64,000 bases of DNA, taken from Myxococcales bacterium 68-20. GTDB lineage: Bacteria > Myxococcota_A > Polyangia > Polyangiales > Polyangiaceae. Under the pieces are notes generated by a model. That model ran no database searches and was not told the DNA's origin. It was given only the letters and a program-made list of their open reading frames with translations. Below, in pieces: positions 1 to 64,000 of this stretch. The stretch covers positions 62,001 through 126,000 of the forward strand of contig MKVQ01000010.1 in NCBI GenBank assembly GCA_001899635.1. The letters are read 5' to 3'. Made by a program: the position numbers and the translations under genes. How positions within the stretch are numbered: position 1 is the first letter of the stretch; each line of letters starts with the position of its first letter.

Positions 1-251
1 TGTGGCGGGAGCGCGAGCGCGAAGCGCGACCGACCGTCGCGCACGGGCGTCTTGGCGAATCGCTCGCAACGGCGCGGCTCGCGCTCCGATGGCCGACGTC
101 CAAGCACGCTGGAGGTTTGCCCGACGAGGTTCGTGCGTTCGCCCATTCCTTCTGGCGACGATGCAGAGCTCGCGTGTTCCAGCAGCGCTTCCGCGATCGA
201 GCCCGGCTGTCGCCTGCTGCCGAATGGCTGGAGCGAGGTGCGTGTGCATAG
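1..251 (+). CDS. C-terminal end of an unidentified protein (partial)
   Basis: Reading frame 3 is open from the window edge to a TAG at 249-251. It translates to a plausible basic, amphipathic tail (the stretch LPDEVRAFAHSFWRRC, then an Arg/Gln-rich helix) and ends in ERGACA. G/C dominates the third codon positions, as in neighbouring genes. I do not recognise a family from about 82 residues. It lies 85 bases before the WecG-type glycosyltransferase and points the same way, so it may be the last part of a polysaccharide-related gene, but that is inference. The competing frame 1 is also open here, so the call is tentative. Confidence 0.4.
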   Translation, partial: WREREREARPTVAHGRLGESLATARLALRWPTSKHAGGLPDEVRAFAHSFWRRCRARVFQQRFRDRARLSPAAEWLERGACA

Positions 252-336
252 GAAGCGGAAGCAGGGATTCTCGGTGGATCGGTCCCTCGACTGGCAGCGC
301 TCGTGGGGCACGGAGATCGCAAAGGCTCCTGCCAAC

Positions 337-1152
337 ATGGTCGCCCAGGTGCTCCCGCTCACGTCGCGCGTCAGCGTCGATGAGCTCGGCTTCGACAGGG
401 TCACAATGAAAGAGGCCGTCCGTCGGATCGTGCGGATGGCCCGACGCAGGGACCGAGCTCGTTACGTCTGCACCGGCAACCTCGACCATCTCGTCATCGC
501 CGACCGCGATCCCGATTTCCGAGCCGCGTATCGCAAGGCTGACCTCGTCGTCGCCGACGGCGCGCCGGTCGTCTGGTTGTCGCGGCTCGCTTCGCGCGGG
601 GCGAGCGGGACGCTGCCGGAGCGCGTGGCTGGGAGCGATCTCTTCTGGGAGCTCGCTCGATTGTCCGGTGAAGCCAACCTCCGCCTGTTCTTCCTTGGCG
701 GGCTGCCGGGCGCAGCCGCCAGAGCGGCAGCGGTGGTGGAGAAACGTCATCCGGGCGCGCGGATCGCGGGGACCTATTGTCCGCCGCTCGAGGCGTTCGA
801 CACGGGAGAAGAGCAAGCACGGATCCGTCGCATCGTCCGCCAGGCGGCGCCGGACGTCCTCCTCGTCGGGTTCGGCGCGCCGAAGCAAGAGAAGTGGATG
901 GCCGAGAACAAGGACCTGCTCGGAGTGCCGGTGGCGATCGGCGTCGGAGGTTCGTTCGAGCTGGCGTCGGGGATCCGGCGTCGCGCGCCGCGCTGGCTCC
1001 GGAGCTCGGGGCTCGAGTGGCTCTTTCGCTTCGCTCAGGAGCCGAAGCGCCTCTTCCGGCGCTACGTCGTCGACGATCTGCCATACTTCGCCGGTGCAGC
1101 GGCGCGCGCGCTTGCAGCGCGATTTCGCGGGCCGGCCCGCCTCGCCGTCTGA
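337..1152 (+). CDS. WecG/TagA/CpsF-family glycosyltransferase
   Basis: A GT26-family enzyme, which transfers a sugar (typically N-acetylmannosaminyl or a uronic relative) onto a lipid-linked sugar during surface polysaccharide or teichoic-acid-like synthesis at the cytoplasmic face of the membrane. Family landmarks occur in order: the early DLVVADGAPVVWLSR segment with the conserved Asp-Gly, the LFFLGG strand, GAPKQEKWM, and the end motif GVGGSFELASG followed by RRAPRW. From ATG 337 the protein is 271 residues, close to the usual size; the frame stays open back to the window edge but the extra residues look non-coding. The sugar donor cannot be told from sequence. No other polysaccharide genes are visible downstream, so the locus probably continues to the left. 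Confidence 0.88.
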   Translation: MVAQVLPLTSRVSVDELGFDRVTMKEAVRRIVRMARRRDRARYVCTGNLDHLVIADRDPDFRAAYRKADLVVADGAPVVWLSRLASRGASGTLPERVAGSDLFWELARLSGEANLRLFFLGGLPGAAARAAAVVEKRHPGARIAGTYCPPLEAFDTGEEQARIRRIVRQAAPDVLLVGFGAPKQEKWMAENKDLLGVPVAIGVGGSFELASGIRRRAPRWLRSSGLEWLFRFAQEPKRLFRRYVVDDLPYFAGAAARALAARFRGPARLAV

Positions 1153-1214
1153 TCTGGGCGAAGGGCTTCCGTCCCGATCGATCGCTCGAGCGGGATGAAT
1201 GCTATAGCTTGCGC

Positions 1215-2300
<1,086 letters not shown>

Positions 2301-2369
2301 AGCGCAACTCGAAGCTCCGCTGCCCCGAACCCGCTAGGGGATCGGAGCGGTTCGGCTCGGGCCTACGTG

Positions 2370-3581
2370 CTACCTCTTGGAGATCCGTCCCAGGTACGCG
2401 GGCGTGCCCATGGTGGTGAAGTAGACGGCGTCGTCGTCGTTGATCACGTCCCAGACGTCGCCGGTGGTGAGCGTGACGGCGTCACCGCCGGAGCGAGGAA
2501 TGGCGCGAAGGTAGCCGGCGTTCGGCGCAGCGACATACACGAACTGCGTGTCGACGCTCGCGCCGAAGACGAGGGCCTTGTTGCAGCCCTTGCACGGAAG
2601 GGACGAGAGGCCACCGTCGACGCCATCCTTCGCGAAGACCACCCGACTGAACGGCCTGTCGCTCTCGCTCTCGTAGAGGTAGGCCTCGCCGCACGCGGAT
2701 GCGAGCCATCGCGTGCCCGCGTTCGCCCAGCTCGAGATCACCGCGGGCTCGGTGGGGAGCAGGTCGTAGAGGTAGGTCGTCTTCGTCTCGGCGGACTGCG
2801 TCGCCCAGAAGCTGCCGGCGATCGCGCTCGGAGCAGTCCCGGTGAGGATCGGCGCCGCCGTCTCCCAGCCGCCAGCAGCACGGGTGACACGGTAAAGGGT
2901 GCTCGCGCCGAAGCGGAAGTACACCTCGTGCGGAGAGCGCGGGAAGATCTCCTCGACCTTCGCGCCCGCGACGCTGGCGACGGTCTCGCGTCCGCACGTG
3001 TTGGGTGAGCACGGGAGTGCGGTGGCCGCGGTGAGATCGATCCGTTCGATCCGTGACTCGCTGCCGGTAACCGTGCGCCAGTAGAGGTAGCGCTCGTTGA
3101 CCGCGAGGGCGGCGGGCTGCTGGAGCAGGTCGGTGACGATCGTCGGATTGGACATCGACGGTACGTCGACGCGGACGATGTACCCGGGGCCCCCGGCGTT
3201 GCGGCCCGCGACCGTATTGTCCTGGACGGCCACGAAGATGTGATTTCCCCAGCGAACGGGGTGATGCGGGTAGGCGAGCGGGTTCGACAGCGGAGACGAG
3301 GGCTGAAGGTTGCCGAAGTTGACGGCGGCCAGCGTGCACCCGGGACCTCCCTTGACGAAGCATAGGTTCGTCGGCGCGGCGGGCGGCCGGCAGCCGCCGT
3401 CCTGCTCGACGGCCGCGTCCGGCGGTAGCGGGGCGGCGGCCTCGACCTCCGTGGTCGCCTCTTGCGCGGCGTCGACCGTCGTCTCACTGCTGCTCCCTTC
3501 CGAGAAGGAGCTGCAGTGGAGGACCAGAGCGGCACAAGGCGCCGCACCGAGCAGGAGGAGGGCACGGGCCACAATGGTCAC
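2370..3581 (-). CDS. Secreted or lipid-anchored protein, beta-propeller-like
   Basis: 403 residues from a GTG start. The N-terminus is a signal sequence (about residues 1-24) ending in VLHCSS, a poor but possible lipobox, then an Asp/Glu/Ala/Pro-rich linker typical of myxobacterial lipoproteins. The mature part has repeated aromatic and Gly-containing strands (IFVAVQDN, RYLYWRT, VYFRFG, VYFTTMGTPAYLGRI) that suggest a beta-propeller with about 45-residue blades, as in surface proteins that report per-item values. No catalytic motif is seen. It stands between the ligase (convergent) and the LigD-type polymerase (same strand, 34 bases away), but nothing in the sequence ties it to DNA repair. 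Confidence 0.7.
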   Translation of the reverse strand: MTIVARALLLLGAAPCAALVLHCSSFSEGSSSETTVDAAQEATTEVEAAAPLPPDAAVEQDGGCRPPAAPTNLCFVKGGPGCTLAAVNFGNLQPSSPLSNPLAYPHHPVRWGNHIFVAVQDNTVAGRNAGGPGYIVRVDVPSMSNPTIVTDLLQQPAALAVNERYLYWRTVTGSESRIERIDLTAATALPCSPNTCGRETVASVAGAKVEEIFPRSPHEVYFRFGASTLYRVTRAAGGWETAAPILTGTAPSAIAGSFWATQSAETKTTYLYDLLPTEPAVISSWANAGTRWLASACGEAYLYESESDRPFSRVVFAKDGVDGGLSSLPCKGCNKALVFGASVDTQFVYVAAPNAGYLRAIPRSGGDAVTLTTGDVWDVINDDDAVYFTTMGTPAYLGRISKR

Positions 3582-3615
3582 ATTTTCGAACGTAGCAGCT
3601 ACCGCGCGTCGGTGC

Positions 3616-4881
3616 CTACTGATGCCACTCGCTCGCCGGATCGTAGTCCGGGTCCGGCGGCTCTTCGGCCGGGCGCTCCTCGGCGGGGACGTTCTTCAGG
3701 TTCACGCGGATGCGCGTCCAGGCCGACGAGCGGCCGCGCATCGTGTCGGTGAGGACGTCCTCCGGCGCGAGGTAGGGGACGACGCCAGGGTGTCGTGCCT
3801 TCCAGCGCTCGAGCCCGGCGAGCGCGTCGGCTTTCGCCTTGGCCTTCGCGATCACGAGGACGGGGAGCTTCGGCTTCGGCGCCCCCTTCGCGCGTGAGGG
3901 TGCGACGCGCGCCGCCTCGCCGTCCTTCTTCTCGTAGTGCGGAGGCCAGGGCGCGTCGCTGCTGCCCTCTCGCTCCTGGCGAGCGGCGAGCTCGAGGAGG
4001 CGCTCGATCGATCCATGCTCGTCGTCGATGCGCGCGTGCGCGTCGCCGCGCTCGGCGAAGATCTTCGGCACCGTGAGCATCGTGAAGGCCGCCGGGTCGC
4101 TCACGTCGAGGTCCTCCCACGAGAGCGGCATCGACACGCGTGCGTCGGGCGTCGGGCGGACCGAGTAGGCGTTCGAGGTCGTGCGGTCGCGCGCGTTCTG
4201 GTTGTAGTCGAGGAACACGCCGTGGCGCTCCTCCTTCCACCACTTGCTCGTCGCGATCTTCGGCGCGCGTCGCTCGACCTCGCGCGCGAGCGCGAGCGCG
4301 GCGCGGCGGACCTCGTCGAACGGCCAGCGCGGCTCGATCCGGACCCAGATGTGGATGCCGCGCGAGCCGCTCGTCTTCGGCCACCCGACGAGCCCCATTT
4401 CGGCCAGGACCTCGCGCGCGACCTTCGCAACGTCGACGATCTGGCGCCACTCCACGCCGGGAACGGGGTCGAGATCGACGCGGAGCTCGTCGGGGTGGTC
4501 CATGTCCTCCGCGCGAACGGGGTGGGCGTTGAGGTCGACGCAGCCGAGGTTGATCACCCAGGCGAGCTGCGCGACGTCGCGTACGACGATCTCGTCCGCG
4601 TCGCGCCCCGAAGGGAACTTGAACGTCGCCACCTCGATCCACTCCGGGCGCTTCTCCGGCGCGCGCTTCTGGAAGAAGGCCTCCTGCTCGACGCCGTTCG
4701 GGAAGCGCTTGAGCAGCATCGGTCGCCCGCGGATCCCGCGGATGGCGCCCTCGGCGACTACGACGTAGTAGCTCACGAGATCGAGCTTCGTGAGGCCCAG
4801 CTTCGGGAAGAAGATCTTCGTCGGGTTCGTGATCGTGACCTCACGACCGGCGAGCTCGAGTACCTGCGACTTCAGGGGCAT
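3616..4881 (-). CDS. LigD-type DNA polymerase/primase (POL domain), stand-alone
   Basis: An archaeo-eukaryotic-primase-fold polymerase that fills gaps at broken DNA ends in bacterial NHEJ. In LigD it is one domain of a fusion; here it is separate. Landmarks: TNPTKIFFP near residue 18, MLLKRFPNGV near 55, the metal-binding acidic pair in HPDELRVDLDPVPG (Asp136 and Asp138), the SGSRGIHIWV motif with the conserved His near 178, and DYNQNARDRTT near 240. The polymerase core ends near residue 300, followed by a charged Lys/Ala-rich tail of roughly 120 residues that has no counterpart in the core family. A phosphoesterase domain is absent. Paired by function with the ligase at 1215-2300. Confidence 0.92.
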   Translation of the reverse strand: MPLKSQVLELAGREVTITNPTKIFFPKLGLTKLDLVSYYVVVAEGAIRGIRGRPMLLKRFPNGVEQEAFFQKRAPEKRPEWIEVATFKFPSGRDADEIVVRDVAQLAWVINLGCVDLNAHPVRAEDMDHPDELRVDLDPVPGVEWRQIVDVAKVAREVLAEMGLVGWPKTSGSRGIHIWVRIEPRWPFDEVRRAALALAREVERRAPKIATSKWWKEERHGVFLDYNQNARDRTTSNAYSVRPTPDARVSMPLSWEDLDVSDPAAFTMLTVPKIFAERGDAHARIDDEHGSIERLLELAARQEREGSSDAPWPPHYEKKDGEAARVAPSRAKGAPKPKLPVLVIAKAKAKADALAGLERWKARHPGVVPYLAPEDVLTDTMRGRSSAWTRIRVNLKNVPAEERPAEEPPDPDYDPASEWHQ

Positions 4882-4956
4882 GGCGGAGTCGGAGCAAACA
4901 TACCCTCGAGGCGCCCCGCGAGAAAATGCCAGTGCGCCGGCCGGCGGACCCTGCGA

Positions 4957-6474
4957 TCAGCGCTTCGTTTCGAGGAAGCGGCGTGCGACCGCCTCCGCGC
5001 TCTCGTGGTCGCGATCGACGGCCATGTTCATCGCCCGCATCGCGTCGCCGTCGATCGTCCCCACGAGCTCGCGGAGGGCCTCGATCGCCTCGGGATGCCG
5101 CTCGGCAAGACGGCTGCTCGCCAACACGACCGCGTCGTACGGCGGGATCGCTCCCTTGTCGTCATGGAGGACGACGAGGTCCATCGCGGCGATGCGACCG
5201 TCGGTCGAGAACGCGCTGATGACGTCTACGGCGCCGGTCCCGACCGCCTGGTACATCAGCGATGCGTCCATGCTGCGCCGCGAGGCCGGCGCGAGGCCGT
5301 AGGTGGCCTGGAGCGACGTCCACTCGGGACGTCCGAAGAACTCGTAGTCGCCGCCCATCGAGAGGCGCGGAGCGATGCGCGCGAGATCGGAGACCGTCCT
5401 CGTGGCGTGCTGCTCCGCCCGACCTCGCGGCATCGCCAGTGCGTAGGCGTTCTCGAAGCCGAGTGTGCCGACGAGCACGATGCCATGCTTCTCGAGGAGC
5501 CAGCGCCCGACTTCGCCCGTGACCTCTGCGCGATCGATGTCGGACGCCTCGCGGCGCATCACGGTCGCCCAGATCGTCCCGGAGTAGTCGACGTAGGCGT
5601 CGATCTCTCCGGATCGGAGGGCGTCGAAGACGACGCTCGAGCCGAGCGATTGCGCCGTCTCGACGCGGAGGCCGGTACCTCGCTCGAGCTTCCCTCGGAG
5701 GATCTCGCTCAGGATGTACTGCTCGGTGAAGGTCTTCGAGCCGATGACGACGCGGTCGGTGTGTCCCGCTCCGCGGACGAGCGGTGCGACCGTCCACGCG
5801 CACAGGAGCGCGAGCACGCCGCTCGCGACGGCGAGCACTCGCGTCCCTTGGCGGCGCTCCGCGACCCCGCTGGCGAGGAGGCGGACGAGACGATCGAGCG
5901 CGAGCGCGAGGGCCGCCGCGGCGATGCAGCCGACGAACACGGCGTCGTAGTTGCGCGTCTGGAGCCCACTGAAGATGTAGTTGCCGAGGCTCGTCGCGCC
6001 GACCGGGGTCGAGAGCGTCGCCACGCCGACGGTCCACACCGTCGCCGTGCGGACCCCGGCGATGATGACGGGCATCGCCAGCGGAAGCTCGACCCGGAGG
6101 AGCTGCTGCCGGGGTGTCATCCCGACGCCGCGCGCGGCCTCGATGTACGCCGGATCGACGCCGGCGATGCCGGTGACGGTGTTCCGGAGGATCGGAAGCA
6201 GGCTGTAGAGGACGAGGCCGAGGAACGCGGGGAGGAAGCCGATGCTTCGGAGCTCGAGCGCGGAGAGGAGCGGGACCATCACCGCGAGGAGCGCGAGGCT
6301 CGGGATCGTCTGGATGACGCTCGCGACGGCGAGGACGGGCTGCTCGAGCCAGCGCTTCCGGGTGACGAGGATCCCGAGCGGGAGGCTGATCGCGAGCCCG
6401 ACGAGGAGCGCGGCGAGCGTGAGCCGCAGGTGCGCCCCGAGGTATTCCGGGAGGAGGGCGAGCTGCTCTCTCAC
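4957..6474 (-). CDS. ABC transporter permease fused to substrate-binding domain (osmoprotectant/EgtU type)
   Basis: 505 residues. Residues 1-210 form a six-helix OpuCB/ProW-like permease, with the characteristic SVIQTIPSLALLA helix and the ATPase-coupling loop around EAARGVGMTPRQQLL. From about residue 235 an OpuAC-type binding domain begins (VVIGSKTFTEQYILSEIL, then VDYSGTIW). Such fusions import glycine betaine, choline, carnitine or ergothioneine; the ligand cage cannot be assigned by eye. The start overlaps the stop of the ATPase gene by 4 bases (6471-6474), so the two are translationally coupled. No separate periplasmic binding protein is present, so the fused domain would be the only receptor. 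Confidence 0.9.
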   Translation of the reverse strand: MREQLALLPEYLGAHLRLTLAALLVGLAISLPLGILVTRKRWLEQPVLAVASVIQTIPSLALLAVMVPLLSALELRSIGFLPAFLGLVLYSLLPILRNTVTGIAGVDPAYIEAARGVGMTPRQQLLRVELPLAMPVIIAGVRTATVWTVGVATLSTPVGATSLGNYIFSGLQTRNYDAVFVGCIAAAALALALDRLVRLLASGVAERRQGTRVLAVASGVLALLCAWTVAPLVRGAGHTDRVVIGSKTFTEQYILSEILRGKLERGTGLRVETAQSLGSSVVFDALRSGEIDAYVDYSGTIWATVMRREASDIDRAEVTGEVGRWLLEKHGIVLVGTLGFENAYALAMPRGRAEQHATRTVSDLARIAPRLSMGGDYEFFGRPEWTSLQATYGLAPASRRSMDASLMYQAVGTGAVDVISAFSTDGRIAAMDLVVLHDDKGAIPPYDAVVLASSRLAERHPEAIEALRELVGTIDGDAMRAMNMAVDRDHESAEAVARRFLETKR

Positions 6475-7271
6475 GGCGGTCCCCCGCCCGACGAGGCCCT
6501 CGTCGATGCACTCGCAGAGCCAGCCATCAGGTCGGCGACGACGTGGGCCTGGCGGCGTGGCATCTCGAACAGCCGCTCGACGTATTCGTCGGCAGGCGAC
6601 TCGAGCAGCTGCCGCGGAGTGCCGATCTGGACGAGCTCGCCGTCCTTCATCACGGCGATCCGGTCGGCGATCAGAAGCGCTTCGACCATGTCGTGGGTGA
6701 CGAAGATGGCCGTGAGCTCGAGGCGGCGCCGGATCGCGAGGAAGGACTGTTGGAGCTTGTCGCGCGTGACCGGATCGAGCGCGCCGAAGGGCTCGTCGAG
6801 CAGCATCAGCTTCGGCTCGGCGGCGAGGGCGCGCGCGAAGCCGACGCGCTGCGCCTGTCCGCCGGAGAGCTCACGGGGCGAGCGCCCCGCGAGCTCCGGC
6901 TCGAGATCGACCAGCGCGAGCATCTCGGCCACGCGCGCGTCGATGCGGTCTTTGCCCCATCCCGCGAGCGTGAGCGGCGTCGCCACGTTCTCGGCGACGC
7001 TCATGTGAGGGAAGAGCCCGACCTTCTGGAAGACGTAGCCGATCTTGCGACGGAGGGTGTGCCCCTCGAGGCCGTCGGTCGGGGCGCCGTCGATCCTGAC
7101 CTCGCCCGAGGTGGGCTCGATCAGGCGGTTGATCATCTTCAGCGTCGTCGTCTTGCCGGAGCCCGACCCTCCGAGCAAGACGAGGAGGTCTCCCTTTGCG
7201 ACGGACAGCGTGAGCGCGCGGACGACCTCGACGTCGCCGTAGCGCTTGGTCAGCCGTCGCAGCTCGATCAT
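6471..7271 (-). CDS. ABC transporter ATP-binding protein (OpuCA/ProV-like)
   Basis: Cytoplasmic ATPase of the importer encoded just downstream. Walker A is GGSGSGKTT (about residues 34-42), the signature is LSGGQAQRV, Walker B is LMLLDEPFGALD, and the H-loop His lies in FVTHDM. The 266 residues end in a short Ser/Ala/Gly-rich tail without the CBS domains found in many OpuCA proteins, so ionic-strength sensing through CBS modules is not expected. The start overlaps the end of the methyltransferase gene by four bases (7268-7271), and its own stop overlaps the permease start, giving a continuous translational chain. Confidence 0.93.
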   Translation of the reverse strand: MIELRRLTKRYGDVEVVRALTLSVAKGDLLVLLGGSGSGKTTTLKMINRLIEPTSGEVRIDGAPTDGLEGHTLRRKIGYVFQKVGLFPHMSVAENVATPLTLAGWGKDRIDARVAEMLALVDLEPELAGRSPRELSGGQAQRVGFARALAAEPKLMLLDEPFGALDPVTRDKLQQSFLAIRRRLELTAIFVTHDMVEALLIADRIAVMKDGELVQIGTPRQLLESPADEYVERLFEMPRRQAHVVADLMAGSASASTRASSGGGPP

Positions 7272-8584
7272 ACCGTCACGTTAGGACCCCGATCGCCGAG
7301 GGGCTCGCCGATCTGGAGTACGGCAACGAGGCCGTGGCCGCAGCCGCGTCCCTCCTGGATTCGGTGCTGCATTCGGCGGAGGCAGTAGGCGAGCTGCGGC
7401 TCGATGACGTTGGCGCGCACGTCGCCGACGTCGATCCACGCGACACCGTCGATGATGCGGTCGATCGTCATGAGCGCCATCTGTAGCTCGGGACGGAAGT
7501 CGCGCCAGCCATCGAGGTCGACGAGGTTGAGCCGTGTGCCACGGAGCCGCTCGATCGTGAAGTCGACGAGGACGTTCCAGCACGTGGTCGCGCTGCGGAA
7601 GAAGCGGTTCAGGTCATCGGCGCCCGGCACGTCGCGATAGAAGACGCGGAGCTGCTCGAGGTTCGTCCGGATGTTCTGCTCGTAGAGCTGGTTCACGCGG
7701 CTCCGGAGCGGTGGCAGCGAGGTGCCGTACTCGTTGGTGTCGGTGTGGCGTCCGACGAAGATCGACCGATCGAGCAGCTCGCAGACGCGGACGTTCACGC
7801 CCGAGTCCTCGCTCACCTGCGCCGTGAGCTCGCGGACCTCGTCGCCGGTCCAGAAGCGGATCGGGAACTTCTCGACGGCGCCGCTCTGACGCTCGCTCGG
7901 GGGATACAGGTAGCTCATCGAGTAGGGGCGGACCTTCTCCTCCTCGGTCGACGCGCTCCAGTAGCCTGGCCACTCGGGGGAGAAGCGCCCGAGGAGATCG
8001 AGCACGACGATCGCTCCCGGGTTCGCGTGGGCGGCGACGTCCCGCAGGCACCGGCGGAGGGCGGCGGCTTCGAGGTGGGAGAGCGCGCCGTAGGAGGAGA
8101 AGTAGATGTCGAAGGGCGCCTGCGTGCGTGCCTTCCCGAGGCCTTCGCGGAGGTCGGCGACGTCGAACTTCACGCTCTGGAGGTCGTGGTAGTTCTCGCG
8201 CCCCTTCTCGATCATCGCCTCGCTGAGGTCGAGCCCGAGGTAGAGCTCGATCTGCTCCGGCCTCAGCACGTAACGGTGCTCGTCGGCGAGATCGAGATCG
8301 CGGCTGTCGATCCGGATGAGCTGCTCGTAGCCCTGGCCGGCGCCGCAGCCGAGGTCGAGGATGCGCACGCCGCGGCCGGCCTTCACGCTTCGCTCGACGC
8401 GTTCGCGGACGAACGGACGCAGCGCCACGCGCGTCATCGCGTCCTCCCAGTGCGCGCGGACGTTGTCGTATTTGCCGAACAGCCCGCCCATGTTCTTGCC
8501 GTAGAACCCGCGCGCGACCGTCTCCGCGTAGGTCCGCTCTCCCATGTTGGCGCTCACGTTCATGTGCACTCCGTCGTCGGGCAT
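7268..8584 (-). CDS. Class I SAM-dependent methyltransferase, long form
   Basis: 438 residues. The SAM-binding glycine motif ILDLGCGAGQG is near residues 75-85; the acidic end of beta-2 is in GLDLSEAM and motif IV is in FDIYFSSYGALSHL. The fold core ends near residue 250, leaving about 190 residues of unfamiliar sequence (NQLYEQNIRTNLEQLR, DLNRFFRSATTCWN) that may form the substrate pocket. The ATG at 8584 is preceded by GAGGAGG at about 4 bases, and that Shine-Dalgarno site overlaps the stop of asnB. Being locked between asnB and an amine-type importer, it may methylate a small amidated or amine solute; the substrate is unknown. Confidence 0.85.
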   Translation of the reverse strand: MPDDGVHMNVSANMGERTYAETVARGFYGKNMGGLFGKYDNVRAHWEDAMTRVALRPFVRERVERSVKAGRGVRILDLGCGAGQGYEQLIRIDSRDLDLADEHRYVLRPEQIELYLGLDLSEAMIEKGRENYHDLQSVKFDVADLREGLGKARTQAPFDIYFSSYGALSHLEAAALRRCLRDVAAHANPGAIVVLDLLGRFSPEWPGYWSASTEEEKVRPYSMSYLYPPSERQSGAVEKFPIRFWTGDEVRELTAQVSEDSGVNVRVCELLDRSIFVGRHTDTNEYGTSLPPLRSRVNQLYEQNIRTNLEQLRVFYRDVPGADDLNRFFRSATTCWNVLVDFTIERLRGTRLNLVDLDGWRDFRPELQMALMTIDRIIDGVAWIDVGDVRANVIEPQLAYCLRRMQHRIQEGRGCGHGLVAVLQIGEPLGDRGPNVTV

Positions 8585-8593
8585 CCGTCCTCC

Positions 8594-10120
8594 TCAGATC
8601 GTGTCGGTCGTGGTGATGGTGGGCGCGCGGCCACGCCAGCGGCCCACCGTTCGGCGGCGCGCCTCCCCGGGGAACCTCTCGTCGAAGGTCCTTCGGTAGG
8701 CGAACGCCTGCTTCGTGGTCGGTGTGTCCTCCGGAAAGAGGTCGTGGCGGCGCGCGAAGTCAGCGTCGGTCACGGTCCGTCGGGCGTGCTCCTGGAGCAC
8801 CGCCGCACCGCCGCTTCCGTGAGCGAACTCCTGCTTCGTGCGCCAGGCGATCTCCGCGGGCAGGAGGTCGCTCACCGCTCGCCGGAGCATCCACTTCTCC
8901 GGGCGCTCGGCCGTCGTCGTCTTGAGAGCGGGGTCCTGGCGCATCGCACGGGCGACGAAGGCGAGGTCGAGGAAGGGGACCCGCCCCTCGAGGCCGTGCG
9001 CCATCGTCATCCGGTCGACGCGCTGGAGGTTCATGTTGTGGAGACCGACGAGCAGCCGGGAGCACTCCCGGTGGAGCTCCGCCGGATCCTGGATGTCCGC
9101 GAAGTAGCGGTAGCCGGCGAAGACCTCATCGGCGCCCTCGCCGCTAAGGACGACCTTCACGTGATCGGCCGCGAGCTTCGACACGAAGTAGCAGGGGACG
9201 GAGCTCTCGATGAGGTCTGCGTCGTAGGACTCGAGGTGCTCGATCACGACCTCGACGGCGGCCTCCGCCTCCGCGCGTGTGTAGACGTACTCGTGGTGGC
9301 GCGTGCCGATGTGCTCGGCGGCGCGCCTTGCCGCGAGGAGGTCCGGCGAACCTTCGATACCGACGGCGAAGCTGTGGAGGTCCGGGATCGCACGCCGGAC
9401 GAGCGCGGCGATCGCGCTCGAGTCGAGGCCACCGGAGAGGAAGACTCCGAGCGGAACCTCGCTCATGAGGCGCTTGTCGACGGCGCGCGCGAGCTCGTCG
9501 CAGAGAGCGCGCGCGTCGTTCGAGTCGGGCGTGCTTGCCGGCTCGAGCCACGGCGGCTCGAACCAGCGCTCCATCCCGTTTTCGGTCATCAGGGTCCCGG
9601 GCGGGAACTCGGCGACGTCCTGGCAATCGCTCGGCAGCGCCTTGAGCTCGGACGCGAACCAAAGCCCGGCGCCATTGCGATCACGCCCCATGTAGAGCGG
9701 CTTGATCCCGAGCGCATCGCGCGCAGCGAGGAAGCGATGGCCGTCGGCGAGGACGAACGCGAACATTCCGTCGAGCTCGCGCACGCACGCGGCGCCCTTC
9801 TCCTCGTAGAGATGAAGCACGACCTCGGAGTCGCTGCCCGTCGCGAAGTCGTGGGCGCCCTCCAACCGCGATCGAAGATCGCGGAAGTTGTAGATTTCAC
9901 CATTGCAGACGAGCGAGGCGGTCCCGTCCTCGTTCGAGAGAGGCTGTCGGCCTCCTCCGACGTCGATGATGGACAAGCGACGGTGCGCGAGCGCCGCCCT
10001 CTCTGCTGCATACGAGGCAGCATCGTCGGGGCCGCGGTGGCGCAGGAGCTCGGCCCTCCGGCGAGCCTCCTCGAGGTGATCCGCTCCACCCGCGCCGATG
10101 TATGCCGTGAACCCGCACAT
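8594..10120 (-). CDS. asnB: Asparagine synthetase B, glutamine-hydrolysing
   Basis: Transfers the amide nitrogen of glutamine to aspartate (or a related acid) with ATP hydrolysis to AMP and PPi. The start is the ATG at 10120, which makes Cys2 the N-terminal nucleophile (MCGFTAYIG) and has AGGAGG about nine bases upstream; the longer open frame to 10255 would bury this Cys and is wrong. The glutaminase domain shows RHRGPDD, SIIDVGGGRQP and CNGEIYN; the synthetase domain shows the pyrophosphate loop LSGGLDSS, SGEGADEVFAGY and GRVPFLDL. 508 residues, near the AsnB norm. It leads a four-gene operon with the methyltransferase and ABC importer, so it may amidate a special substrate rather than only make asparagine. 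Confidence 0.93.
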   Translation of the reverse strand: MCGFTAYIGAGGADHLEEARRRAELLRHRGPDDAASYAAERAALAHRRLSIIDVGGGRQPLSNEDGTASLVCNGEIYNFRDLRSRLEGAHDFATGSDSEVVLHLYEEKGAACVRELDGMFAFVLADGHRFLAARDALGIKPLYMGRDRNGAGLWFASELKALPSDCQDVAEFPPGTLMTENGMERWFEPPWLEPASTPDSNDARALCDELARAVDKRLMSEVPLGVFLSGGLDSSAIAALVRRAIPDLHSFAVGIEGSPDLLAARRAAEHIGTRHHEYVYTRAEAEAAVEVVIEHLESYDADLIESSVPCYFVSKLAADHVKVVLSGEGADEVFAGYRYFADIQDPAELHRECSRLLVGLHNMNLQRVDRMTMAHGLEGRVPFLDLAFVARAMRQDPALKTTTAERPEKWMLRRAVSDLLPAEIAWRTKQEFAHGSGGAAVLQEHARRTVTDADFARRHDLFPEDTPTTKQAFAYRRTFDERFPGEARRRTVGRWRGRAPTITTTDTI

Positions 10121-10479
10121 GAACAGTCTCCTCCTGCATCGACGCGAGCCATGAGAGCGCCCGACCCTGCAGGGAGCGGGCCGCGTCGAGGACGCCTCGG
10201 TTCCAACCAACCCCGCGCGTTCCAGTTGCCGCGAGCGCCGAAACGACGGACACAACCGTCCGCACGACTAGTTGGAGTATCAACTATATCACGAGCTCGT
10301 CCCGAGCCCAATCGTGAACGCCCTCGAGAGCGTCTCCGCGGCGTGCGTGGGCGCGTGAGCGCGTCGAAGCGGAATGATGAGCTCGCAGTGAGGGCGCGTG
10401 ACAGGAACGGTCGCGCTCGTCCCGCGCGGCGTTCGTGTCGCCGTCAGCCTGCGTGGTATCCGATCCGACGAGCGGACGA
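10121..10479. promoter_or_regulatory. Divergent intergenic region upstream of asnB and the MarC-like gene
   Basis: 359 bases without a gene. It holds a perfect inverted repeat at 10269-10286 (TAGTTG, six bases, CAACTA) in a locally AT-rich patch. On the minus strand TATAGT (10287-10292 region) lies 17 bases after TTGGGC, a weak sigma-70-like pair that would give asnB a leader of about 155 nucleotides. The palindrome overlaps the expected start of transcription, so an operator is plausible. All of this is inference from pattern; no promoter is proven. Confidence 0.35.
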
Positions 10480-11100
10480 ATGGACGCCTACACGAAGTCG
10501 TTTCTGCTGCTGGTGACGCTGCTCAATCCGTTCTTGATGAGCATCTACCTCCTGGATCTCATCAAGGACCTCGAGGCCACCACGTTCATGCGTGTGCTCG
10601 CTCGAGGCGCAGCGATCGCCGGGGCGGTGTTCGCGCTGTTCGCCTGGACCGGCGACGCGATCTTCTCCCGCTACCTCCAGGTGCGCTTCGCGTCCTTCCA
10701 GGTCTTCGGCGGCGTCGTCTTCCTGATCATCGGGATCCGGTTCGTGTTCCAGGGCGTGGAGACCATTCGCGGCCTACGCGGCGCGCCCGAGCACCTCGCG
10801 GGATCGATCGCGATGCCGTTCATGATCGGTCCCGGGACGGTCAGCGCGAGTGTCGTCGCCGGCGCGCGCCTGCCGCTCCTCGGCGCCGTCGCGGTGATCG
10901 CGACCGCGCTCGTCACGACCGTCGTGCTCGTGCTCGTCCTCAAGGTCGCGCACGATCGGTTCAAGGAGAGCAACGCGCGCCTGACCGATCGCTACATCGA
11001 GGTCGTCGGGCGGATCTCGGCGCTCCTCACCGGCACCTTCTCCGTGGAGATGATCATGGATGGGATCACGACCTGGCTGAAGGCCGCGAATCTCGTCTGA
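10480..11100 (+). CDS. MarC-family (UPF0056) integral membrane protein
   Basis: 206 residues from ATG 10480, with six predicted membrane helices. Family traits are the N-terminal LLVTLLNPFLMSIYLLDL helix (the usual NP motif), a central GGVVFLIIGIRF helix and the conserved SIAMPFMIGPGTVSA segment. The family's function is unsettled; an early link to multiple antibiotic resistance was not upheld. The frame is open 15 codons upstream (GTG/ATG options), but those residues are not membrane-like and ATG 10480 fits family N-termini. Stands alone, divergent from asnB. Confidence 0.85.
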   Translation: MDAYTKSFLLLVTLLNPFLMSIYLLDLIKDLEATTFMRVLARGAAIAGAVFALFAWTGDAIFSRYLQVRFASFQVFGGVVFLIIGIRFVFQGVETIRGLRGAPEHLAGSIAMPFMIGPGTVSASVVAGARLPLLGAVAVIATALVTTVVLVLVLKVAHDRFKESNARLTDRYIEVVGRISALLTGTFSVEMIMDGITTWLKAANLV

Positions 11101-11209
11101 CGCGGTCGTCGCGCGGACGCTCCAGTGCACCAAACGCTCTCGTCGTCTTTCCGCCGCTCTCCTTCCTCGGAGCGTGGCGGACGTACTCGGTCTGCGAACC
11201 GCTGGTGCT

Positions 11210-12046
11210 CTAGTCGATCGTCTCGAACGCGCTGAACTCGAAGGAGTACTCCTCGGTCTCCTCGAGCCACGTCGCGACCATGCGGGTCGGGTAGAGCGTG
11301 GTCGCGCCGCCGGCCGACTCGGGCTTGCCGATCGGGATCTCGAACGTCTGTTTCTTCTCGAACGTCGACACCGGGATCATCGGTTCGAGGAAGACGACGT
11401 TGCCCTTCCAGTAGCCCATGATCAGCGAGGCGATGAACTTGCCGCCCTTCGTGTCCGCCTTCGGCCACGAGTGGTAGCCCATCGCGCTCACGCAGAGCTC
11501 CGGCTCGCCGTAGCCGGTGGGGATCTTGTCGGCCGTGGGCATCGTCTTGCCCGCCCGCTGATCGTCCGCGCAGTCGATCGCGTCGATCTCGGCGCGCGTA
11601 CCGCGGAGGAAGTGGAAGTCGAAGTGCGCCTCGCCGTACGGGGTGGGGCCGTGCCCGCTCGGTAGCCAGTTCGCGCGGAGGTGATGGAGCAGGGTCTGTT
11701 CCCTCGCGATCGCCGGCATGTCGAGGACGAGGTCGTCCTGGAACTGGTGAGGCGTCGGCCCCGACGTGAGCGCGGTGAGCGAGAAGACGACGCCCACGCC
11801 GACGACGGTGCCCTCGGCATTTACCCGCGCGAAGCTCTTGGCCGTGCCGTCGAAGAGAGCCTTGCTCTTGCCCTCCACGATCGTCGTCTCTTCCTCACCC
11901 GAGCCGGTCCCTGTCTCGGTTCCGCCATCCGCCAGTGCGGGATCGACGACCTCGACGACCTTCGTCGTCGTGCAGCCGGTCGTCAGAGTGGCGAACGATG
12001 TCGCGGCGACGGTCGCGACGAGACCAAGGGCTGCAAGGTTCTTCAT
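11210..12046 (-). CDS. Lipoprotein with a HxDxHF motif (DUF5602/TTHB210-like)
   Basis: 278 residues. The signal peptide ends in the lipobox LTTGC (Cys25), so the protein is predicted to be lipid-anchored. The mature part has HQFQDDLVLDMP and then PHGPTPYGEAHFDFHF-like elements; the H-F-D-F-H-F pattern near residue 145 could bind a metal and recalls proteins of the DUF5602/TTHB210 type, though I cannot confirm membership. The C-terminal half is beta-rich (FEIPIGKPE, TRMVATWLEE). It is transcribed toward marC and is apparently monocistronic. Confidence 0.7.
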   Translation of the reverse strand: MKNLAALGLVATVAATSFATLTTGCTTTKVVEVVDPALADGGTETGTGSGEEETTIVEGKSKALFDGTAKSFARVNAEGTVVGVGVVFSLTALTSGPTPHQFQDDLVLDMPAIAREQTLLHHLRANWLPSGHGPTPYGEAHFDFHFLRGTRAEIDAIDCADDQRAGKTMPTADKIPTGYGEPELCVSAMGYHSWPKADTKGGKFIASLIMGYWKGNVVFLEPMIPVSTFEKKQTFEIPIGKPESAGGATTLYPTRMVATWLEETEEYSFEFSAFETID

Positions 12047-12153
12047 GAGCGGCCGCTTCGTAGCGCAAAGAACCTCGGATTCAAGGCGCGACGGGGCAAA
12101 AAAAGCGCTCCCCCATGCCGCTTTCAGACGCCGTCACGTCCGGCGGGCTGCCC

Positions 12154-13440
12154 TCAGTCCGGGGTCGTCGCGGCGGGCTCCGCCTCGGCGCAGCAGCGGA
12201 ATCCCGTGGAATAGTCATGATAGTCGTGCGCGTGCGCCGTCGTCCGGTACATGCAGCCGTCACCGTTGAGAGCCGTGTCGAGGTAGTAGCCGCCGGCGAA
12301 CGTGCCATTGGGCGCGGACGGGGTGCCCTTCACCCATTCGTGGAGGTTTCCGACCATGTCGAACACGCCGTAGTCGTTCACGCACGCGTCGTGCGAGCCC
12401 GTCTTGGAGAGCGCGCCCTCCACCTGGCCGAGCCGCGGATCGTTGAGCTGCGTCCAGACGCTCGGCTCCACCGATGCGGGGCGCGTGCTGGTCTTCGCGG
12501 GGACACGCTTGGTCGACCGAGCTGCGCTCTTCTTGTTCTGGCCGTCGTTCTTCCGGGCGGGCTTTGCCGCTTTCGCCGTGGCTTTCCCGGTGGCCTTCGC
12601 CGCGCCGGGCCGTGTCGCGCGTGGACGCGACGTCTCGGCAGCACGGCCCTTCGTGCTCGCGTGCGCCTGGCGGCCAGGCTTGCCCTTCGTCGTGGAAGGA
12701 GCACCGGTCGGCTTCGACGCCTTGCCGCGCGAGGCTTCGGCGACCGCCGGCTTCTTCGCGCTCGAGGCGGGCTTGGTCGTCCCCGGCTTTTTCGATGGCG
12801 CGCTCGCGACCGGATCCGTCATCGCCCGCAGTCCGAAGACGGCCGCGACCGCGCTCCTTCCCGTGTCGTGACAGGCGCCGGGCCGGCGCGCGTCGCCATA
12901 CGGGAAGGTCGTCTTCGAGGGGCCCATGCAAGCCGTCTTCCACTCGCTATGGGAACAGAGACGCTTGCCCGAAGCGGCGCAGGCGTCCTCCGCTTGGACC
13001 TCGCTGATGAATCCCTGAGGAAAGACGTCGGGCTGGCTCACCGCTCGGACGGCGTGCCCGTCGACGGGGAGCCAATGCGGGTACGGCTTCTCGTTGCCCT
13101 CGCTGTCGACCTCGACGAGCGAGGCCTCGTACTTGTCGATGCAGAAGCGGAGCTCGCCGCTTGCAACGAGCAGCATGTTCGTCGGACACGGCGAGGGGGA
13201 ATCCTCGCCGCCCGCGAGCCCCGGCGCCTCCGCCCCGCCGTCCGCATCGTCGAGCGCGACGTCCGCCTCGGCGTCCTCGTCCTCGTCGCGTTCGCCGTCG
13301 GCCTCGGTATCGACGGCGGCGGCCTCGCGCGGGTCGCTCGCCGTCGCCGCCGCGCGCGTCCTCGGGCCACATGCGGCCGCTGCGAGACCGAGCACGACGA
13401 ACAAGGCGCGCCCGCGCGTGAACCACTTCGCCATCATCAA
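12154..13440 (-). CDS. FGE-sulfatase-fold lipoprotein with a histone-H1-like insert
   Basis: 428 residues. N-terminal signal with AAAACG (lipid-anchor candidate), an acidic Asp/Glu/Ala linker to about residue 80, then a formylglycine-generating-enzyme fold: FCIDKYEASL, FISEVQAEDACAASGKRLCSHSEWKTAC, and, far downstream, YGVFDMVGNLHEW and STGFRCC. These belong to one domain but are split by residues 211-325, a Lys/Ala/Pro/Thr/Ser-rich stretch (12466-12810) resembling a histone H1 tail. The FGE active-site Cys pair is not evident; GFRCC is the structural end motif. A binding rather than catalytic role is likely. The same strand carries the thioredoxin-fold gene upstream. Confidence 0.75.
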   Translation of the reverse strand: MMMAKWFTRGRALFVVLGLAAAACGPRTRAAATASDPREAAAVDTEADGERDEDEDAEADVALDDADGGAEAPGLAGGEDSPSPCPTNMLLVASGELRFCIDKYEASLVEVDSEGNEKPYPHWLPVDGHAVRAVSQPDVFPQGFISEVQAEDACAASGKRLCSHSEWKTACMGPSKTTFPYGDARRPGACHDTGRSAVAAVFGLRAMTDPVASAPSKKPGTTKPASSAKKPAVAEASRGKASKPTGAPSTTKGKPGRQAHASTKGRAAETSRPRATRPGAAKATGKATAKAAKPARKNDGQNKKSAARSTKRVPAKTSTRPASVEPSVWTQLNDPRLGQVEGALSKTGSHDACVNDYGVFDMVGNLHEWVKGTPSAPNGTFAGGYYLDTALNGDGCMYRTTAHAHDYHDYSTGFRCCAEAEPAATTPD

Positions 13441-13473
13441 CTGCCCCTTAGCGGAGCGCCCGCGCGGCCGCCA

Positions 13474-14148
13474 TCAGGCTCTCTGGCTCCCCGGACGGAT
13501 GGCCGCTGCCGGCAGCTCGCTCCACTCTGTGTCCGAGAACGCGGGCAGCTCGCCACGCAGGTGGGACTCGAGAGCCTCGAGCGAGTCGGTGCCCCAGAAC
13601 AGCTCGTCGCCGTCGGTGACCGACGGAACGCCGAAGATGCCACGCTGGATCGCCGCGTCCGTCGCGGCGCGGAGCCGGGCCTTCGCCTCCGGCGTCCCTG
13701 CGGCGGCGACGAGGCCCGGGCCGTCGAACCCCGCGCTCGAAAGGACGGCCGCGACCGCCTCGGCGCTGTCGATCGCCGTTCGCTTCGTCCATACGGCCGC
13801 GAAGAGCGCGTCGATGATGCCATCGCGGACGTCCGGATCGTTCGGGAGGGCGGCGACGCGGAGCGCGACGAGCGGGTTGAACGGATGCGCGGGCGGCGGC
13901 GCGACCGACGGGACACCGAGACGGTGCGCCTTACGCGCGACGTCCTTGAACAAGTACCGGCGTTTTGCCGGGATCTCTGCCGGACCCTTCTGGCCGTGCG
14001 CGTCGAGCAGCGCTGCGAAGAGCACGGGAACCGGCTCGACGGTGCGGCCACTCCGACGTGCGATCCCACGGATTTGCGTCCATGCGAGGAACGCGTACGG
14101 CGAGATGAAGTCGAAATGGAAGAGGAGGGGAGTCGAGGGAGCGTCCAC
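13474..14148 (-). CDS. 2-hydroxychromene-2-carboxylate isomerase / GST-kappa-like (DsbA fold)
   Basis: Thioredoxin-fold protein related to enzymes that isomerise 2-hydroxychromene-2-carboxylate with glutathione. The N-terminal FHFDFISPYAFLA has the family's Ser in place of the DsbA CxxC; PAKRRYLFKDV and the cis-Pro motif GIFGVPS are present, as is the HPFNPLVALR segment. GTG 14148 is chosen because AGAGGA lies 5-6 bases upstream and the protein then begins a few residues before the first strand; the frame is open to ATG 14208, which would add 20 low-complexity residues. The physiological substrate is unknown; no aromatic degradation genes are nearby. The start faces the divergent esterase gene. 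Confidence 0.82.
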   Translation of the reverse strand: MDAPSTPLLFHFDFISPYAFLAWTQIRGIARRSGRTVEPVPVLFAALLDAHGQKGPAEIPAKRRYLFKDVARKAHRLGVPSVAPPPAHPFNPLVALRVAALPNDPDVRDGIIDALFAAVWTKRTAIDSAEAVAAVLSSAGFDGPGLVAAAGTPEAKARLRAATDAAIQRGIFGVPSVTDGDELFWGTDSLEALESHLRGELPAFSDTEWSELPAAAIRPGSQRA

Positions 14149-14227
14149 GCCATCCTCTTGCGATCGCGCTGAGCGCGGCGCAAGCGACGTGGATTGTGAG
14201 CTCTGCATCGCTCCCTATGTTCACCTC

Positions 14228-15202
14228 ATGCAGAAAGGTACGTGTCCAGCCATATTCGCTCTCGGAGTGGTCGTCGTGAGCGCGTGCAACAGCGAGCGAG
14301 CATTCCCGGGAGGGCCGGCGTCGGCGCACGGAGGGGGATCGACCATCAACGCTGCGATGCCCGACGCTGGTGCCGACACGGGCGAGCTCGCCGACGTGGT
14401 TGCCGACCGTGACGCCGAAGCCAACGGCATCCCCAGGACGAACGAGGAGCCCGAGAAGCCGGTCGTCACGAACGAGACGCTCGACGTCGCGGGGACGTTG
14501 CGCGAGTACGTCCTCGTCGTCCCCGGCGACCGCGACGCGCAGAAGACGTATCCGCTGGTGCTGGTCTTTCACGCCGACGGCAGCAGCGGCCCGGGGATGC
14601 ACAGCTCGTACATGTTCGAGGCGATATCGGGCAACGAGGCGATCGTGGCGTATCCCACCGGCATCAACGCGGGCTGGGACATCCAGAGCCCCACGGCGAC
14701 GAATCGTGACATCCAGTTCGTCGACAAGCTCGTGGCGGTCGTCTCGACGCGATTCAAGATCGACATCACGCGCGTCTTCGGGACCGGGCTCAGCTCAGGC
14801 GCCTTCCTCGTGAACAAGATCGCGTGTCGGAAGACGGGCTTCTTCCGCGCGATCGTCTCGCATGCGGGCGGCGCGCCCTACGAGGACATCGATCCGGCGG
14901 CGTCGCATTGGCCGAGCGGGCTCACCAAGTGTGCCGGACAGACCGGCGGAATCGCAGCGCTCGTCATCCACGGCACCAGTGACGACGTCGTGCCGCCCGA
15001 GAGTGGCGACTTCGACGCGGCGTACTGGGCTTCGATCAACGGCTGTCAGGACCTCAGGAGCGACACCACCCCGGCGCCGTGCAAGAAGCACGAAGGCTGT
15101 CCGATCGGGAAGCCCGTTCACTGGTGCCTCATCCCCGGCCTCGGCCACGCCGTCTGGGAGAACGGGGCCAAGGAGGGGTGGGAGTTCATGAAGTCGTTCT
15201 GA
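14228..15202 (+). CDS. Secreted PHB-depolymerase/feruloyl-esterase-like hydrolase (LpqC type)
   Basis: 324 residues from ATG 14228. Signal peptide with VVVVSAC (lipobox-like), then an Asp/Gly linker. The alpha/beta-hydrolase domain has PLVLVFHADGSSGPGMHS (oxyanion side), the nucleophile elbow GTGLSSGAF (Ser within GLSSG), ALVIHGTSDDVVP carrying the acid, and GLGHAVWENG with the catalytic His. Such enzymes cleave esters of polymers such as polyhydroxybutyrate or feruloylated polysaccharides outside the cell. An HEGCPIG-type Cys-containing loop near the end may be disulfide-bonded. Monocistronic; converges with the next gene, only 30 bases away. Confidence 0.85.
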   Translation: MQKGTCPAIFALGVVVVSACNSERAFPGGPASAHGGGSTINAAMPDAGADTGELADVVADRDAEANGIPRTNEEPEKPVVTNETLDVAGTLREYVLVVPGDRDAQKTYPLVLVFHADGSSGPGMHSSYMFEAISGNEAIVAYPTGINAGWDIQSPTATNRDIQFVDKLVAVVSTRFKIDITRVFGTGLSSGAFLVNKIACRKTGFFRAIVSHAGGAPYEDIDPAASHWPSGLTKCAGQTGGIAALVIHGTSDDVVPPESGDFDAAYWASINGCQDLRSDTTPAPCKKHEGCPIGKPVHWCLIPGLGHAVWENGAKEGWEFMKSF

Positions 15203-15232
15203 CGCGCTCTCGCCCAGCTCGGGGCTCGCGCC

Positions 15233-17077
15233 TCAGTACGTGACGGCGGAGCGTCCTCTCGCGGCGGGGATCGCGAGCAGCTCCTCGAGCGAGCGATCCT
15301 GGTTCGCCGCGCGCGAGATCTCGAGCAGCACACGTCGCGCCTCGTCGGCGTTCGCGTCTGCGAGCGCAAGCTCGATGCGTTCGGACGCGCCGTCGAGCGC
15401 TGCGAGGGAGCGGCCCGTCGCGAGATCGCGCTGGCGCCATTCGCGTCGGTCCGAAGCCATCGTGCGGAGTCGCTGGCGCTCGTCCTCCAGCAGCGCTGCG
15501 ACGCCCTGACGGACCCGCGCGTCGGGGTGCTCGAGCAACGGGAGCAGCGATGCTGCGCTCTCGGTCTCGTGCGACTGACGGAAGGCATGGAGGAGTGGTC
15601 GATACTCTCCGCCGAGGACGCGGGCGACGTTCACTTGCGCGGATACGAGATGCGTCGGAGCGACGACGTAGAGCACTGCGGTCAGCGCAAGCGCGTCGAG
15701 CTGACGGCGAAGGAGCCAGGTGAAGGTCTTCCCCTGCCGGAGCTGGAGCGCGACGAGGACCATGCCGCAGACGACGAGGCTCGTGCCGAGGATGCCGACG
15801 ATGCGGAGATCCGAGAGGCCGCTCTTCGCGATGTGGATCGCGATCCGGCGATAGGTGCCGAGGGCGAGGACGAGGCCTTGTCCCATCCACGCGTGTGCGA
15901 GCCACCTCGAGGTTCGAGCGCGCGCATCATGCGCGAGCGGACCGCGGAACATCACGCCGATGACGGCGGTGAGCATGAGGAGCGCGAGGGTGAGCCAGAA
16001 CGCGCCCTGGTGCGCGTACTCCTGCGTGTTCATCCCCGCCGGCGGTGACCCGCTCCAGAGATAGGTCGCGTCGAGCGCGTTGTACGCGAGGAAGAGAACG
16101 TTGAGGCCGACCAGCGCGTTGCGAGCGACGGAGAGTGACGTCGGCGATGCCTCGCCGGACGGCCGCGCGATCTCGCCGCCGCGCGCCAGCCGGCACGCCG
16201 GACGGACGAGCGCGATCCCGGCCACGAGTGCGAACGACCAGAAGAAGAGCCGGCCGACCGACGGGAGGACGACGAACCGCGCGAGAGCGCTCCACGCTGC
16301 GTCGAGACCGTGCGCGACCAGCGGGTTCGCGAGCGCGAACACGCCGAGGAACACCACGACCAGGCCGGCGGGCACGACGATCGGAAGAACCGAGACTCTG
16401 CCGATGCGCGTCCGCGAGCCGAGTGCTCGTGCGCCTGCGGCCGCTGCGCGGATCCGAGGCCATAGCGAGAAGACGCCCCCTACCGCCGAGCGCACGACGT
16501 CGGGGACGAAGGCTCTCCGCACTCGGAGCGCGATGCCGAAGGCGGTGACGAGCCCGAGGCCGGCGGCTGCCGTGCCGAGTGTCGGAGCGAGCGCGCAGCG
16601 GACGATCACGAGCGCGAGCAGGCCGGCGACGAGCCCGAGCCGGACGGACCCTCTCCTCCACCACCCGGACCGGCCCCTGACGAACGTCATGAAGAGGACG
16701 GTGGCGAGCCCGGCGAAGAGCACCGCGAGGCCCGCCCCTCCGATCGCGACAGTAGTAGCGGAACCGGACCACATCGCCACATCGGCGAGCAGCACGACGC
16801 CGAGCGCCGCTGCGATCTCGACGGGCCGAAACGGCCGGACTCGCCGTCGAGGCGCCACCGGACGGTGAGGAGGCGCCCACTGTGGAGCGACCCGATACGG
16901 CTGACCCGGCCACAACGGATAGTGGTCGGGCTGCTTCATCCCTCCAATTGGTTGAGGCGGCGCGTGCGGTGCTACCGCGCCCGCGGGCGCGAACGGGGTG
17001 ACCGTGAAGGGAGTGGGGTCGGACGGCGGAGCGGCGGAGTCGTTCTCCATGGATGTTCGACGCTCGACGGCGTTCAA
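15233..17077 (-). CDS. Polytopic membrane protein, DUF4173/DUF4153-like
   Basis: 614 residues. A Pro-rich cytosolic N-terminus of about 85 residues precedes some 12 membrane helices and a soluble C-terminal region of about 130 residues. The motif YLWSGSPPAGMNTQEYAHQGAF, with Tyr-Ala-His-x-Gly followed by a Trp-Leu helix, is what I associate with DUF4173. The C-terminal part contains a HEAT-like segment (SLLPLLEHPDARVRQGVAALL), unusual as an attachment. No enzymatic function is known for the family. The start may be ATG 17077 or the Met ten codons later. Divergent from the SNF2 helicase. Confidence 0.72.
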   Translation of the reverse strand: MNAVERRTSMENDSAAPPSDPTPFTVTPFAPAGAVAPHAPPQPIGGMKQPDHYPLWPGQPYRVAPQWAPPHRPVAPRRRVRPFRPVEIAAALGVVLLADVAMWSGSATTVAIGGAGLAVLFAGLATVLFMTFVRGRSGWWRRGSVRLGLVAGLLALVIVRCALAPTLGTAAAGLGLVTAFGIALRVRRAFVPDVVRSAVGGVFSLWPRIRAAAAGARALGSRTRIGRVSVLPIVVPAGLVVVFLGVFALANPLVAHGLDAAWSALARFVVLPSVGRLFFWSFALVAGIALVRPACRLARGGEIARPSGEASPTSLSVARNALVGLNVLFLAYNALDATYLWSGSPPAGMNTQEYAHQGAFWLTLALLMLTAVIGVMFRGPLAHDARARTSRWLAHAWMGQGLVLALGTYRRIAIHIAKSGLSDLRIVGILGTSLVVCGMVLVALQLRQGKTFTWLLRRQLDALALTAVLYVVAPTHLVSAQVNVARVLGGEYRPLLHAFRQSHETESAASLLPLLEHPDARVRQGVAALLEDERQRLRTMASDRREWRQRDLATGRSLAALDGASERIELALADANADEARRVLLEISRAANQDRSLEELLAIPAARGRSAVTY

Positions 17078-17317
17078 TTCTTGCGTCCGCCGCCGTCGCG
17101 CCGCGACCGTTCGGCTCCCACTCGCGACCGCTCACCGCTCGAACGAACAAAGCGTCGCGGGCCCTCCATCTTGTCGACAACTTCGATCGACCATGATGTA
17201 AGAAGTTCCGTGCGATTGGATGATTCAGGCTCGGTCTCCGCACAGCAGTGGAAGGCGAGCTCTTCGTGCGTCCCCGACGCGCCGTACAGCGAGTCGCGAC
17301 CGGTGACGACTCCGGCC

Positions 17318-19651
<2,334 letters not shown>

Positions 19652-19846
19652 CGACCCGCGCGACGGGCAGCTCTGCCAAGATCGCGCCAGCGCGAGCGTC
19701 GAGGGCCCGAGCACGAGCAGGTCGGGCGGCGGCTGGAGCGGGGCGGGCGCACGAGAGATGGCGCCGCCCCGCGACCGTCACACATGCGCTCGCGGTCAGG
19801 CGGGTGTTGAGTCATCATCATCGAGGTCCGTGACCGCCTCGACGCG

Positions 19847-21700
19847 ATGAAGATTGCCCTGATCTACCCGCCGCCCTGGAAGATCGCCGGTCCCGGCGAG
19901 GCTCGCTTCACGAAACACGGACCGCCCGCCGGCTACCGCGAGGGCGATCTCGACGCGGACTTCCACCAGACGCCCTACGGCCTCTTCGCGATCGGCGCAG
20001 AGGCGCTTCGTGCGGGGCACCACGTCAAGATCCTGAACCTCTCGTCGTATCCGTGGGCGAAGGTCGAACAGATCGTCGCCGCGCTCGACGCCGACGTGTG
20101 GGGCATGTCCTGCTGGACGGCGAACCGCCGCGGGGTGCGCCTCGTCGCCGACCTGATCAAAGAGAAGCACCCGCGCTCGCATGTCGTCGTCGGCGGTCCC
20201 CACGCGACGCCGCTCGGTCCCGAGATCCTGCGCCACTACACGAGCGTCGACACGGTGTGCCTCGGCGAGAGCGACCACACGTTCCTCGAGATCGTCGACC
20301 GGATCGCGAGGCAGGAGAGCACCAACGGGATCCATGGAACGGTCTACCGCGACGGTGAGCGGATCGTGACCGCGCCCGAGCGGAAGAACATTGCCGACCT
20401 CGATGTACTGGCCTCGCCGCACCACTGGTTCGACACCCACATCCTCATGACGTCGCGCGGGTGCCCGTGGGCGTGCACCTTCTGCGGCGCCGAGACGTCG
20501 TGGGGGCGCGGCTTCCGCTCGAACTCGATCGACTACGTCATCGACGCGATGGAGAGCGTGAGCAAGCGCCTCCCCGTGAAGATGATCCAGATCAAGGACG
20601 ACACCTTCACGACGAACAAGAAGCGCGTTCTCGCGCTCTGCAAGCGGATGCAGGAGAAGAAGCTGGGCTTCTTCTGGAGCTGCGATACCCGCGTCGATCT
20701 GCTCTCGGACGAGCTCCTCCGCGAGATGCGCCTCGCCGGGTGCCAGCGCCTCTCGCTCGGTGTCGAGAGCGGCTCTCAGCGCATCCTCGACCTCATCGAC
20801 AAGAAGATCACCCCGGACGAGATCCTCGAATCGACGAACCTCGCGAAGAAGTACGGCATCAAGGTCCGCTACTACATGATGCTCGGCAACCGCGGCGAGA
20901 CGAAGGAGTCCTTCGAGGAGACGCTGGCGTTCCTCGAGCGTGCCGCGCCTCACGAGTACGTCTTCTCGTGCCTGTCGGTCTACCCGGGGACACGCGACTT
21001 CCACGACGCCGAGAAGGCCGGGTGGCTCGATCGGGAGGCCTACTTCACCGGGGACTTCCAGGAGCTGAAGACGCCGTTCGACGCCTCGGAAGAGGACATG
21101 CGTCTCATGAACGAGTGGTTCTACGCGAACACCGGTCTCCGGGTCGGTCACCGGGACGGGGTGAAGGAGTATCGCGGGATCCTCGAGCGCCTCGGCGACT
21201 ACCACGGCGCGCACATGGACCTCGGCGCAGCGCTCTATCACGAGGGCGATCTCGACGGTGCGGAGCGCCACGTCCGGCGCGCGCTCGAGCTCGGCTATCC
21301 TTGCCCCGGGCTCGCGTACAACCATCTCGCGTGCTTCGCGAAGGCGCGCGGCGACCTCGACGCGATGATGGACCTCTTCACCACTGCGGCGAAGACGGAC
21401 CCGCAGCACTGGGTGCTCATCCAGAACGTGAACGCCGCGCGTGCCTGGTTCAAGGAAGAGGGACCGCGGCGCGGTCTGCCGCTCGAGCTGACGGTGCGCC
21501 ACGACTTCCAGCTCCTGGAGCGGACGGCGCAGCCGACGCTCCCCGGTCCGCTCCCCGAAGACTTCGCCGAGTGGAAGGACACGCCTCTCCGTTCCGAGGC
21601 GGCGCCGCGGTGGATGAAGACGCCCGACGTCGAGGGAAGCGGCAAGGGCCTCGGCGATCCGCTCGCCCGTGGAGCGAAGCGTCGACTCGACGTGATCTGA
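19847..21700 (+). CDS. B12-binding radical SAM protein with C-terminal TPR region
   Basis: 617 residues. Residues 1-150 form a cobalamin-binding-like domain (MKIALIYPPP start, GGPHATPLGPEI). The radical SAM core carries the cluster motif RGCPWACTFC (CxxxCxxC), and then SLGVESGSQRILDLI and the YYMMLGNRGETKESF strand. Residues about 420-530 are tetratricopeptide-like (ALYHEGDLDGAERHVRRALELG, then a second repeat). The B12-radical SAM class contains methylases and cyclases of lipids, tetrapyrroles and natural products. No partner genes adjoin it (195 bases to the SNF2 gene, a convergent gene follows), so the substrate is unknown. Confidence 0.88.
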   Translation: MKIALIYPPPWKIAGPGEARFTKHGPPAGYREGDLDADFHQTPYGLFAIGAEALRAGHHVKILNLSSYPWAKVEQIVAALDADVWGMSCWTANRRGVRLVADLIKEKHPRSHVVVGGPHATPLGPEILRHYTSVDTVCLGESDHTFLEIVDRIARQESTNGIHGTVYRDGERIVTAPERKNIADLDVLASPHHWFDTHILMTSRGCPWACTFCGAETSWGRGFRSNSIDYVIDAMESVSKRLPVKMIQIKDDTFTTNKKRVLALCKRMQEKKLGFFWSCDTRVDLLSDELLREMRLAGCQRLSLGVESGSQRILDLIDKKITPDEILESTNLAKKYGIKVRYYMMLGNRGETKESFEETLAFLERAAPHEYVFSCLSVYPGTRDFHDAEKAGWLDREAYFTGDFQELKTPFDASEEDMRLMNEWFYANTGLRVGHRDGVKEYRGILERLGDYHGAHMDLGAALYHEGDLDGAERHVRRALELGYPCPGLAYNHLACFAKARGDLDAMMDLFTTAAKTDPQHWVLIQNVNAARAWFKEEGPRRGLPLELTVRHDFQLLERTAQPTLPGPLPEDFAEWKDTPLRSEAAPRWMKTPDVEGSGKGLGDPLARGAKRRLDVI

Positions 21701-21790
21701 CGAGCCGCCGCGGAGCTGGCCTTCGGTCCGTTCGAGCTCTCCTCGCTGCGCGACCTCGGCGCGCCGCGCCCGGTTCGCCCGAGCGCCGCG

Positions 21791-23248
21791 CTACCTCTTC
21801 GCCGTCGCCGTCACCACGGCAGCAGGCTCGCAGAGCGCCGCGCTCGAGGGAAAGAGCGACAGAACGGGCGTGTCCCTGCGCGTCGTCGTGATGGTGGCGC
21901 TGCGCTGGCCGTTCCCCTGCGCGACGAACTTCACGCTCACGCCCAGCGAGATGCCCGGGTAGAGCGGGCTGCTATCGCTGTTGTTGACCAGCCTGAAGGA
22001 GCTCGAGTCCGACGACGTGTGCTGCAGGTAGATGAACTTGTTCCCCGTGTTCTTCACGGTGAACGACTCGATCTCGTCGCCGCCGAAGCCCGTGAGGGTC
22101 GTGGGTTGGACGCTGATCGTTGCACCGACCGTCTTCAAGGAGAGGGCGACCGTCGTCGTCTTCGCCTGCGGTCCGGTGGTCGAGACCTCGATCGTATCGT
22201 TATAGGTGTCGAGCGCCGCGCCGACCGCCTTGAGCGTCACGACGACGTCCACCTTGCCGGGCGTGTTCCCGTTCGCGGCGGGCACGGTGCCGCTCGGCGG
22301 ATCGACGCTGTAGCGCGTGCTCGCCGTCGAGACCGTGAACGGCACCAGGCCCCCGGAGTAGTTGGAGATCGAGATCGTCCTCGTTGTCCCGCCTGCAGAC
22401 GAGCAGTCGACTTCGCCAAAGTTCAGCAGCACGGGGTTCACGGTGACGTCCTGGTTCACCCGCGTGCCCTTGAGGGTGAGCTTCGGGAGCGCGCCGCAGG
22501 TCGGCGTCTCCGTTCGGGGCTCGAAGGCGGTGGTGATCTGCGGCCCCGGTGGACCCGCGACGAACATCGTAGTCACGTCCGTCTTCGCGCCCGGGTCGAG
22601 GACGAGGGAGCCGCTCGCGAGGCTCGTCGTGAAGTCGGTCCCGCTGCCCCCCACAGCCTCGAAGCCGATCACGTTGACCTTCTCGGTCCCCGTGTTCTCG
22701 AGCTGCACGACCTGCGTGGGCGAGTTGGTGTCTTTCCGGACCTCGCCGAAGTCGATGAGGGTGGGGGAGAGGGCGAGCGAGCCGCCGCTCACGGTCACCA
22801 CCACCGGCAGCTGCGTGACGCGCTCGCCGACGCGCGCGATGATCTGTCCGCTATAGGTCCCTGCGGTCGTTGCCGTCACGCGCAGATAGACGATCAGCAC
22901 CTGCTTCGCGGCGAGCGTGCCCTTCAACGTCGGCGTGCTGGCGTCACTCGCGTCACGGAGCGCAAACGCGGAGCCCTCGGGGATCTGGAGCTCGTAGGTC
23001 GTGTCCGCGTCCGTCTGGTTCGTGAGCGTGATGTAGCGCGACTCTCCGCTGCCGGTGCAGGAGGTCGTGATCGTGACGCTCTCGGGGGTGATGCTGATCC
23101 CGTCCCCCGGTTGCACGCCGCCGTCGGGACTACCCGCATCGCCGCCGTTCGCGGGATCGGGGTCCTCGATGCCCGCGATGCTGGCGCACGCGACGAGAGC
23201 GAGCAGTGCTCCCGCCCAGAAGATCGGAAGGCGACGATCCTTGCTCAC
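21791..23248 (-). CDS. Lipoprotein with choice-of-anchor D / ASPM-SPD-2-Hydin-like repeats
   Basis: 485 residues from GTG 23248, chosen because GGAGGA lies about 4 bases upstream and the protein then opens with a signal ending in LALVACAS (lipobox). The mature part contains several Ig-like units of about 100 residues with the recurring pattern LxxxLIDFGEVxxDT...VQLENTG and PVLLNFGEVDCSSAGGTTRTISISN, as in ASPM-SPD-2-Hydin and choice-of-anchor D domains. It is probably a surface adhesion or structural protein. The longer open frame to 23956 is antisense to the next gene and was not used. Confidence 0.83.
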   Translation of the reverse strand: MSKDRRLPIFWAGALLALVACASIAGIEDPDPANGGDAGSPDGGVQPGDGISITPESVTITTSCTGSGESRYITLTNQTDADTTYELQIPEGSAFALRDASDASTPTLKGTLAAKQVLIVYLRVTATTAGTYSGQIIARVGERVTQLPVVVTVSGGSLALSPTLIDFGEVRKDTNSPTQVVQLENTGTEKVNVIGFEAVGGSGTDFTTSLASGSLVLDPGAKTDVTTMFVAGPPGPQITTAFEPRTETPTCGALPKLTLKGTRVNQDVTVNPVLLNFGEVDCSSAGGTTRTISISNYSGGLVPFTVSTASTRYSVDPPSGTVPAANGNTPGKVDVVVTLKAVGAALDTYNDTIEVSTTGPQAKTTTVALSLKTVGATISVQPTTLTGFGGDEIESFTVKNTGNKFIYLQHTSSDSSSFRLVNNSDSSPLYPGISLGVSVKFVAQGNGQRSATITTTRRDTPVLSLFPSSAALCEPAAVVTATAKR

Positions 23249-23491
23249 GCTCCTCCAGACTAGCACCGTCGACCCGCATGCGTTCGCGCGAACCTGCGAC
23301 GCGCGCCACGACACGGGATTTGTGGGCGCGTTCGTGTCAGCGGTGCGTCGCGATCGTGCCTGGTTGCGGCCCGTGCCTTCCGCTCGACGGCTGCGCCGTC
23401 CTCGCGGATCGATCCCGTCGCTTCGCCGTGCACTCGAGCTCGCGAGTGCAGCGCTTCCAACGTGAGCGCGGCACGCTAGACTCGCGGCCCG

Positions 23492-23998
23492 ATGCACTGG
23501 AAATTGCTCGTCACGGCTGCGGTCGGGGCAGTCGCCTCTTCTGCCCTCGCGTTTGGACCGGGCTGCAGCGGGACGTCCCCGTGCACGCCGGAGGAACACG
23601 ACCTCGAGGGAGCGACCCGGCTCGCGCTGCGCGTCCTCCCAGGGCGAGAGTCGAGCTCCGCGTGCGCGGAGGCTCGCGTCGCCCTGATCGCCTCGGAGGC
23701 CGAGCTCCGGACCTTCTACGAGGGGCTCGGTGTGGCGCCCGCCGACCAGCCCGCAATCGACTTCTCCCGCGAGCGGGTCATCGTCAGCGAGAGCTCGAAG
23801 AACGAGGCGATCAACTGGGCCGTCGTTCGAGGCGAGACGGGCGTGGTCGGGCTCCTCGGCTGCACGCTGCCCTCGCGATCGACCTGCGTCACGCAGGTCC
23901 GAGCGGTCTCTTCGCTCATCACGAAGGTCGAGTCGCGGACCTGCGACCCCGTGCACTGCGGGCAGCCCGCGCTCCGCAATCCGCCGGGCCGCAGCTGA
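23492..23998 (+). CDS. Small secreted lipoprotein, function unknown
   Basis: 168 residues. An N-terminal hydrophobic segment ends in FGPGCSG (lipid-attachment candidate). Six further Cys (in CTPEEH, CAEA, LGCTL, CVTQ, CDPVHC) suggest disulfides in the periplasm or outside. The middle (LIASEAELRTFYEGLG, then IDFSRERVIVSES) resembles the core of small protease-complex-inhibitor-like or DUF-type lipoproteins in which an E-S-E-x-L strand is followed by DF.....V, but I cannot name the family. Codon use is like the neighbours. It is divergent from the ASPM-type lipoprotein, 243 bases away. Confidence 0.7.
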   Translation: MHWKLLVTAAVGAVASSALAFGPGCSGTSPCTPEEHDLEGATRLALRVLPGRESSSACAEARVALIASEAELRTFYEGLGVAPADQPAIDFSRERVIVSESSKNEAINWAVVRGETGVVGLLGCTLPSRSTCVTQVRAVSSLITKVESRTCDPVHCGQPALRNPPGRS

Positions 23999-24153
23999 GG
24001 CGCCGCGCGCGCTTCGAGTCGCCGCTCATCAGCGCCTCGTGGTGTCCGTGAGCACGGTCTCGAGCGGCGTCAGCACGACGTAGTGCGCTCCCCGTCCTTC
24101 CCACGCGAGCGCGAGACCCCATGCGAACAGCATGGAGGACGGGGAGCCTGGGC

Positions 24154-25737
24154 CTACTTTACGTCGCGGCCGAGAGCGTGCTCGAGGCGGATCCGCGCGA
24201 GTCGGGCATCCACCTTCGCCTGGAGGTGATCGAAGCGAGCCTGCGCGAGCGCGGTCTCGGCGTCGATCAGCGTCGTCGCGGTGCCTCGGCCGGCGTTGAA
24301 GAGCTCCCGCGCGACGCGGTGGGCCTCTTCGGCGCTCTCGAGCTGACGCGTCGTCGTCTCGATCGCGGTGTCCGACTCGTGCACGGACTGGTAGGCCTGG
24401 GTCACCTCGATCTCGATGCCGTCGCGAGTCGCCTGCTTCTGGGCATCGAGGGCCGCCGCGCGCGCTTCGGCGTCATTGGCGTTCGGCCCGGCCGCGATGA
24501 CGTTGTTCGGCGACCAGGTGATCTGCGCCCCCACCGCCCACGTCGGGAAGAACTCGTTCGTTTGCGGGAACTTGCGCTGGTTCGGATTTGCGTACGTCAC
24601 ATCACCGAAGGCGGAGAGCGCCGGGTAGTTCGCGGCGCGTTGCACCGACGCGAGCTTGCGCGTCGCCTCGGCGTTCTTGTCGATGCTCTTGATCTCCGGC
24701 CGCGCGCCGAAGGCTTCGCTGACGAGGTCGCGCGGGTTCTGCGGAGGCGCAGAGAGCGGGGAGTCGAGCGACTCGCCCGGCTCGAGCTTCTCGTCTTCTC
24801 CGGCGTGGGTCGCGACGCGCACCTGGCGCTCGGTGACCACGACGCTGCTCTTGGTTCGCTCGAGCAGGAGCTCGGCGGCCGCGACCTGCGTCTGTGCTCG
24901 GAGCACGTCGGCCTTCGATGCGTTGCCGACGGAGAACTGGTTCTGCGCATCCTTGAGATGTGCCTGCGCGACCGACAGGTTCTGCTCGGCTACGGTCACC
25001 GCTCCGCGGGCGCGGAGCCACGTGAAGTAGGCGATCTTGCCGTCGGAGAAGGACTTCGCGCGCGCGGTGGCGATATCCCAGCGCGCGGCCTCTTCCTGCT
25101 TGGTCGCCGCGGTGTGCGCCTTGTTGATCTTGAGGAAGTAGTCGCTGATCGGGACTGCGATGGTCGCCTGCGCGACCCACTGATTGAAGAACATCGGGAA
25201 CCGGGCGCCCCCGAAGCTCGGCGGGGTGAGCTCGCTGAGCCGCGTGTAGCTTCCCTTGACGTCGACGCGCGGGACGTAGTTCGCCCATGCCGCGTCGGCT
25301 CGAGCCTCGGCCGCCGACGCGCTCTCCTGGGCGGCCTTCGCCTGGTAGCTCGTCGCGGCAGCGCGGGTACCGACCTGTTCCGCCGTGATGCCACCGGGCA
25401 CCGCCGCCATCATGTCCGGCAGCTGCGTGGCGGGAGCCGTCGCGCCCGCGCCCGTCGTCGCGGGAGCACCGGGCGTCTGGGCCGCGGGGGCCTGCGGCTG
25501 AGCTGCTGGAGCTGGGGCCGGCTGCGGCCGTTGCGGCGCGGGCGTGGCCTGGGCGCCGGCAGAGGAAGCAATGGCCGAGGCGGCGACGAAGACGAGAGCT
25601 GCACGATGATGATGACGAGACGGGCGCGCGCCGCGGCCGGCGGTCGTGTGCCGAGTCGAGGTCGCGGGGCTATCGCCCGCGGCCTCGATCACGCCGTCCG
25701 CTTCGGACTCAGCGTGAATCGATGCGAAGCTTCGCAT
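24154..25737 (-). CDS. TolC-family outer membrane efflux protein
   Basis: Outer-membrane channel component of tripartite pumps or type I secretion. ATG 25737 is preferred (AGGA six bases upstream), giving 527 residues; the preceding frame adds 17. The signal peptide is preceded by an odd His/Arg-rich n-region (SRHHHR near residue 40), then AALVFVAASAIASSAGAQA and a Pro/Ala/Gln-rich linker. Two long coiled-coil halves typical of TolC are visible (e.g. AAQESASAAEARADAAWANYVPRVDVKGSYTRL; and the second copy around EIEVTQAYQSVHESDTAIE), each with the Leu/Ala heptads and a beta-strand pair. No inner-membrane pump or adaptor gene is adjacent, so this is an orphan. Confidence 0.88.
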   Translation of the reverse strand: MRSFASIHAESEADGVIEAAGDSPATSTRHTTAGRGARPSRHHHRAALVFVAASAIASSAGAQATPAPQRPQPAPAPAAQPQAPAAQTPGAPATTGAGATAPATQLPDMMAAVPGGITAEQVGTRAAATSYQAKAAQESASAAEARADAAWANYVPRVDVKGSYTRLSELTPPSFGGARFPMFFNQWVAQATIAVPISDYFLKINKAHTAATKQEEAARWDIATARAKSFSDGKIAYFTWLRARGAVTVAEQNLSVAQAHLKDAQNQFSVGNASKADVLRAQTQVAAAELLLERTKSSVVVTERQVRVATHAGEDEKLEPGESLDSPLSAPPQNPRDLVSEAFGARPEIKSIDKNAEATRKLASVQRAANYPALSAFGDVTYANPNQRKFPQTNEFFPTWAVGAQITWSPNNVIAAGPNANDAEARAAALDAQKQATRDGIEIEVTQAYQSVHESDTAIETTTRQLESAEEAHRVARELFNAGRGTATTLIDAETALAQARFDHLQAKVDARLARIRLEHALGRDVK

Positions 25738-25936
25738 AGGAAGTCCTTTCTTGCCGACCTTCGATGCCGCTCGGGGGGTGAGCGTCACGGGCCGCTTCTA
25801 CTTCGCTTGAGCGGAACTGGACAGGGGCCTCTTTCGGGGGGCGTCCGAAGGCCCGTCGAGCGCTCGCGAAAGCTTCGCTCGGTGAACAAAAACCTGGACG
25901 AAAAAGGACGGGTTGCAGAAGGATCTCGTGGAGACG

Positions 25937-26785
25937 ATGTTCATTTTGCGGTCGAAGAGCGGCCGAGGGGCGGGATCCGTACCGTTCTCGAGGGACCCTC
26001 ACCCGAGCCGACGGGCGACTCGGCGCGTACTGTTCCCGTTGTTGATGATCGTACCGGGCATGCTGTTGCTCGCATCCTGCGCGCGACCGCGCGAGCCGAA
26101 GAAGCTGGAGATGGAGCCGATCGGCACGCTCAAGCACATGCCGGCGACCACGCACGACGACGACGACGGCGACAAGAGCGGCGTCACCACGCCGAACAGC
26201 GGCACGCCCTCGCCGGGCAGCAGCGCCTGCAGCGCGAACGAGTTCGACAACCTCGAAGAGGCCCTCAAGCAGTGCGAGGTCGCGATGCCGCGTGCGTCCG
26301 AGGTGCCGTCGATCAAGGACAAGCTCGATGTGAAGGTCACGACGAGCACGTCGGTGACGACCCCGGGCGGGCGGATCGACATACAGATCACGCTCCGGAA
26401 CAAGACGAGTGAGCCGCTCGCCCTCTATTTCACGGGCGATCCCGTGCCTCGTTTCGACCTCGAGACGGTCGACAACAAGGGCCGGCGCGCCGACCTGCCG
26501 CCCGGCAAGTGGCCTGGCTATCCGAAGGGGTTCAAGCCCGAGGCGCGCGAGGCGAAGGCTGCGAAGGTCACGCTCGACAAGAACGGCACCGCTCGCATCA
26601 AGCTGACCTGGGATGCGGTGAAGACGCGGTGGGCCCCGGAGCGCGCGCGGAGCTGGGAAGGGCGGGGATACCCGCGGATGATCGCCGGGCCGCTCGGGGC
26701 CGGGAAGTACACCCTCCGCCTCGTCCTCCCTCTGATCGGGGATGTCGACGCGCCGAAGGTGCCGGTCGAAGTCGAGAAGGGCTGA
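25937..26785 (+). CDS. Lipoprotein, function unknown
   Basis: 282 residues from ATG 25937, chosen for a GGAG four bases upstream; TTG 25913 is the alternative. A basic n-region precedes the hydrophobic core VLFPLLMIVPGMLLLASC, a good lipobox (LASC) at about residue 47. After an Asp/Ser/Thr linker there is a beta-sandwich-like domain with LDVKVTTSTSVTTPGGRIDIQITLRNKTSEPLALYF, resembling an immunoglobulin-like or intracellular proteinase inhibitor-type fold, and a paired C-terminal strand AGKYTLRLVLPLI. Function unknown. Divergent from tolC with 199 bases between. Confidence 0.72.
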   Translation: MFILRSKSGRGAGSVPFSRDPHPSRRATRRVLFPLLMIVPGMLLLASCARPREPKKLEMEPIGTLKHMPATTHDDDDGDKSGVTTPNSGTPSPGSSACSANEFDNLEEALKQCEVAMPRASEVPSIKDKLDVKVTTSTSVTTPGGRIDIQITLRNKTSEPLALYFTGDPVPRFDLETVDNKGRRADLPPGKWPGYPKGFKPEAREAKAAKVTLDKNGTARIKLTWDAVKTRWAPERARSWEGRGYPRMIAGPLGAGKYTLRLVLPLIGDVDAPKVPVEVEKG

Positions 26786-26968
26786 CGTCCGCCTGTTGGA
26801 TCGGCGGCGATCCAGCGATTGGGAGCGCACCCTCTCTCCTGCGAGGGGCCTCACCGAAAAAGTGTGGAGTTACGGGCGAAGCCCAGTTGGTGGGTAACAC
26901 GCGCACATCGGAACACGTATTGCTGGGGTCTCGACGGCAGCTTCCCCGTCACTCATCGGAGCCTCCCC

Positions 26969-28612
26969 ATGCGTCGTTTCGCCTTGATCGCCTCGAGCCT
27001 CGTGTCGCTTCTCGCGTTCGCCGGCTGTGCCGCCGACGCCGAGCCCGATGACGCGGCGACCGACGAGGGCGAGTTCAGCTCGAACCAGGCGACGCTCCTC
27101 GACTTCGAGTTCGACGGCTCGCTCGTCACCGACTCGTCGTGGAACGACAAGCAGACGATCCAGGACCAGCTCCTCTATACGATCGGCCACCTCAACGCGC
27201 AGAAGAGCGTCGGTCGGCTCGACACGCTGGAGCTGACGAACATCACGAAGACGAACGTCGGCGGCAAGATCGAGATCAAGTACCACGCGAAGCTCCCGGT
27301 CGCGTGGGGCAGCAAGACGAACCTGCCGACGCGCTACGAGTTCAAGCTCCCGAAGGACATCAGCTTCGCCGGGCAGCAGGCGTTCACGGAGGCGCACAAG
27401 CAGACGTGCGTCGACTGGGCCGCCCACGACGTCGATACCGGCAGCATGTGGTACTACTACCGGCCCGCGAACAGCGGCTGCCGCATCACGGACGCCGAGG
27501 TCGTGAAGCTGACCGCCACCGCGACGCGGTCGACGTCCAATACGACGGGGAAGTACCCCGAGCTTCACAAGGTCTGGGAGGACGATCGCCTCGAGGTCAT
27601 CTCGATCTTCGGGAAGAACGAGGAGACGGGCGGCGCCAGCGACGTCGGGGTCCGGGGCTTCAACTCGTTCGTGCGAACGATGAAGACGCAGCTCCGCGAC
27701 GCGCAGCTCACGACGCTGCCGGCAAACGTCTCCGACGCGCCGGGGCCGGACGTGAAGGACGTCACCATCGAGGGAACGCTCGCGGACGGCAAGAAGGTGA
27801 AGGTGACGGCGCTCCTCGTCGACGCGATCACGTCGGTCTGGCAGGGCTTCGACGCTCGCTACGAGAGCCTCACGCCCACGGCCGACCTCGTCATGTACAA
27901 TGGCCACGCGGGCCTCGGTCAGAACGTCCGCGCGCTCGCGCGGAAGGGCCGTTGGCTTCCAGGCAAGTACCAGATGTTCTTCATGAACGGATGCGACACG
28001 TTCGCGTACGTCGACGGCTCGCTCGCGCAGACGCGCGCCGCCATCAACCCCGACGATCCGTCGGGCACGAAGTACATGGAGTTCATCACCAACGCGATGC
28101 CGTCGTTCTTCAGCTCGATGCCGGCGGCCTCGGCGGCGATGGTGAACGGGCTCCTCTCGTACGCGCAGCCGAAGACGTACGACAAGATCTTCGAGAACAT
28201 CGATCGTGCGGAGGTCGTCCTCGTCACCGGCGAGGAGGACAACGTCTACCAACCCGGCATGCCGATCGGCTCGGGCGGCGGCAACAACGGTGGCGGCAAC
28301 AACAACGGTGGCGGCAACGCGACGTTCACTCCGTTCGAGGAGTCGGGGACGCTCGCGCGGAACGCGGAGAAGGCGTTCAGCTACGACGCGCCTGCCGGCA
28401 AGTACACGATCGTGCTCTCCGGCACCGGCGACGCCGACCTCTACGTGAAGAAGGACGCGCCCGCGGCGTTGCGAACGTACGACTGCCGCCCGTACAAGAG
28501 CGGCTCGGCCGAGAGCTGCGAGGTCACTCTCGACGCTCCGGGCAAGCTCCACGTGATGGTGCGCGGCTTCGCGGCCTCGAGCACGTTCACCGTGAAGGGC
28601 TCGACGCAATAG
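26969..28612 (+). CDS. Large lipoprotein with C-terminal PPC (pre-peptidase) domain
   Basis: 547 residues from ATG 26969. Signal peptide with lipobox LAFAGC, and a mature N-terminus rich in Asp/Glu. The central region (residues about 30-420) has LVMYNGHAGLGQNVRALAR and FFMNGCDTFAYVDGSL, patterns seen in caspase-like or C13/C25-like peptidase folds, where a GHAG His and a NGCD Cys could form a dyad; this is suggestive only. A Gly/Asn-rich hinge (GSGGGNNGGGNNNGGGN) leads to a PPC domain: FSYDAPAGKYTIVLSGTGDADLYVK ... DYDCRPYKSGSAESCE-like. PPC domains are commonly found on secreted peptidases. Likely exported and surface-held. Confidence 0.8.
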   Translation: MRRFALIASSLVSLLAFAGCAADAEPDDAATDEGEFSSNQATLLDFEFDGSLVTDSSWNDKQTIQDQLLYTIGHLNAQKSVGRLDTLELTNITKTNVGGKIEIKYHAKLPVAWGSKTNLPTRYEFKLPKDISFAGQQAFTEAHKQTCVDWAAHDVDTGSMWYYYRPANSGCRITDAEVVKLTATATRSTSNTTGKYPELHKVWEDDRLEVISIFGKNEETGGASDVGVRGFNSFVRTMKTQLRDAQLTTLPANVSDAPGPDVKDVTIEGTLADGKKVKVTALLVDAITSVWQGFDARYESLTPTADLVMYNGHAGLGQNVRALARKGRWLPGKYQMFFMNGCDTFAYVDGSLAQTRAAINPDDPSGTKYMEFITNAMPSFFSSMPAASAAMVNGLLSYAQPKTYDKIFENIDRAEVVLVTGEEDNVYQPGMPIGSGGGNNGGGNNNGGGNATFTPFEESGTLARNAEKAFSYDAPAGKYTIVLSGTGDADLYVKKDAPAALRTYDCRPYKSGSAESCEVTLDAPGKLHVMVRGFAASSTFTVKGSTQ

Positions 28613-28713
28613 CCCGACCTCGCTCCCGACCACGCACGCAGACGGCGGCCGCGCGCTCGAGCGACGAGCGACGCGGCCGTGAGGTTTACGAAGGTGTCAG
28701 GGGCGCGCGGCGG

Positions 28714-29112
28714 TCACTTCTTCGGCGCGTCGCCCCCGCGCTTGCCACCGTGCTTGCCGTGCCGGGCGTGCTTGCCGTGGTGGCCGCGGACCTCCTTCGA
28801 GACCTGGCGCACGGCCTGGGCCTCTTCCTTGGTCACGGTGCCGTCGGCGGTGGCCTTGCTCACCTCGGCGTTGATCTTCGCGATGCCGGCGTCGAACTTC
28901 GCCCGGAGCTCCTTCGCCTGCTCGGCGTTGAGCGTCGATGCGCGCTTCTCCATCCGCTCGCGAGCCTTCGCCTGCCGGGCGTCGACCCGCTCCTTGAAGG
29001 CCGCGGCGGGCATCGGGAAGCTCGCCTTCTCATGCTTCTCCCCGGCCATCGCCGGCGCGGCGACGAAGACGGTGGCGAGGGCGAGAACGGTACCGATGAT
29101 GGTGGAACGCAT
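28714..29112 (-). CDS. Small periplasmic Spy/CpxP-like helical protein
   Basis: 132 residues from ATG 29112. Clear signal peptide with cleavage at APAMA-GE. The mature protein is almost entirely helical and charged (FKERVDARQAKARERMEKRASTLNAEQ, KFDAGIAKINAEVSKATADG), ending in a His/Lys/Gly-rich tail (HHGKHARHGKHGGKRG) that could bind metal. The size and layout resemble Spy/CpxP/ZraP-type periplasmic chaperones or metal sensors, but the LTXXQ motif is not exact, so membership is uncertain. The TADGTVTKEEAQ stretch also resembles an EF-hand-type loop. The longer open frame upstream is antisense to the oxygenase and was rejected. Confidence 0.72.
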   Translation of the reverse strand: MRSTIIGTVLALATVFVAAPAMAGEKHEKASFPMPAAAFKERVDARQAKARERMEKRASTLNAEQAKELRAKFDAGIAKINAEVSKATADGTVTKEEAQAVRQVSKEVRGHHGKHARHGKHGGKRGGDAPKK

Positions 29113-29219
29113 TTTGATCCGGGCTCCTTCGTCTTTCTTCCTGGTCCGTCGCGGTGTTGCTCGGGACTCGTGGAGATAGACGTCGCAGGGCGGCCGGCGA
29201 TGCCCCGGTTTACCGTTCT

Positions 29220-30122
29220 TTACGGACGGGGGAAGAGGATGTGCTCGCGGAGCGCCACCGTGGCCTTCGCCCACTGGAGAAGCTCGTTCGACACGTCGCG
29301 CTGACCGTCTCCGTAGGTCGCGATCTGACCAGCCACGAAGTCGATCCGTTCGAGCGGAGTGAGGTCGGTGGAGAGTGGCCGCACTCCCATCGCCGAAAGG
29401 GCGTCGGCGCGGACGAGGGAGAACGAGCAGCTCACGCGCGCGCCCGCGGCCTCGAGCGAGCACGAGCCGCCCCAGTGCAAGATGTTGGCATTCCAGACGA
29501 GTGCCTCTCCGGCGGTCAGCGGCGCGGGACGCGTCGTGAGGGGCGACCCGAGGTCGATGCTGGCGAGCGTGTCTGGGTAGTTCGGATCCTCGTCGAGTCG
29601 AACGAAATGCATGCACGATCGATCGATCGAGGCATCGCTCAACGCTACCCACGTGTTCAACAGCTCTGGTCGTGGCCGCTCGAGAAGCGCGCTCATGCCG
29701 CGATGTGGTGGCCAACCGGCGCTGCCTCGTGGGATCTGCCAGGCCCAGGCGTCCTCGACGAGCACATAGGGCTCGTCCATGAAGGTGGACACGGCTCGAC
29801 AGAGGCGGGCACCGAGCGCGAGCGCAGCGTCCGTCGCGAGGACGAAGGCTGCGGGGAGGCCGGCGTCGACGAGGCGGCCGATCATCGTCACGAGTGAAGA
29901 GCTTACGGACGCGCTGCACTGGCGCGGCAACGGCACGAACCCGATTGCGTGGAGGTCTCGTCGTGCGTCGTCGCCACCTGCCGCCGACCGATCGATGGCC
30001 CCGGTTCCGAGAGCGGGAACCGACCCCATGAGCTGGAGGTCCTCTCCGAGGGCGCCGACCTTCGCGAAGAGCCGTTCAGACGCGTCAGGGGCTCCCAAAC
30101 GGAGCGGGGAGGCGGAGAACAT
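29220..30122 (-). CDS. PhyH-family Fe(II)/2-oxoglutarate oxygenase-like protein with His-x-Gly motif
   Basis: 300 residues. The double-stranded beta-helix core resembles phytanoyl-CoA dioxygenases: GWPPHRG with candidate iron ligand His140, then NTWVALSDASIDRSCMHFV, GEALVWNANILHWGG with second His216, and Arg229 for 2-oxoglutarate. The expected acidic ligand (H-x-D/E) is Gly142 here. In radical halogenases of this superfamily (SyrB2, WelO5, BesD types) the acid is replaced by Ala or Gly, leaving a site for chloride. The protein could therefore be a halogenase, or an inactive paralogue. It is divergent from the RiPP precursor (126 bases), so it may act in that pathway. The start is uncertain; no good ribosome site precedes ATG 30122. 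Confidence 0.75.
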   Translation of the reverse strand: MFSASPLRLGAPDASERLFAKVGALGEDLQLMGSVPALGTGAIDRSAAGGDDARRDLHAIGFVPLPRQCSASVSSSLVTMIGRLVDAGLPAAFVLATDAALALGARLCRAVSTFMDEPYVLVEDAWAWQIPRGSAGWPPHRGMSALLERPRPELLNTWVALSDASIDRSCMHFVRLDEDPNYPDTLASIDLGSPLTTRPAPLTAGEALVWNANILHWGGSCSLEAAGARVSCSFSLVRADALSAMGVRPLSTDLTPLERIDFVAGQIATYGDGQRDVSNELLQWAKATVALREHILFPRP

Positions 30123-30139
30123 CGCGGAAATAGCTCAGG

Positions 30140-30168
30140 TTGAACTCGACAGCGAAGTACGATACGAA
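30140..30168 (+). promoter_or_regulatory. Candidate promoter for the RiPP precursor gene
   Basis: TTGAAC at 30140-30145 and TACGAA at 30163-30168 are 17 bases apart in a stretch that is more AT-rich than its surroundings, 80 bases before the precursor start. It matches a sigma-70 pattern only loosely. It overlaps nothing coding on the plus strand and would drive the precursor, cyclase, kinase and PqqD genes. Confidence 0.25.
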
Positions 30169-30248
30169 CCTTGAGCAGTCTAGCGTGAATGTAGACACGA
30201 CCGTCTGCATCCATTCCACGCGGACCTTCTCGAGGAGAATTCCAGCCG

Positions 30249-30425
30249 ATGATGCCGAAGGAAGAATCCGAGTCCGTGGAGCCCGGCCCGGGCGTCCCCG
30301 CGGAGCGTCGTCCTTACCGTGCGCCTCGGCTCCGAAAGCTCGGCTCGGTTCGAGAGCTCACCCTTGGCGGAACGATGGGCATCACGGAAGGTGGGGGAAC
30401 GCTCAGAGTCACCGGCAAGATGTGA
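30249..30425 (+). CDS. Putative lasso-peptide (RiPP) precursor
   Basis: 58 residues, easily missed because it is short. GAGGAG (30232-30237) precedes tandem ATGs at 30249 and 30252. Residues 23-41 read YRAPRLRKLGSVRELTLGG, an almost ideal lasso leader motif (YxxPxLxxxG, then LT and a Gly start). Thr38 would be the conserved -2 Thr, so the core begins at Gly40: ring GGTMGITE, tail GGGTLRVTGKM. Core Glu8 is correctly placed for an eight-residue macrolactam with Gly1. The C-terminus is Met, not the Ser that paeninodin-type kinases modify; Thr12 and Thr16 of the core could be alternatives. The cyclase gene follows after 13 bases. Confidence 0.85.
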   Translation: MMPKEESESVEPGPGVPAERRPYRAPRLRKLGSVRELTLGGTMGITEGGGTLRVTGKM

Positions 30426-30438
30426 CTCCCGCCGTCTC

Positions 30439-31818
30439 GTGGTCCCACGTCACGGCTTCCGTTTTCACGCGCCCGACGCTCACACGACATCGCGCCTCGA
30501 AGAGGCGGTTGGCGGCCGTGCGCTCCCTCTCGATGTAGTAACGCTCGCGTCGAGGCTGCTGTTCGCCGCGCCGCCGGTCGAGGGCGCAACGCCGTATGTC
30601 GGCGTGCGAGCATCCTACGATCGCTCGATGGAGCTCGACGAGCTCGGTGGAGCACGTGCGCGCTCGCCGGCCGACGCTGCGGTGCGCCTCCGTCAGATGC
30701 TGGAGAGGGCAGTCGCGCACGCGCTTGATGGGACAGCGCGTGCTGCCGTGCTGGCGGGTGGTGGGCTCGACTCGGCGGCGCTCCTGGCCCTCGCGCACCG
30801 CTGGGGCCGCGAGAACGGCGTGTCGGTGTTCGCCGTCGCCCTCGACTTCGGCGGGAAGGGAGACGATCGCCCCTATCTTGCTGCGCTCGAGCGTCACCTC
30901 GGTTGCGAGGTGCTTCGCGTACGTCCCGAGGACGCGTCTGGGCGAATCGAGCTCTTCCTTCGCGGGGTCGATGCAGCACCCTTCACGTGGCCGAGCGGTG
31001 GGATGGAAGTAGAGGCGCTCGCGCGAGCTCGTGCCAACGGCGCCGAGGTCGTACTCACCGGCGTCGGTGCAGACGAGCTGGTCGATGGAGAGCCTCGATC
31101 GCTCGGCCGCCTCGCGCTTCGGGCGCCGCGGGCTGCACTCCGCAGCGCGCGGGTGATGCGTGGCTTCGCTCGTCCTTCGTCGCCCGTGGTGGCGTGGGTC
31201 GCACGGCCACTCTTGTCGGCCCTTGCACCTGCCGCGGTGCACCGTTGGCGATCACGGCGCGCGCGCACACCGCTCCCGCTCTGGGCGGGCCCTGCGCTTC
31301 GCGCATCCCTCGACGCTGGCCATCGGAGCCAAGAGCGACGATCGAGCACGCTCGAGACGAGCATGTGGGCGCTCCCGCACCACGAGCACCTCGCGTGGAT
31401 TCGCCATCAGGAAGACCTGGCGGCGGGGATCGAATGTCGTCAGCCCTTTCTCGAAGCGCATGTCCGCGCCCTCGTCGCCGAGTTCGAGCCGTCGTGGCTG
31501 CTCGAGGGCGGGATCCGCCGTGGCCTCTTTCGCGAAGCGGTCCGCGATCTGTTGCCGAACGTGCTCCTGGAGCGCGAGGACAAGGCAGGGTTCGAGGACG
31601 GGCTCCGCCGCTTCCTCATGGCGGCGGGCGGCTTCGATGTCCTTCGCCCGCTCGTCTCCGTCACTGAGCTCGCATCGCTCGGCCTCGTCGATCCACGAGT
31701 CCTCGCCGAGGCGTTCGATGCGTTCGAGCGCGCTCCCGACGACGGCGAGCACTGGGGCAACGTCTGGCCCGTACTTGCAGTCGAGGGCTTTCTTCGCGCA
31801 CGTAGCGAGGCTGCGTGA
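30439..31818 (+). CDS. Asparagine-synthetase-like lasso macrolactam synthetase (C protein)
   Basis: Predicted to adenylate the core Glu8 side chain and join it to Gly1. From GTG 30439 it has 459 residues; the frame is open further but overlaps the precursor. The PPi loop is AGGGLDSAAL (usual SGGxDS; the first Ser is Gly), later motifs are TGVGADELVDGEP, AAGIECRQPFLEAH and REAVRDLLP with the end Lys in REDKAGFEDG. Only about 90 residues precede the PPi loop, so the N-terminal glutaminase domain is heavily reduced and has no Cys1, as expected for lasso cyclases, which do not hydrolyse glutamine. Its stop overlaps the kinase start by one base (TGATG). Confidence 0.85.
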   Translation: MVPRHGFRFHAPDAHTTSRLEEAVGGRALPLDVVTLASRLLFAAPPVEGATPYVGVRASYDRSMELDELGGARARSPADAAVRLRQMLERAVAHALDGTARAAVLAGGGLDSAALLALAHRWGRENGVSVFAVALDFGGKGDDRPYLAALERHLGCEVLRVRPEDASGRIELFLRGVDAAPFTWPSGGMEVEALARARANGAEVVLTGVGADELVDGEPRSLGRLALRAPRAALRSARVMRGFARPSSPVVAWVARPLLSALAPAAVHRWRSRRARTPLPLWAGPALRASLDAGHRSQERRSSTLETSMWALPHHEHLAWIRHQEDLAAGIECRQPFLEAHVRALVAEFEPSWLLEGGIRRGLFREAVRDLLPNVLLEREDKAGFEDGLRRFLMAAGGFDVLRPLVSVTELASLGLVDPRVLAEAFDAFERAPDDGEHWGNVWPVLAVEGFLRARSEAA

Positions 31819-32621
31819 TGATCGAGCGCGACGTGTGCTGGCTCGCGGAGCACCTGGAGGACGGAGGCGTCTGCTTTCGCGTCGGAAGAAGCGGTCCCGA
31901 TGTCGTTGCGGAGTGGATCGGGCTCGCAACGCTCACGGCTCGCCGTGACGGAACCGACGTGAGGCTGGAGTTCGATCCGAGCGCCGATCCTCGCGATGTC
32001 GTGAAGATCCAGCGTGGGAGCGCGTGGTTGCTCGTCCGTCATCTCCAGGAGCGGTTCGCGTTGCATGGTGCAGCCGTCGCGGTCGATGGCCGCGGCGTCG
32101 TCCTTCTCGGTCGGAGCGGCGACGGCAAGTCCACGCTTGCGGCCGCGATGTGTCGCCGAGGGGCCGCGCTGCTCGCGGATGACGCGGTCGGGCTGGACTA
32201 CGCGGGGGAGGGGGCGTGGCGGATCGTCCCGAACGAGGTCGACCATTGGCTCGACCCTGACGCACGGATGGCTCTGGGGGCGTCGAGCTCGAGCGTTGGC
32301 AAAGAGCCCATGCGTACCATTCGCCCGGCGGAGAACGCGGCGCGCCTCGTCGCCTTCGTCGAGCTCGGCTTCGCGGAGGGGCCGCCCCGCGTCTTCCGTC
32401 GTGACGGGATCGACGCCGCCGCAAGTCTCGTTCCGCAGGTGGCCCGCTTCATTCTCGACGAGCCCGAGCGTCAACGGCGTGAGCTGGACCTCCTCCACTC
32501 GATCGTGGAGACCACACCCGTGTACCGCCTCGAGCGCCCGCGCACGTTTGACGTCCTCGATCGAACCGTTGATCTCGTCATCGACGTTGTAGGGGCCAAG
32601 AGCCCGACGACGAGGGTATGA
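31818..32621 (+). CDS. HPr-kinase-like peptide kinase (lasso kinase type)
   Basis: 267 residues. An N-terminal region of about 80 residues leads to HGAAVAVDGRGVVLLGRSGDGKST, with the P-loop at residues 98-106 and the conserved His83, then LLADDAVGLD with the acidic pair 121-122. This is the HprK/P catalytic fold without the HPr-recognition features. Similar kinases in paeninodin-type lasso clusters phosphorylate the peptide's C-terminal Ser. The core here ends in Met, so either Thr residues are used or the kinase acts on a later intermediate. Directly coupled to the cyclase upstream and 7 bases before the PqqD gene. Confidence 0.85.
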   Translation: MIERDVCWLAEHLEDGGVCFRVGRSGPDVVAEWIGLATLTARRDGTDVRLEFDPSADPRDVVKIQRGSAWLLVRHLQERFALHGAAVAVDGRGVVLLGRSGDGKSTLAAAMCRRGAALLADDAVGLDYAGEGAWRIVPNEVDHWLDPDARMALGASSSSVGKEPMRTIRPAENAARLVAFVELGFAEGPPRVFRRDGIDAAASLVPQVARFILDEPERQRRELDLLHSIVETTPVYRLERPRTFDVLDRTVDLVIDVVGAKSPTTRV

Positions 32622-32628
32622 TTGCGGG

Positions 32629-32928
32629 ATGCCGTCCGAGCTCACTCCGATACCGTCCGACATGAGCGTGCGAGTTTCGCCTCGCGTGTATGCGCGCGCA
32701 TTCGGCGACGAGATCGTGCTGCTCGACTTCGGTGTCGGCGAGTATTTCGGCCTCGATCCAATCGGCGCGGAGATCTGGCGCCGGCTCGAGGCCGGCGAAA
32801 CGTTGGCTCGAATCGCCGACAGTCTCGTCGAACGCTACGAGGTCACAAGAGAGGTCGCCTTGGGAGACATCGTTGCTCTCGTCGACGAGATGCGTGACAA
32901 GGGCCTCCTCGAAGGCCCGACGCATTGA
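32629..32928 (+). CDS. PqqD-like RiPP recognition element (lasso B1 type)
   Basis: 99 residues. A winged-helix-turn-helix PqqD fold: an N-terminal beta strand pair (VSPRVYARAFGDEIVLLDFGVGEYFGLD) followed by helices (AEIWRRLEAGETLARIADSLVERYEV ... DIVALVDEMRDKGLLE). Such domains bind the leader peptide's YxxPxL motif, which the precursor at 30249-30425 has, and present it to the modifying enzymes. In lasso systems B1 normally works with a B2 transglutaminase-like peptidase; no B2 follows. Co-transcribed with the kinase. Confidence 0.9.
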   Translation: MPSELTPIPSDMSVRVSPRVYARAFGDEIVLLDFGVGEYFGLDPIGAEIWRRLEAGETLARIADSLVERYEVTREVALGDIVALVDEMRDKGLLEGPTH

Positions 32929-33079
32929 CGCCGCGAGCCTACGATGATCGATTCCCGTTCTGTCGAGTGTGCATGCCATTCGGCGACCTCACGGGCTTAA
33001 CGTTCGAGGGCACGCGCCGTAGTGAGTGAGAGACGACGATGGATCGATTCCGTGCTACCACTGACCTTGGGGAGTCCTC
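32929..33079 (+). other. Intergenic stretch inside the RiPP cluster
   Basis: 151 bases. No clear terminator. One short open frame (TTG 32925 to 33029) encodes a 34-residue sequence ending in MPFGDLTGLTFEGTRRSE, whose GDLTGLT part faintly recalls a lasso leader end. It lacks a convincing YxxPxL box and start signal, so it is noted, not called as a gene. Confidence 0.3.
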
Positions 33080-34048
33080 ATGAGCAAACTTCATCTTTTC
33101 TGCTACGTCTCGCTTGCGACGCTGGGTCTCACTGGGGCGCTCGTCGCGTGTTCGTCCGACGACACGATCATCACGAACAACGATGGCGGTCCCAACCCCA
33201 CGGCGGACGCGGGTGTCCCCGACGCAGAGCCGAGTGACGACGCCGGGCCGGATGTCACCGACGCGGGCCTCAAGGTAGAGACGTACGCCGAACAGGTGGC
33301 GGACACGATGTGCAACGCGCTCACGCGTTGCTGCTTCGGGAATGCGAACGTTCCGGACGGCGGCACCGTCGACGGCGGTGAATCTGGATCCGGTGTGTTC
33401 GATCGCGCCGAGTGTCTCGGCCTCTACTCGCGTCTGGGATTCGAGAACGCCAACGTGGGCCTCTCCACGACGACGAAGAACGTCGTCGTCAACCAGGCGA
33501 AGGGCGCGGACTGTATCGCGAAGATCAACGCGCTGATGTGCAACCTCGACGGAGCGTCGCTCAAGGCGATCCGGTCGGCTTGCTTCGAGGCGCTCGAGGG
33601 GCAGCTCAAGAGCGGAGAGGCCTGCAAGACGTCGCTCGAGTGTGCGTCCGGGCTCTTCTGCCTCCCGGGCGACGGCGGGGTCGTCGTGGCCGATGGCGGC
33701 TCGAACGGGACATGCGCACCCCTCCGGACCAAGGGGCAGCCGTGCAGCCTCCAGGAGACCGGGAACGACGAGGTCGACTCGACCGCCTCCGAGATCGCAT
33801 GCTCGTGGCGCGGCGGCGGAGACACCAGTCTTCGCTGCGCTTCCTACGAGTCGACGACGGGCTCCTACAAGGCCGACCGTTCGACGTGGACGTGTGAGCC
33901 TACCGTCGCGAACGGCGAGATCTGCAACACGACCGTGTCGTGCGCCGACGGCATCTGCGACCCTGGCGACGACTTCGACAAGTTCGTGTGCGAACCGGTG
34001 CTGACGTACTTCAACAAGTTCGCCTGCTCCGCCCACGTCGATCCGTAG
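33080..34048 (+). CDS. Cys-rich myxobacterial lipoprotein embedded in the RiPP cluster
   Basis: 322 residues from ATG 33080 with GGGGAG five bases upstream. Signal peptide and lipobox LVACSS, then an Asp/Ala/Gly linker (DAGVPDAEPSDDAGPD). The mature part has at least 15 Cys, including SGEACKTSLECASGLFC and ATVANGEICNTTVSCADGIC-like repeats, a pattern common in myxobacterial surface lipoproteins. It is not a peptidase by any motif I can see. Its place between the PqqD and nucleotidyltransferase genes could mean a role as receptor, immunity or binding protein for the product, or a neutral insertion. Confidence 0.8.
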   Translation: MSKLHLFCYVSLATLGLTGALVACSSDDTIITNNDGGPNPTADAGVPDAEPSDDAGPDVTDAGLKVETYAEQVADTMCNALTRCCFGNANVPDGGTVDGGESGSGVFDRAECLGLYSRLGFENANVGLSTTTKNVVVNQAKGADCIAKINALMCNLDGASLKAIRSACFEALEGQLKSGEACKTSLECASGLFCLPGDGGVVVADGGSNGTCAPLRTKGQPCSLQETGNDEVDSTASEIACSWRGGGDTSLRCASYESTTGSYKADRSTWTCEPTVANGEICNTTVSCADGICDPGDDFDKFVCEPVLTYFNKFACSAHVDP

Positions 34049-34055
34049 CCGTCGT

Positions 34056-35135
34056 GTGAGGCCGGCGCAGCTGCTCCGGTCTCGCCCACTCGCGCGAGCG
34101 CTCGGTGTGAGCCGTTCATGGAGCGGGGACCGTGATCTGGTCACGGTCCTGAGGCATCTTCCCCGCGTACCTGCGGGGCTGGATGCGCGCGTGCTCTTCG
34201 CGAGCGCCGAGCGCCACGGTCTCAGCGGAGTGGTGCTGGACGCTTGGCGCGCGCAGGGGCTGCCGCTTCCCCCGGACCTTGCGCGTAGCCTCGACACACT
34301 CTCCGTCGCGCGTGCTCTCGACCATGATGCGCACGTCGCTCTGCTGAAGCGGATCGACGTGCGCTTCGCGGCGGCCTCGCTCCCTGCTGTGGCGTTGAAG
34401 GGGCCGCTGTTCGCCGAGCGTTTCTACCCACGGCCCTCGACGCGCGCGACGAGCGACATCGATCTCCTGGTTCGGCCCGGCGATCTCGATCGGGCGGCGA
34501 CCGTCCTCGCCTCTCTCGGTTTTGTCGGGACGGATGGCGCGCAGGAATCGCGACAGCGACGCGAGCACCATCACCTTCACTTCTCGCACCCCGATGCGCT
34601 GCCGCTCGAGCTGCACTTCCACGGCTACTCGGCCTTCGGGCGGATCCTGCCGAGCGAGCCGCTTCTCTCGTGCCGTCGTGATGCGCATTTCGCAGGGCTC
34701 TCGACGGTAGGAGTGCTGGCGCCGGAAGACGAGCTCGTCTTTCTCGCCGTGCATGCAGGCGCGCATCGCTTCCTCCGTCTCGGCTGGCTCTACGATCTCG
34801 CGCTCCTCGCGCACACGATGAGCGAGACGGAGCTGCGTGAGGCCGCGGAGCGCGCCCGCGCGTGGGGCTTCAATCGTATCCTCTCCTTTGCTGCGTCTTT
34901 GCTCGTCGACGTCCTCGGCGCCCCGTCCGAGCGTCTCGCACCGCTCGGTGAGCCTGGCGCCGTTCGACGAGCGGTCGCACGAAGGACCGTCGGAGAGCCT
35001 CACAATCCGGTGCTCCGCTCTGCGACACGTTTCCTGTTCACGGTCACGCTCTGCGATGATGCGCGCGCTGCAGCCCGGTACGCGTTTCGCGCGTCGGGCT
35101 CGCACGCGCGACGCATTCTCTCGAGTGAGCGGTGA
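34056..35135 (+). CDS. Nucleotidyltransferase-family protein (PF14907 type)
   Basis: 359 residues from GTG 34056. The family signature is VALKGPLFAERFYPRPSTRATSDIDLLVR: Lys115, then the catalytic Asp134/Asp136 of the DID motif, followed by LELHFHGYS and an EDELVFLAVHAGAHRF helix. This family recurs in lasso and other RiPP clusters and may transfer a nucleotide or a sugar-nucleotide piece, but no reaction is established. The next gene overlaps it by four bases (GTGA, 35132-35135), so the two are translationally coupled and probably act together. Confidence 0.85.
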   Translation: MRPAQLLRSRPLARALGVSRSWSGDRDLVTVLRHLPRVPAGLDARVLFASAERHGLSGVVLDAWRAQGLPLPPDLARSLDTLSVARALDHDAHVALLKRIDVRFAAASLPAVALKGPLFAERFYPRPSTRATSDIDLLVRPGDLDRAATVLASLGFVGTDGAQESRQRREHHHLHFSHPDALPLELHFHGYSAFGRILPSEPLLSCRRDAHFAGLSTVGVLAPEDELVFLAVHAGAHRFLRLGWLYDLALLAHTMSETELREAAERARAWGFNRILSFAASLLVDVLGAPSERLAPLGEPGAVRRAVARRTVGEPHNPVLRSATRFLFTVTLCDDARAAARYAFRASGSHARRILSSER

Positions 35136-36010
35136 GCTCTACTCGGCCGCTCGTCACCATCGGTGTGCCGTTCCGGAACGAGGAGCGATACCTCGAAGCC
35201 GCCGTGCGGTCGCTGCTCGCTCAGACGTGGACGAATCTCGAGATCCTCCTCGTTGACGACGGATCGACGGACGGATCTCTCGCGATCGCGCGGGCGTTTC
35301 GCGACGAGAGGGTCACGGTAGTGAGTGACGGTCGACGTCGATTCCTGCCGGCCAGGCTCAATGAGATCGTCGCACGCGCCCGAGGAGAGCTGGTCGCGCG
35401 CATGGATGGCGACGACGTGGCGCATCCGGATCGAATTCGGCGTGAAGTGGAGGCACTCGAGGCAGCCGGACCGGACTACGCCGGGGCCGGCACCTGGGCC
35501 GCCGTCGTCGACGAGCGGGACGAGGTGTTCGCGGTCATCGAGGCGAGCGTGCCGGCGTCCTCCGTCGTCGCCCTCGAGCGTGGGCTGTTCCCGCACGCCA
35601 CGTTCGTTGCTCGTCGCGAATGGCTGCTTGCACATCCATACGACGAAGCGCTCACTCGTGCCGAAGACCGAGACCTCTGGTGTCGAACCGTCGAGACATC
35701 ACGATTCGTGATCGTCCCGGAGCCGCTCTACGTCGTCCGTACGCTCTCCGCGCATCCGACGTTCTTGCCCGACTACATCGAGTCGCAGCGTCAGAACCGC
35801 ATCCTGTTCGCTCGCTACGGACCTCGAACGATTGGATGGAGGCGTACGTCCCAGGTGTATGCTGCAGCATGGGCGAAGGGCATCGTGATGCGCGCGGCTG
35901 TCCGGCTCGGCGTTGCTGACCACCTCGTTCGCCGTCGCGGCCGGCCGCCGACCGAGCACGAGCGACGCCTCGTGCGCGAAGCACTCGTGAGCGCGCGCGG
36001 ATGCTCCTGA
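35132..36010 (+). CDS. Family 2 glycosyltransferase
   Basis: 292 residues. GT-A fold inverting glycosyltransferase: PLVTIGVPFRNEERYLEAAV start, ILLVDDGSTDGS for nucleotide binding, ARMDGDD (the DxD metal motif), and GLFPHATFVARREW, with a possible catalytic base in ALTRAEDRDLW. The C-terminal part is soluble, with no membrane helix. Coupled to the nucleotidyltransferase, so it could glycosylate the RiPP product or a carrier; a polysaccharide role is the alternative. Converges with the methyltransferase, 40 bases away. Confidence 0.88.
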   Translation: MSSTRPLVTIGVPFRNEERYLEAAVRSLLAQTWTNLEILLVDDGSTDGSLAIARAFRDERVTVVSDGRRRFLPARLNEIVARARGELVARMDGDDVAHPDRIRREVEALEAAGPDYAGAGTWAAVVDERDEVFAVIEASVPASSVVALERGLFPHATFVARREWLLAHPYDEALTRAEDRDLWCRTVETSRFVIVPEPLYVVRTLSAHPTFLPDYIESQRQNRILFARYGPRTIGWRRTSQVYAAAWAKGIVMRAAVRLGVADHLVRRRGRPPTEHERRLVREALVSARGCS

Positions 36011-36050
36011 CGCCCCGCCATGGACCGTGTCGCGTCGCCGGCGCGGCGAC

Positions 36051-37190
36051 TCAGCGCCCGTAGCGGGCCGCGAGGTCGCGCACCTCTTCGAGGAGCGTCG
36101 CTGCCGGAAGGTCCGGCGTGTCCGGCAACGCGGCGAGCTCGGTCGCGATCTCGGCGATGCTCCGTTCGCCGTTCATCATCGATAGAGCGCGCTTTGCACG
36201 CTCACCCAGAGGAGACGGAAGCGGCGTGAAGCTCGACGAGCCGCGCAGCAGTGCTTCGGGGGACGTGGGCATTCCGAAGAAGCTCGACTGCCGCGCGCGC
36301 ATCTTCACGTCACCGCCTTCGGTCGTAATGGTCGTCTCCCACGCCCAGCGCTGCCCTTGATCGTCGACGCGCAAGAGAAGACGAACACGATCGCCGTGGT
36401 CGATCTCCACTGGCTCGACCAGCGGTAGCACGAAGCGCGAGTACACCATCGACGTACCTGGCTCCGTGGTGAAGCCGAGGTCGCCGAGGATCGTCGCCGC
36501 GAACCAGATGGCCAGGCCATGAGCGGTTCCTCGCCGGCGGGGCGCGAGGACGACCTCTCCTTCGAGCGGTGCGTGCTCCGCGCCGTACTCGATCTTCGCC
36601 CATGGTGCGGACGTCGTGAGGAGATCGCTTGCGCGGAGGCGTCCACCATCGGCGAGCGGTGTGTTGAGGATTGACCGTCTGATGCTCTCGGACGCTAACC
36701 CGCGTCGTTCGAAGCCCGCGCTTCCGCGCGCGAGCCAGCCGGCCATCTCTTCGTTCTCGAACACGCTGACGAAGAGCTCGTCACGCTCGGGGATCAAGGT
36801 TCCGTTCGGGGCGAGCAAGCGCGCCTTCGCGTCACGGAGGACCGCGAAGTGATCGCCGTGGGTCGGTACGCTTCCGCGAAGGTCGGACACGATGACGTCG
36901 GCCTTCTCGGGCAGCGTCAGCTCGTACGAGGTCGTGTGGTGGATCTCGATCCGGCCCTCGAAGCCATTCTCTCGGGCGAGCTCTGGGATGAGCCACACGG
37001 CTGGGTTGGGATCGACCGCATGCACTCGCCGCGCTCCTGCTCGAACGGCGAGTAGCGTGAGGATCCCGGTCCCGGCGCCGATGTCGAGCACGACGCTGCC
37101 GGGCTTCACGGCCCGTTCGATGGCGCGAGCGTAGGCATCCATCCGTACGCCATCCGCGGCCATGTGACCGTAGTTGAGCACCGAGTACAT
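36051..37190 (-). CDS. PRMT-like SAM methyltransferase with C-terminal PqqD-like domain
   Basis: 379 residues. MYSVLNYGHMAADGVRMDAY and VVLDIGAGTGILTLLAVRAGARRVHAVD match the protein-arginine-methyltransferase-like fold. The PRMT double-Glu loop is not evident (ADVIVSDLRGSVP instead), so Arg methylation is not assured; a related group is seen in RiPP clusters. From about residue 325 the protein has ERAKRALSMMNGERSIAEIATELAAL and a final helix, resembling a PqqD-like recognition domain. That would let it bind a leader peptide directly. Opposite strand to the cluster core, divergent from the ABC exporter. Confidence 0.82.
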   Translation of the reverse strand: MYSVLNYGHMAADGVRMDAYARAIERAVKPGSVVLDIGAGTGILTLLAVRAGARRVHAVDPNPAVWLIPELARENGFEGRIEIHHTTSYELTLPEKADVIVSDLRGSVPTHGDHFAVLRDAKARLLAPNGTLIPERDELFVSVFENEEMAGWLARGSAGFERRGLASESIRRSILNTPLADGGRLRASDLLTTSAPWAKIEYGAEHAPLEGEVVLAPRRRGTAHGLAIWFAATILGDLGFTTEPGTSMVYSRFVLPLVEPVEIDHGDRVRLLLRVDDQGQRWAWETTITTEGGDVKMRARQSSFFGMPTSPEALLRGSSSFTPLPSPLGERAKRALSMMNGERSIAEIATELAALPDTPDLPAATLLEEVRDLAARYGR

Positions 37191-37250
37191 GGGTCGGTCG
37201 TATCCGATTTCCGGGGGGGCTGTGCAAGGCGCGATGCTAGAAATTCATCC

Positions 37251-38876
37251 GTGGGCAGCGCCTCTCTGGTCCGCATCCTCATGGCGCGGACGTCCCGTCG
37301 TACGCGCGCATGGCTCGGCCTTGCCGTCGTCCTCGGCGTGGTTGGACGTCTTCTCCTCGTCGTCTTGGCGAGCCGGCTTGCCGATGGTGTGTCCACGATG
37401 GCGGTGGAGCTCGGGGGCGCCAGCGCGATCGTCTTCGCGATGCTCCGAGCTGTCCAGTCGTTTGCTCGTGTCGGCGTGCAGCGTGATGTCTATTCGATGA
37501 CTGTACGAGCGGTTCTCGCCGGCGACGTCGTCGGTGTCCCGACGTCCGATGTGCGGCGTGTCGCGCTCGATGGCAGCTACCACGCGGCCGTCCTGGTCGG
37601 GGAGCTGACGCCCGTGCTGATCGCGGACATCGTCACGGCGCTCGCGCTCTTGCCCTTTCTCACGGTGACGTTTCCGGCGCGTCTTCTCGTGCTCGCGGCA
37701 GCGGCGGTTCTCGTCGTCATGCTGGCTGCCCTGGCGCTCCGTGCAGTCGCGTATCGCCTAGAGCAACGGGTCGCCGATGCCTACGGCGGCGTGTTCGACA
37801 CGCTGCTGGGGTCGATCGAGAACCGGGTCGAGATCGTGGCGCGCGCGGGTGAGCCGGAGTTCGCCGCTGCGTTCGAGCGTCAGCTCGCCGCCTACGAGTC
37901 GCTCGCGCGCCGGCTCGGCTTCGGAGGCTCGGTGTTGCGTCGCGCACCAATCGCCGCAGGTGCTCTCGCGGTCCTCGCGGTAGTCAGTGTCGACGGCGCC
38001 TCGCGTAGTGTCATAGAGGGGGCCGTGTTGCAGCAGGCGCTCGTCCTGGCCGCCTGCATCCCGCCGATTCACGGAGCGCTCCTCGGCGCATACGGGATGG
38101 TGAGGTCGCTCGTCTTCGTTCGGCCGCTGGCCGAGCTCCTCCTCGGCGCGCGCCATACCGAATACCGGCCATCGGGGACCCAAGTCGTCGAGTTGCCGGT
38201 TGCCGTGCGAGGCGTAGGCGTTGGTTTCGCCTACTCGGACGATGCTCCACCGGTGCTCGCCGATGTCAGCTTCGTCTGGAGCCCAAACGTCCCGCTCGTG
38301 CTCGTCGGCCCGAACGGTGCGGGAAAGAGCACGCTTTTCAAGCTGCTACTGGGTCTTCGCTCGCCGACATCGGGGACGCTTTGGTACGGCGAACACGCGC
38401 TCGCCGCGCTCGACCTCCAGAGCCTCCGCCGTCAGGTGGCCTACCTTCCGCAGCGCCCGTACCTCGGCGAGGCGCACGTTACCGTGCGCGCCGCGCTCAA
38501 GCTTGCAGTGCCGCACGCATCCGACGAAGCGATGCGCCAAGCGCTCGAGCGCGTGTGTCTACGCGAGGCTCTCTGTAGGCACGGTGCCGACGAGCTTGCC
38601 GTTCCGGTCGGCGAGCTCTCGACGGGGCAGCGGCAGCGCGTGGCGTTGGCACGCGTGCTCCTGCAGGAAGCGAAGCTGATGTTGCTCGACGAACCGGACG
38701 CAAACCTCGATCAGGAGGGCGTGGTGCTCGTCGCCTCAATCGTGAAAGAGCTCTGCGCGGAAGGTAGAATGGTCGCGATTGCAGCCCACACACCGGAGCT
38801 TGCGGCCTTGTCGAGAACCCCCGTCGAGCTGGGGCGGCGCTCGATCGTTGCGCTCCGGTCTGCGAGCAGCGGCTGA
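37251..38876 (+). CDS. ABC exporter, fused membrane and ATPase domains (D protein candidate)
   Basis: About 541 residues from GTG 37251; ATG 37281 is the alternative. A six-helix exporter domain occupies roughly residues 15-320. The ATPase has Walker A GPNGAGKST (about 353-361), the signature LSTGQRQRV (Ser-Thr-Gly instead of Ser-Gly-Gly), and Walker B LMLLDEPDANLD with its Glu. There is no N-terminal C39 peptidase domain, so it would not cut a leader while exporting. The likely job is export of the mature RiPP and self-protection. Divergent from the methyltransferase. Confidence 0.88.
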   Translation: MGSASLVRILMARTSRRTRAWLGLAVVLGVVGRLLLVVLASRLADGVSTMAVELGGASAIVFAMLRAVQSFARVGVQRDVYSMTVRAVLAGDVVGVPTSDVRRVALDGSYHAAVLVGELTPVLIADIVTALALLPFLTVTFPARLLVLAAAAVLVVMLAALALRAVAYRLEQRVADAYGGVFDTLLGSIENRVEIVARAGEPEFAAAFERQLAAYESLARRLGFGGSVLRRAPIAAGALAVLAVVSVDGASRSVIEGAVLQQALVLAACIPPIHGALLGAYGMVRSLVFVRPLAELLLGARHTEYRPSGTQVVELPVAVRGVGVGFAYSDDAPPVLADVSFVWSPNVPLVLVGPNGAGKSTLFKLLLGLRSPTSGTLWYGEHALAALDLQSLRRQVAYLPQRPYLGEAHVTVRAALKLAVPHASDEAMRQALERVCLREALCRHGADELAVPVGELSTGQRQRVALARVLLQEAKLMLLDEPDANLDQEGVVLVASIVKELCAEGRMVAIAAHTPELAALSRTPVELGRRSIVALRSASSG

Positions 38877-38912
38877 GAAGGCTGACCAAGGCACGACCAC
38901 GCTTCGGCGAGG

Positions 38913-40304
38913 TCAGCGCACCTCGACGTCCGGGCATCCGGCGCTGGGCGGCGCTCCGGTGCGCGGCTTCACGTCGGCGTTCTCCGGCGCGCCGTACGCT
39001 GCGAGGAGCGCGAAGTGCTCGAAGGTGCAGGGCGTCACCACGATCGAGCTCGCGCCGTCGGCGCGGAGCTTCTCGCCGCGTGCGATCTGCTCGCGGCGAT
39101 CGTCCCACTGACTGCGCCCCGGCGGGTCGTAGCCACGGACGCTCGAGATGACCCACGCGACGGCGACGCACGCAGCGGCCGTCTTCGCGGCGAGCGCACG
39201 GTCGTCGTAGACGAGCTCGCGCAGCTTGACGAGGCCGGCGTCGGCGACGAAGGCGGCCAGGAGCACCATCGCGCCGAGCAGCGCGCGTTCGGGATGGTGC
39301 GCTGGAGCACCGTCGCGGGCGTTGCCGTAGGAGAGGAACGCGATCTGTGCGGCGGCGCAGGCGAGCGGGAGCGCCCATCGCCTCCGGAGAGCGTGATCGC
39401 GCATCGCCGGGACGACGAGGAACGCAAACGGGATCGCGATCTCGGGACGCGTCACGAAGAGCAGCTTCGGGTACGAGAGGAGGGCGTCGACCGTGTCCGT
39501 CGCTCCCTCGCCGATCGCGCGCTTGAACGTCGATACGCGGCGGAAGAAGTGCAGCGGACCGTCATGGGCGTGAGCGTTCCACGCCATCCACGCGAGAGGG
39601 CCGACGGCGCAGGCGAGAGCGAGGCCGACCAGCACGCCGCGCTCTCTGCCGGCGGAGCGCGCGCCGCGGACGACGAGCGTCAGCGCGAGGACGGCGGCTA
39701 CCGGCCAGGGCTCGTAGCGCGAGAGGCACGCCGCGCCGATCGCGAGCGCGAAAAGGGCGAACGGCCTCGTCCCGGAAGCGCCGAGGTCCGAGCGCGGCGC
39801 GGCGAGGCCGATCGCGGCCGCCGCCGTCAGGCTCGCCGTGAACGACTCCGGTACCGGCGCCGCGCCGAGCCAGATGCACCAGGGCGTCGCGAGCGCGAAC
39901 GCGGTGGCGAACAGCGCTCGACCCCGCGGGAGGCCGACGAAGCGAAGCGCTAGGTACGGCGCCGTGGCTGTGATGCTCGCGAGCGCGATCGACACCGCAT
40001 TGGCGACCGCGAGCGAGCGGCCGAGCACGGCCATCGCGCCGCCGAGCACCCAGAAGGGGAAGGGGAGCCAGCTCGTCCCGGTCGGATCGAGCCGAGGGGC
40101 ATGCGCGAAGGTCTGCGCGATCGTGACGCGCGAAAAGTCGTCGTCGGAGACGTGGTCGAAGCCAGCTGCACGCGCGAGCACGCACGCGAGCGCATACAGA
40201 CCGGCGACCGCCGCGCAGTCGAGCACGAGCGTTCGCTGCAGAGCGGAAGCGCCTGCCGGTGCCGCGTCCTCGTCGTCCGCGGCTGAGGTCTTCGCCGCGG
40301 ACAT
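38913..40304 (-). CDS. GT-C-type membrane glycosyltransferase (ArnT/PMT-like)
   Basis: 463 residues with about ten membrane helices. The early loop VSDDDFSRVTIAQTF holds the acidic motif typical of GT-C enzymes, followed by GTSWLPFPFW. These enzymes move sugars from a polyprenyl-phosphate donor to lipids or proteins outside the cytoplasmic membrane. The C-terminal 80 residues are a soluble domain (SSIVVTPCTFEHFALLAAYG). Substrate unknown. It converges with the ABC exporter and precedes secG on the opposite side only by strand order (secG lies upstream). Confidence 0.78.
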   Translation of the reverse strand: MSAAKTSAADDEDAAPAGASALQRTLVLDCAAVAGLYALACVLARAAGFDHVSDDDFSRVTIAQTFAHAPRLDPTGTSWLPFPFWVLGGAMAVLGRSLAVANAVSIALASITATAPYLALRFVGLPRGRALFATAFALATPWCIWLGAAPVPESFTASLTAAAAIGLAAPRSDLGASGTRPFALFALAIGAACLSRYEPWPVAAVLALTLVVRGARSAGRERGVLVGLALACAVGPLAWMAWNAHAHDGPLHFFRRVSTFKRAIGEGATDTVDALLSYPKLLFVTRPEIAIPFAFLVVPAMRDHALRRRWALPLACAAAQIAFLSYGNARDGAPAHHPERALLGAMVLLAAFVADAGLVKLRELVYDDRALAAKTAAACVAVAWVISSVRGYDPPGRSQWDDRREQIARGEKLRADGASSIVVTPCTFEHFALLAAYGAPENADVKPRTGAPPSAGCPDVEVR

Positions 40305-40352
40305 GCTCGGATCTCTTCCGTGCTCGCGTATGGACGCGCGCGCGACGGTCCG

Positions 40353-40760
40353 TCAGGGAGCGGGAGCCGTGGGCGCCGGCGCCTCGGTCGGGGCCGGCGT
40401 GTCACCGGTCGGAGCGGGCGTCTCGGTCGGGGCCGGAGTCGGTTCCGCGTCCTTCGCGCGCTCCTTGAGCTGCCCCTTGTCCTTCTTGCGGCCGGCCTCC
40501 TGCGTGACCTTCGCCTTCAGGGCGCGGTCGCCGGAGGACGAGAGGTATGCGAGCGAGACGCTCGTGAGCATGAAGATGCCCGCACAGATCGCCGTGGCTC
40601 GCGTGAGGATGTTGCCGGCGCCGCGACCGCCGAAGACCTGCGTGGTCGCTCCACCGAAGGCCGCGCCCATACCGCCGCCCTTGCCCTGCTGGAGGAGCAC
40701 GACGCCCATGAGCACCATGCAGACAAAGACGTGGACGATGTAGATGAAGGTCTGAAGCAT
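40353..40760 (-). CDS. secG: Protein-export membrane protein SecG
   Basis: 135 residues. Two membrane helices with the conserved linker between: VLMGVVLLQQGKGGGMGAAFGG, then GNILTRATAICAGIFMLTSVSLAYL. SecG is an accessory subunit of the SecYEG translocon. The Lys/Glu and Pro/Thr/Ala tail (PTPAPTETPAPTGDTPAP) is longer than in E. coli and probably disordered. It follows tpiA by 33 bases, the order gap-pgk-tpiA-secG found in many bacteria. Confidence 0.93.
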   Translation of the reverse strand: MLQTFIYIVHVFVCMVLMGVVLLQQGKGGGMGAAFGGATTQVFGGRGAGNILTRATAICAGIFMLTSVSLAYLSSSGDRALKAKVTQEAGRKKDKGQLKERAKDAEPTPAPTETPAPTGDTPAPTEAPAPTAPAP

Positions 40761-40793
40761 GGGCTTTCGGAGTGAGCTCGAGGCAGCCGGCGG

Positions 40794-41558
40794 CTACTTT
40801 GCCTGCGCGGCCCTGGCGATAGCACCAAACGAGCCAGGGTCCAAGCTCGCTCCGCCGACCAGAGCGCCGTCGACGTTGGGGCAGGCCAGGAGCGCGGCCG
40901 CGTTGTCGGCTTTGACGGAGCCGCCGTAGAGGATGCGGGTGCGGTCGGCCAGGCTCTGGGCCTTGTTTGCGAGCCACGTCCGGATGGCGGCGTGGACCTC
41001 TTCCGCCTCGGCCGGCCCGGCCGTCTTCCCGGTGCCGATCGCCCAGACGGGCTCGTAGGCGATCGCGACTGCCTCGGAGCTCTGCGCGATGACGTCGAGG
41101 AAGGCTTCGACTTGGGCCTTGACGACGCGCAGCGTCTCGCCGGCTTCGCGCTGCGCGAGCGTCTCGCCCACGCAGGCGATCGGGATGAGCCCGTTCGCGA
41201 GCGCTGCCGAGACCTTGTCGGCGACGACTGCATCGGTCTCGCCGAAGTACTGGCGACGCTCGCTGTGACCAACGATGACCCACGCGCACCCGCACTCCCG
41301 CAGGAACGGTCCGCTGATCTCACCCGTGTAGGCCCCTTCGGGCTTCGGGTGGAGGTTCTGACCAGCGAGTCCGACCGGCGAGCCGTGGAGCTCGGCCGCG
41401 ACCGCGGCGAGCGCCGTGAACGGCGGCGCGACGACGACCTCGACGTTCGTCAGCTCCTTCGCGAACTCGACGACTCCGGCTGCGAGCGGGACACTCGACT
41501 GGCCGCCATGGAACATCTTCCAGTTGCCCGCGATGAGCGGCGTGCGTGAGGGGTTCAC
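40794..41558 (-). CDS. tpiA: Triosephosphate isomerase
   Basis: 254 residues. Interconverts glyceraldehyde-3-phosphate and dihydroxyacetone phosphate. Landmarks: PLIAGNWKMF with the catalytic Lys, VIVGHSERR with the electrophilic His, the AYEPVWAIGTG loop with the catalytic Glu, and ILYGGSVKADNA at the phosphate site. GTG 41558 is the start, with GGAGGA about seven bases upstream. Third gene of the glycolytic operon. Confidence 0.97.
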   Translation of the reverse strand: MNPSRTPLIAGNWKMFHGGQSSVPLAAGVVEFAKELTNVEVVVAPPFTALAAVAAELHGSPVGLAGQNLHPKPEGAYTGEISGPFLRECGCAWVIVGHSERRQYFGETDAVVADKVSAALANGLIPIACVGETLAQREAGETLRVVKAQVEAFLDVIAQSSEAVAIAYEPVWAIGTGKTAGPAEAEEVHAAIRTWLANKAQSLADRTRILYGGSVKADNAAALLACPNVDGALVGGASLDPGSFGAIARAAQAK

Positions 41559-41666
41559 GGATTCGTCCTCCAGTTCAGCCAGGTTTTGTCAGGAGCGATG
41601 TTCGCGGATCGAGGGTGTCGTCGTCCAGCAGTGCGGACGTCGTCGCTCCTCGATCCGCTGGCTCGC

Positions 41667-42887
41667 TCAGTCGGCGGTGACTCGACGCAGAACCTCGATG
41701 CCCGGCAGCTTCTTCCCTTCGATTAGCTCGAGGGATGCGCCGCCGCCGGTCGAGATGTGCTTCATCTTCGAGGCGATCTCGGGGCCCGCCTCTTTCACGG
41801 CCGCCGCGCTGTCGCCGCCGCCGACGACCGTGAACGCGGGCGAGCTCGCCATCGCGCGGGCGACTGCGAAGGTGCCGCTCGAGAACGGCTCTTTCTCGAA
41901 GAGGCCCATCGGTCCGTTCCAGAACACCGTCTTCGCCTTCGCGATGTGCTTCGAGAACTGCGCGACGCTCTTCGGACCGATGTCGAGGGCCATGTGGCCG
42001 TCGGGGACCGAGGAGGCATCGACGATGTGGCCCTCGGGGGCTTGGATGCTCTGCGCGACGACGACGTCGACGGGCAGGACGAGGTCGACCTTCTTCTCGC
42101 GCGCCTTCTCGAGGATCGTGCGCGCGAGCGGGAGCTTGTCGTCCTCGATCTTCGAGGACTTCATGTTCAGGCCCTTCGCGGCGAGGAACGTGTTCGCCAT
42201 CGCGCCGCCGATCAGGAGGACGTTCACCTTCTCGAAGAGGGAGTCGATCACGCTGATCTTGTCGGAGACCTTGGCGCCGCCGAGGATCGCGACGAACGGC
42301 TTGTCCGGCGTCGTGATCACCTTACCGAGGGCGCTGATCTCCTTCTCGAGGAGGAAGCCGCAGCCCCGCTCGCGCATGAGCTTCGGCAGCGCATGCACCG
42401 ATGCGTGCGCGCGATGGACGGCGCCGAACGCGTCGTCGACGTAGACGTCGCAGAGCTCGGCCAGCTTCTGGGCGAACGTCTCGTCGTCCTTCTCTTCCTC
42501 CGCGTGGAAGCGGAGGTTCTCGAGGAGGCACACCTGACCGTTGCGGAGATCGTAGATGACCTTCTTCGCGGCGTCCCCGATGCAGTCCTCCGGCATGTGC
42601 ACCTCGACGCCGAGGAGCTCCGCGAGGCGGGAACCGCACGGCTCGAGCGACAGCTTCGGATCGGGACCCTTCTTCGGGCGGCCGAGGTGGCTCGCGAGAA
42701 TGACGCGCGCGCCGCGCTCCATCGCGTGCTTGATCGTCGGCAGTGCCTCGGCGATGCGCGCGTCATCCGTGATCTTCATCCTCCCGCCGTCGTCTTCGAG
42801 CGGGACGTTGAAGTCGACGCGGATGAAGACGCGCTTGTTCTCGATGGGAAGGTCGCGGATGGACGAGATGCGATCGAGCGTGGTCAT
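41667..42887 (-). CDS. pgk: Phosphoglycerate kinase
   Basis: 406 residues. Transfers phosphate from 1,3-bisphosphoglycerate to ADP. RVDFNVPL is the N-terminal substrate motif, SHLGRPKKG lies near residue 65, GGAKVSDKI and then VVGGGDSAAA are the nucleotide-binding elements, and HISTGGGASLELIEGK the C-terminal hinge. Length is normal for the family. The ATG at 42887 is 229 bases from gap; tpiA follows after 108 bases. Confidence 0.97.
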   Translation of the reverse strand: MTTLDRISSIRDLPIENKRVFIRVDFNVPLEDDGGRMKITDDARIAEALPTIKHAMERGARVILASHLGRPKKGPDPKLSLEPCGSRLAELLGVEVHMPEDCIGDAAKKVIYDLRNGQVCLLENLRFHAEEEKDDETFAQKLAELCDVYVDDAFGAVHRAHASVHALPKLMRERGCGFLLEKEISALGKVITTPDKPFVAILGGAKVSDKISVIDSLFEKVNVLLIGGAMANTFLAAKGLNMKSSKIEDDKLPLARTILEKAREKKVDLVLPVDVVVAQSIQAPEGHIVDASSVPDGHMALDIGPKSVAQFSKHIAKAKTVFWNGPMGLFEKEPFSSGTFAVARAMASSPAFTVVGGGDSAAAVKEAGPEIASKMKHISTGGGASLELIEGKKLPGIEVLRRVTAD

Positions 42888-43050
42888 GACGCGGTTCTCC
42901 GAGCTACGTGGCGTATTCGATCACGATGGTGACGAGGAGCCGCCGCTGAAGTGCGCGCTCCTCGCCGGGAGGGGAGCTCCGCGCGATCGTCTTCACGCGG
43001 CCCACGCGACTCGCGAGCGAGGCGCTGGTTCACGGTGCGTGAATGTGCCG

Positions 43051-43077
43051 GAGGGCAGCGGTGGTGCCGCTGCCCTC
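43051..43077 (-). terminator. Hairpin between gap and pgk
   Basis: A perfect 11-base inverted repeat (GAGGGCAGCGG and CCGCTGCCCTC, loop of five) starts 39 bases after the gap stop codon. There is no T-run on either side, so it may be a partial terminator, an mRNA-stability element, or an attenuator that sets gap above pgk. Confidence 0.5.
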
Positions 43078-43116
43078 GAGGCCGGATCGCGATCGAGAGG
43101 AGCTCCTCTCGCTAGA

Positions 43117-44133
43117 TCAGAGCTTGGACGAGACGAGCTGGGCGAGCTCGATCATGCGATTCGAGAAGCCCCACTCGTTGTCGTACCAGCTGAACACCTT
43201 CGCGAAGTTGTCGCCCATGACCTGGGTGATCGTGGCGTCGAAGATCGACGAGCGCGGGTCGCCGATGTAGTCGCTCGAGACGAGCTGCTCCTCGGTGTAG
43301 CCGAGGATGTCCTTGAGGGCGCCCTCGCTCGCGGCCTTCATCGCGGCGTGGATCGCGTCCTTCGTGAGGGGCTTCTCGGTCTCGAGGGTGAGGTCGACGA
43401 GGCTGACGTCCATCGTCGGGACGCGGACGGCCTGGCCGTCGAACTTGCCGGCGAGGGCCGGGAGGACCTCGGAGAGGGCCTTCGCGGCGCCGGTCGACGA
43501 CGGGATCATGTTCTGCGCCGCGGCGCGCGCGCGACGGAGATCGCCCTTGCGGTGCGGGATGTCGAGGACCGCCTGGTCGTTCGTGTACGCGTGGATCGTC
43601 GTCATGAGGCCGCGCTTGATGCCGAACGTGTCCTGCAGGACCTTGGCGACCGGGGCGAGGCAGTTCGTCGTGCACGAGCCGCACGAGATGACCGTGTGCT
43701 TCGCGCTGTCGTAGACCTCGGTGTTGACGCCGAGGACGATGGTCGCGTCGTGGTTCTTCGCCGGAGCGGAGATGATGACCTTCTTCGCGCCCGCCTCGAG
43801 GTGGGCCTTGTTCTTCTCCTTGTCGGTGAAGAGGCCGGTGCACTCGAGGACGATGTCGACGCCGAGCTCCTTCCACGGGAGCTTGGCCGGGTCCTTCTCG
43901 GCGAGGATCTTGATCTTCTTGCCGCCGATGTCGATGGTGCCTTCGCCGGCGGTCGCACGCGTCTCCGCGCGGCCGTGGACGGTGTCGTAGTTGTAGAGGT
44001 GCGCAAGCGTCTTCGCGTCCGTGAGGTCGTTGATGGCGACAACCTCCAGATCGCTCACCTTGCGCTTGTTGAGCGCGCGAACGATGCAGCGCCCGATACG
44101 ACCGAACCCGTTGATGGCAATCTTCCTGGCCAT
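43117..44133 (-). CDS. gap: Glyceraldehyde-3-phosphate dehydrogenase, type I
   Basis: 338 residues from ATG 44133, which gives the standard MARKIAINGFGRIGR NAD-binding start; the longer frame to 44193 is not conserved. The catalytic Cys lies in SCGSCTTNCLAPV, near residue 155, then the His in IHAYTNDQ; WYDNEWGFSNRM is the C-terminal signature. First gene of the gap-pgk-tpiA-secG operon. Confidence 0.97.
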   Translation of the reverse strand: MARKIAINGFGRIGRCIVRALNKRKVSDLEVVAINDLTDAKTLAHLYNYDTVHGRAETRATAGEGTIDIGGKKIKILAEKDPAKLPWKELGVDIVLECTGLFTDKEKNKAHLEAGAKKVIISAPAKNHDATIVLGVNTEVYDSAKHTVISCGSCTTNCLAPVAKVLQDTFGIKRGLMTTIHAYTNDQAVLDIPHRKGDLRRARAAAQNMIPSSTGAAKALSEVLPALAGKFDGQAVRVPTMDVSLVDLTLETEKPLTKDAIHAAMKAASEGALKDILGYTEEQLVSSDYIGDPRSSIFDATITQVMGDNFAKVFSWYDNEWGFSNRMIELAQLVSSKL

Positions 44134-44278
44134 GGCGAAGCTCCTGCTCCTTTGAGAGGAGCGCAACGTAGTCCCGAGCATCCTGGGGGGCAAGGCTCGT
44201 CGCGCCTTCGTTTGGGCTCTGGTTTCCTCCGCTTAGCAGGCGTCTTTCAGGCGTCGTTCTGCGGTTCGGCTCATCGCC

Positions 44279-44314
44279 GAGGTCGCGTCGCCGCGACTTC
44301 CGCGACGCGACCTC
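44279..44314 (-). terminator. Long hairpin downstream of the Cys-rich lipoprotein gene
   Basis: A perfect 12-base inverted repeat (GAGGTCGCGTCG, a 12-base loop, CGACGCGACCTC) about 90 bases after the stop at 44405 and 146 bases before gap. Both arms are very GC-rich; no T-run follows. Probably a transcription end or boundary element. Confidence 0.45.
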
Positions 44315-44404
44315 TACGACGCGACAGCGCGCCGCCCGCTCGAGCAGGCGACGCGCTGAAGGATGGGATCGAATGGGCTCTCGCGTGTCGCGCTCAGCCG
44401 CGGA

Positions 44405-44917
44405 TCAGGGGCAGGGCGCGAACTCGCAGTTCGGGCCGGTGCGAGCGACATAGCTGCCGTCCGGGCACTCCTTGGCTTCCTCGGTGCACGCCTTCGGCTC
44501 GCAGGGCGCGAACTCGCAGTTCGGTCCGGTGCGGCCGACGTAGGTTCCGTCGGGGCACTGCCTCGCTTCGAGCGAGCAGCCCACCGGGTTCGAACCGCCG
44601 CAAGCGCGCTCCGTGCACGTGATGCCGTCGGCGGTGCACGAGCAGTCGTTGCAGCCGTCGAGCGACTTGAAGGTGTCGCCGACGGTGTAGGGGCCGTTCG
44701 GCGCGGGCGTCCTCGTCTCCTTTCCGGTCGCGACGTCGTACGAGACAGTGTCGTCCCACGAGCACGTCTGCCCGTCGCCGGTCGGCGTTCCGTCCTTCCG
44801 CTTTTGGAGCTGCTGCTCGCTTCGACCGACGGCGATCTCTCCATCGTCGCATGCCGTGACGGCAAGCACGGCGGCGGCGGTGGCGGCGAGGATGAAGCAT
44901 GAAGCAATACGGGACAT
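44405..44917 (-). CDS. Cys-rich lipoprotein with duplicated TGPNCEFAPC repeat
   Basis: 170 residues from ATG 44917. Signal peptide with lipobox LAVTAC. A VWC/TIL-like middle (GDTFKSLDGCNDCSCTADGITCTERACGG) precedes two near-identical C-terminal units of about 30 residues: CPDGTYVGRTGPNCEFAPC and CPDGSYVARTGPNCEFAPC. The two DNA copies are 90 bases apart (44412 and 44502 onward) and differ at only a few positions, a recent tandem duplication. Function unknown; likely surface adhesion or protease-inhibitor-like. Confidence 0.82.
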   Translation of the reverse strand: MSRIASCFILAATAAAVLAVTACDDGEIAVGRSEQQLQKRKDGTPTGDGQTCSWDDTVSYDVATGKETRTPAPNGPYTVGDTFKSLDGCNDCSCTADGITCTERACGGSNPVGCSLEARQCPDGTYVGRTGPNCEFAPCEPKACTEEAKECPDGSYVARTGPNCEFAPCP

Positions 44918-45018
44918 GGGAAGCTCTCCTTGATCGGGGTGCACCGCGGTGCGGGCTCGTTGTCCATGGGTGGTCGCCGCCGGTGCCGCTCGTGACGAAA
45001 TCGTGAGCTCGGCGTCGA

Positions 45019-46173
45019 TCAGCGATCCACTGCAGAGCTCTCGGTGCACGAACGGCGCACCTGCGCCGCGAGGGGCGACCGCGGGCTCGCTGCGACGAAC
45101 GAGGCGGCAAGCGCTCGCGCCTCCGTCTTGCGCCCGCTCGCACAGAGCGCGAACACGCGGGCGGCCCGCTCCTCCTCGCCGAGCGCTCCGCGTGGGAAGC
45201 GAGCGGCATGTTCGTCGAGGCGCGCCAGCGCGCCGTCGCCGTCGCCGCGGGCCAACGCTGCATGAGCGGCGCGAAGGAGCGCGGCTTCCTCGGCGACCGA
45301 GTCGCCTCGCGCGGCGAACGACGGTGAGGTGGACGTGCTCGTCGTCGTCGCGGGAGGATCACCGTGCGGTAGTGACGGAGCGGTGCCGGCCGCATCGATC
45401 ACCGGCGACGGCGCGGCTCCGAGTGAACGTGCGCGTGAAGCGGTCGCTCCGCTGCGCGCGCCGACGTCGAGCGCGCGCGCTTCACTCACGTCGGCTCGAG
45501 CGTTCGCAGTGTCGACGCTCGACGGCCTTCCGTCATGCGAGCCTTCCGCGTTGGCGTTCGCAGTGTCGACGTTCGACGGCGTGCCGGTTGGCGAGCCTCG
45601 CCTCGCGTTCGTGGTGTCGTCGTCCGCGTTCACGCTCGCTGGTTCGGTGTCGTGTGAGCCGCCTTTTCCGCCATGATCCGTGATCGCGTTCGGATGGCGA
45701 CTCGCGCTCACGGTTGCGGCCCGGTCGTCGGCGCTGTGCTTCGCTCCACCGAGAAGCGCGCTCGTGCCCGTCGCCGCCGTGCCGCCCACGAGCGTCACCG
45801 CGAGTAGGAGCTTCGCCCCCACGCCGACCCCGCTCGCCGAAGCGGCCGCGCCCGCGCCCGTCCCGACGAGCGTCGCCGCGCCCGCGCCCGCGCTCGCAGT
45901 CGCGCCTGCGCTTGCAGTTGCGCCTGCGCTCGCCGCCGCGCCCGCGCTTGCAGTTGCGCCAGCGCTCGCAGTCGCGCCCGCGCTCGCAGTCGCGCCAGTG
46001 CTCGCAGCCGTCGCGGACTTCGTCGCGAGGGCGCCACCGGCGCCTGCCGCCGTCGCGACCGCGAGGCGTGCGGCGAGCTTCGCGCGCACGCGGGCCGCGT
46101 CCTCGGCGGACGGCTCATCGCCGTCGCTCGCGGTGTCGAGCAGCGAGCGCGCGTCTGGTCCGAGCGGCGTCAT
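45019..46173 (-). CDS. Putative anti-sigma/regulatory membrane protein with ATASAG repeats
   Basis: 384 residues from ATG 46173, whose ATGA overlaps the stop of the sigma gene (the frame runs four codons further to 46185). A short N-terminal cytosolic part (LLDTASDGDEPSAEDAARVRAKLAARL) precedes an Ala/Ser/Gly/Thr repeat of hexapeptide units, then the membrane helix GVGVGAKLLLAVTLVGGTAATG. The periplasmic side is Asp/Asn/Ser-rich and ends in a TPR-like helical pair (EEAALLRAAHAALARGDGDGALARLDEHAARFP) and CTESSAVDR. The layout and place suggest an anti-sigma factor for the upstream ECF sigma, but a ZAS/HxxxCxxC motif is not seen. Confidence 0.72.
   Translation of the reverse strand: MTPLGPDARSLLDTASDGDEPSAEDAARVRAKLAARLAVATAAGAGGALATKSATAASTGATASAGATASAGATASAGAAASAGATASAGATASAGAGAATLVGTGAGAAASASGVGVGAKLLLAVTLVGGTAATGTSALLGGAKHSADDRAATVSASRHPNAITDHGGKGGSHDTEPASVNADDDTTNARRGSPTGTPSNVDTANANAEGSHDGRPSSVDTANARADVSEARALDVGARSGATASRARSLGAAPSPVIDAAGTAPSLPHGDPPATTTSTSTSPSFAARGDSVAEEAALLRAAHAALARGDGDGALARLDEHAARFPRGALGEEERAARVFALCASGRKTEARALAASFVAASPRSPLAAQVRRSCTESSAVDR
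45890..46008. repeat. 18-bp coding tandem repeat
   Basis: About six imperfect 18-base units of the type gcgctcgcagtcgcgcct (with cttgcagtt variants) encode the ATASAG hexapeptide array of the regulatory membrane protein. Length is a multiple of three in each unit, so copy-number changes would keep the frame. Confidence 0.75.
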
Positions 46174-46847
46174 CGCAACCTCCATTCGTCTTGCGCACGC
46201 CGGCGCGCGAGCGCGCTCTCGAACGTCTGCCGCGCAGCGCGCAGTCGGGCGTAGGCGGTGTTGACGTTGAGGCCGAGCATCCCGGCGATGTCGGGCATCG
46301 CCATCTGCTCGAGCTCCGCCATCACGAAGACCTCCCGGCGCTCGTCCTCCATTTCGTCGAGGATCGCGTAGAGGAGGCGCACGGCCTCAGCCTTCTCCAT
46401 CGAATCCGACGGGCTCGGCGCCGGCGCCTGGAGCGTGTCGGGGTCGACCGAGCCGTCCGTGTCCTTTCGCGCGGCACCGCGCTTGTGATCGCGCGCGACC
46501 CGGAGCGCGATCCCGAAGAGCCAGGTGCGGATCGAGGAGCGACCCTCGAACTCTGCCAGCCGCCGGTGCACGATCACGAAGACCTCCTGAACGACATCGT
46601 CGAGCGACGCGTCCCGCACACCGAGCCGTTTCACGCTGCGCCAGACGAACGCGAAGTGCTCCCGATAGACGTCGTCGAGGTCGAGCCCGATCGCGGTGTC
46701 GGGCGCGGCGCCCTCGCGACTCGTGAGGTGGCCTGCCGCCGGCGACGGCGCTCTTGGGCCTGCGCCGCCCAAGGAAGATGACACGTCGATCGGTTCCGGT
46801 CGCACCCAGCGTCGCACCAGCCTCGGGAGGTGAGTGGAAGCAGCCAT
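46170..46847 (-). CDS. ECF-type RNA polymerase sigma factor
   Basis: 225 residues. After a variable Pro/Ser/Arg-rich start of about 55 residues, region 2 reads LDDVYREHFAFVWRSVKRLGV ... LDDVVQEVFVIVHRRLAEFEGRSSIRTWLFGIALRVARD, and region 4 reads LLYAILDEMEDERREVFVMAELEQMAMPDIAGMLGLNVNTAYARLRAARQTFE. No region 3. It directs transcription of an unknown stress or envelope regulon. Nine bases after the outer-membrane-like gene and overlapping the putative anti-sigma gene by four. Confidence 0.93.
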   Translation of the reverse strand: MAASTHLPRLVRRWVRPEPIDVSSSLGGAGPRAPSPAAGHLTSREGAAPDTAIGLDLDDVYREHFAFVWRSVKRLGVRDASLDDVVQEVFVIVHRRLAEFEGRSSIRTWLFGIALRVARDHKRGAARKDTDGSVDPDTLQAPAPSPSDSMEKAEAVRLLYAILDEMEDERREVFVMAELEQMAMPDIAGMLGLNVNTAYARLRAARQTFESALARRRAQDEWRLR

Positions 46848-46856
46848 CGGATTCCG

Positions 46857-47828
46857 TCACAAAAAGAGCGCCTCGATCCCGAGCGAGGCCGCGGCCCCGA
46901 GGATCGAAGGTCGGTGGACGAAGCCCTCGTTCTCCACGACGAACGTGGGCCGCGAGAGCGGGACGACGACCTCGGCGCGAGCCCGGAGCGCGAGCCAGGA
47001 CGTGATGTGCAGCCGGCCGAGCGCGCCCGCGCCGATGGCTGTCCACGCGCCGCTTGCCGCGTAGTTCGCGTCTGCGCCATGACCGGGGGCGGAGACGAGG
47101 TGCACGTCCGCGCCCGCACATGGAGAGAGGTCGAAGGTGTGCGTCCTCAGCGCGGCCCAGCAACCCCGTCCTCCCAGCGACGTCATCGAGAAGCGCGCAC
47201 CGGCCGCCGAGGTCGAGACGGTCTCCGACTGCGAGGCCCAGCGCCGGACATCGAGCTCGATCCGGGCGCGATCCGGCGTCCACGCGAGGGTGACCGAGCC
47301 GCCGAGCGCGGCCGCCGGCAGCGTCGACGAGACGGCCGCGAGCGAAGCTCCGAGCGCGAGAGCGTGAGCCTCATCCGTACGCGCGAACGCCGAGGCACCA
47401 GCGTCTCGATCGGCGGGCGGGGGAGTCGGCGGGGCAGCCGCGGCGCCCGGCACGCGCTCGGGCTCGGGCTCGGGCTCGGACGGGGGAACCAGGGCGAGTG
47501 CGAGCACGACGGCGGTCGCCTGCGCGACGCCGTCGCAGGTCTCCGCTTCGATCTCGCGCTCGCCGGTCGCCATGCCGCGCCGTGTTCGGAGGCGGACCGC
47601 CCACGACGTAGCCTCCCGCTGCTCGACGTACGCGTCGGCCTCGAGGACGCCGCTGTTTGCAGCGCGAGCATCCACCTCGCGCAGCGTCGCCGCGCGGACG
47701 TCGTCGATCGAAGGACACCCCGCGGGCGCCTTCCACGTCAGGCGAAGCGTGTCGTCTGCGCTCGCGTCGCGCGTCGCGAGGAGCGCGACCGCGACCGCGA
47801 CGAGCGACGATGGGAGCAGCGGCCGCAT
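46857..47828 (-). CDS. Exported protein, probable outer-membrane barrel
   Basis: 323 residues. Signal peptide ending near ASADD. The N-terminal half (DTLRLTWKAPAGCPSIDDVRAATL, the CP pattern) is common in myxobacterial proteins; after a Pro/Glu linker the C-terminal half has alternating strands ending in aromatic residues (LALGASLAAVSS, GGSVTLAWTPDRARIELDVRRW, SLGIEALFL with a C-terminal Leu). This fits a small beta-barrel or periplasmic lectin. It opens the operon with the ECF sigma and anti-sigma-like genes. Confidence 0.72.
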   Translation of the reverse strand: MRPLLPSSLVAVAVALLATRDASADDTLRLTWKAPAGCPSIDDVRAATLREVDARAANSGVLEADAYVEQREATSWAVRLRTRRGMATGEREIEAETCDGVAQATAVVLALALVPPSEPEPEPERVPGAAAAPPTPPPADRDAGASAFARTDEAHALALGASLAAVSSTLPAAALGGSVTLAWTPDRARIELDVRRWASQSETVSTSAAGARFSMTSLGGRGCWAALRTHTFDLSPCAGADVHLVSAPGHGADANYAASGAWTAIGAGALGRLHITSWLALRARAEVVVPLSRPTFVVENEGFVHRPSILGAAASLGIEALFL

Positions 47829-48059
47829 GCGCCGCGCTCTTCAATGTGTGTGCCGGCGTAGATCTTGGGCTCGCGCCCCACCCACCCGCAGAGGTGGGCC
47901 TTCGGCCCGCGTCTCATTGCCTAGAATCACGTGGCTCGTGATGAAGCGGGTGTGCCAGTGGCACACTTCGCTCGCGCGCTGTCATGGTCGTCTCTCCCCG
48001 CGATGGCCCGTGCCATCTCCGCGTCGCCGGGCGAACGAAGCGCGAGCGCTCCGCCCGGC
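47829..48059. promoter_or_regulatory. Upstream region of the ECF operon, with a palindrome
   Basis: 231 bases. A perfect inverted repeat GTGTGCC-AGT-GGCACAC is at 47950-47966; a second pair (CCCACC and GGTGGG, 47881-47898) and a GGGCC-TTC-GGCCC mini-hairpin overlap at 47896-47908, 50-80 bases before the start at 47828. The first is operator-like, the others could end transcription from the DUF99 gene. No clear -35/-10 pair was found. Confidence 0.35.
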
Positions 48060-48683
48060 TCAGGCGCGACCGCGGCTCTTGCCCGTCGTGATCCCGCCTG
48101 CGATGAGATGCGCGACCCGGAGCGGCTCCGGGATGTTCCCGTGGAGCGTCGTCGCCCTGATGATCCGGCGGGCCTCGTCGATCGAGAGGCCGGCGCGCTG
48201 AACCCAGAGCTTGGGCCCGCTCGTTTGGAGCCCCGACGCACGAGCGAGGGAACGCCGCGAGGGACCGATCTCCTCGAGGGACCCCGCCTGCTCGATCAGC
48301 TTCCATTTGCGCGCGGCGCCCGGCACGCGCGGGCGTGGCGTCGAGGGCGCGGCGCTGAACAGTGCACGATGCACCGAGCCCATGTCCGGCGGGCGGCGCA
48401 CCACCACCAGCACCGGGACCTGCAGCGCCTTCGAGAGCCCGTGGATGTCGACGACGTTGAAGCCGCCGACGGCGATCCCTTGGAGCATCACCGCCTGGAT
48501 GTGCGCGAACTGGCTCGCGCGCACGAGCTCGACGATGCGTCTCGTCGAGTCGGCGCCGTCGCGACGGATGCGACCGCTCACGATCCCGTCGACCCGTGTG
48601 CCCGAGCACACCACACCGACGAGAAGCACGTCACCGCGATGCTCGCGTGGAAATGGCCCGTCGTCGAAGCCGATCACGTTCAC
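48060..48683 (-). CDS. DUF99-family protein (endonuclease V-related)
   Basis: 207 residues from GTG 48683. Conserved opening NVIGFDDGPFPREHRGDVLLVGVV (the DDGPF motif), then VSGRIRRDGADSTRRIVELVRASQFAHIQAVMLQGIAVGGFNVVDIHGLSKALQVPVLVV and VRRPPDMGSVHRAL. DUF99/UPF0215 is a mostly archaeal family, distantly related to endonuclease V nucleases; the Asp residues here fit that fold. In vivo role unsettled. The last gene before the ECF operon on the same strand. Confidence 0.85.
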   Translation of the reverse strand: MNVIGFDDGPFPREHRGDVLLVGVVCSGTRVDGIVSGRIRRDGADSTRRIVELVRASQFAHIQAVMLQGIAVGGFNVVDIHGLSKALQVPVLVVVRRPPDMGSVHRALFSAAPSTPRPRVPGAARKWKLIEQAGSLEEIGPSRRSLARASGLQTSGPKLWVQRAGLSIDEARRIIRATTLHGNIPEPLRVAHLIAGGITTGKSRGRA

Positions 48684-48776
48684 TCGTCCCAGTCTCCGTG
48701 CATGGTCAACGGAACGAAGATAGGTCGCCGCTGCGGCGTTCGCAGCAACCCGCGTGGTCGACGCAGCACAAAGCGA

Positions 48777-48809
48777 AACGGGCCCGCTCCGCGAAGGAGC
48801 GAGCCCGTT
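48777..48809 (-). terminator. Rho-independent-type terminator of ftsH
   Basis: Read on the minus strand, AACGGGCTCGCTCC, a five-base loop, then GGAGCGGGCCCGTT (one G-U pair in RNA), followed by TTCGCTTTG. The stem starts about 20 bases after the ftsH stop codon. This is the clearest intrinsic terminator in the window; the T-rich tail is short. Confidence 0.8.
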
Positions 48810-48829
48810 CGGCTCGGTTCGAGCTTCGA

Positions 48830-50770
<1,941 letters not shown>

Positions 50771-51020
50771 GAGGACCTCAGACTCCTAGGCTACTACGTC
50801 AGATGCACTGCATCGAGGGTCGGATTCGCACGAGTTTAGTGATTTCTTCCGTCTTCTTCCGTCGGCCCCGTCGGCGCGACACGCCCACGAATGAGCGCGT
50901 TTTGCGCGTGCGGACCGATCGGGCCCAGGAAAACGGGCGCCGCATGCTTTTGGAGCTGGGTCTCGCTCGAGGCAAGCAGACCTCGAGCGCCCTTGGGCGC
51001 TGCAGCGCGGCTCGGGCAGG
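50771..51020. other. Intergenic region ftsH-tilS
   Basis: 250 bases. Contains a pyrimidine/AT-richer patch near 50825-50865 and no convincing open frame or hairpin. It presumably holds the ftsH promoter (minus strand); nothing more can be said. Confidence 0.4.
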
Positions 51021-52004
51021 CTAACCACTCGGTTTTTCGGGGGCAATGTGCGCTCGGGCTGCGTTCGATCCGTCGATGGAGGTGGGCGCGTTCGCGGTCC
51101 CGCGCCGGCGAGCGCGAGGATCCACGCTCACGACGAGCCCGCCGGGGAGCCAGACGCGTGCGTCGTGCGATCCGGAGGCCATCAGCCGCGTGAGGGCTTC
51201 CTGCGTCGGTCGCGGGAGGGACGACGCCCATGCCTGCGACTTACCACGCAGTTCGGCGTTGACGAGCTCGTCCGCTAGCGTCTCGAGATGTCGCACGATG
51301 TGTGGGTCGAGCTTCTCGAGGAGCGGGAGGACAGCCTGCCGCACGGAGGTGCGGAGGTAACGCGGGTCCTCGTTCGACGGGTCGCTCGCAAATGGCACCG
51401 CGTGGCGCTCGACGTGGAGGAGGACGTCGGCGCGCCGTGCTCGGAGGAGCGGTCGCACGACCGTGACACCGGGCGACGGAGGGGCCGCGGTCGTCACGGG
51501 CGCCTCCGCCCGCGGCGGGAGGACGCCGAGCCCGCGCGTCCCCGCGCCCCGGAGGAGGCGCATGAGCAGCGTCTCGGCGCGATCGTCGGCGTGGTGTGCC
51601 GTCGCGATCGCCGCTCCGCGACCGCGCGCCACCGAGGCGAGCGCGCTCCAGCGGAGCTCGCGCGCGCGTGCCTGCAGGTTTCCCCCTCGCGGAACCGTGA
51701 CGCGAGTGCGGTCGAACCGAACGCCGACGGATGTCGCGAACTTCTCCGCAAGGTCGAGCTCGCGCGCGGCTTCGGGGCGCAGTCCATGGTCGACGCCGTG
51801 CGCGAGGACCTCGAGCCCGAGACCGGGACCGAGCCGGGCGAGGACGTCGAGGAGCGCCATCGAGTCGGGGCCTCCGCTCACCGCGACGAGGATCGGCGTG
51901 CCCGGTGGGAGCGCGCACTCGCCCGCGCCCGTCATCGCTCGGCGCACGATCGTGGCGAGCGATGCGGGCCGGCTTCTCTTGCCCGTCGTCTCGCCCGCCG
52001 TCAT
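51021..52004 (-). CDS. tilS: tRNA(Ile)-lysidine synthase
   Basis: 327 residues. PP-loop ATPase that turns C34 of tRNA-Ile(CAU) into lysidine. N-terminal VAVSGGPDSMALLDVLA (PP-loop), then EVLAHGVDHGLRPEA, TARELRWSAL and TAHHADDRAETLLMRLLRGAGTRGL, the classical TilS sequence. The short C-terminal region lacks the full-size specificity domain of long TilS versions. It overlaps the RNA methyltransferase by four bases (ATGA, 52001-52004). Confidence 0.92.
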   Translation of the reverse strand: MTAGETTGKRSRPASLATIVRRAMTGAGECALPPGTPILVAVSGGPDSMALLDVLARLGPGLGLEVLAHGVDHGLRPEAARELDLAEKFATSVGVRFDRTRVTVPRGGNLQARARELRWSALASVARGRGAAIATAHHADDRAETLLMRLLRGAGTRGLGVLPPRAEAPVTTAAPPSPGVTVVRPLLRARRADVLLHVERHAVPFASDPSNEDPRYLRTSVRQAVLPLLEKLDPHIVRHLETLADELVNAELRGKSQAWASSLPRPTQEALTRLMASGSHDARVWLPGGLVVSVDPRARRRGTANAPTSIDGSNAARAHIAPEKPSG

Positions 52005-53344
52005 GCTCGGCTCGCAGGAGGCTCGAGGGCCACCACGGTCTCGACGTGGCTCGTCTGTGGGAACATCTCGAAGGTCTCGACGGCGCGGACGACGTAGCCG
52101 GCCGCGGTGAGCGTCTTCACGTCACGCGCGAGCGTGGGCGGATCGCACGCCACGTACACGACGGCCGGAGCGCGCCCCGCGGGGCCCTTCGCAGCACGGG
52201 CTGCGAGCTCCTCGGCGACCGCGCGCGCCCCTTCGCGAGGAGGATCGAGGACGACGAGCTTCGTCCCGCGCGGGATCGGATGAGCGCTCGCGTCGGCTTC
52301 GACCACGCGTGCCGAGAGGCCGCGCGACGCGAGGTTCTCGCGAGCGGCCTCGCAGGCGTCGTGGTCCTGCTCGACCGCGACGACCTCGCGATCGCGCGCG
52401 AGCAACACCGTGAGGTTGCCCGCGCCGGCGTAGAGCTCGACGCACGGACCGGGCGCGAGCTCCCGCGCGAGCTCGCCGACGCGACGCGCGAGGAGCGTGT
52501 TGCCTGCCTCGGTCGCCTGCGAGAAGCCACCGGGCGCGAGTCGGAGCGGCGCGCCGTCGGCGCCCAGGATGAACGGCGTCGGATCGCCGATCTTCGCGGG
52601 CGCACCGGAGAAGCGAGACGTGCGTCCTCGCGCCTTGAGGTCGTCGGGGCGCCCGTCGCCGGTGAAGATCCGGGCGCCGGCGAGCTCTCCGTCGCGGACG
52701 GCGCGCTCGAGGCGACCGAACACGGCGCCCGGCAGCTCGCCGCTCCAGCGCAGATCGAACACGGCCTTGCGCGCCTGGCCCGGACGGCCGAGGCCGAGTC
52801 GCGCCTCGCCGCGTCCGCTCGCTCCCTCGAGCCAGCCGGCGAGCGCGTCTCGCGCGCGATCGAGGATCGGGTCGAGCACGACGCACGTGTCGACGGCCGC
52901 GGGCTCGTGCGAACGGCGGCCGAACATCCCGATGACGACGCGCCCGCGCTTCGCCTCGGCGTGAACCCGAGCGCGCGTCCGGTAGCCGAGCGCATGTGCT
53001 GCGGGATGGCTCTTCGGCGAGACGCCGCCGAGAAGGCGCCCGACGATCCGCGCGTGCTCCCGAGCTTGCTCCTCCGGCGCGACGGCCATCCAATCGCAGC
53101 CGCCGCATCGGTCGACGTGCGCGCATGGTGGCGTCACGCGCGAGGCGCTCGGCTCGAGCACTGCGAGCAGGCGCCCGCGCGCCGGTCGCCGTGTCGGATC
53201 GTCGATCTGCGTCCGCACGCGCTCGCCCGTCAGGACGCCCGGGACGAAGACCGCACGGCGTTCCCCTTCGATCGTGCAGATCGCGACGCCCTCACCGCCT
53301 GGCGAGAGCTCCGCGACTTCCGCTTCCAGGGTGAGCGATCTCAT
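52001..53344 (-). CDS. RumA/RlmD-type 23S rRNA (uracil-C5)-methyltransferase
   Basis: 447 residues. An N-terminal TRAM domain (MRSLTLEAEVAELSPGGEGVA ... FVPGVLTGERV), a Cys cluster for 4Fe-4S (PPCAHVDRCGGCDW plus a later Cys), a SAM fold with VELYAGAGNLTVLLA, and the catalytic Cys in YVACDPPTLARD. It probably makes m5U in rRNA; whether the target is U747/U1939 or tRNA U54 cannot be told. Same operon as tilS. The C-terminus VVALEPPASRA is typical. Confidence 0.92.
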   Translation of the reverse strand: MRSLTLEAEVAELSPGGEGVAICTIEGERRAVFVPGVLTGERVRTQIDDPTRRPARGRLLAVLEPSASRVTPPCAHVDRCGGCDWMAVAPEEQAREHARIVGRLLGGVSPKSHPAAHALGYRTRARVHAEAKRGRVVIGMFGRRSHEPAAVDTCVVLDPILDRARDALAGWLEGASGRGEARLGLGRPGQARKAVFDLRWSGELPGAVFGRLERAVRDGELAGARIFTGDGRPDDLKARGRTSRFSGAPAKIGDPTPFILGADGAPLRLAPGGFSQATEAGNTLLARRVGELARELAPGPCVELYAGAGNLTVLLARDREVVAVEQDHDACEAARENLASRGLSARVVEADASAHPIPRGTKLVVLDPPREGARAVAEELAARAAKGPAGRAPAVVYVACDPPTLARDVKTLTAAGYVVRAVETFEMFPQTSHVETVVALEPPASRA

Positions 53345-53409
53345 GCCGACGCCTTAGCACGGGCCGGCGCGCTCCGCGCCCGGATGAGCCAGGGCTGGAC
53401 GCGTCTGCT

Positions 53410-55122
53410 TCAGTTGGTGCAGCCGAACACCGCGTAGCCTCCCGCGGGATCGTTGCCCCCGAGCACCTTCGCCGTCGTCCAGGCGACTGCCACGCGCGAC
53501 GGGGTGGCGGCTACGGAGATCCGTCCGTCGCGGACCGTGTTGATCGCCGAGATGCGCGACTCGCGTGCGAACGAGACGCTGCTCCGCGGCGTGAGCGTGG
53601 TCGACGCGTTGTCGTAGACGTGAAGGGCGATCGCGCCTTGTTTGAGAGCCGCGAAGTAGGCGCGGTTGCCGAGGATGGCGACGTCGCCGGCGGTCACCTT
53701 GCCTGCTCCCTCGACGGAGAAGCCGCTCGTGTCGGCGGGGCTGCCCTTGCCGAGATCGAATGCGCGGTACGTCACCGAACGCCCCGGACCGCTCCCGTCG
53801 CTGAGCACGATGACGCGCCCCCCGAGCGTGGCGATCGAGCCCCATTCGCCCGGGAAGGTGATCGGGGCGCGGGGCGTGTTCTCTGCTGCGTTGATCGACG
53901 TGATCGGCGTGTTGGACGGCAACATGAGGAGCCGGAGCTGGGGCTCGTTGGGATCGATCGGCTCGTCGTCGCCGACTCCGGCATCGCCCACGCTCGGGGG
54001 CAGGCCGCCGACGCCCACCGCAAGGAGCGCGAGGACCTTGTCGTTGGCGGTGACCCACGCGTCGGTGATGCCCTTGGTGCCGCCGAAGCTGCCGTTCGGT
54101 CCGACGATCCCCTTCGCGGGGTCCATGTTGGCGATGCGCCCGACCCCTCCCTCGGTGAAGACCACGAGGCCGCCTTCCGGCCGCAGCGCCGAAGCGCGCG
54201 CCGGGCCGAGCGTGACGCGTACGTCGTTCGGCGAGCTCGAGACGTAGAACTTGCCGATCGTCGGAACGCCGAGGCCGGGGTCCGCCTCGCTCGTCGTCTT
54301 GAAGTTGAGCAGCTCGAGCGCCGGCTTGCCGCTGCACGGGGCGCGGGCAAGCGCGATCATCCCTTCTTCGCCCTTCACGACGAGGCCGACTCCGTCGGTC
54401 TCGTCCGAGTTCGCGCAGCGATCGGGGAGGCCGGGCTTCTCCGCTTGGAGAGCCCCACCGGACGAGTCGATCGGCAAGAGGATCAACCTCGCGCCGCCGC
54501 CGTTCGGATCGAGCTCGCGGTAGACGATCATGAACCCGGTCGTCGTCGCCGCGATCGCCGGCGCGCTCACCAGCGTGCCCTGACCGCCGGCCGAGTTGAC
54601 GAGCGGCCCTGCGCCGAGGAGCTCGAGCGAGCAGCCGGCCCCGACGCTCGGATCGGCGTTGTCGTTGGCAGGGACGCACTTCGCCGCCTGGCACGAAGCT
54701 CCGACCGCGCAGCGTCCGGTGTCGTCCTCCGCGGCGTCCATCCGGATCGCTACCTTGCTGACCGCTCCGACGTCCGTCTCCCGGCACCCGCGCGCGAGCA
54801 CGCCGCACTCCGCGTCGCGCGCGACCGCCGCGAAGGCGTACTTGCCGTTCGGGATGTCGCCGAACTTCGGCCCCGCCGCTTCCTCACGCCGGAACGCGAC
54901 CCGTGCGGTGGCGCCTTCGGGGACGCCGTTCGTGAGCATCGGCGCGACGGCCGCGCAGGTCGCGTCTTTGAACGCACCGACCTCGAACCACGCGGTGGTC
55001 GCGACCAGATCGCTCGGGACCGTGATCTCGAGGCCGATCTCGCGGTTGCCGTTGCACGCCGCGCCGAACAGGAGACAGACAGCGAGCGCGCGGACGATCC
55101 TCATCGGAAGCTTCGAAGCCAT
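53410..55122 (-). CDS. Large secreted lipoprotein, beta-propeller-like, function unknown
   Basis: About 570 residues from ATG 55122 (ATG 55104 also possible). Signal MRIVRALAVCLLFGAAC with lipobox, then an N-terminal domain (GLEITVPSDLVATTAWFEVGAF) with several Cys. The rest repeats strand-rich segments such as FMIVYRELDPNGGGARLILLPID, IANMDPAKGIVGPNG and SIATLGGRVIVLSDGSG, about 45-60 residues apart, suggesting a propeller of kelch or quinoprotein type. No enzyme motif. Located downstream of the PEGA kinase on the same strand. Confidence 0.75.
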   Translation of the reverse strand: MASKLPMRIVRALAVCLLFGAACNGNREIGLEITVPSDLVATTAWFEVGAFKDATCAAVAPMLTNGVPEGATARVAFRREEAAGPKFGDIPNGKYAFAAVARDAECGVLARGCRETDVGAVSKVAIRMDAAEDDTGRCAVGASCQAAKCVPANDNADPSVGAGCSLELLGAGPLVNSAGGQGTLVSAPAIAATTTGFMIVYRELDPNGGGARLILLPIDSSGGALQAEKPGLPDRCANSDETDGVGLVVKGEEGMIALARAPCSGKPALELLNFKTTSEADPGLGVPTIGKFYVSSSPNDVRVTLGPARASALRPEGGLVVFTEGGVGRIANMDPAKGIVGPNGSFGGTKGITDAWVTANDKVLALLAVGVGGLPPSVGDAGVGDDEPIDPNEPQLRLLMLPSNTPITSINAAENTPRAPITFPGEWGSIATLGGRVIVLSDGSGPGRSVTYRAFDLGKGSPADTSGFSVEGAGKVTAGDVAILGNRAYFAALKQGAIALHVYDNASTTLTPRSSVSFARESRISAINTVRDGRISVAATPSRVAVAWTTAKVLGGNDPAGGYAVFGCTN

Positions 55123-55237
55123 GCCCGGCGAGCGGCCGGAGCATGGCCAATACTGTGCCGAGATCGGGCTCGGGGCAACACGTCTGGAGGCCCGAGCCCC
55201 GGGCGGACGGGGAGCAAGCAACGAGCTCCGCCGCGGA

Positions 55238-58030
55238 TCAGGGCTTGTCCAGCGAGATCCGGACTTCGCGCGTCTGCTCCGGCAGGACCTCGACTTGGAG
55301 CGTCTTCTTCACGCCGTTGGGAGCCGAGAGGACGAGCGCGTGACGGCCCGACGGGACGGGGCGGTTGAAGATGTGGCCCGGTCCGAGCGGCGTGCCGTTG
55401 TCGATGATCTGGTCGCACTTCGGCATGCACACGACGGTGAGGGCACCGAGCGCCGACGAGGACTTCTTCGGGACCGGAGCCGGAGCGGGGGCCGGTGCGG
55501 GCGCAGGCGTGGCGCGCGCCGTGGCCACCGCGGTCGGTACGGGCACGGGCGCGGGCGTCGGTGCAGGCGTCGGTGTCGGGGCCACCGTCGGCTGGACCGG
55601 TGGCGCCGTCGGTTGGGCGGGGGCGGTGGTGACGGCGACGGCTGGAGCCGTCACGGCCTCGCTCGGCTCGCCCGTGTGCGCGGGAGGCGGCGGCGTGATC
55701 GTCGTCGTCGGCGGTGCGGTGACCGCACTCGACGGCGTCGAGCTGGCAGGCGCCGCGGACACCGCTGCGTTGAACGCCGTCCGCGCGGCCGTGAACGGAC
55801 CGGCGACTGCGCCCGCCGTCCCGGTGGTCGCGGCGTTGTTCTGCTGGGCGCGGGGGGCCGGGCTCGTCGTCGAGATGATCGCGATCACGACGCCGGCGAT
55901 GAGGAGCGCGATCGAGCACGAGAGAGCTGCAACGACCCACATCGGCGGGCGGCGCTTGAAGCGCTGCGCCGTCATCGTGCGGTTGTCCCGCCCGAGGCTC
56001 ATGTGCGGGTGCATCCGGTTCGACGGATGGCCGCCGCGTGCGATGAACTCGCCGCTCTGCCCGGTCGGATGCGGCCCTTGCCGGGCGAAGCCGTCGCCGA
56101 GATGCATCGGCTGTTGCCCGTAGTCGTAGCCGGGCTGCGGCATCGCCATCGGGTTCTGTCCCGACATCCCCATCGGATCGGCGAACGGCACCTCGCCCGT
56201 GAACGACGGCGCGTAGGGTGAAGGCGGTCCGAGCGGCGCCTGCTGCGGGAGCGCCGCGGTGGATGGGAAACGCTGCCCGGGGGGCCGCGGTGGGGCAGGC
56301 GCCGGTCCAAGAGGCATCGGCGCGTTCAGGCTCCTGCCCGAAGGAGCCGGCTGCGGGAAGCCGGGGCCGCTCTCGTGCGTCGGCCCTTGCTCGCGCGTGT
56401 TCGCGACGATCGTCTGATCGCCGTCTTCCTCGAACTCCTCCGGCTCGATCAGCTCGACGCTCTGCGGGCTGCCGTGCGGACGCGGGCGGTCCTTCGCCGC
56501 GATCTCCATGAGCGTCGGGGGCTCGCTGAGGGCCATTCCTCCGCGAGCGGCGAACGCCTCCTCCATCATCGGTCCCGCCTGGATGGTGGGGCCGTCCCCG
56601 TCGGAGGGGTGCGGCTCGTCCATCGCGGGCGGAGGAAACGTCGGGGGCGCGCCGGCGGCCGGCCGCGGCGGGGCGGGGGCGCGCCCCGGCGGAGGCGCGT
56701 TGCCGGCTCCCGGGCCGCGCGGCGTCGTCAGCGAGACGGCGGTCTCCTTCGCGTCCTCCGGAAGGATCTGCGGACCGGCCGGAGGCATCTGTCCCTGCGG
56801 CGGCGGCATCCCCGCTGCGGGCAGCGGCCTGGGCGGCGCCCCGGCGGCGGGGATCGGCTTTGCTGGAGCGCCCGGCGCGGAGGGCTGGACCTCCGAGTTG
56901 GTGAAGTCGGAGCCGAGCTTCGGCTTCGAGAGCATCTGCTCGACGTTGATCGTCTGCGTGACCTCGGCCGCCCAGCGGAGGTGAGCCTCGCGCTTCTGGA
57001 TGCGATCGGTGAAGATCGACTGCGTATAGGCGGCGACCTCATCGGAGGCGATGAAGAGGCCGCGACGCATGAGGAGCGACTGGAGGGCGCGCGAGAGCTC
57101 GCGGGCAGTGCGGAAGCGCTCGCCGCGGTTCTTCGCGAGCGCCTTCATCACGATCTTTTCGAGGTCGACCGGATACCCGCGAATGAGGGTGGACGGGCGC
57201 GGGACGTTGCACTCCTGCACCTTGGCGAGCGTGTCGAGGTCGCTCTCCATGCGGAACAGCCGCTGTCCGGTGGTGAGCTCCCAGAGCACGACGCCGAGCG
57301 CGAAGATGTCGGTGCGGCGGTCGATGCCTTCGCCGTGCACTTGCTCCGGCGACATGTACGCGAGCTTCCCCTTGAGGGTGCCGGCGCGCGTGTGGCTCAT
57401 GCGCGAGCTGAACTTCGCGATCCCGAAGTCGACGACCTTCGTGACGCCGTCGTACGTGACGAAGAGGTTGTGGGGGGTGACGTCGCGGTGGACGAGATTG
57501 AGCTTCTCGCCGTTTTTGCCGAGCAGCTCGTGCGCGGCGTGCAGGCCTTCGGCGGCGTCGGCGATGACACGGCAGGCGATCTCGGGCGGCATCGCCGTGC
57601 CGAGCTCCTCGGTCCGCCGCATCACCTCGCGGAGCGGCTCGCCGTGGAGGTACTCCATTGCGATCCAGTACGTGTCCTCGTGCTTGCCGAGGTCGAACAC
57701 CGTCGCGACGTTGGGATGCGAGATGCGCGCGGCGACGCGCGCCTCGTCGAGGAACATCTGGACGAACGACTCGTCCTCGACGAGATGCGTGTGGATCTTC
57801 TTGATCGCGACCCACTTCTGGAAGCCGCCGGGGCCATCCATGCGTGCGAGGTGCACGCTGGCCATGCCGCCTATCCCGATCTCGTCGACGACGCGGTAGC
57901 GACCGAGGAAGTAGGTCCCGCCGCCGCCGATGTCGGGCATCGAGCTCGCAGGTCCCATTGGAGGCGCACCACCGTCGTGGCTCGAGGGACCCGAGCCCAT
58001 GTCCGGACGGTGTGCACGATCCTGCGGCAA
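55238..58030 (-). CDS. Ser/Thr protein kinase with proline-rich region, TM helix and PEGA domain
   Basis: 930 residues. TTG 58030 is the start: AGGAGA (58036-58041) lies five bases upstream, while ATG 58000 has none. Kinase domain about residues 45-310: VVDEIGIGGMASVH (P-loop), VAIKKI with the ATP Lys, the DEARVAARISHPNV helix, catalytic HRDVTPHN, DFGIAKFSS, and SPEQVHGEGIDRRTDIFALG. Then some 350 residues of Pro/Ala/Gly-rich linker, a membrane helix (WVVAALSCSIALLIAGVVIAIIS), Pro/Thr/Ala repeats, and a C-terminal PEGA domain (LTVVCMPKCDQIIDNGTPLGPGHIFNRPVPSGRHALVLSAP). PEGA domains lie outside and may bind surface ligands. Typical of Myxococcota Pkn kinases. Confidence 0.93.
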   Translation of the reverse strand: MPQDRAHRPDMGSGPSSHDGGAPPMGPASSMPDIGGGGTYFLGRYRVVDEIGIGGMASVHLARMDGPGGFQKWVAIKKIHTHLVEDESFVQMFLDEARVAARISHPNVATVFDLGKHEDTYWIAMEYLHGEPLREVMRRTEELGTAMPPEIACRVIADAAEGLHAAHELLGKNGEKLNLVHRDVTPHNLFVTYDGVTKVVDFGIAKFSSRMSHTRAGTLKGKLAYMSPEQVHGEGIDRRTDIFALGVVLWELTTGQRLFRMESDLDTLAKVQECNVPRPSTLIRGYPVDLEKIVMKALAKNRGERFRTARELSRALQSLLMRRGLFIASDEVAAYTQSIFTDRIQKREAHLRWAAEVTQTINVEQMLSKPKLGSDFTNSEVQPSAPGAPAKPIPAAGAPPRPLPAAGMPPPQGQMPPAGPQILPEDAKETAVSLTTPRGPGAGNAPPPGRAPAPPRPAAGAPPTFPPPAMDEPHPSDGDGPTIQAGPMMEEAFAARGGMALSEPPTLMEIAAKDRPRPHGSPQSVELIEPEEFEEDGDQTIVANTREQGPTHESGPGFPQPAPSGRSLNAPMPLGPAPAPPRPPGQRFPSTAALPQQAPLGPPSPYAPSFTGEVPFADPMGMSGQNPMAMPQPGYDYGQQPMHLGDGFARQGPHPTGQSGEFIARGGHPSNRMHPHMSLGRDNRTMTAQRFKRRPPMWVVAALSCSIALLIAGVVIAIISTTSPAPRAQQNNAATTGTAGAVAGPFTAARTAFNAAVSAAPASSTPSSAVTAPPTTTITPPPPAHTGEPSEAVTAPAVAVTTAPAQPTAPPVQPTVAPTPTPAPTPAPVPVPTAVATARATPAPAPAPAPAPVPKKSSSALGALTVVCMPKCDQIIDNGTPLGPGHIFNRPVPSGRHALVLSAPNGVKKTLQVEVLPEQTREVRISLDKP

Positions 58031-58073
58031 GTCGTTCTCCTGTTTCAGATTCGAATCTGGATTCTAGCGCCGA

Positions 58074-59009
58074 TCACTGCTCGCGGACCCCGACCTGTCC
58101 GACCGAAACGTTCGGCGTAGGGCGAGTCCCGAAGAAAACCGCGGTCCCCGCCCCGGCGAGGGCGATGCCGCCGATGACGTAAGGCCAAGGCGAAGACCAG
58201 AAGGCGCCGCCCTTGCGGACGTCGGGATCTCCCGGCGGCTTACTTGCGGAGCCCGCGCTTCCGGCTTCCTTGCCCTTTCCGCCCCCAGCGACCGCGGCTT
58301 TGTCGGCGCTGTCGTCCGGCACCCGCACCCGCTCCTCGGCGGAGGCGAGCCGGTTCTGCTTACCGTCGAGCGCATCGACGCGGATGAGGATGCTCGCGCC
58401 GGGAAGCGTGACCTCCGAGCCGACCTCGAACTCGACGGCCTCCGCGGGCTTCGCCTCGAGGGTGACCTCCTTACCGGTCGTCCCGTCTCGGGCGACGAGC
58501 CCGATCCGGTTCACGATCGGCAGGTGGGCCTTGTCGAGCGTCGTCGTGACCACGATGGCCTTGCCGGGCTGCGCCTCTCTCGGCACCTGGACCGCGAGCT
58601 GGATGCTCCCGATCTTGGCCGTGTCGCGCTTGGCCTTCTCGGCGAGGCCCGCCCCCTTCGATCCCGCTTCGCTCGGCACGGTGAAGCTCGCATCCAGGAT
58701 CGAGGCCGCGCGGAATGCAGCGACGGCGGAATCCTTCTTCCCGAGCGCCGCGCGAATCGACCCGAGGCGAACGTAGCCTTCGAGCACCTCGTTCGGCGCG
58801 AGCCCGCCTTTCTCGAGGGCCTCGCGATAGAGGGGCTCGGCCGTCTCGAGCGAGCCGCGATCCCACGCGGCGCGGGCCTGCCTGAGCGCAGGTCCGCCCG
58901 CAGCGGTTTCCGCTGCACGCGCATCGCCCGTCATCGCGCCCAGCACGACCACCGTGCCGAGAGCGACCACGCGCGATCCAAACGCACGGAGAGCGCCAGA
59001 TCTTTCCAC
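58074..59009 (-). CDS. Periplasmic TPR-containing protein
   Basis: 311 residues from GTG 59009; the frame is open to 59105, but those residues do not look like a leader. An N-terminal signal (VVALGTVVVLGAMTGDARAA) precedes a TPR-like pair (ALRQARAAWDRGSLETAEPLYREALEKGGLAPNEVLEGYVRLGSIRAALGKKDSAVAAFRAASIL), then a beta-sandwich-like middle (IGSIQLAVQVPREAQPGKAIVVTTTL), a Gly/Ser/Lys linker and a C-terminal membrane helix (SPWPYVIGGIALAGAGTAVFFGTRP). It sits 43 bases upstream of the PEGA kinase and could be a co-transcribed partner. No enzymatic motif. Confidence 0.72.
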   Translation of the reverse strand: MERSGALRAFGSRVVALGTVVVLGAMTGDARAAETAAGGPALRQARAAWDRGSLETAEPLYREALEKGGLAPNEVLEGYVRLGSIRAALGKKDSAVAAFRAASILDASFTVPSEAGSKGAGLAEKAKRDTAKIGSIQLAVQVPREAQPGKAIVVTTTLDKAHLPIVNRIGLVARDGTTGKEVTLEAKPAEAVEFEVGSEVTLPGASILIRVDALDGKQNRLASAEERVRVPDDSADKAAVAGGGKGKEAGSAGSASKPPGDPDVRKGGAFWSSPWPYVIGGIALAGAGTAVFFGTRPTPNVSVGQVGVREQ

Positions 59010-59328
59010 TATCCAAAACGCTATCGGCCCAAAGAGAGCCACGCAAGCATCACCCTTCGTCGGCGTCGAAGGGGCGTCCCTCTTTTCACCGTCTTGCCTC
59101 CCCACGTCACGTTCGCCGTCACGTTCGGCGGGAGGTGCCGGCCACCTACAGCGGCCCCGGACCCAATGCCGTTCGGATGGCGCTCACGCGTGCCTGCCCG
59201 CGGAAACAGGGAGGTTGAATGGGGAACGGCGAGACCCAGCCTGTAGCCGCCTCACTTCCCCGTTGCCTGTTGCCTGTTCCCTATTCTGCCTCCGTCTCTT
59301 TATCGGCACGGCATCGGGCCCCGACCGG
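59010..59328. promoter_or_regulatory. 319-base gap before the TPR gene
   Basis: No gene seen. Two 11-base direct repeats (CGTCACGTTCG, 59105-59115 and 59117-59127) are 12 bases apart, spacing that fits one face of the helix with one turn between; an operator-like arrangement. A second repeat (TTGCCTGTTGCCTGTT) lies near 59265-59280. The TPR gene and the lipoprotein gene both read away on the minus strand. Confidence 0.3.
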
Positions 59329-60150
59329 TCAGGGGAAGGGTTGGCTCGGTCGCCCGCGCTCGAAGAAGAAGGAGAAGGAGCCGCGGATGTGGCCACGGCA
59401 AGGGGGCGGAGGCCCGCCCGGCGAGGCCTCGCGCGGATCGGCGAGGTAGACGTCGAAGCAACCCGCGTTGAGGCGCTGGGCGGCGGTCTCTTCATCGAGC
59501 TTCCCGTTCGAGATGCTCGTGAAGGCGATGACGCTCTTGCCGCTCCCGACCCCGCCAGGCGCCTCCTTGTCCGCCGCGCAGCCCTGCGTCGGGTCAGCGC
59601 CGCGGAGCGCGGGCGCGGTGCACGTCCCGTCGCTCGGGATCGTCACCTCGTCGACGGCCTGGAGCGTGACCGTCTGCGTGCGGCAGCTCCTCTGGAGGTA
59701 GAGCGCCATGTTCACGAGGGCGGGGTCCGCCTCCGCCTTCACGGGGGTGCCGGGAGGCGTCACCTCCGGCGGGAGGTCGACGCGGAGCGGCTCGCGGTAC
59801 CGGCCCGCGAACCCGCGGCTCGGGTCGGGACGGATCTTCGTGCGGTCGTTGATGAGGATCGTGAGGCCGTCGGAGAAGCTCTGGAAGTCGCTGCCGCTCT
59901 GGATGCGTAGCGTGATGGCGTCGCGGTAGGGGACCGCGGCGAGGAAGTCGGGGTTGAGCTCGAACTCGCCGGTCCAGCAGTCCGGCGCGTCGAGCGTGCC
60001 GACGATGCGTCCTTCGCCCTCTCCCTGGGAGCACGCGGGCGCGAGGATGGCGATCGACAGCGCGAAGCTCGCGAGGCTCGCGACGCGCCGGCCGACCCGA
60101 TGCGGTCGCGCGCGCCCGTCTGGACGAGGGCTCCTCACCACACTCGACAC
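59329..60150 (-). CDS. Secreted lipoprotein, function unknown
   Basis: 273 residues. GTG 60150 overlaps the mnmA stop by one base (TAGTG), so translation is coupled. N-terminal basic region, hydrophobic segment and lipobox LAPACSQ. The mature part (GTLDAPDCWTGEFELNPDFLAAVPYRDAITLRIQSGSDF, then RTKIRPDPSRGFAGRYREPLRVDLPPEV) has six Cys that may pair outside. It resembles uncharacterised myxobacterial lipoproteins. No link to tRNA modification is visible. Confidence 0.75.
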   Translation of the reverse strand: MSSVVRSPRPDGRARPHRVGRRVASLASFALSIAILAPACSQGEGEGRIVGTLDAPDCWTGEFELNPDFLAAVPYRDAITLRIQSGSDFQSFSDGLTILINDRTKIRPDPSRGFAGRYREPLRVDLPPEVTPPGTPVKAEADPALVNMALYLQRSCRTQTVTLQAVDEVTIPSDGTCTAPALRGADPTQGCAADKEAPGGVGSGKSVIAFTSISNGKLDEETAAQRLNAGCFDVYLADPREASPGGPPPPCRGHIRGSFSFFFERGRPSQPFP

Positions 60151-61250
60151 TAGCAGATGCGCGCGCCGCCGAGGACGCGGTCGCCGTCGTAGAAGACTGC
60201 GACCTGGCCGCGGCTGACGGCGCGCACGGGGCCCGCGAAGCGGATCGTGCCGGAACGTTCGGCGGAGTCGCTCGCGCGCTCGATGCGTCCGAGCGCGCCC
60301 TCGTGGCGGTAGCGGACGCGGACGCGCGCGTCGAGCGGGAGCTCGACCTCGGGCGCGACGACGATGTCCTCGATGCGCGTCTCGCTCGATGCGAGGTCCT
60401 TCTCGTCTCCGAGGCGCACCGTGCCGGTCGCGGGGTCGATCGACGTGACGAATGCGGGCTTGCCGAGCGCGACCCCGAGTCCCTTGCGCTGGCCGACGGT
60501 GAAGCGGTGCACGCCGTCGTGCGCGCCGACGACACGTCCCTCGCCGTCGACGATGGGACCCGGACGGAGACGATCGCGCGCGCGTTCCTCGACAAATGCC
60601 GCATAGGCCCCGGCGCCCGCGCCGACGAAGCAGAGCTCCTGGCTCTCGCCCTTGCTCGCGCCCGGGATCTTCCGCGCGAGGGCTTCGGCCCGAACCTCGG
60701 TCTTGGTGCTCTCGCCGAGCGGAAACATGAGGCGCTCGAGCTCGGCGCGCTTCGACGCGTAGAGGAAGTAGCTCTGGTCCTTCGATGCGTCGACGCCCTC
60801 ACGGATGAAGGGCGCGCCGCTCGGGGTGTGGCCGATGCGGGCGTAGTGCCCGGTCGCGACGCGGGCCGCGCCGAGCCGATCGGCGAGCGCGACGAGCTCG
60901 TTGATCTTCACGCCCCGATTGCATGCGGCGCACGGGCTCGGCGTCTCGCCGGCGAGGTACGCCTCGACGAACGGCTCGACGACCGTCTTCGCGAAGAGCT
61001 CGCGGCGGTCGAAGGTGAAGTGGGGGATGCCGAGCGCGTCGGCGGTGCGCCGGGCGTCGTATTGATCTTCGGGAGCGCAGCAGCGCCCGTGCGCGCCGGG
61101 GCCCGCCTCGGGGTAGTCCCAGAGATGGAGCGTGACACCGACGACGTCGTGCCCCGCGTCGACGAGACGGGCCGCCGCCACGGCAGAGTCCACCCCGCCA
61201 CTCATCGCGATGAGGACCCGTGACGACTTGCCGGACGCGCTGCTGCCCAT
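60150..61250 (-). CDS. mnmA: tRNA-specific 2-thiouridylase
   Basis: 366 residues. Adds sulfur to U34 of Glu, Gln and Lys tRNAs. PP-loop AMSGGVDSAVAAARL, sulfur-relay Cys in PSPCAACNRGVK and the second catalytic Cys in KGESQELCFVG, with TGHYAR between. The C-terminal PUA-like barrel (FTVGQRKGLGV, PVRAVSRGQVAVFYDGDRVLGGARI) is complete. Start ATG 61250. Downstream of the rod-protein gene on the same strand. Confidence 0.96.
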   Translation of the reverse strand: MGSSASGKSSRVLIAMSGGVDSAVAAARLVDAGHDVVGVTLHLWDYPEAGPGAHGRCCAPEDQYDARRTADALGIPHFTFDRRELFAKTVVEPFVEAYLAGETPSPCAACNRGVKINELVALADRLGAARVATGHYARIGHTPSGAPFIREGVDASKDQSYFLYASKRAELERLMFPLGESTKTEVRAEALARKIPGASKGESQELCFVGAGAGAYAAFVEERARDRLRPGPIVDGEGRVVGAHDGVHRFTVGQRKGLGVALGKPAFVTSIDPATGTVRLGDEKDLASSETRIEDIVVAPEVELPLDARVRVRYRHEGALGRIERASDSAERSGTIRFAGPVRAVSRGQVAVFYDGDRVLGGARIC

Positions 61251-61271
61251 GACGCGCGCTTCTCTAGCGCA

Positions 61272-61595
61272 TCACTGGCCTTGGAGCACGGTCTTGACCC
61301 CGTTCGCTGCGCGATCGACGAGCTTCGCCGAGAGGTCGACGGCCTCGCTGTAACGGTAGACGCCGGCTTGGAGGGCAATGAGCTCCATGTTGCCGAGCTC
61401 CTTGCCCCCGCTGGCGCCGCTGACGGCCCGATGCACGAGCGCCTCTCCGCGGTCGACCTCGCGTCCGAGGCCGCGCAGGATGCGCGCGAACGGGCTCGGC
61501 CCGTCGCTCGCGGGCGCTGCCGCAGCCGGCGGCGCCCGATGCCCTCCCGCTGCTTTCTCGAGCTTCGACGACCTCTCCGGCAGATCGGTTGTCAT
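61272..61595 (-). CDS. SctI/YscI-like type III secretion inner-rod-type protein
   Basis: 107 residues from the ATG at 61595, with a purine-rich GGGACGGGAAG just before; ATG 61631 would add 12. The C-terminus (ELIALQAGVYRYSEAVDLSAKLVDRAANGVKTVLQGQ) matches the closing helix of YscI/EscI/PrgJ inner-rod proteins: a QxxVYxYS core, then KLVxRAxNGVKT and a terminal Gln. Rod proteins polymerise inside the needle complex. No other secretion gene is in the window, but this gene is adjacent to a sigma-28-like factor. The family call rests on the C-terminal motif only. Confidence 0.6.
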   Translation of the reverse strand: MTTDLPERSSKLEKAAGGHRAPPAAAAPASDGPSPFARILRGLGREVDRGEALVHRAVSGASGGKELGNMELIALQAGVYRYSEAVDLSAKLVDRAANGVKTVLQGQ

Positions 61596-61694
61596 CTTCC
61601 CGTCCCGTGTGCTCGCGTCACCGACTCGCATGGAGGGTGCTTCGGCCGCTCGGGCGGGGAGTTGCGTCGAAACGACGTCGTGGCCCCGAGCGGC

Positions 61695-62420
61695 TCAGCC
61701 GTCGATTCGAGCGCGCTTGAAGTACCGGGCGATGCTCTCGATGCCGCGTGCATGGAGGCGGCTCGCCCACGACTTCGACAGCCCGAGCTCGCGCGCCGCC
61801 TCGTCGAGGCTGACCTCGTCGAAGTAATGCCGCGTCAACAGGGTGCGCTCCTGGTCCGGCAGCTCGGAGATCGCCGTCTTGATCCGGACGACGAGCTGAG
61901 CGTGACCGACGTTCGACTCCGGGCTGTGGTCGGGATCCTTCGCGGTCTCGACCGCCTCGCCGCGGCGCGGAGCGAGGAAGCCGAGGGCCATCGCCATCGC
62001 CGCGGAGGCGAGCTGATCGCCGAGCTGTGCGTCTGCGGCCGCGGACCCCTGCGGAGGAGCCGCGGCCTGGTTCTCGTTCGCGGCCTCGTGCACGAGGTCG
62101 GCTGCCTGGACGGCGCGGAGCTTTCGATAGACCCGCTTCGGGAGGTTGCCGCTCTGTCGGACCGAGTCGATCATCGAGCCGCGGATGCGGAGGTTCGCCC
62201 AGCGGCGGAAGGGGATCCCCCGATCGGGATCGAACGAGCGAGCCGCGGCGAGGAGCGCCTCGCGTCCATGGGATGCGAGATCGTCGACGTGCACGTGCGG
62301 GCCGAACTGCCGGCGCATCTGCCGAGCGATGATGTCGACGAGCTCGAGCCCCTCGGTGACCCGCGCCAGCACCTCGGGCGGATCGTGCGTCCTCGATTCG
62401 TTCCCCACGACGTTTCCCAC
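61695..62420 (-). CDS. Sigma-28-like RNA polymerase sigma factor (FliA/WhiG type)
   Basis: 241 residues from GTG 62420. Region 2 reads VDDLASHGREALLAAARSFDPDRGIPFRRWANLRIRGSMIDSVR, the FliA-type pattern, then a weak region 3, and region 4 IKTAISELPDQERTLLTRHYFDEVSLDEAARELGLSKSWASRLHARGIESI. Such factors control flagellar or type III secretion genes. It is located 63 bases before (upstream of) the SctI-like gene, same strand, suggesting one transcription unit and a secretion-related regulon. Confidence 0.88.
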   Translation of the reverse strand: MGNVVGNESRTHDPPEVLARVTEGLELVDIIARQMRRQFGPHVHVDDLASHGREALLAAARSFDPDRGIPFRRWANLRIRGSMIDSVRQSGNLPKRVYRKLRAVQAADLVHEAANENQAAAPPQGSAAADAQLGDQLASAAMAMALGFLAPRRGEAVETAKDPDHSPESNVGHAQLVVRIKTAISELPDQERTLLTRHYFDEVSLDEAARELGLSKSWASRLHARGIESIARYFKRARIDG

Positions 62421-62669
62421 GATCCTTGTCCCTCCCGCTCAAGTCAAGACCTCACCTCGACGTTCCGGCGACCGAGGCGGCGGAAAGAGGCGGGTGACGA
62501 GGTGCGCGCGGAGAGGGGGCGTGCTCGTTTCGTGGTCTCTTCCGGTCTGCTGCGTTGATGCTAGGGTGCGCGTTCCTCCGGGACATCCCGAGCTCGACGA
62601 CCCGTTCCTCCACTCGAGGCCGAAGCGCCTCGGGCCGAAGGCTCCTCCGCGCTGCAGATCTCCTCCGCA

Positions 62670-63359
62670 ATGACCGATCGCCAGAAGCCGAGCGACAAGG
62701 ATGTCTCCTCTGTCCGCCTTGCCGCGAGCGAGCGTGTCGGGTCCGTCGACCCCCGCGCGCATGCCGCGTGGCGGACGTGGCTCGCGGCTCTGGCAAAGGA
62801 CCCCGACGCGGTGACCGCCGCGGCGCTTGCCTACGAGTCCCTCGGCCCCGAGGGGCGCGACGCCTGGCTCGACGCGCTCGACGAGGATGCTCCGGACGTG
62901 GGCGTGCCCAAGATCGCGCTCTACGCGCCGCTGCTCGGTGTGGAAGAAGACGACGAGCGCCGCGCGCGCATCGTCCTCAACGTCGTCGGTGCTGCGCGCA
63001 AGAGCACGCCCCCGCGTGCGCTCGTGGGGACGCACGGTGAGGACCGCGTCTGTCTCATCGTCACGCCGCTCTACCTCGACTTCGTGGAGATCCTCTTCTG
63101 CCGGTACGACCCGGACGTCGGCATCCGCGAGGCCTCCCACAAGTGGCTCGCCCACACGAGCGATGTCGCGACGTGGGCGGCCGAGGTCGGCGTGGTCATG
63201 CGTGAAGGGCCCCTGCCGCAGGTCGTGGAAGAGCTTGCGCATGCGGTCGTGGCCGATCGTCGGGGCGGGCGGACAGCTCCGCCGTCGCTCGTGCGTTACA
63301 TCGATTTGTTTGCGCCGGACCTTGCGCATCCCGCAAGAGACGGCGAGCCTGACGAGTAG
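62670..63359 (+). CDS. Hypothetical cytosolic protein
   Basis: 229 residues, no signal or membrane helix. An Arg/Asp-rich start and a helical middle (AALAYESLGPEGRDAWLDALDEDAP, then GVPKIALYAPLLGVEEDDERRARIVLNVVG) resemble a small enzyme or regulatory fold; the C-terminal half (GEDRVCLIVTPLYLDFVEILFCRYDP, ASHKWLAHTSDVATWAAEVG) holds two Cys. No family recognised. Coupled in direction to the last gene, 8 bases apart, so probably one operon. Confidence 0.7.
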   Translation: MTDRQKPSDKDVSSVRLAASERVGSVDPRAHAAWRTWLAALAKDPDAVTAAALAYESLGPEGRDAWLDALDEDAPDVGVPKIALYAPLLGVEEDDERRARIVLNVVGAARKSTPPRALVGTHGEDRVCLIVTPLYLDFVEILFCRYDPDVGIREASHKWLAHTSDVATWAAEVGVVMREGPLPQVVEELAHAVVADRRGGRTAPPSLVRYIDLFAPDLAHPARDGEPDE

Positions 63360-63367
63360 GCGAAGCC

Positions 63368-64000
63368 ATGGACCGTCCCGACCTCGACAAGCGATGCGGT
63401 AGCTGCGCGCGCTTCGTCCGCATCATCGAGACGATCGACGAGAACGGCGAGGTCAAGCGCAAGGGGGAGTGCCTCCTCATGGTGTGGCCGCCGCCCCTCT
63501 ACGAGCACAACACGTGCTCTCAGTACGTGAAGCGAGGGACGTTCACCGGCAAGCCCGTGCCCAAGGCGCGGACCCCGCGTGGGCCCCGGACCTCTTCGCG
63601 CGCAGCCGCGACTCCCGGCGCGCCCCGTGTACCCTTCGAGTTCGAGCTGCCCGAGGAGCTTCTGGATATGAACGCTGACGAATTCCGCGAGGTCCTTCGT
63701 GAGGTCATCCGTGACGAGCTCGGCGTTGCCGAGGTCGAGCTCGGCGGACGCTGGCAAGGCGGCGAGGTGGTCCTCAAGCCCGGCAAGGAGGGCACGCAGG
63801 AGAAGCGGATCCCGATCGAGTCGCTCTTCGGCAAGATCGTGATGATCCGCGACCGGCTCCGCGTGCTCGAGCAGAAGATCAACGGCAACGGGAAGCTCTC
63901 GGCCGAGGAGAAGGTCCAGATGCAGCAGTACGTGACCGGCTGCTATGGATCGCTGACGACGTTCAACGTCCTGTTCGCCGACAAGGGGGATCACTTCGTG
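63368..64000 (+). CDS. Cys-rich protein with possible zinc site, runs off the window
   Basis: Starts at ATG 63368 and is still open at the last base, so only 211 residues are seen. The N-terminus has MDRPDLDKRCGSCARF and, after GECLLMVWPPPLYEHNTCSQY, two more Cys: a CxxC ... C ... C layout that could bind zinc or iron. An Arg/Pro/Ala linker follows, then acidic, helical sequence (FELPEELLDMNADEFREVLREVIRDELGV) and a coiled-coil-like part (IVMIRDRLRVLEQKINGNGKLSAEEKVQMQQYV). No family recognised. Eight bases after the previous gene. Confidence 0.65.
   Translation, partial: MDRPDLDKRCGSCARFVRIIETIDENGEVKRKGECLLMVWPPPLYEHNTCSQYVKRGTFTGKPVPKARTPRGPRTSSRAAATPGAPRVPFEFELPEELLDMNADEFREVLREVIRDELGVAEVELGGRWQGGEVVLKPGKEGTQEKRIPIESLFGKIVMIRDRLRVLEQKINGNGKLSAEEKVQMQQYVTGCYGSLTTFNVLFADKGDHFV

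Follow-up and report, generated by a model that had tools for sequence, protein, structure and literature searches.

The minimal machinery of lasso peptide biosynthesis is taken to be a C96 peptidase, an RRE and a cyclase, and genome mining tools look for that set. The described systems close to the locus reported here include the paeninodin- and pseudomycoidin-type clusters of Firmicutes (A, C, K, B1, B2, N and D), with which it shares a split B1, an HPr-kinase-like K, a nucleotidyltransferase-like gene, an Asn-synthetase-like C and an ABC exporter (PMC9266682, PMC5067487). It differs from this type in having no B2 and in the shortness of its cyclase. The locus lies in the genome of Myxococcales bacterium 68-20, within a 64,000-nucleotide stretch of contig MKVQ01000010.1 (the window), to which all coordinates refer unless a locus is named. 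The best reading of the evidence is a lasso-type RiPP cassette, working and vertically conserved, from which the leader peptidase has been lost.

Results

The precursor and its homologues

The frame at 30249-30425 comprises 58 codons (translation MMPKEESESVEPGPGVPAERRPYRAPRLRKLGSVRELTLGGTMGITEGGGTLRVTGKM, followed by a stop), and a GAGGAG motif is found about 12-18 bases 5' of its first ATG. The leader segment YRAPRLRKLG follows the YxxPxLxxxG pattern, the predicted cleavage point is flanked by Thr at -2 and Gly at +1, and Glu occupies core position 8. Against the NCBIfam model NF033521 (lasso_leader_L3, cut-off 19) the precursor scored 28.1 bits, and across the 11.9-Mb genome this model exceeded its cut-off at this place only.

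Of 194 related genomes, 69 contained homologues of the precursor at a threshold of E 0.05; the weaker of these matches include chance ones. Most of the relatives are draft MAGs; those that are named belong to Labilithrix and other Polyangiaceae or Myxococcales, in keeping with the first-pass annotation, which had placed the host among the myxobacteria. We aligned 38 homologue cores, taken from cassette loci, by their leaders. Core residue 1 is usually Gly (30 cores; Ala in five, Ser in two and Thr in one), and all 38 cores carry an Asp or Glu at positions 7-9 (three at 7, 30 at 8 and six at 9, one core having two), an outcome reached in none of 10,000 core shuffles. The same annotation had proposed a lasso-type precursor gene at 30249-30425 with an eight-residue ring, GGTMGITE, and had named a lack of conservation of Gly1, Glu8 and the leader positions among homologues as the observation that would speak against it. 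What we found is the opposite: residue 1 and the acid at 7-9 are kept, which supports the predicted ring, and the match to the leader family, the homologues and the selection on the gene bear out the precursor itself.

The precursor gene is under purifying selection. Compared with the nearest relative (L031), dN/dS amounts to 0.19 for the precursor, 0.22 for the cyclase, 0.18 for the kinase and 0.12 for B1, within a range of 0.12-0.35 across the ten cassette genes.

Some relatives showed unusual precursor arrangements. L063 (1570-1862) contains a tandem pair of precursors whose cores are almost the same (GATGRGGDFASLRGNRS and GRTGRGGDFASLRS). In L028 (1441-1986; genome G068) and L030 (1399-1968; genome G087), a lasso-type leader and core run on in frame into about 110 residues (SSREAKEDI...) that resemble the self-cleaving chaperone Peptidase_S74, with scores (18.5 and 17.4 bits) that fall short of the cut-off of 22. 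This extension is possibly a follower domain that releases the C-terminus of the core.

Gene content of the cassette

The precursor heads a run of nine genes from 30249 to 38876. The first-pass annotation had described this run correctly as a nine-gene cluster and had overlooked a tenth gene, which lies upstream in divergent orientation. It had likewise passed over the missing B2 and the shortened cyclase described below. The features of the locus are the following:

29220-30122, minus strand: PhyH-type Fe/2OG oxygenase-like protein, candidate halogenase (PF05721, E 1.2e-6)
30249-30425, plus strand: precursor, leader ...YRAPRLRKLGSVRELTL / predicted core GGTMGITEGGGTLRVTGKM, with predicted ring Gly1-Glu8 and C-terminal Met19
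30439-31818, plus strand: macrolactam cyclase (C), Asn_synthase domain only (PF00733, E 2.5e-37)
31815-32621, plus strand: HPr-kinase-like kinase (K), P-loop GRSGDGKST, kept in cassettes (PF07475, E 1.6e-10)
32629-32928, plus strand: PqqD/RRE leader-binding protein (B1), with Tyr replacing His (PF05402, E 6.9e-20)
32929-33079, no strand: B2-less site between B1 and the lipoprotein, occupied by B2 in relatives (locus comparison)
33080-34048, plus strand: Cys-rich secreted lipoprotein, apparently of a cassette-specific family (29 matches across loci)
34056-35135, plus strand: NTP_transf_5 nucleotidyltransferase-like protein (PF14907, E 4.6e-41)
35132-36010, plus strand: family-2 glycosyltransferase (PF00535, E 2.8e-29)
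36051-37190, minus strand: PRMT/PrmA-like methyltransferase, in the cassette of most relatives (PF06325, E 5.6e-10)
37164-38876, plus strand: ABC transporter, permease/ATPase (PF00005, E 5.9e-29)

As had been noted from the sequence, a cyclase, an HPr-kinase-like kinase and a PqqD protein follow the precursor within 2.5 kb: the Asn_synthase-domain cyclase, the P-loop protein and the PqqD protein all end by 32928. The tailoring genes noted earlier are also present, namely those for the NTP_transf_5 protein, which is possibly a hexosyl or nucleotidyl tailoring enzyme, the glycosyltransferase and the methyltransferase. Against the specialised models, the kinase matched TIGR04352 weakly, under the cut-off of that model, B1 scored 52 and 43 bits against the lasso PqqD models of NCBIfam, under their cut-offs, and the NCBIfam lasso cyclase models likewise stayed under cut-off. 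The true start of the ABC transporter probably lies downstream of 37164.

The length comparison revealed that the Asn_synthase domain of the window cyclase begins after only about 75-80 residues, versus about 170-250 in many relatives. The N-terminal glutaminase-like domain is missing and, according to the motif alignment, the GG-x-DS ATP motif is kept. A short cyclase also occurs in the B2-bearing clade of L064 and L065, and the shortening is therefore not tied to the loss of B2.

Versions of the cassette (C, K, B1, lipoprotein and ABC) recur across about 12 related genera. Many of these loci also have their flanking genes in common (secG, tpiA, pgk and gap in the window), a pattern indicative of vertical inheritance of the cassette.

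In its own genome the lipoprotein occurs in full length once. Its predicted model reached a pLDDT of 65, and a search of the PDB gave no match at E 0.001 or better. It could be a receptor, an immunity protein or a processing factor.

Sister clusters made up of a precursor and a cyclase, with no K, B1 or B2 nearby, were found at L033, L034 (4695-8045) and L035 (9927-14619); in L033, where the leader has Ala at -2, the cyclase was not detected near the precursor. L034 and L035 encode the domain of the cassette lipoprotein as a fusion with a trypsin domain (PF00089); L035 also has a beta-lactamase-fold gene in between.

The oxygenase-like protein and the C-terminal methionine

The AlphaFold (AF2) model of the tenth gene product (pLDDT 83) adopts the double-stranded beta-helix fold of 2OG oxygenases. 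Its best fold matches are a mixture of epimerase, hydroxylases and halogenases, with SnoN and OkaE at Z of about 18 and CurA Hal and SyrB2 at E of about 1e-9 to 4e-8. Residues H140-R141-G142, H216 and R229 are invariant in the 14 copies. The HRG motif, in which the carboxylate of HxD/E is replaced by Gly while the two His are kept, is thus present in 14 of 14 copies, and the alignment places HQD there in the paralogues of the same genome.

Fe/2OG halogenases usually have Gly or Ala in place of the carboxylate (PMC8407142), which makes the protein a candidate member of this group. The HxG mark alone does not prove activity: the change of Asp to Gly or Ala in prolyl hydroxylase killed activity and brought no gain of halogenation (PMC2767507). 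We give a halogenase and its negation equal weight, the latter being either a hydroxylase whose iron site has changed or a member without catalytic function, a distinction that concerns the tailoring step only. The mixed fold matches and the dN/dS of the gene, which at 0.35 is the highest of the ten, favour a protein other than a halogenase, whereas the invariance of HRG and the distal His in all copies fits a working site.

Every copy that we found sits either in a lasso cassette or, near a contig end, next to the cassette methyltransferase. The core ends in Met in 14 of 14 PhyH-bearing cassettes versus one of nine PhyH-lacking ones (Fisher p 2e-5, ignoring kinship). A tree-based correlation of PhyH, Met and B2 contains 2-3 independent pairs only, too few for significance, and the correlations could reflect few events. 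In L057 no PhyH gene is left between the genes for the precursor and F17, and the core terminates in Pro, while its sister L058 retains both PhyH and the C-terminal Met. The three sister-cluster precursors of L033-L035 end in Met with no PhyH nearby, so the link between PhyH and Met is not absolute.

Downstream of the oxygenase gene, at 28750-29112 on the minus strand, the window encodes a small secreted Metal_resist/Spy-like protein. Its gene adjoins the oxygenase gene in seven relatives and is kept in L057 despite the loss of the oxygenase. The F17 side gene next to PhyH was also considered as a peptidase and set aside, its product giving only a weak Metal_resist match and having a periplasmic look.

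Absence of the leader peptidase

In related loci (L036, L037, L046, L047, L049, L060, L064, L065 and L070), a B2 peptidase with the motifs GTCLSRAL and HAWVE follows B1 and is located between B1 and the lipoprotein. B2 (C96, PF13471) is absent from 14 cassettes, including that of the window. No protein exceeded the PF13471 cut-off in the genome of the window (best score 16.2 bits) or in the 13 further genomes with B2-less cassettes, all first-look candidates having been scored in all 14. A second profile (A2), built from the B2 proteins of the relatives themselves, was also negative in the B2-less genomes, with 150 candidates scored per genome; in control genomes it recovered B2 at 110-144 bits. 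With no detectable B2 in the cluster or the genome, the standard lasso route is incomplete as encoded. Because the C96 transglutaminase-like leader peptidase (B2 or B) was looked for with PF13471 and the family profile and not found, we class the cassette as a variant of lasso type and do not place it among the standard lasso clusters.

Other candidates for the missing activity were considered and rejected. Domain and profile searches found no peptidase fused to the ABC protein, the kinase or B1, and the ABC protein has no C39 domain for cleavage at GG. The PhyH protein was discarded as the sole substitute because L057 has neither B2 nor PhyH, and because oxygenase chemistry would not give a free Gly1 amine. 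A PF13471 match in genome G001, a Labilithrix relative, belongs to a different cluster (L111, contig C482), a separate lasso-type cluster of an ABC protein, a cyclase, PqqD and a PF13471 peptidase.

The absence of B2 coincides with a substitution in B1. The first strand of B1 (beta-1, VHVREF) has a His in every related B2-bearing locus, as well as in L050, the cassette of genome G030, whose B2 is encoded elsewhere. This position is Tyr or Phe in 14 of 14 B2-less loci, and Tyr in the window. A study of PadeB1 suggests a role for the beta-1/beta-2 region in the contact between B1 and B2 (PMC5067487), and the switch from His to Tyr or Phe, read together with that work, supports a real loss of B2 use in these cassettes.

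An ordinary lasso peptide, made with a C96 B2 that acts in trans and is too divergent to recognise or missing from the assembly, would be an unlikely explanation. G030, a one-contig genome, provides a precedent: its cassette has no B2, and a solitary B2 stands elsewhere (L113:7086-7571, G030 C1:1026244; 110 bits); we detected no further lasso genes in the several kb around it. Furthermore, the alignment showed that Thr at -2, which is tied to peptidase recognition (PMC10885120), is kept in every B2-less cassette that carries the oxygenase gene, so that a peptidase with this preference may remain for these precursors. However, the same gap in 14 assemblies is itself unlikely, and G030 retains the B1 His that the B2-less cassettes do not.

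It is improbable that the cyclase in B2-less clusters makes no lasso but a different amide, either between two side chains or on a peptide still carrying its leader, with export followed by leader trimming, for example by surface proteases. The absence of B2 would suit this scenario, as would the single Lys of the window core and the lipoprotein-trypsin fusion in the precursor and cyclase clusters L034 and L035. Against this, the spacing of 7-9 from residue 1 to the acid is kept in the B2-less precursors, as would be expected were residue 1 to end up as a free amine, and many B2-less cores contain no Lys, which means that a side-chain amine is not general. Decay of a dying cluster, suggested by two missing parts (B2 and the cyclase N-terminal domain), is very improbable given the dN/dS of 0.12-0.22 for the precursor, cyclase, kinase and B1, the intact cyclase ATP motif, a B2-less state common to several genera, and the occurrence of the short cyclase in a B2-bearing clade.

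Discussion

We consider it fairly probable that the cassette yields a Gly1-Glu8 macrolactam that is tailored and probably threaded as a lasso, its leader having been cut off by a non-C96 peptidase encoded elsewhere. In this route, B1 (PqqD) would bind the YRAPRLRKLG leader and a peptidase unrelated to C96, encoded outside the cassette, would cut after ELTL. The ATP-dependent cyclase would then close the ring around the tail by linking the amine of Gly1 to the side chain of Glu8. The kinase together with the sugar and methyl enzymes would tailor the precursor or the product, the HxG 2OG-type enzyme would modify one or the other, probably at the C-terminal Met, and the ABC protein would export the product. 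A bolder version, which we hold to be doubtful, envisages a Polyangiaceae lasso subclass that matures without any C96 peptidase by means of a new leader-removal enzyme and also employs an Fe/2OG radical halogenase on the C-terminal Met of a ribosomal peptide.

The cassette is under selection in at least 14 genomes with no C96 peptidase, and its B1 has changed to match, which suggests that another peptidase can do the job. B2-less lasso-type clusters may consequently be overlooked by mining tools. Both the lack of B2 and the halogenase-like iron site of the neighbouring enzyme are uncommon among lasso clusters. A literature search that covered few subscription journals yielded no description of lasso clusters lacking B2, nor of any lasso peptide from Labilithrix. 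Radical halogenation at an aliphatic position of a ribosomal peptide, if true, would add a useful new activity. Both ideas, a non-C96 peptidase and halogenation, can be tested directly with the L057/L058 pair and the His/Tyr switch in B1.

Comparison with known systems

Like the window cassette, the cochonodin I cluster has no stand-alone B2, but there peptidase and ABC transporter form one fused protein (cited in PMC10885120), an arrangement that the window cassette does not have. The predicted core of the window ends in GKM and thus in Met, unlike paeninodin, where PadeK phosphorylates a C-terminal Ser. In comparison with the paeninodin/pseudomycoidin type, the window adds a glycosyltransferase, a methyltransferase, a lipoprotein and the HxG oxygenase-like gene; the likeness of its NTP_transf_5 gene to PsmN is one of nucleotidyltransferase-like type.

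A parallel for the oxygenase-like gene within a lasso cluster comes from canucin A, whose CanE, a known Fe/2OG enzyme of lasso biosynthesis, has the last residue of its precursor as target (PMC9266682). The two clusters share an Fe/2OG-type enzyme and a C-terminal target, the latter being proposed only for the window; CanE is a hydroxylase, whereas the window enzyme has the HxG iron motif and the residue it tracks is Met. The peptide-tryptophan halogenase of the lasso literature is flavin-dependent (cited in PMC13352647). With SyrB2, CurA Hal, WelO5 and BesD, the window enzyme shares the 2OG-oxygenase fold and the replacement of the carboxylate ligand by Gly or Ala (PMC8407142). The reviewed Fe/2OG halogenases act on carrier-bound or free small substrates, whereas the substrate proposed for the window enzyme, whose activity is a prediction, is a peptide.
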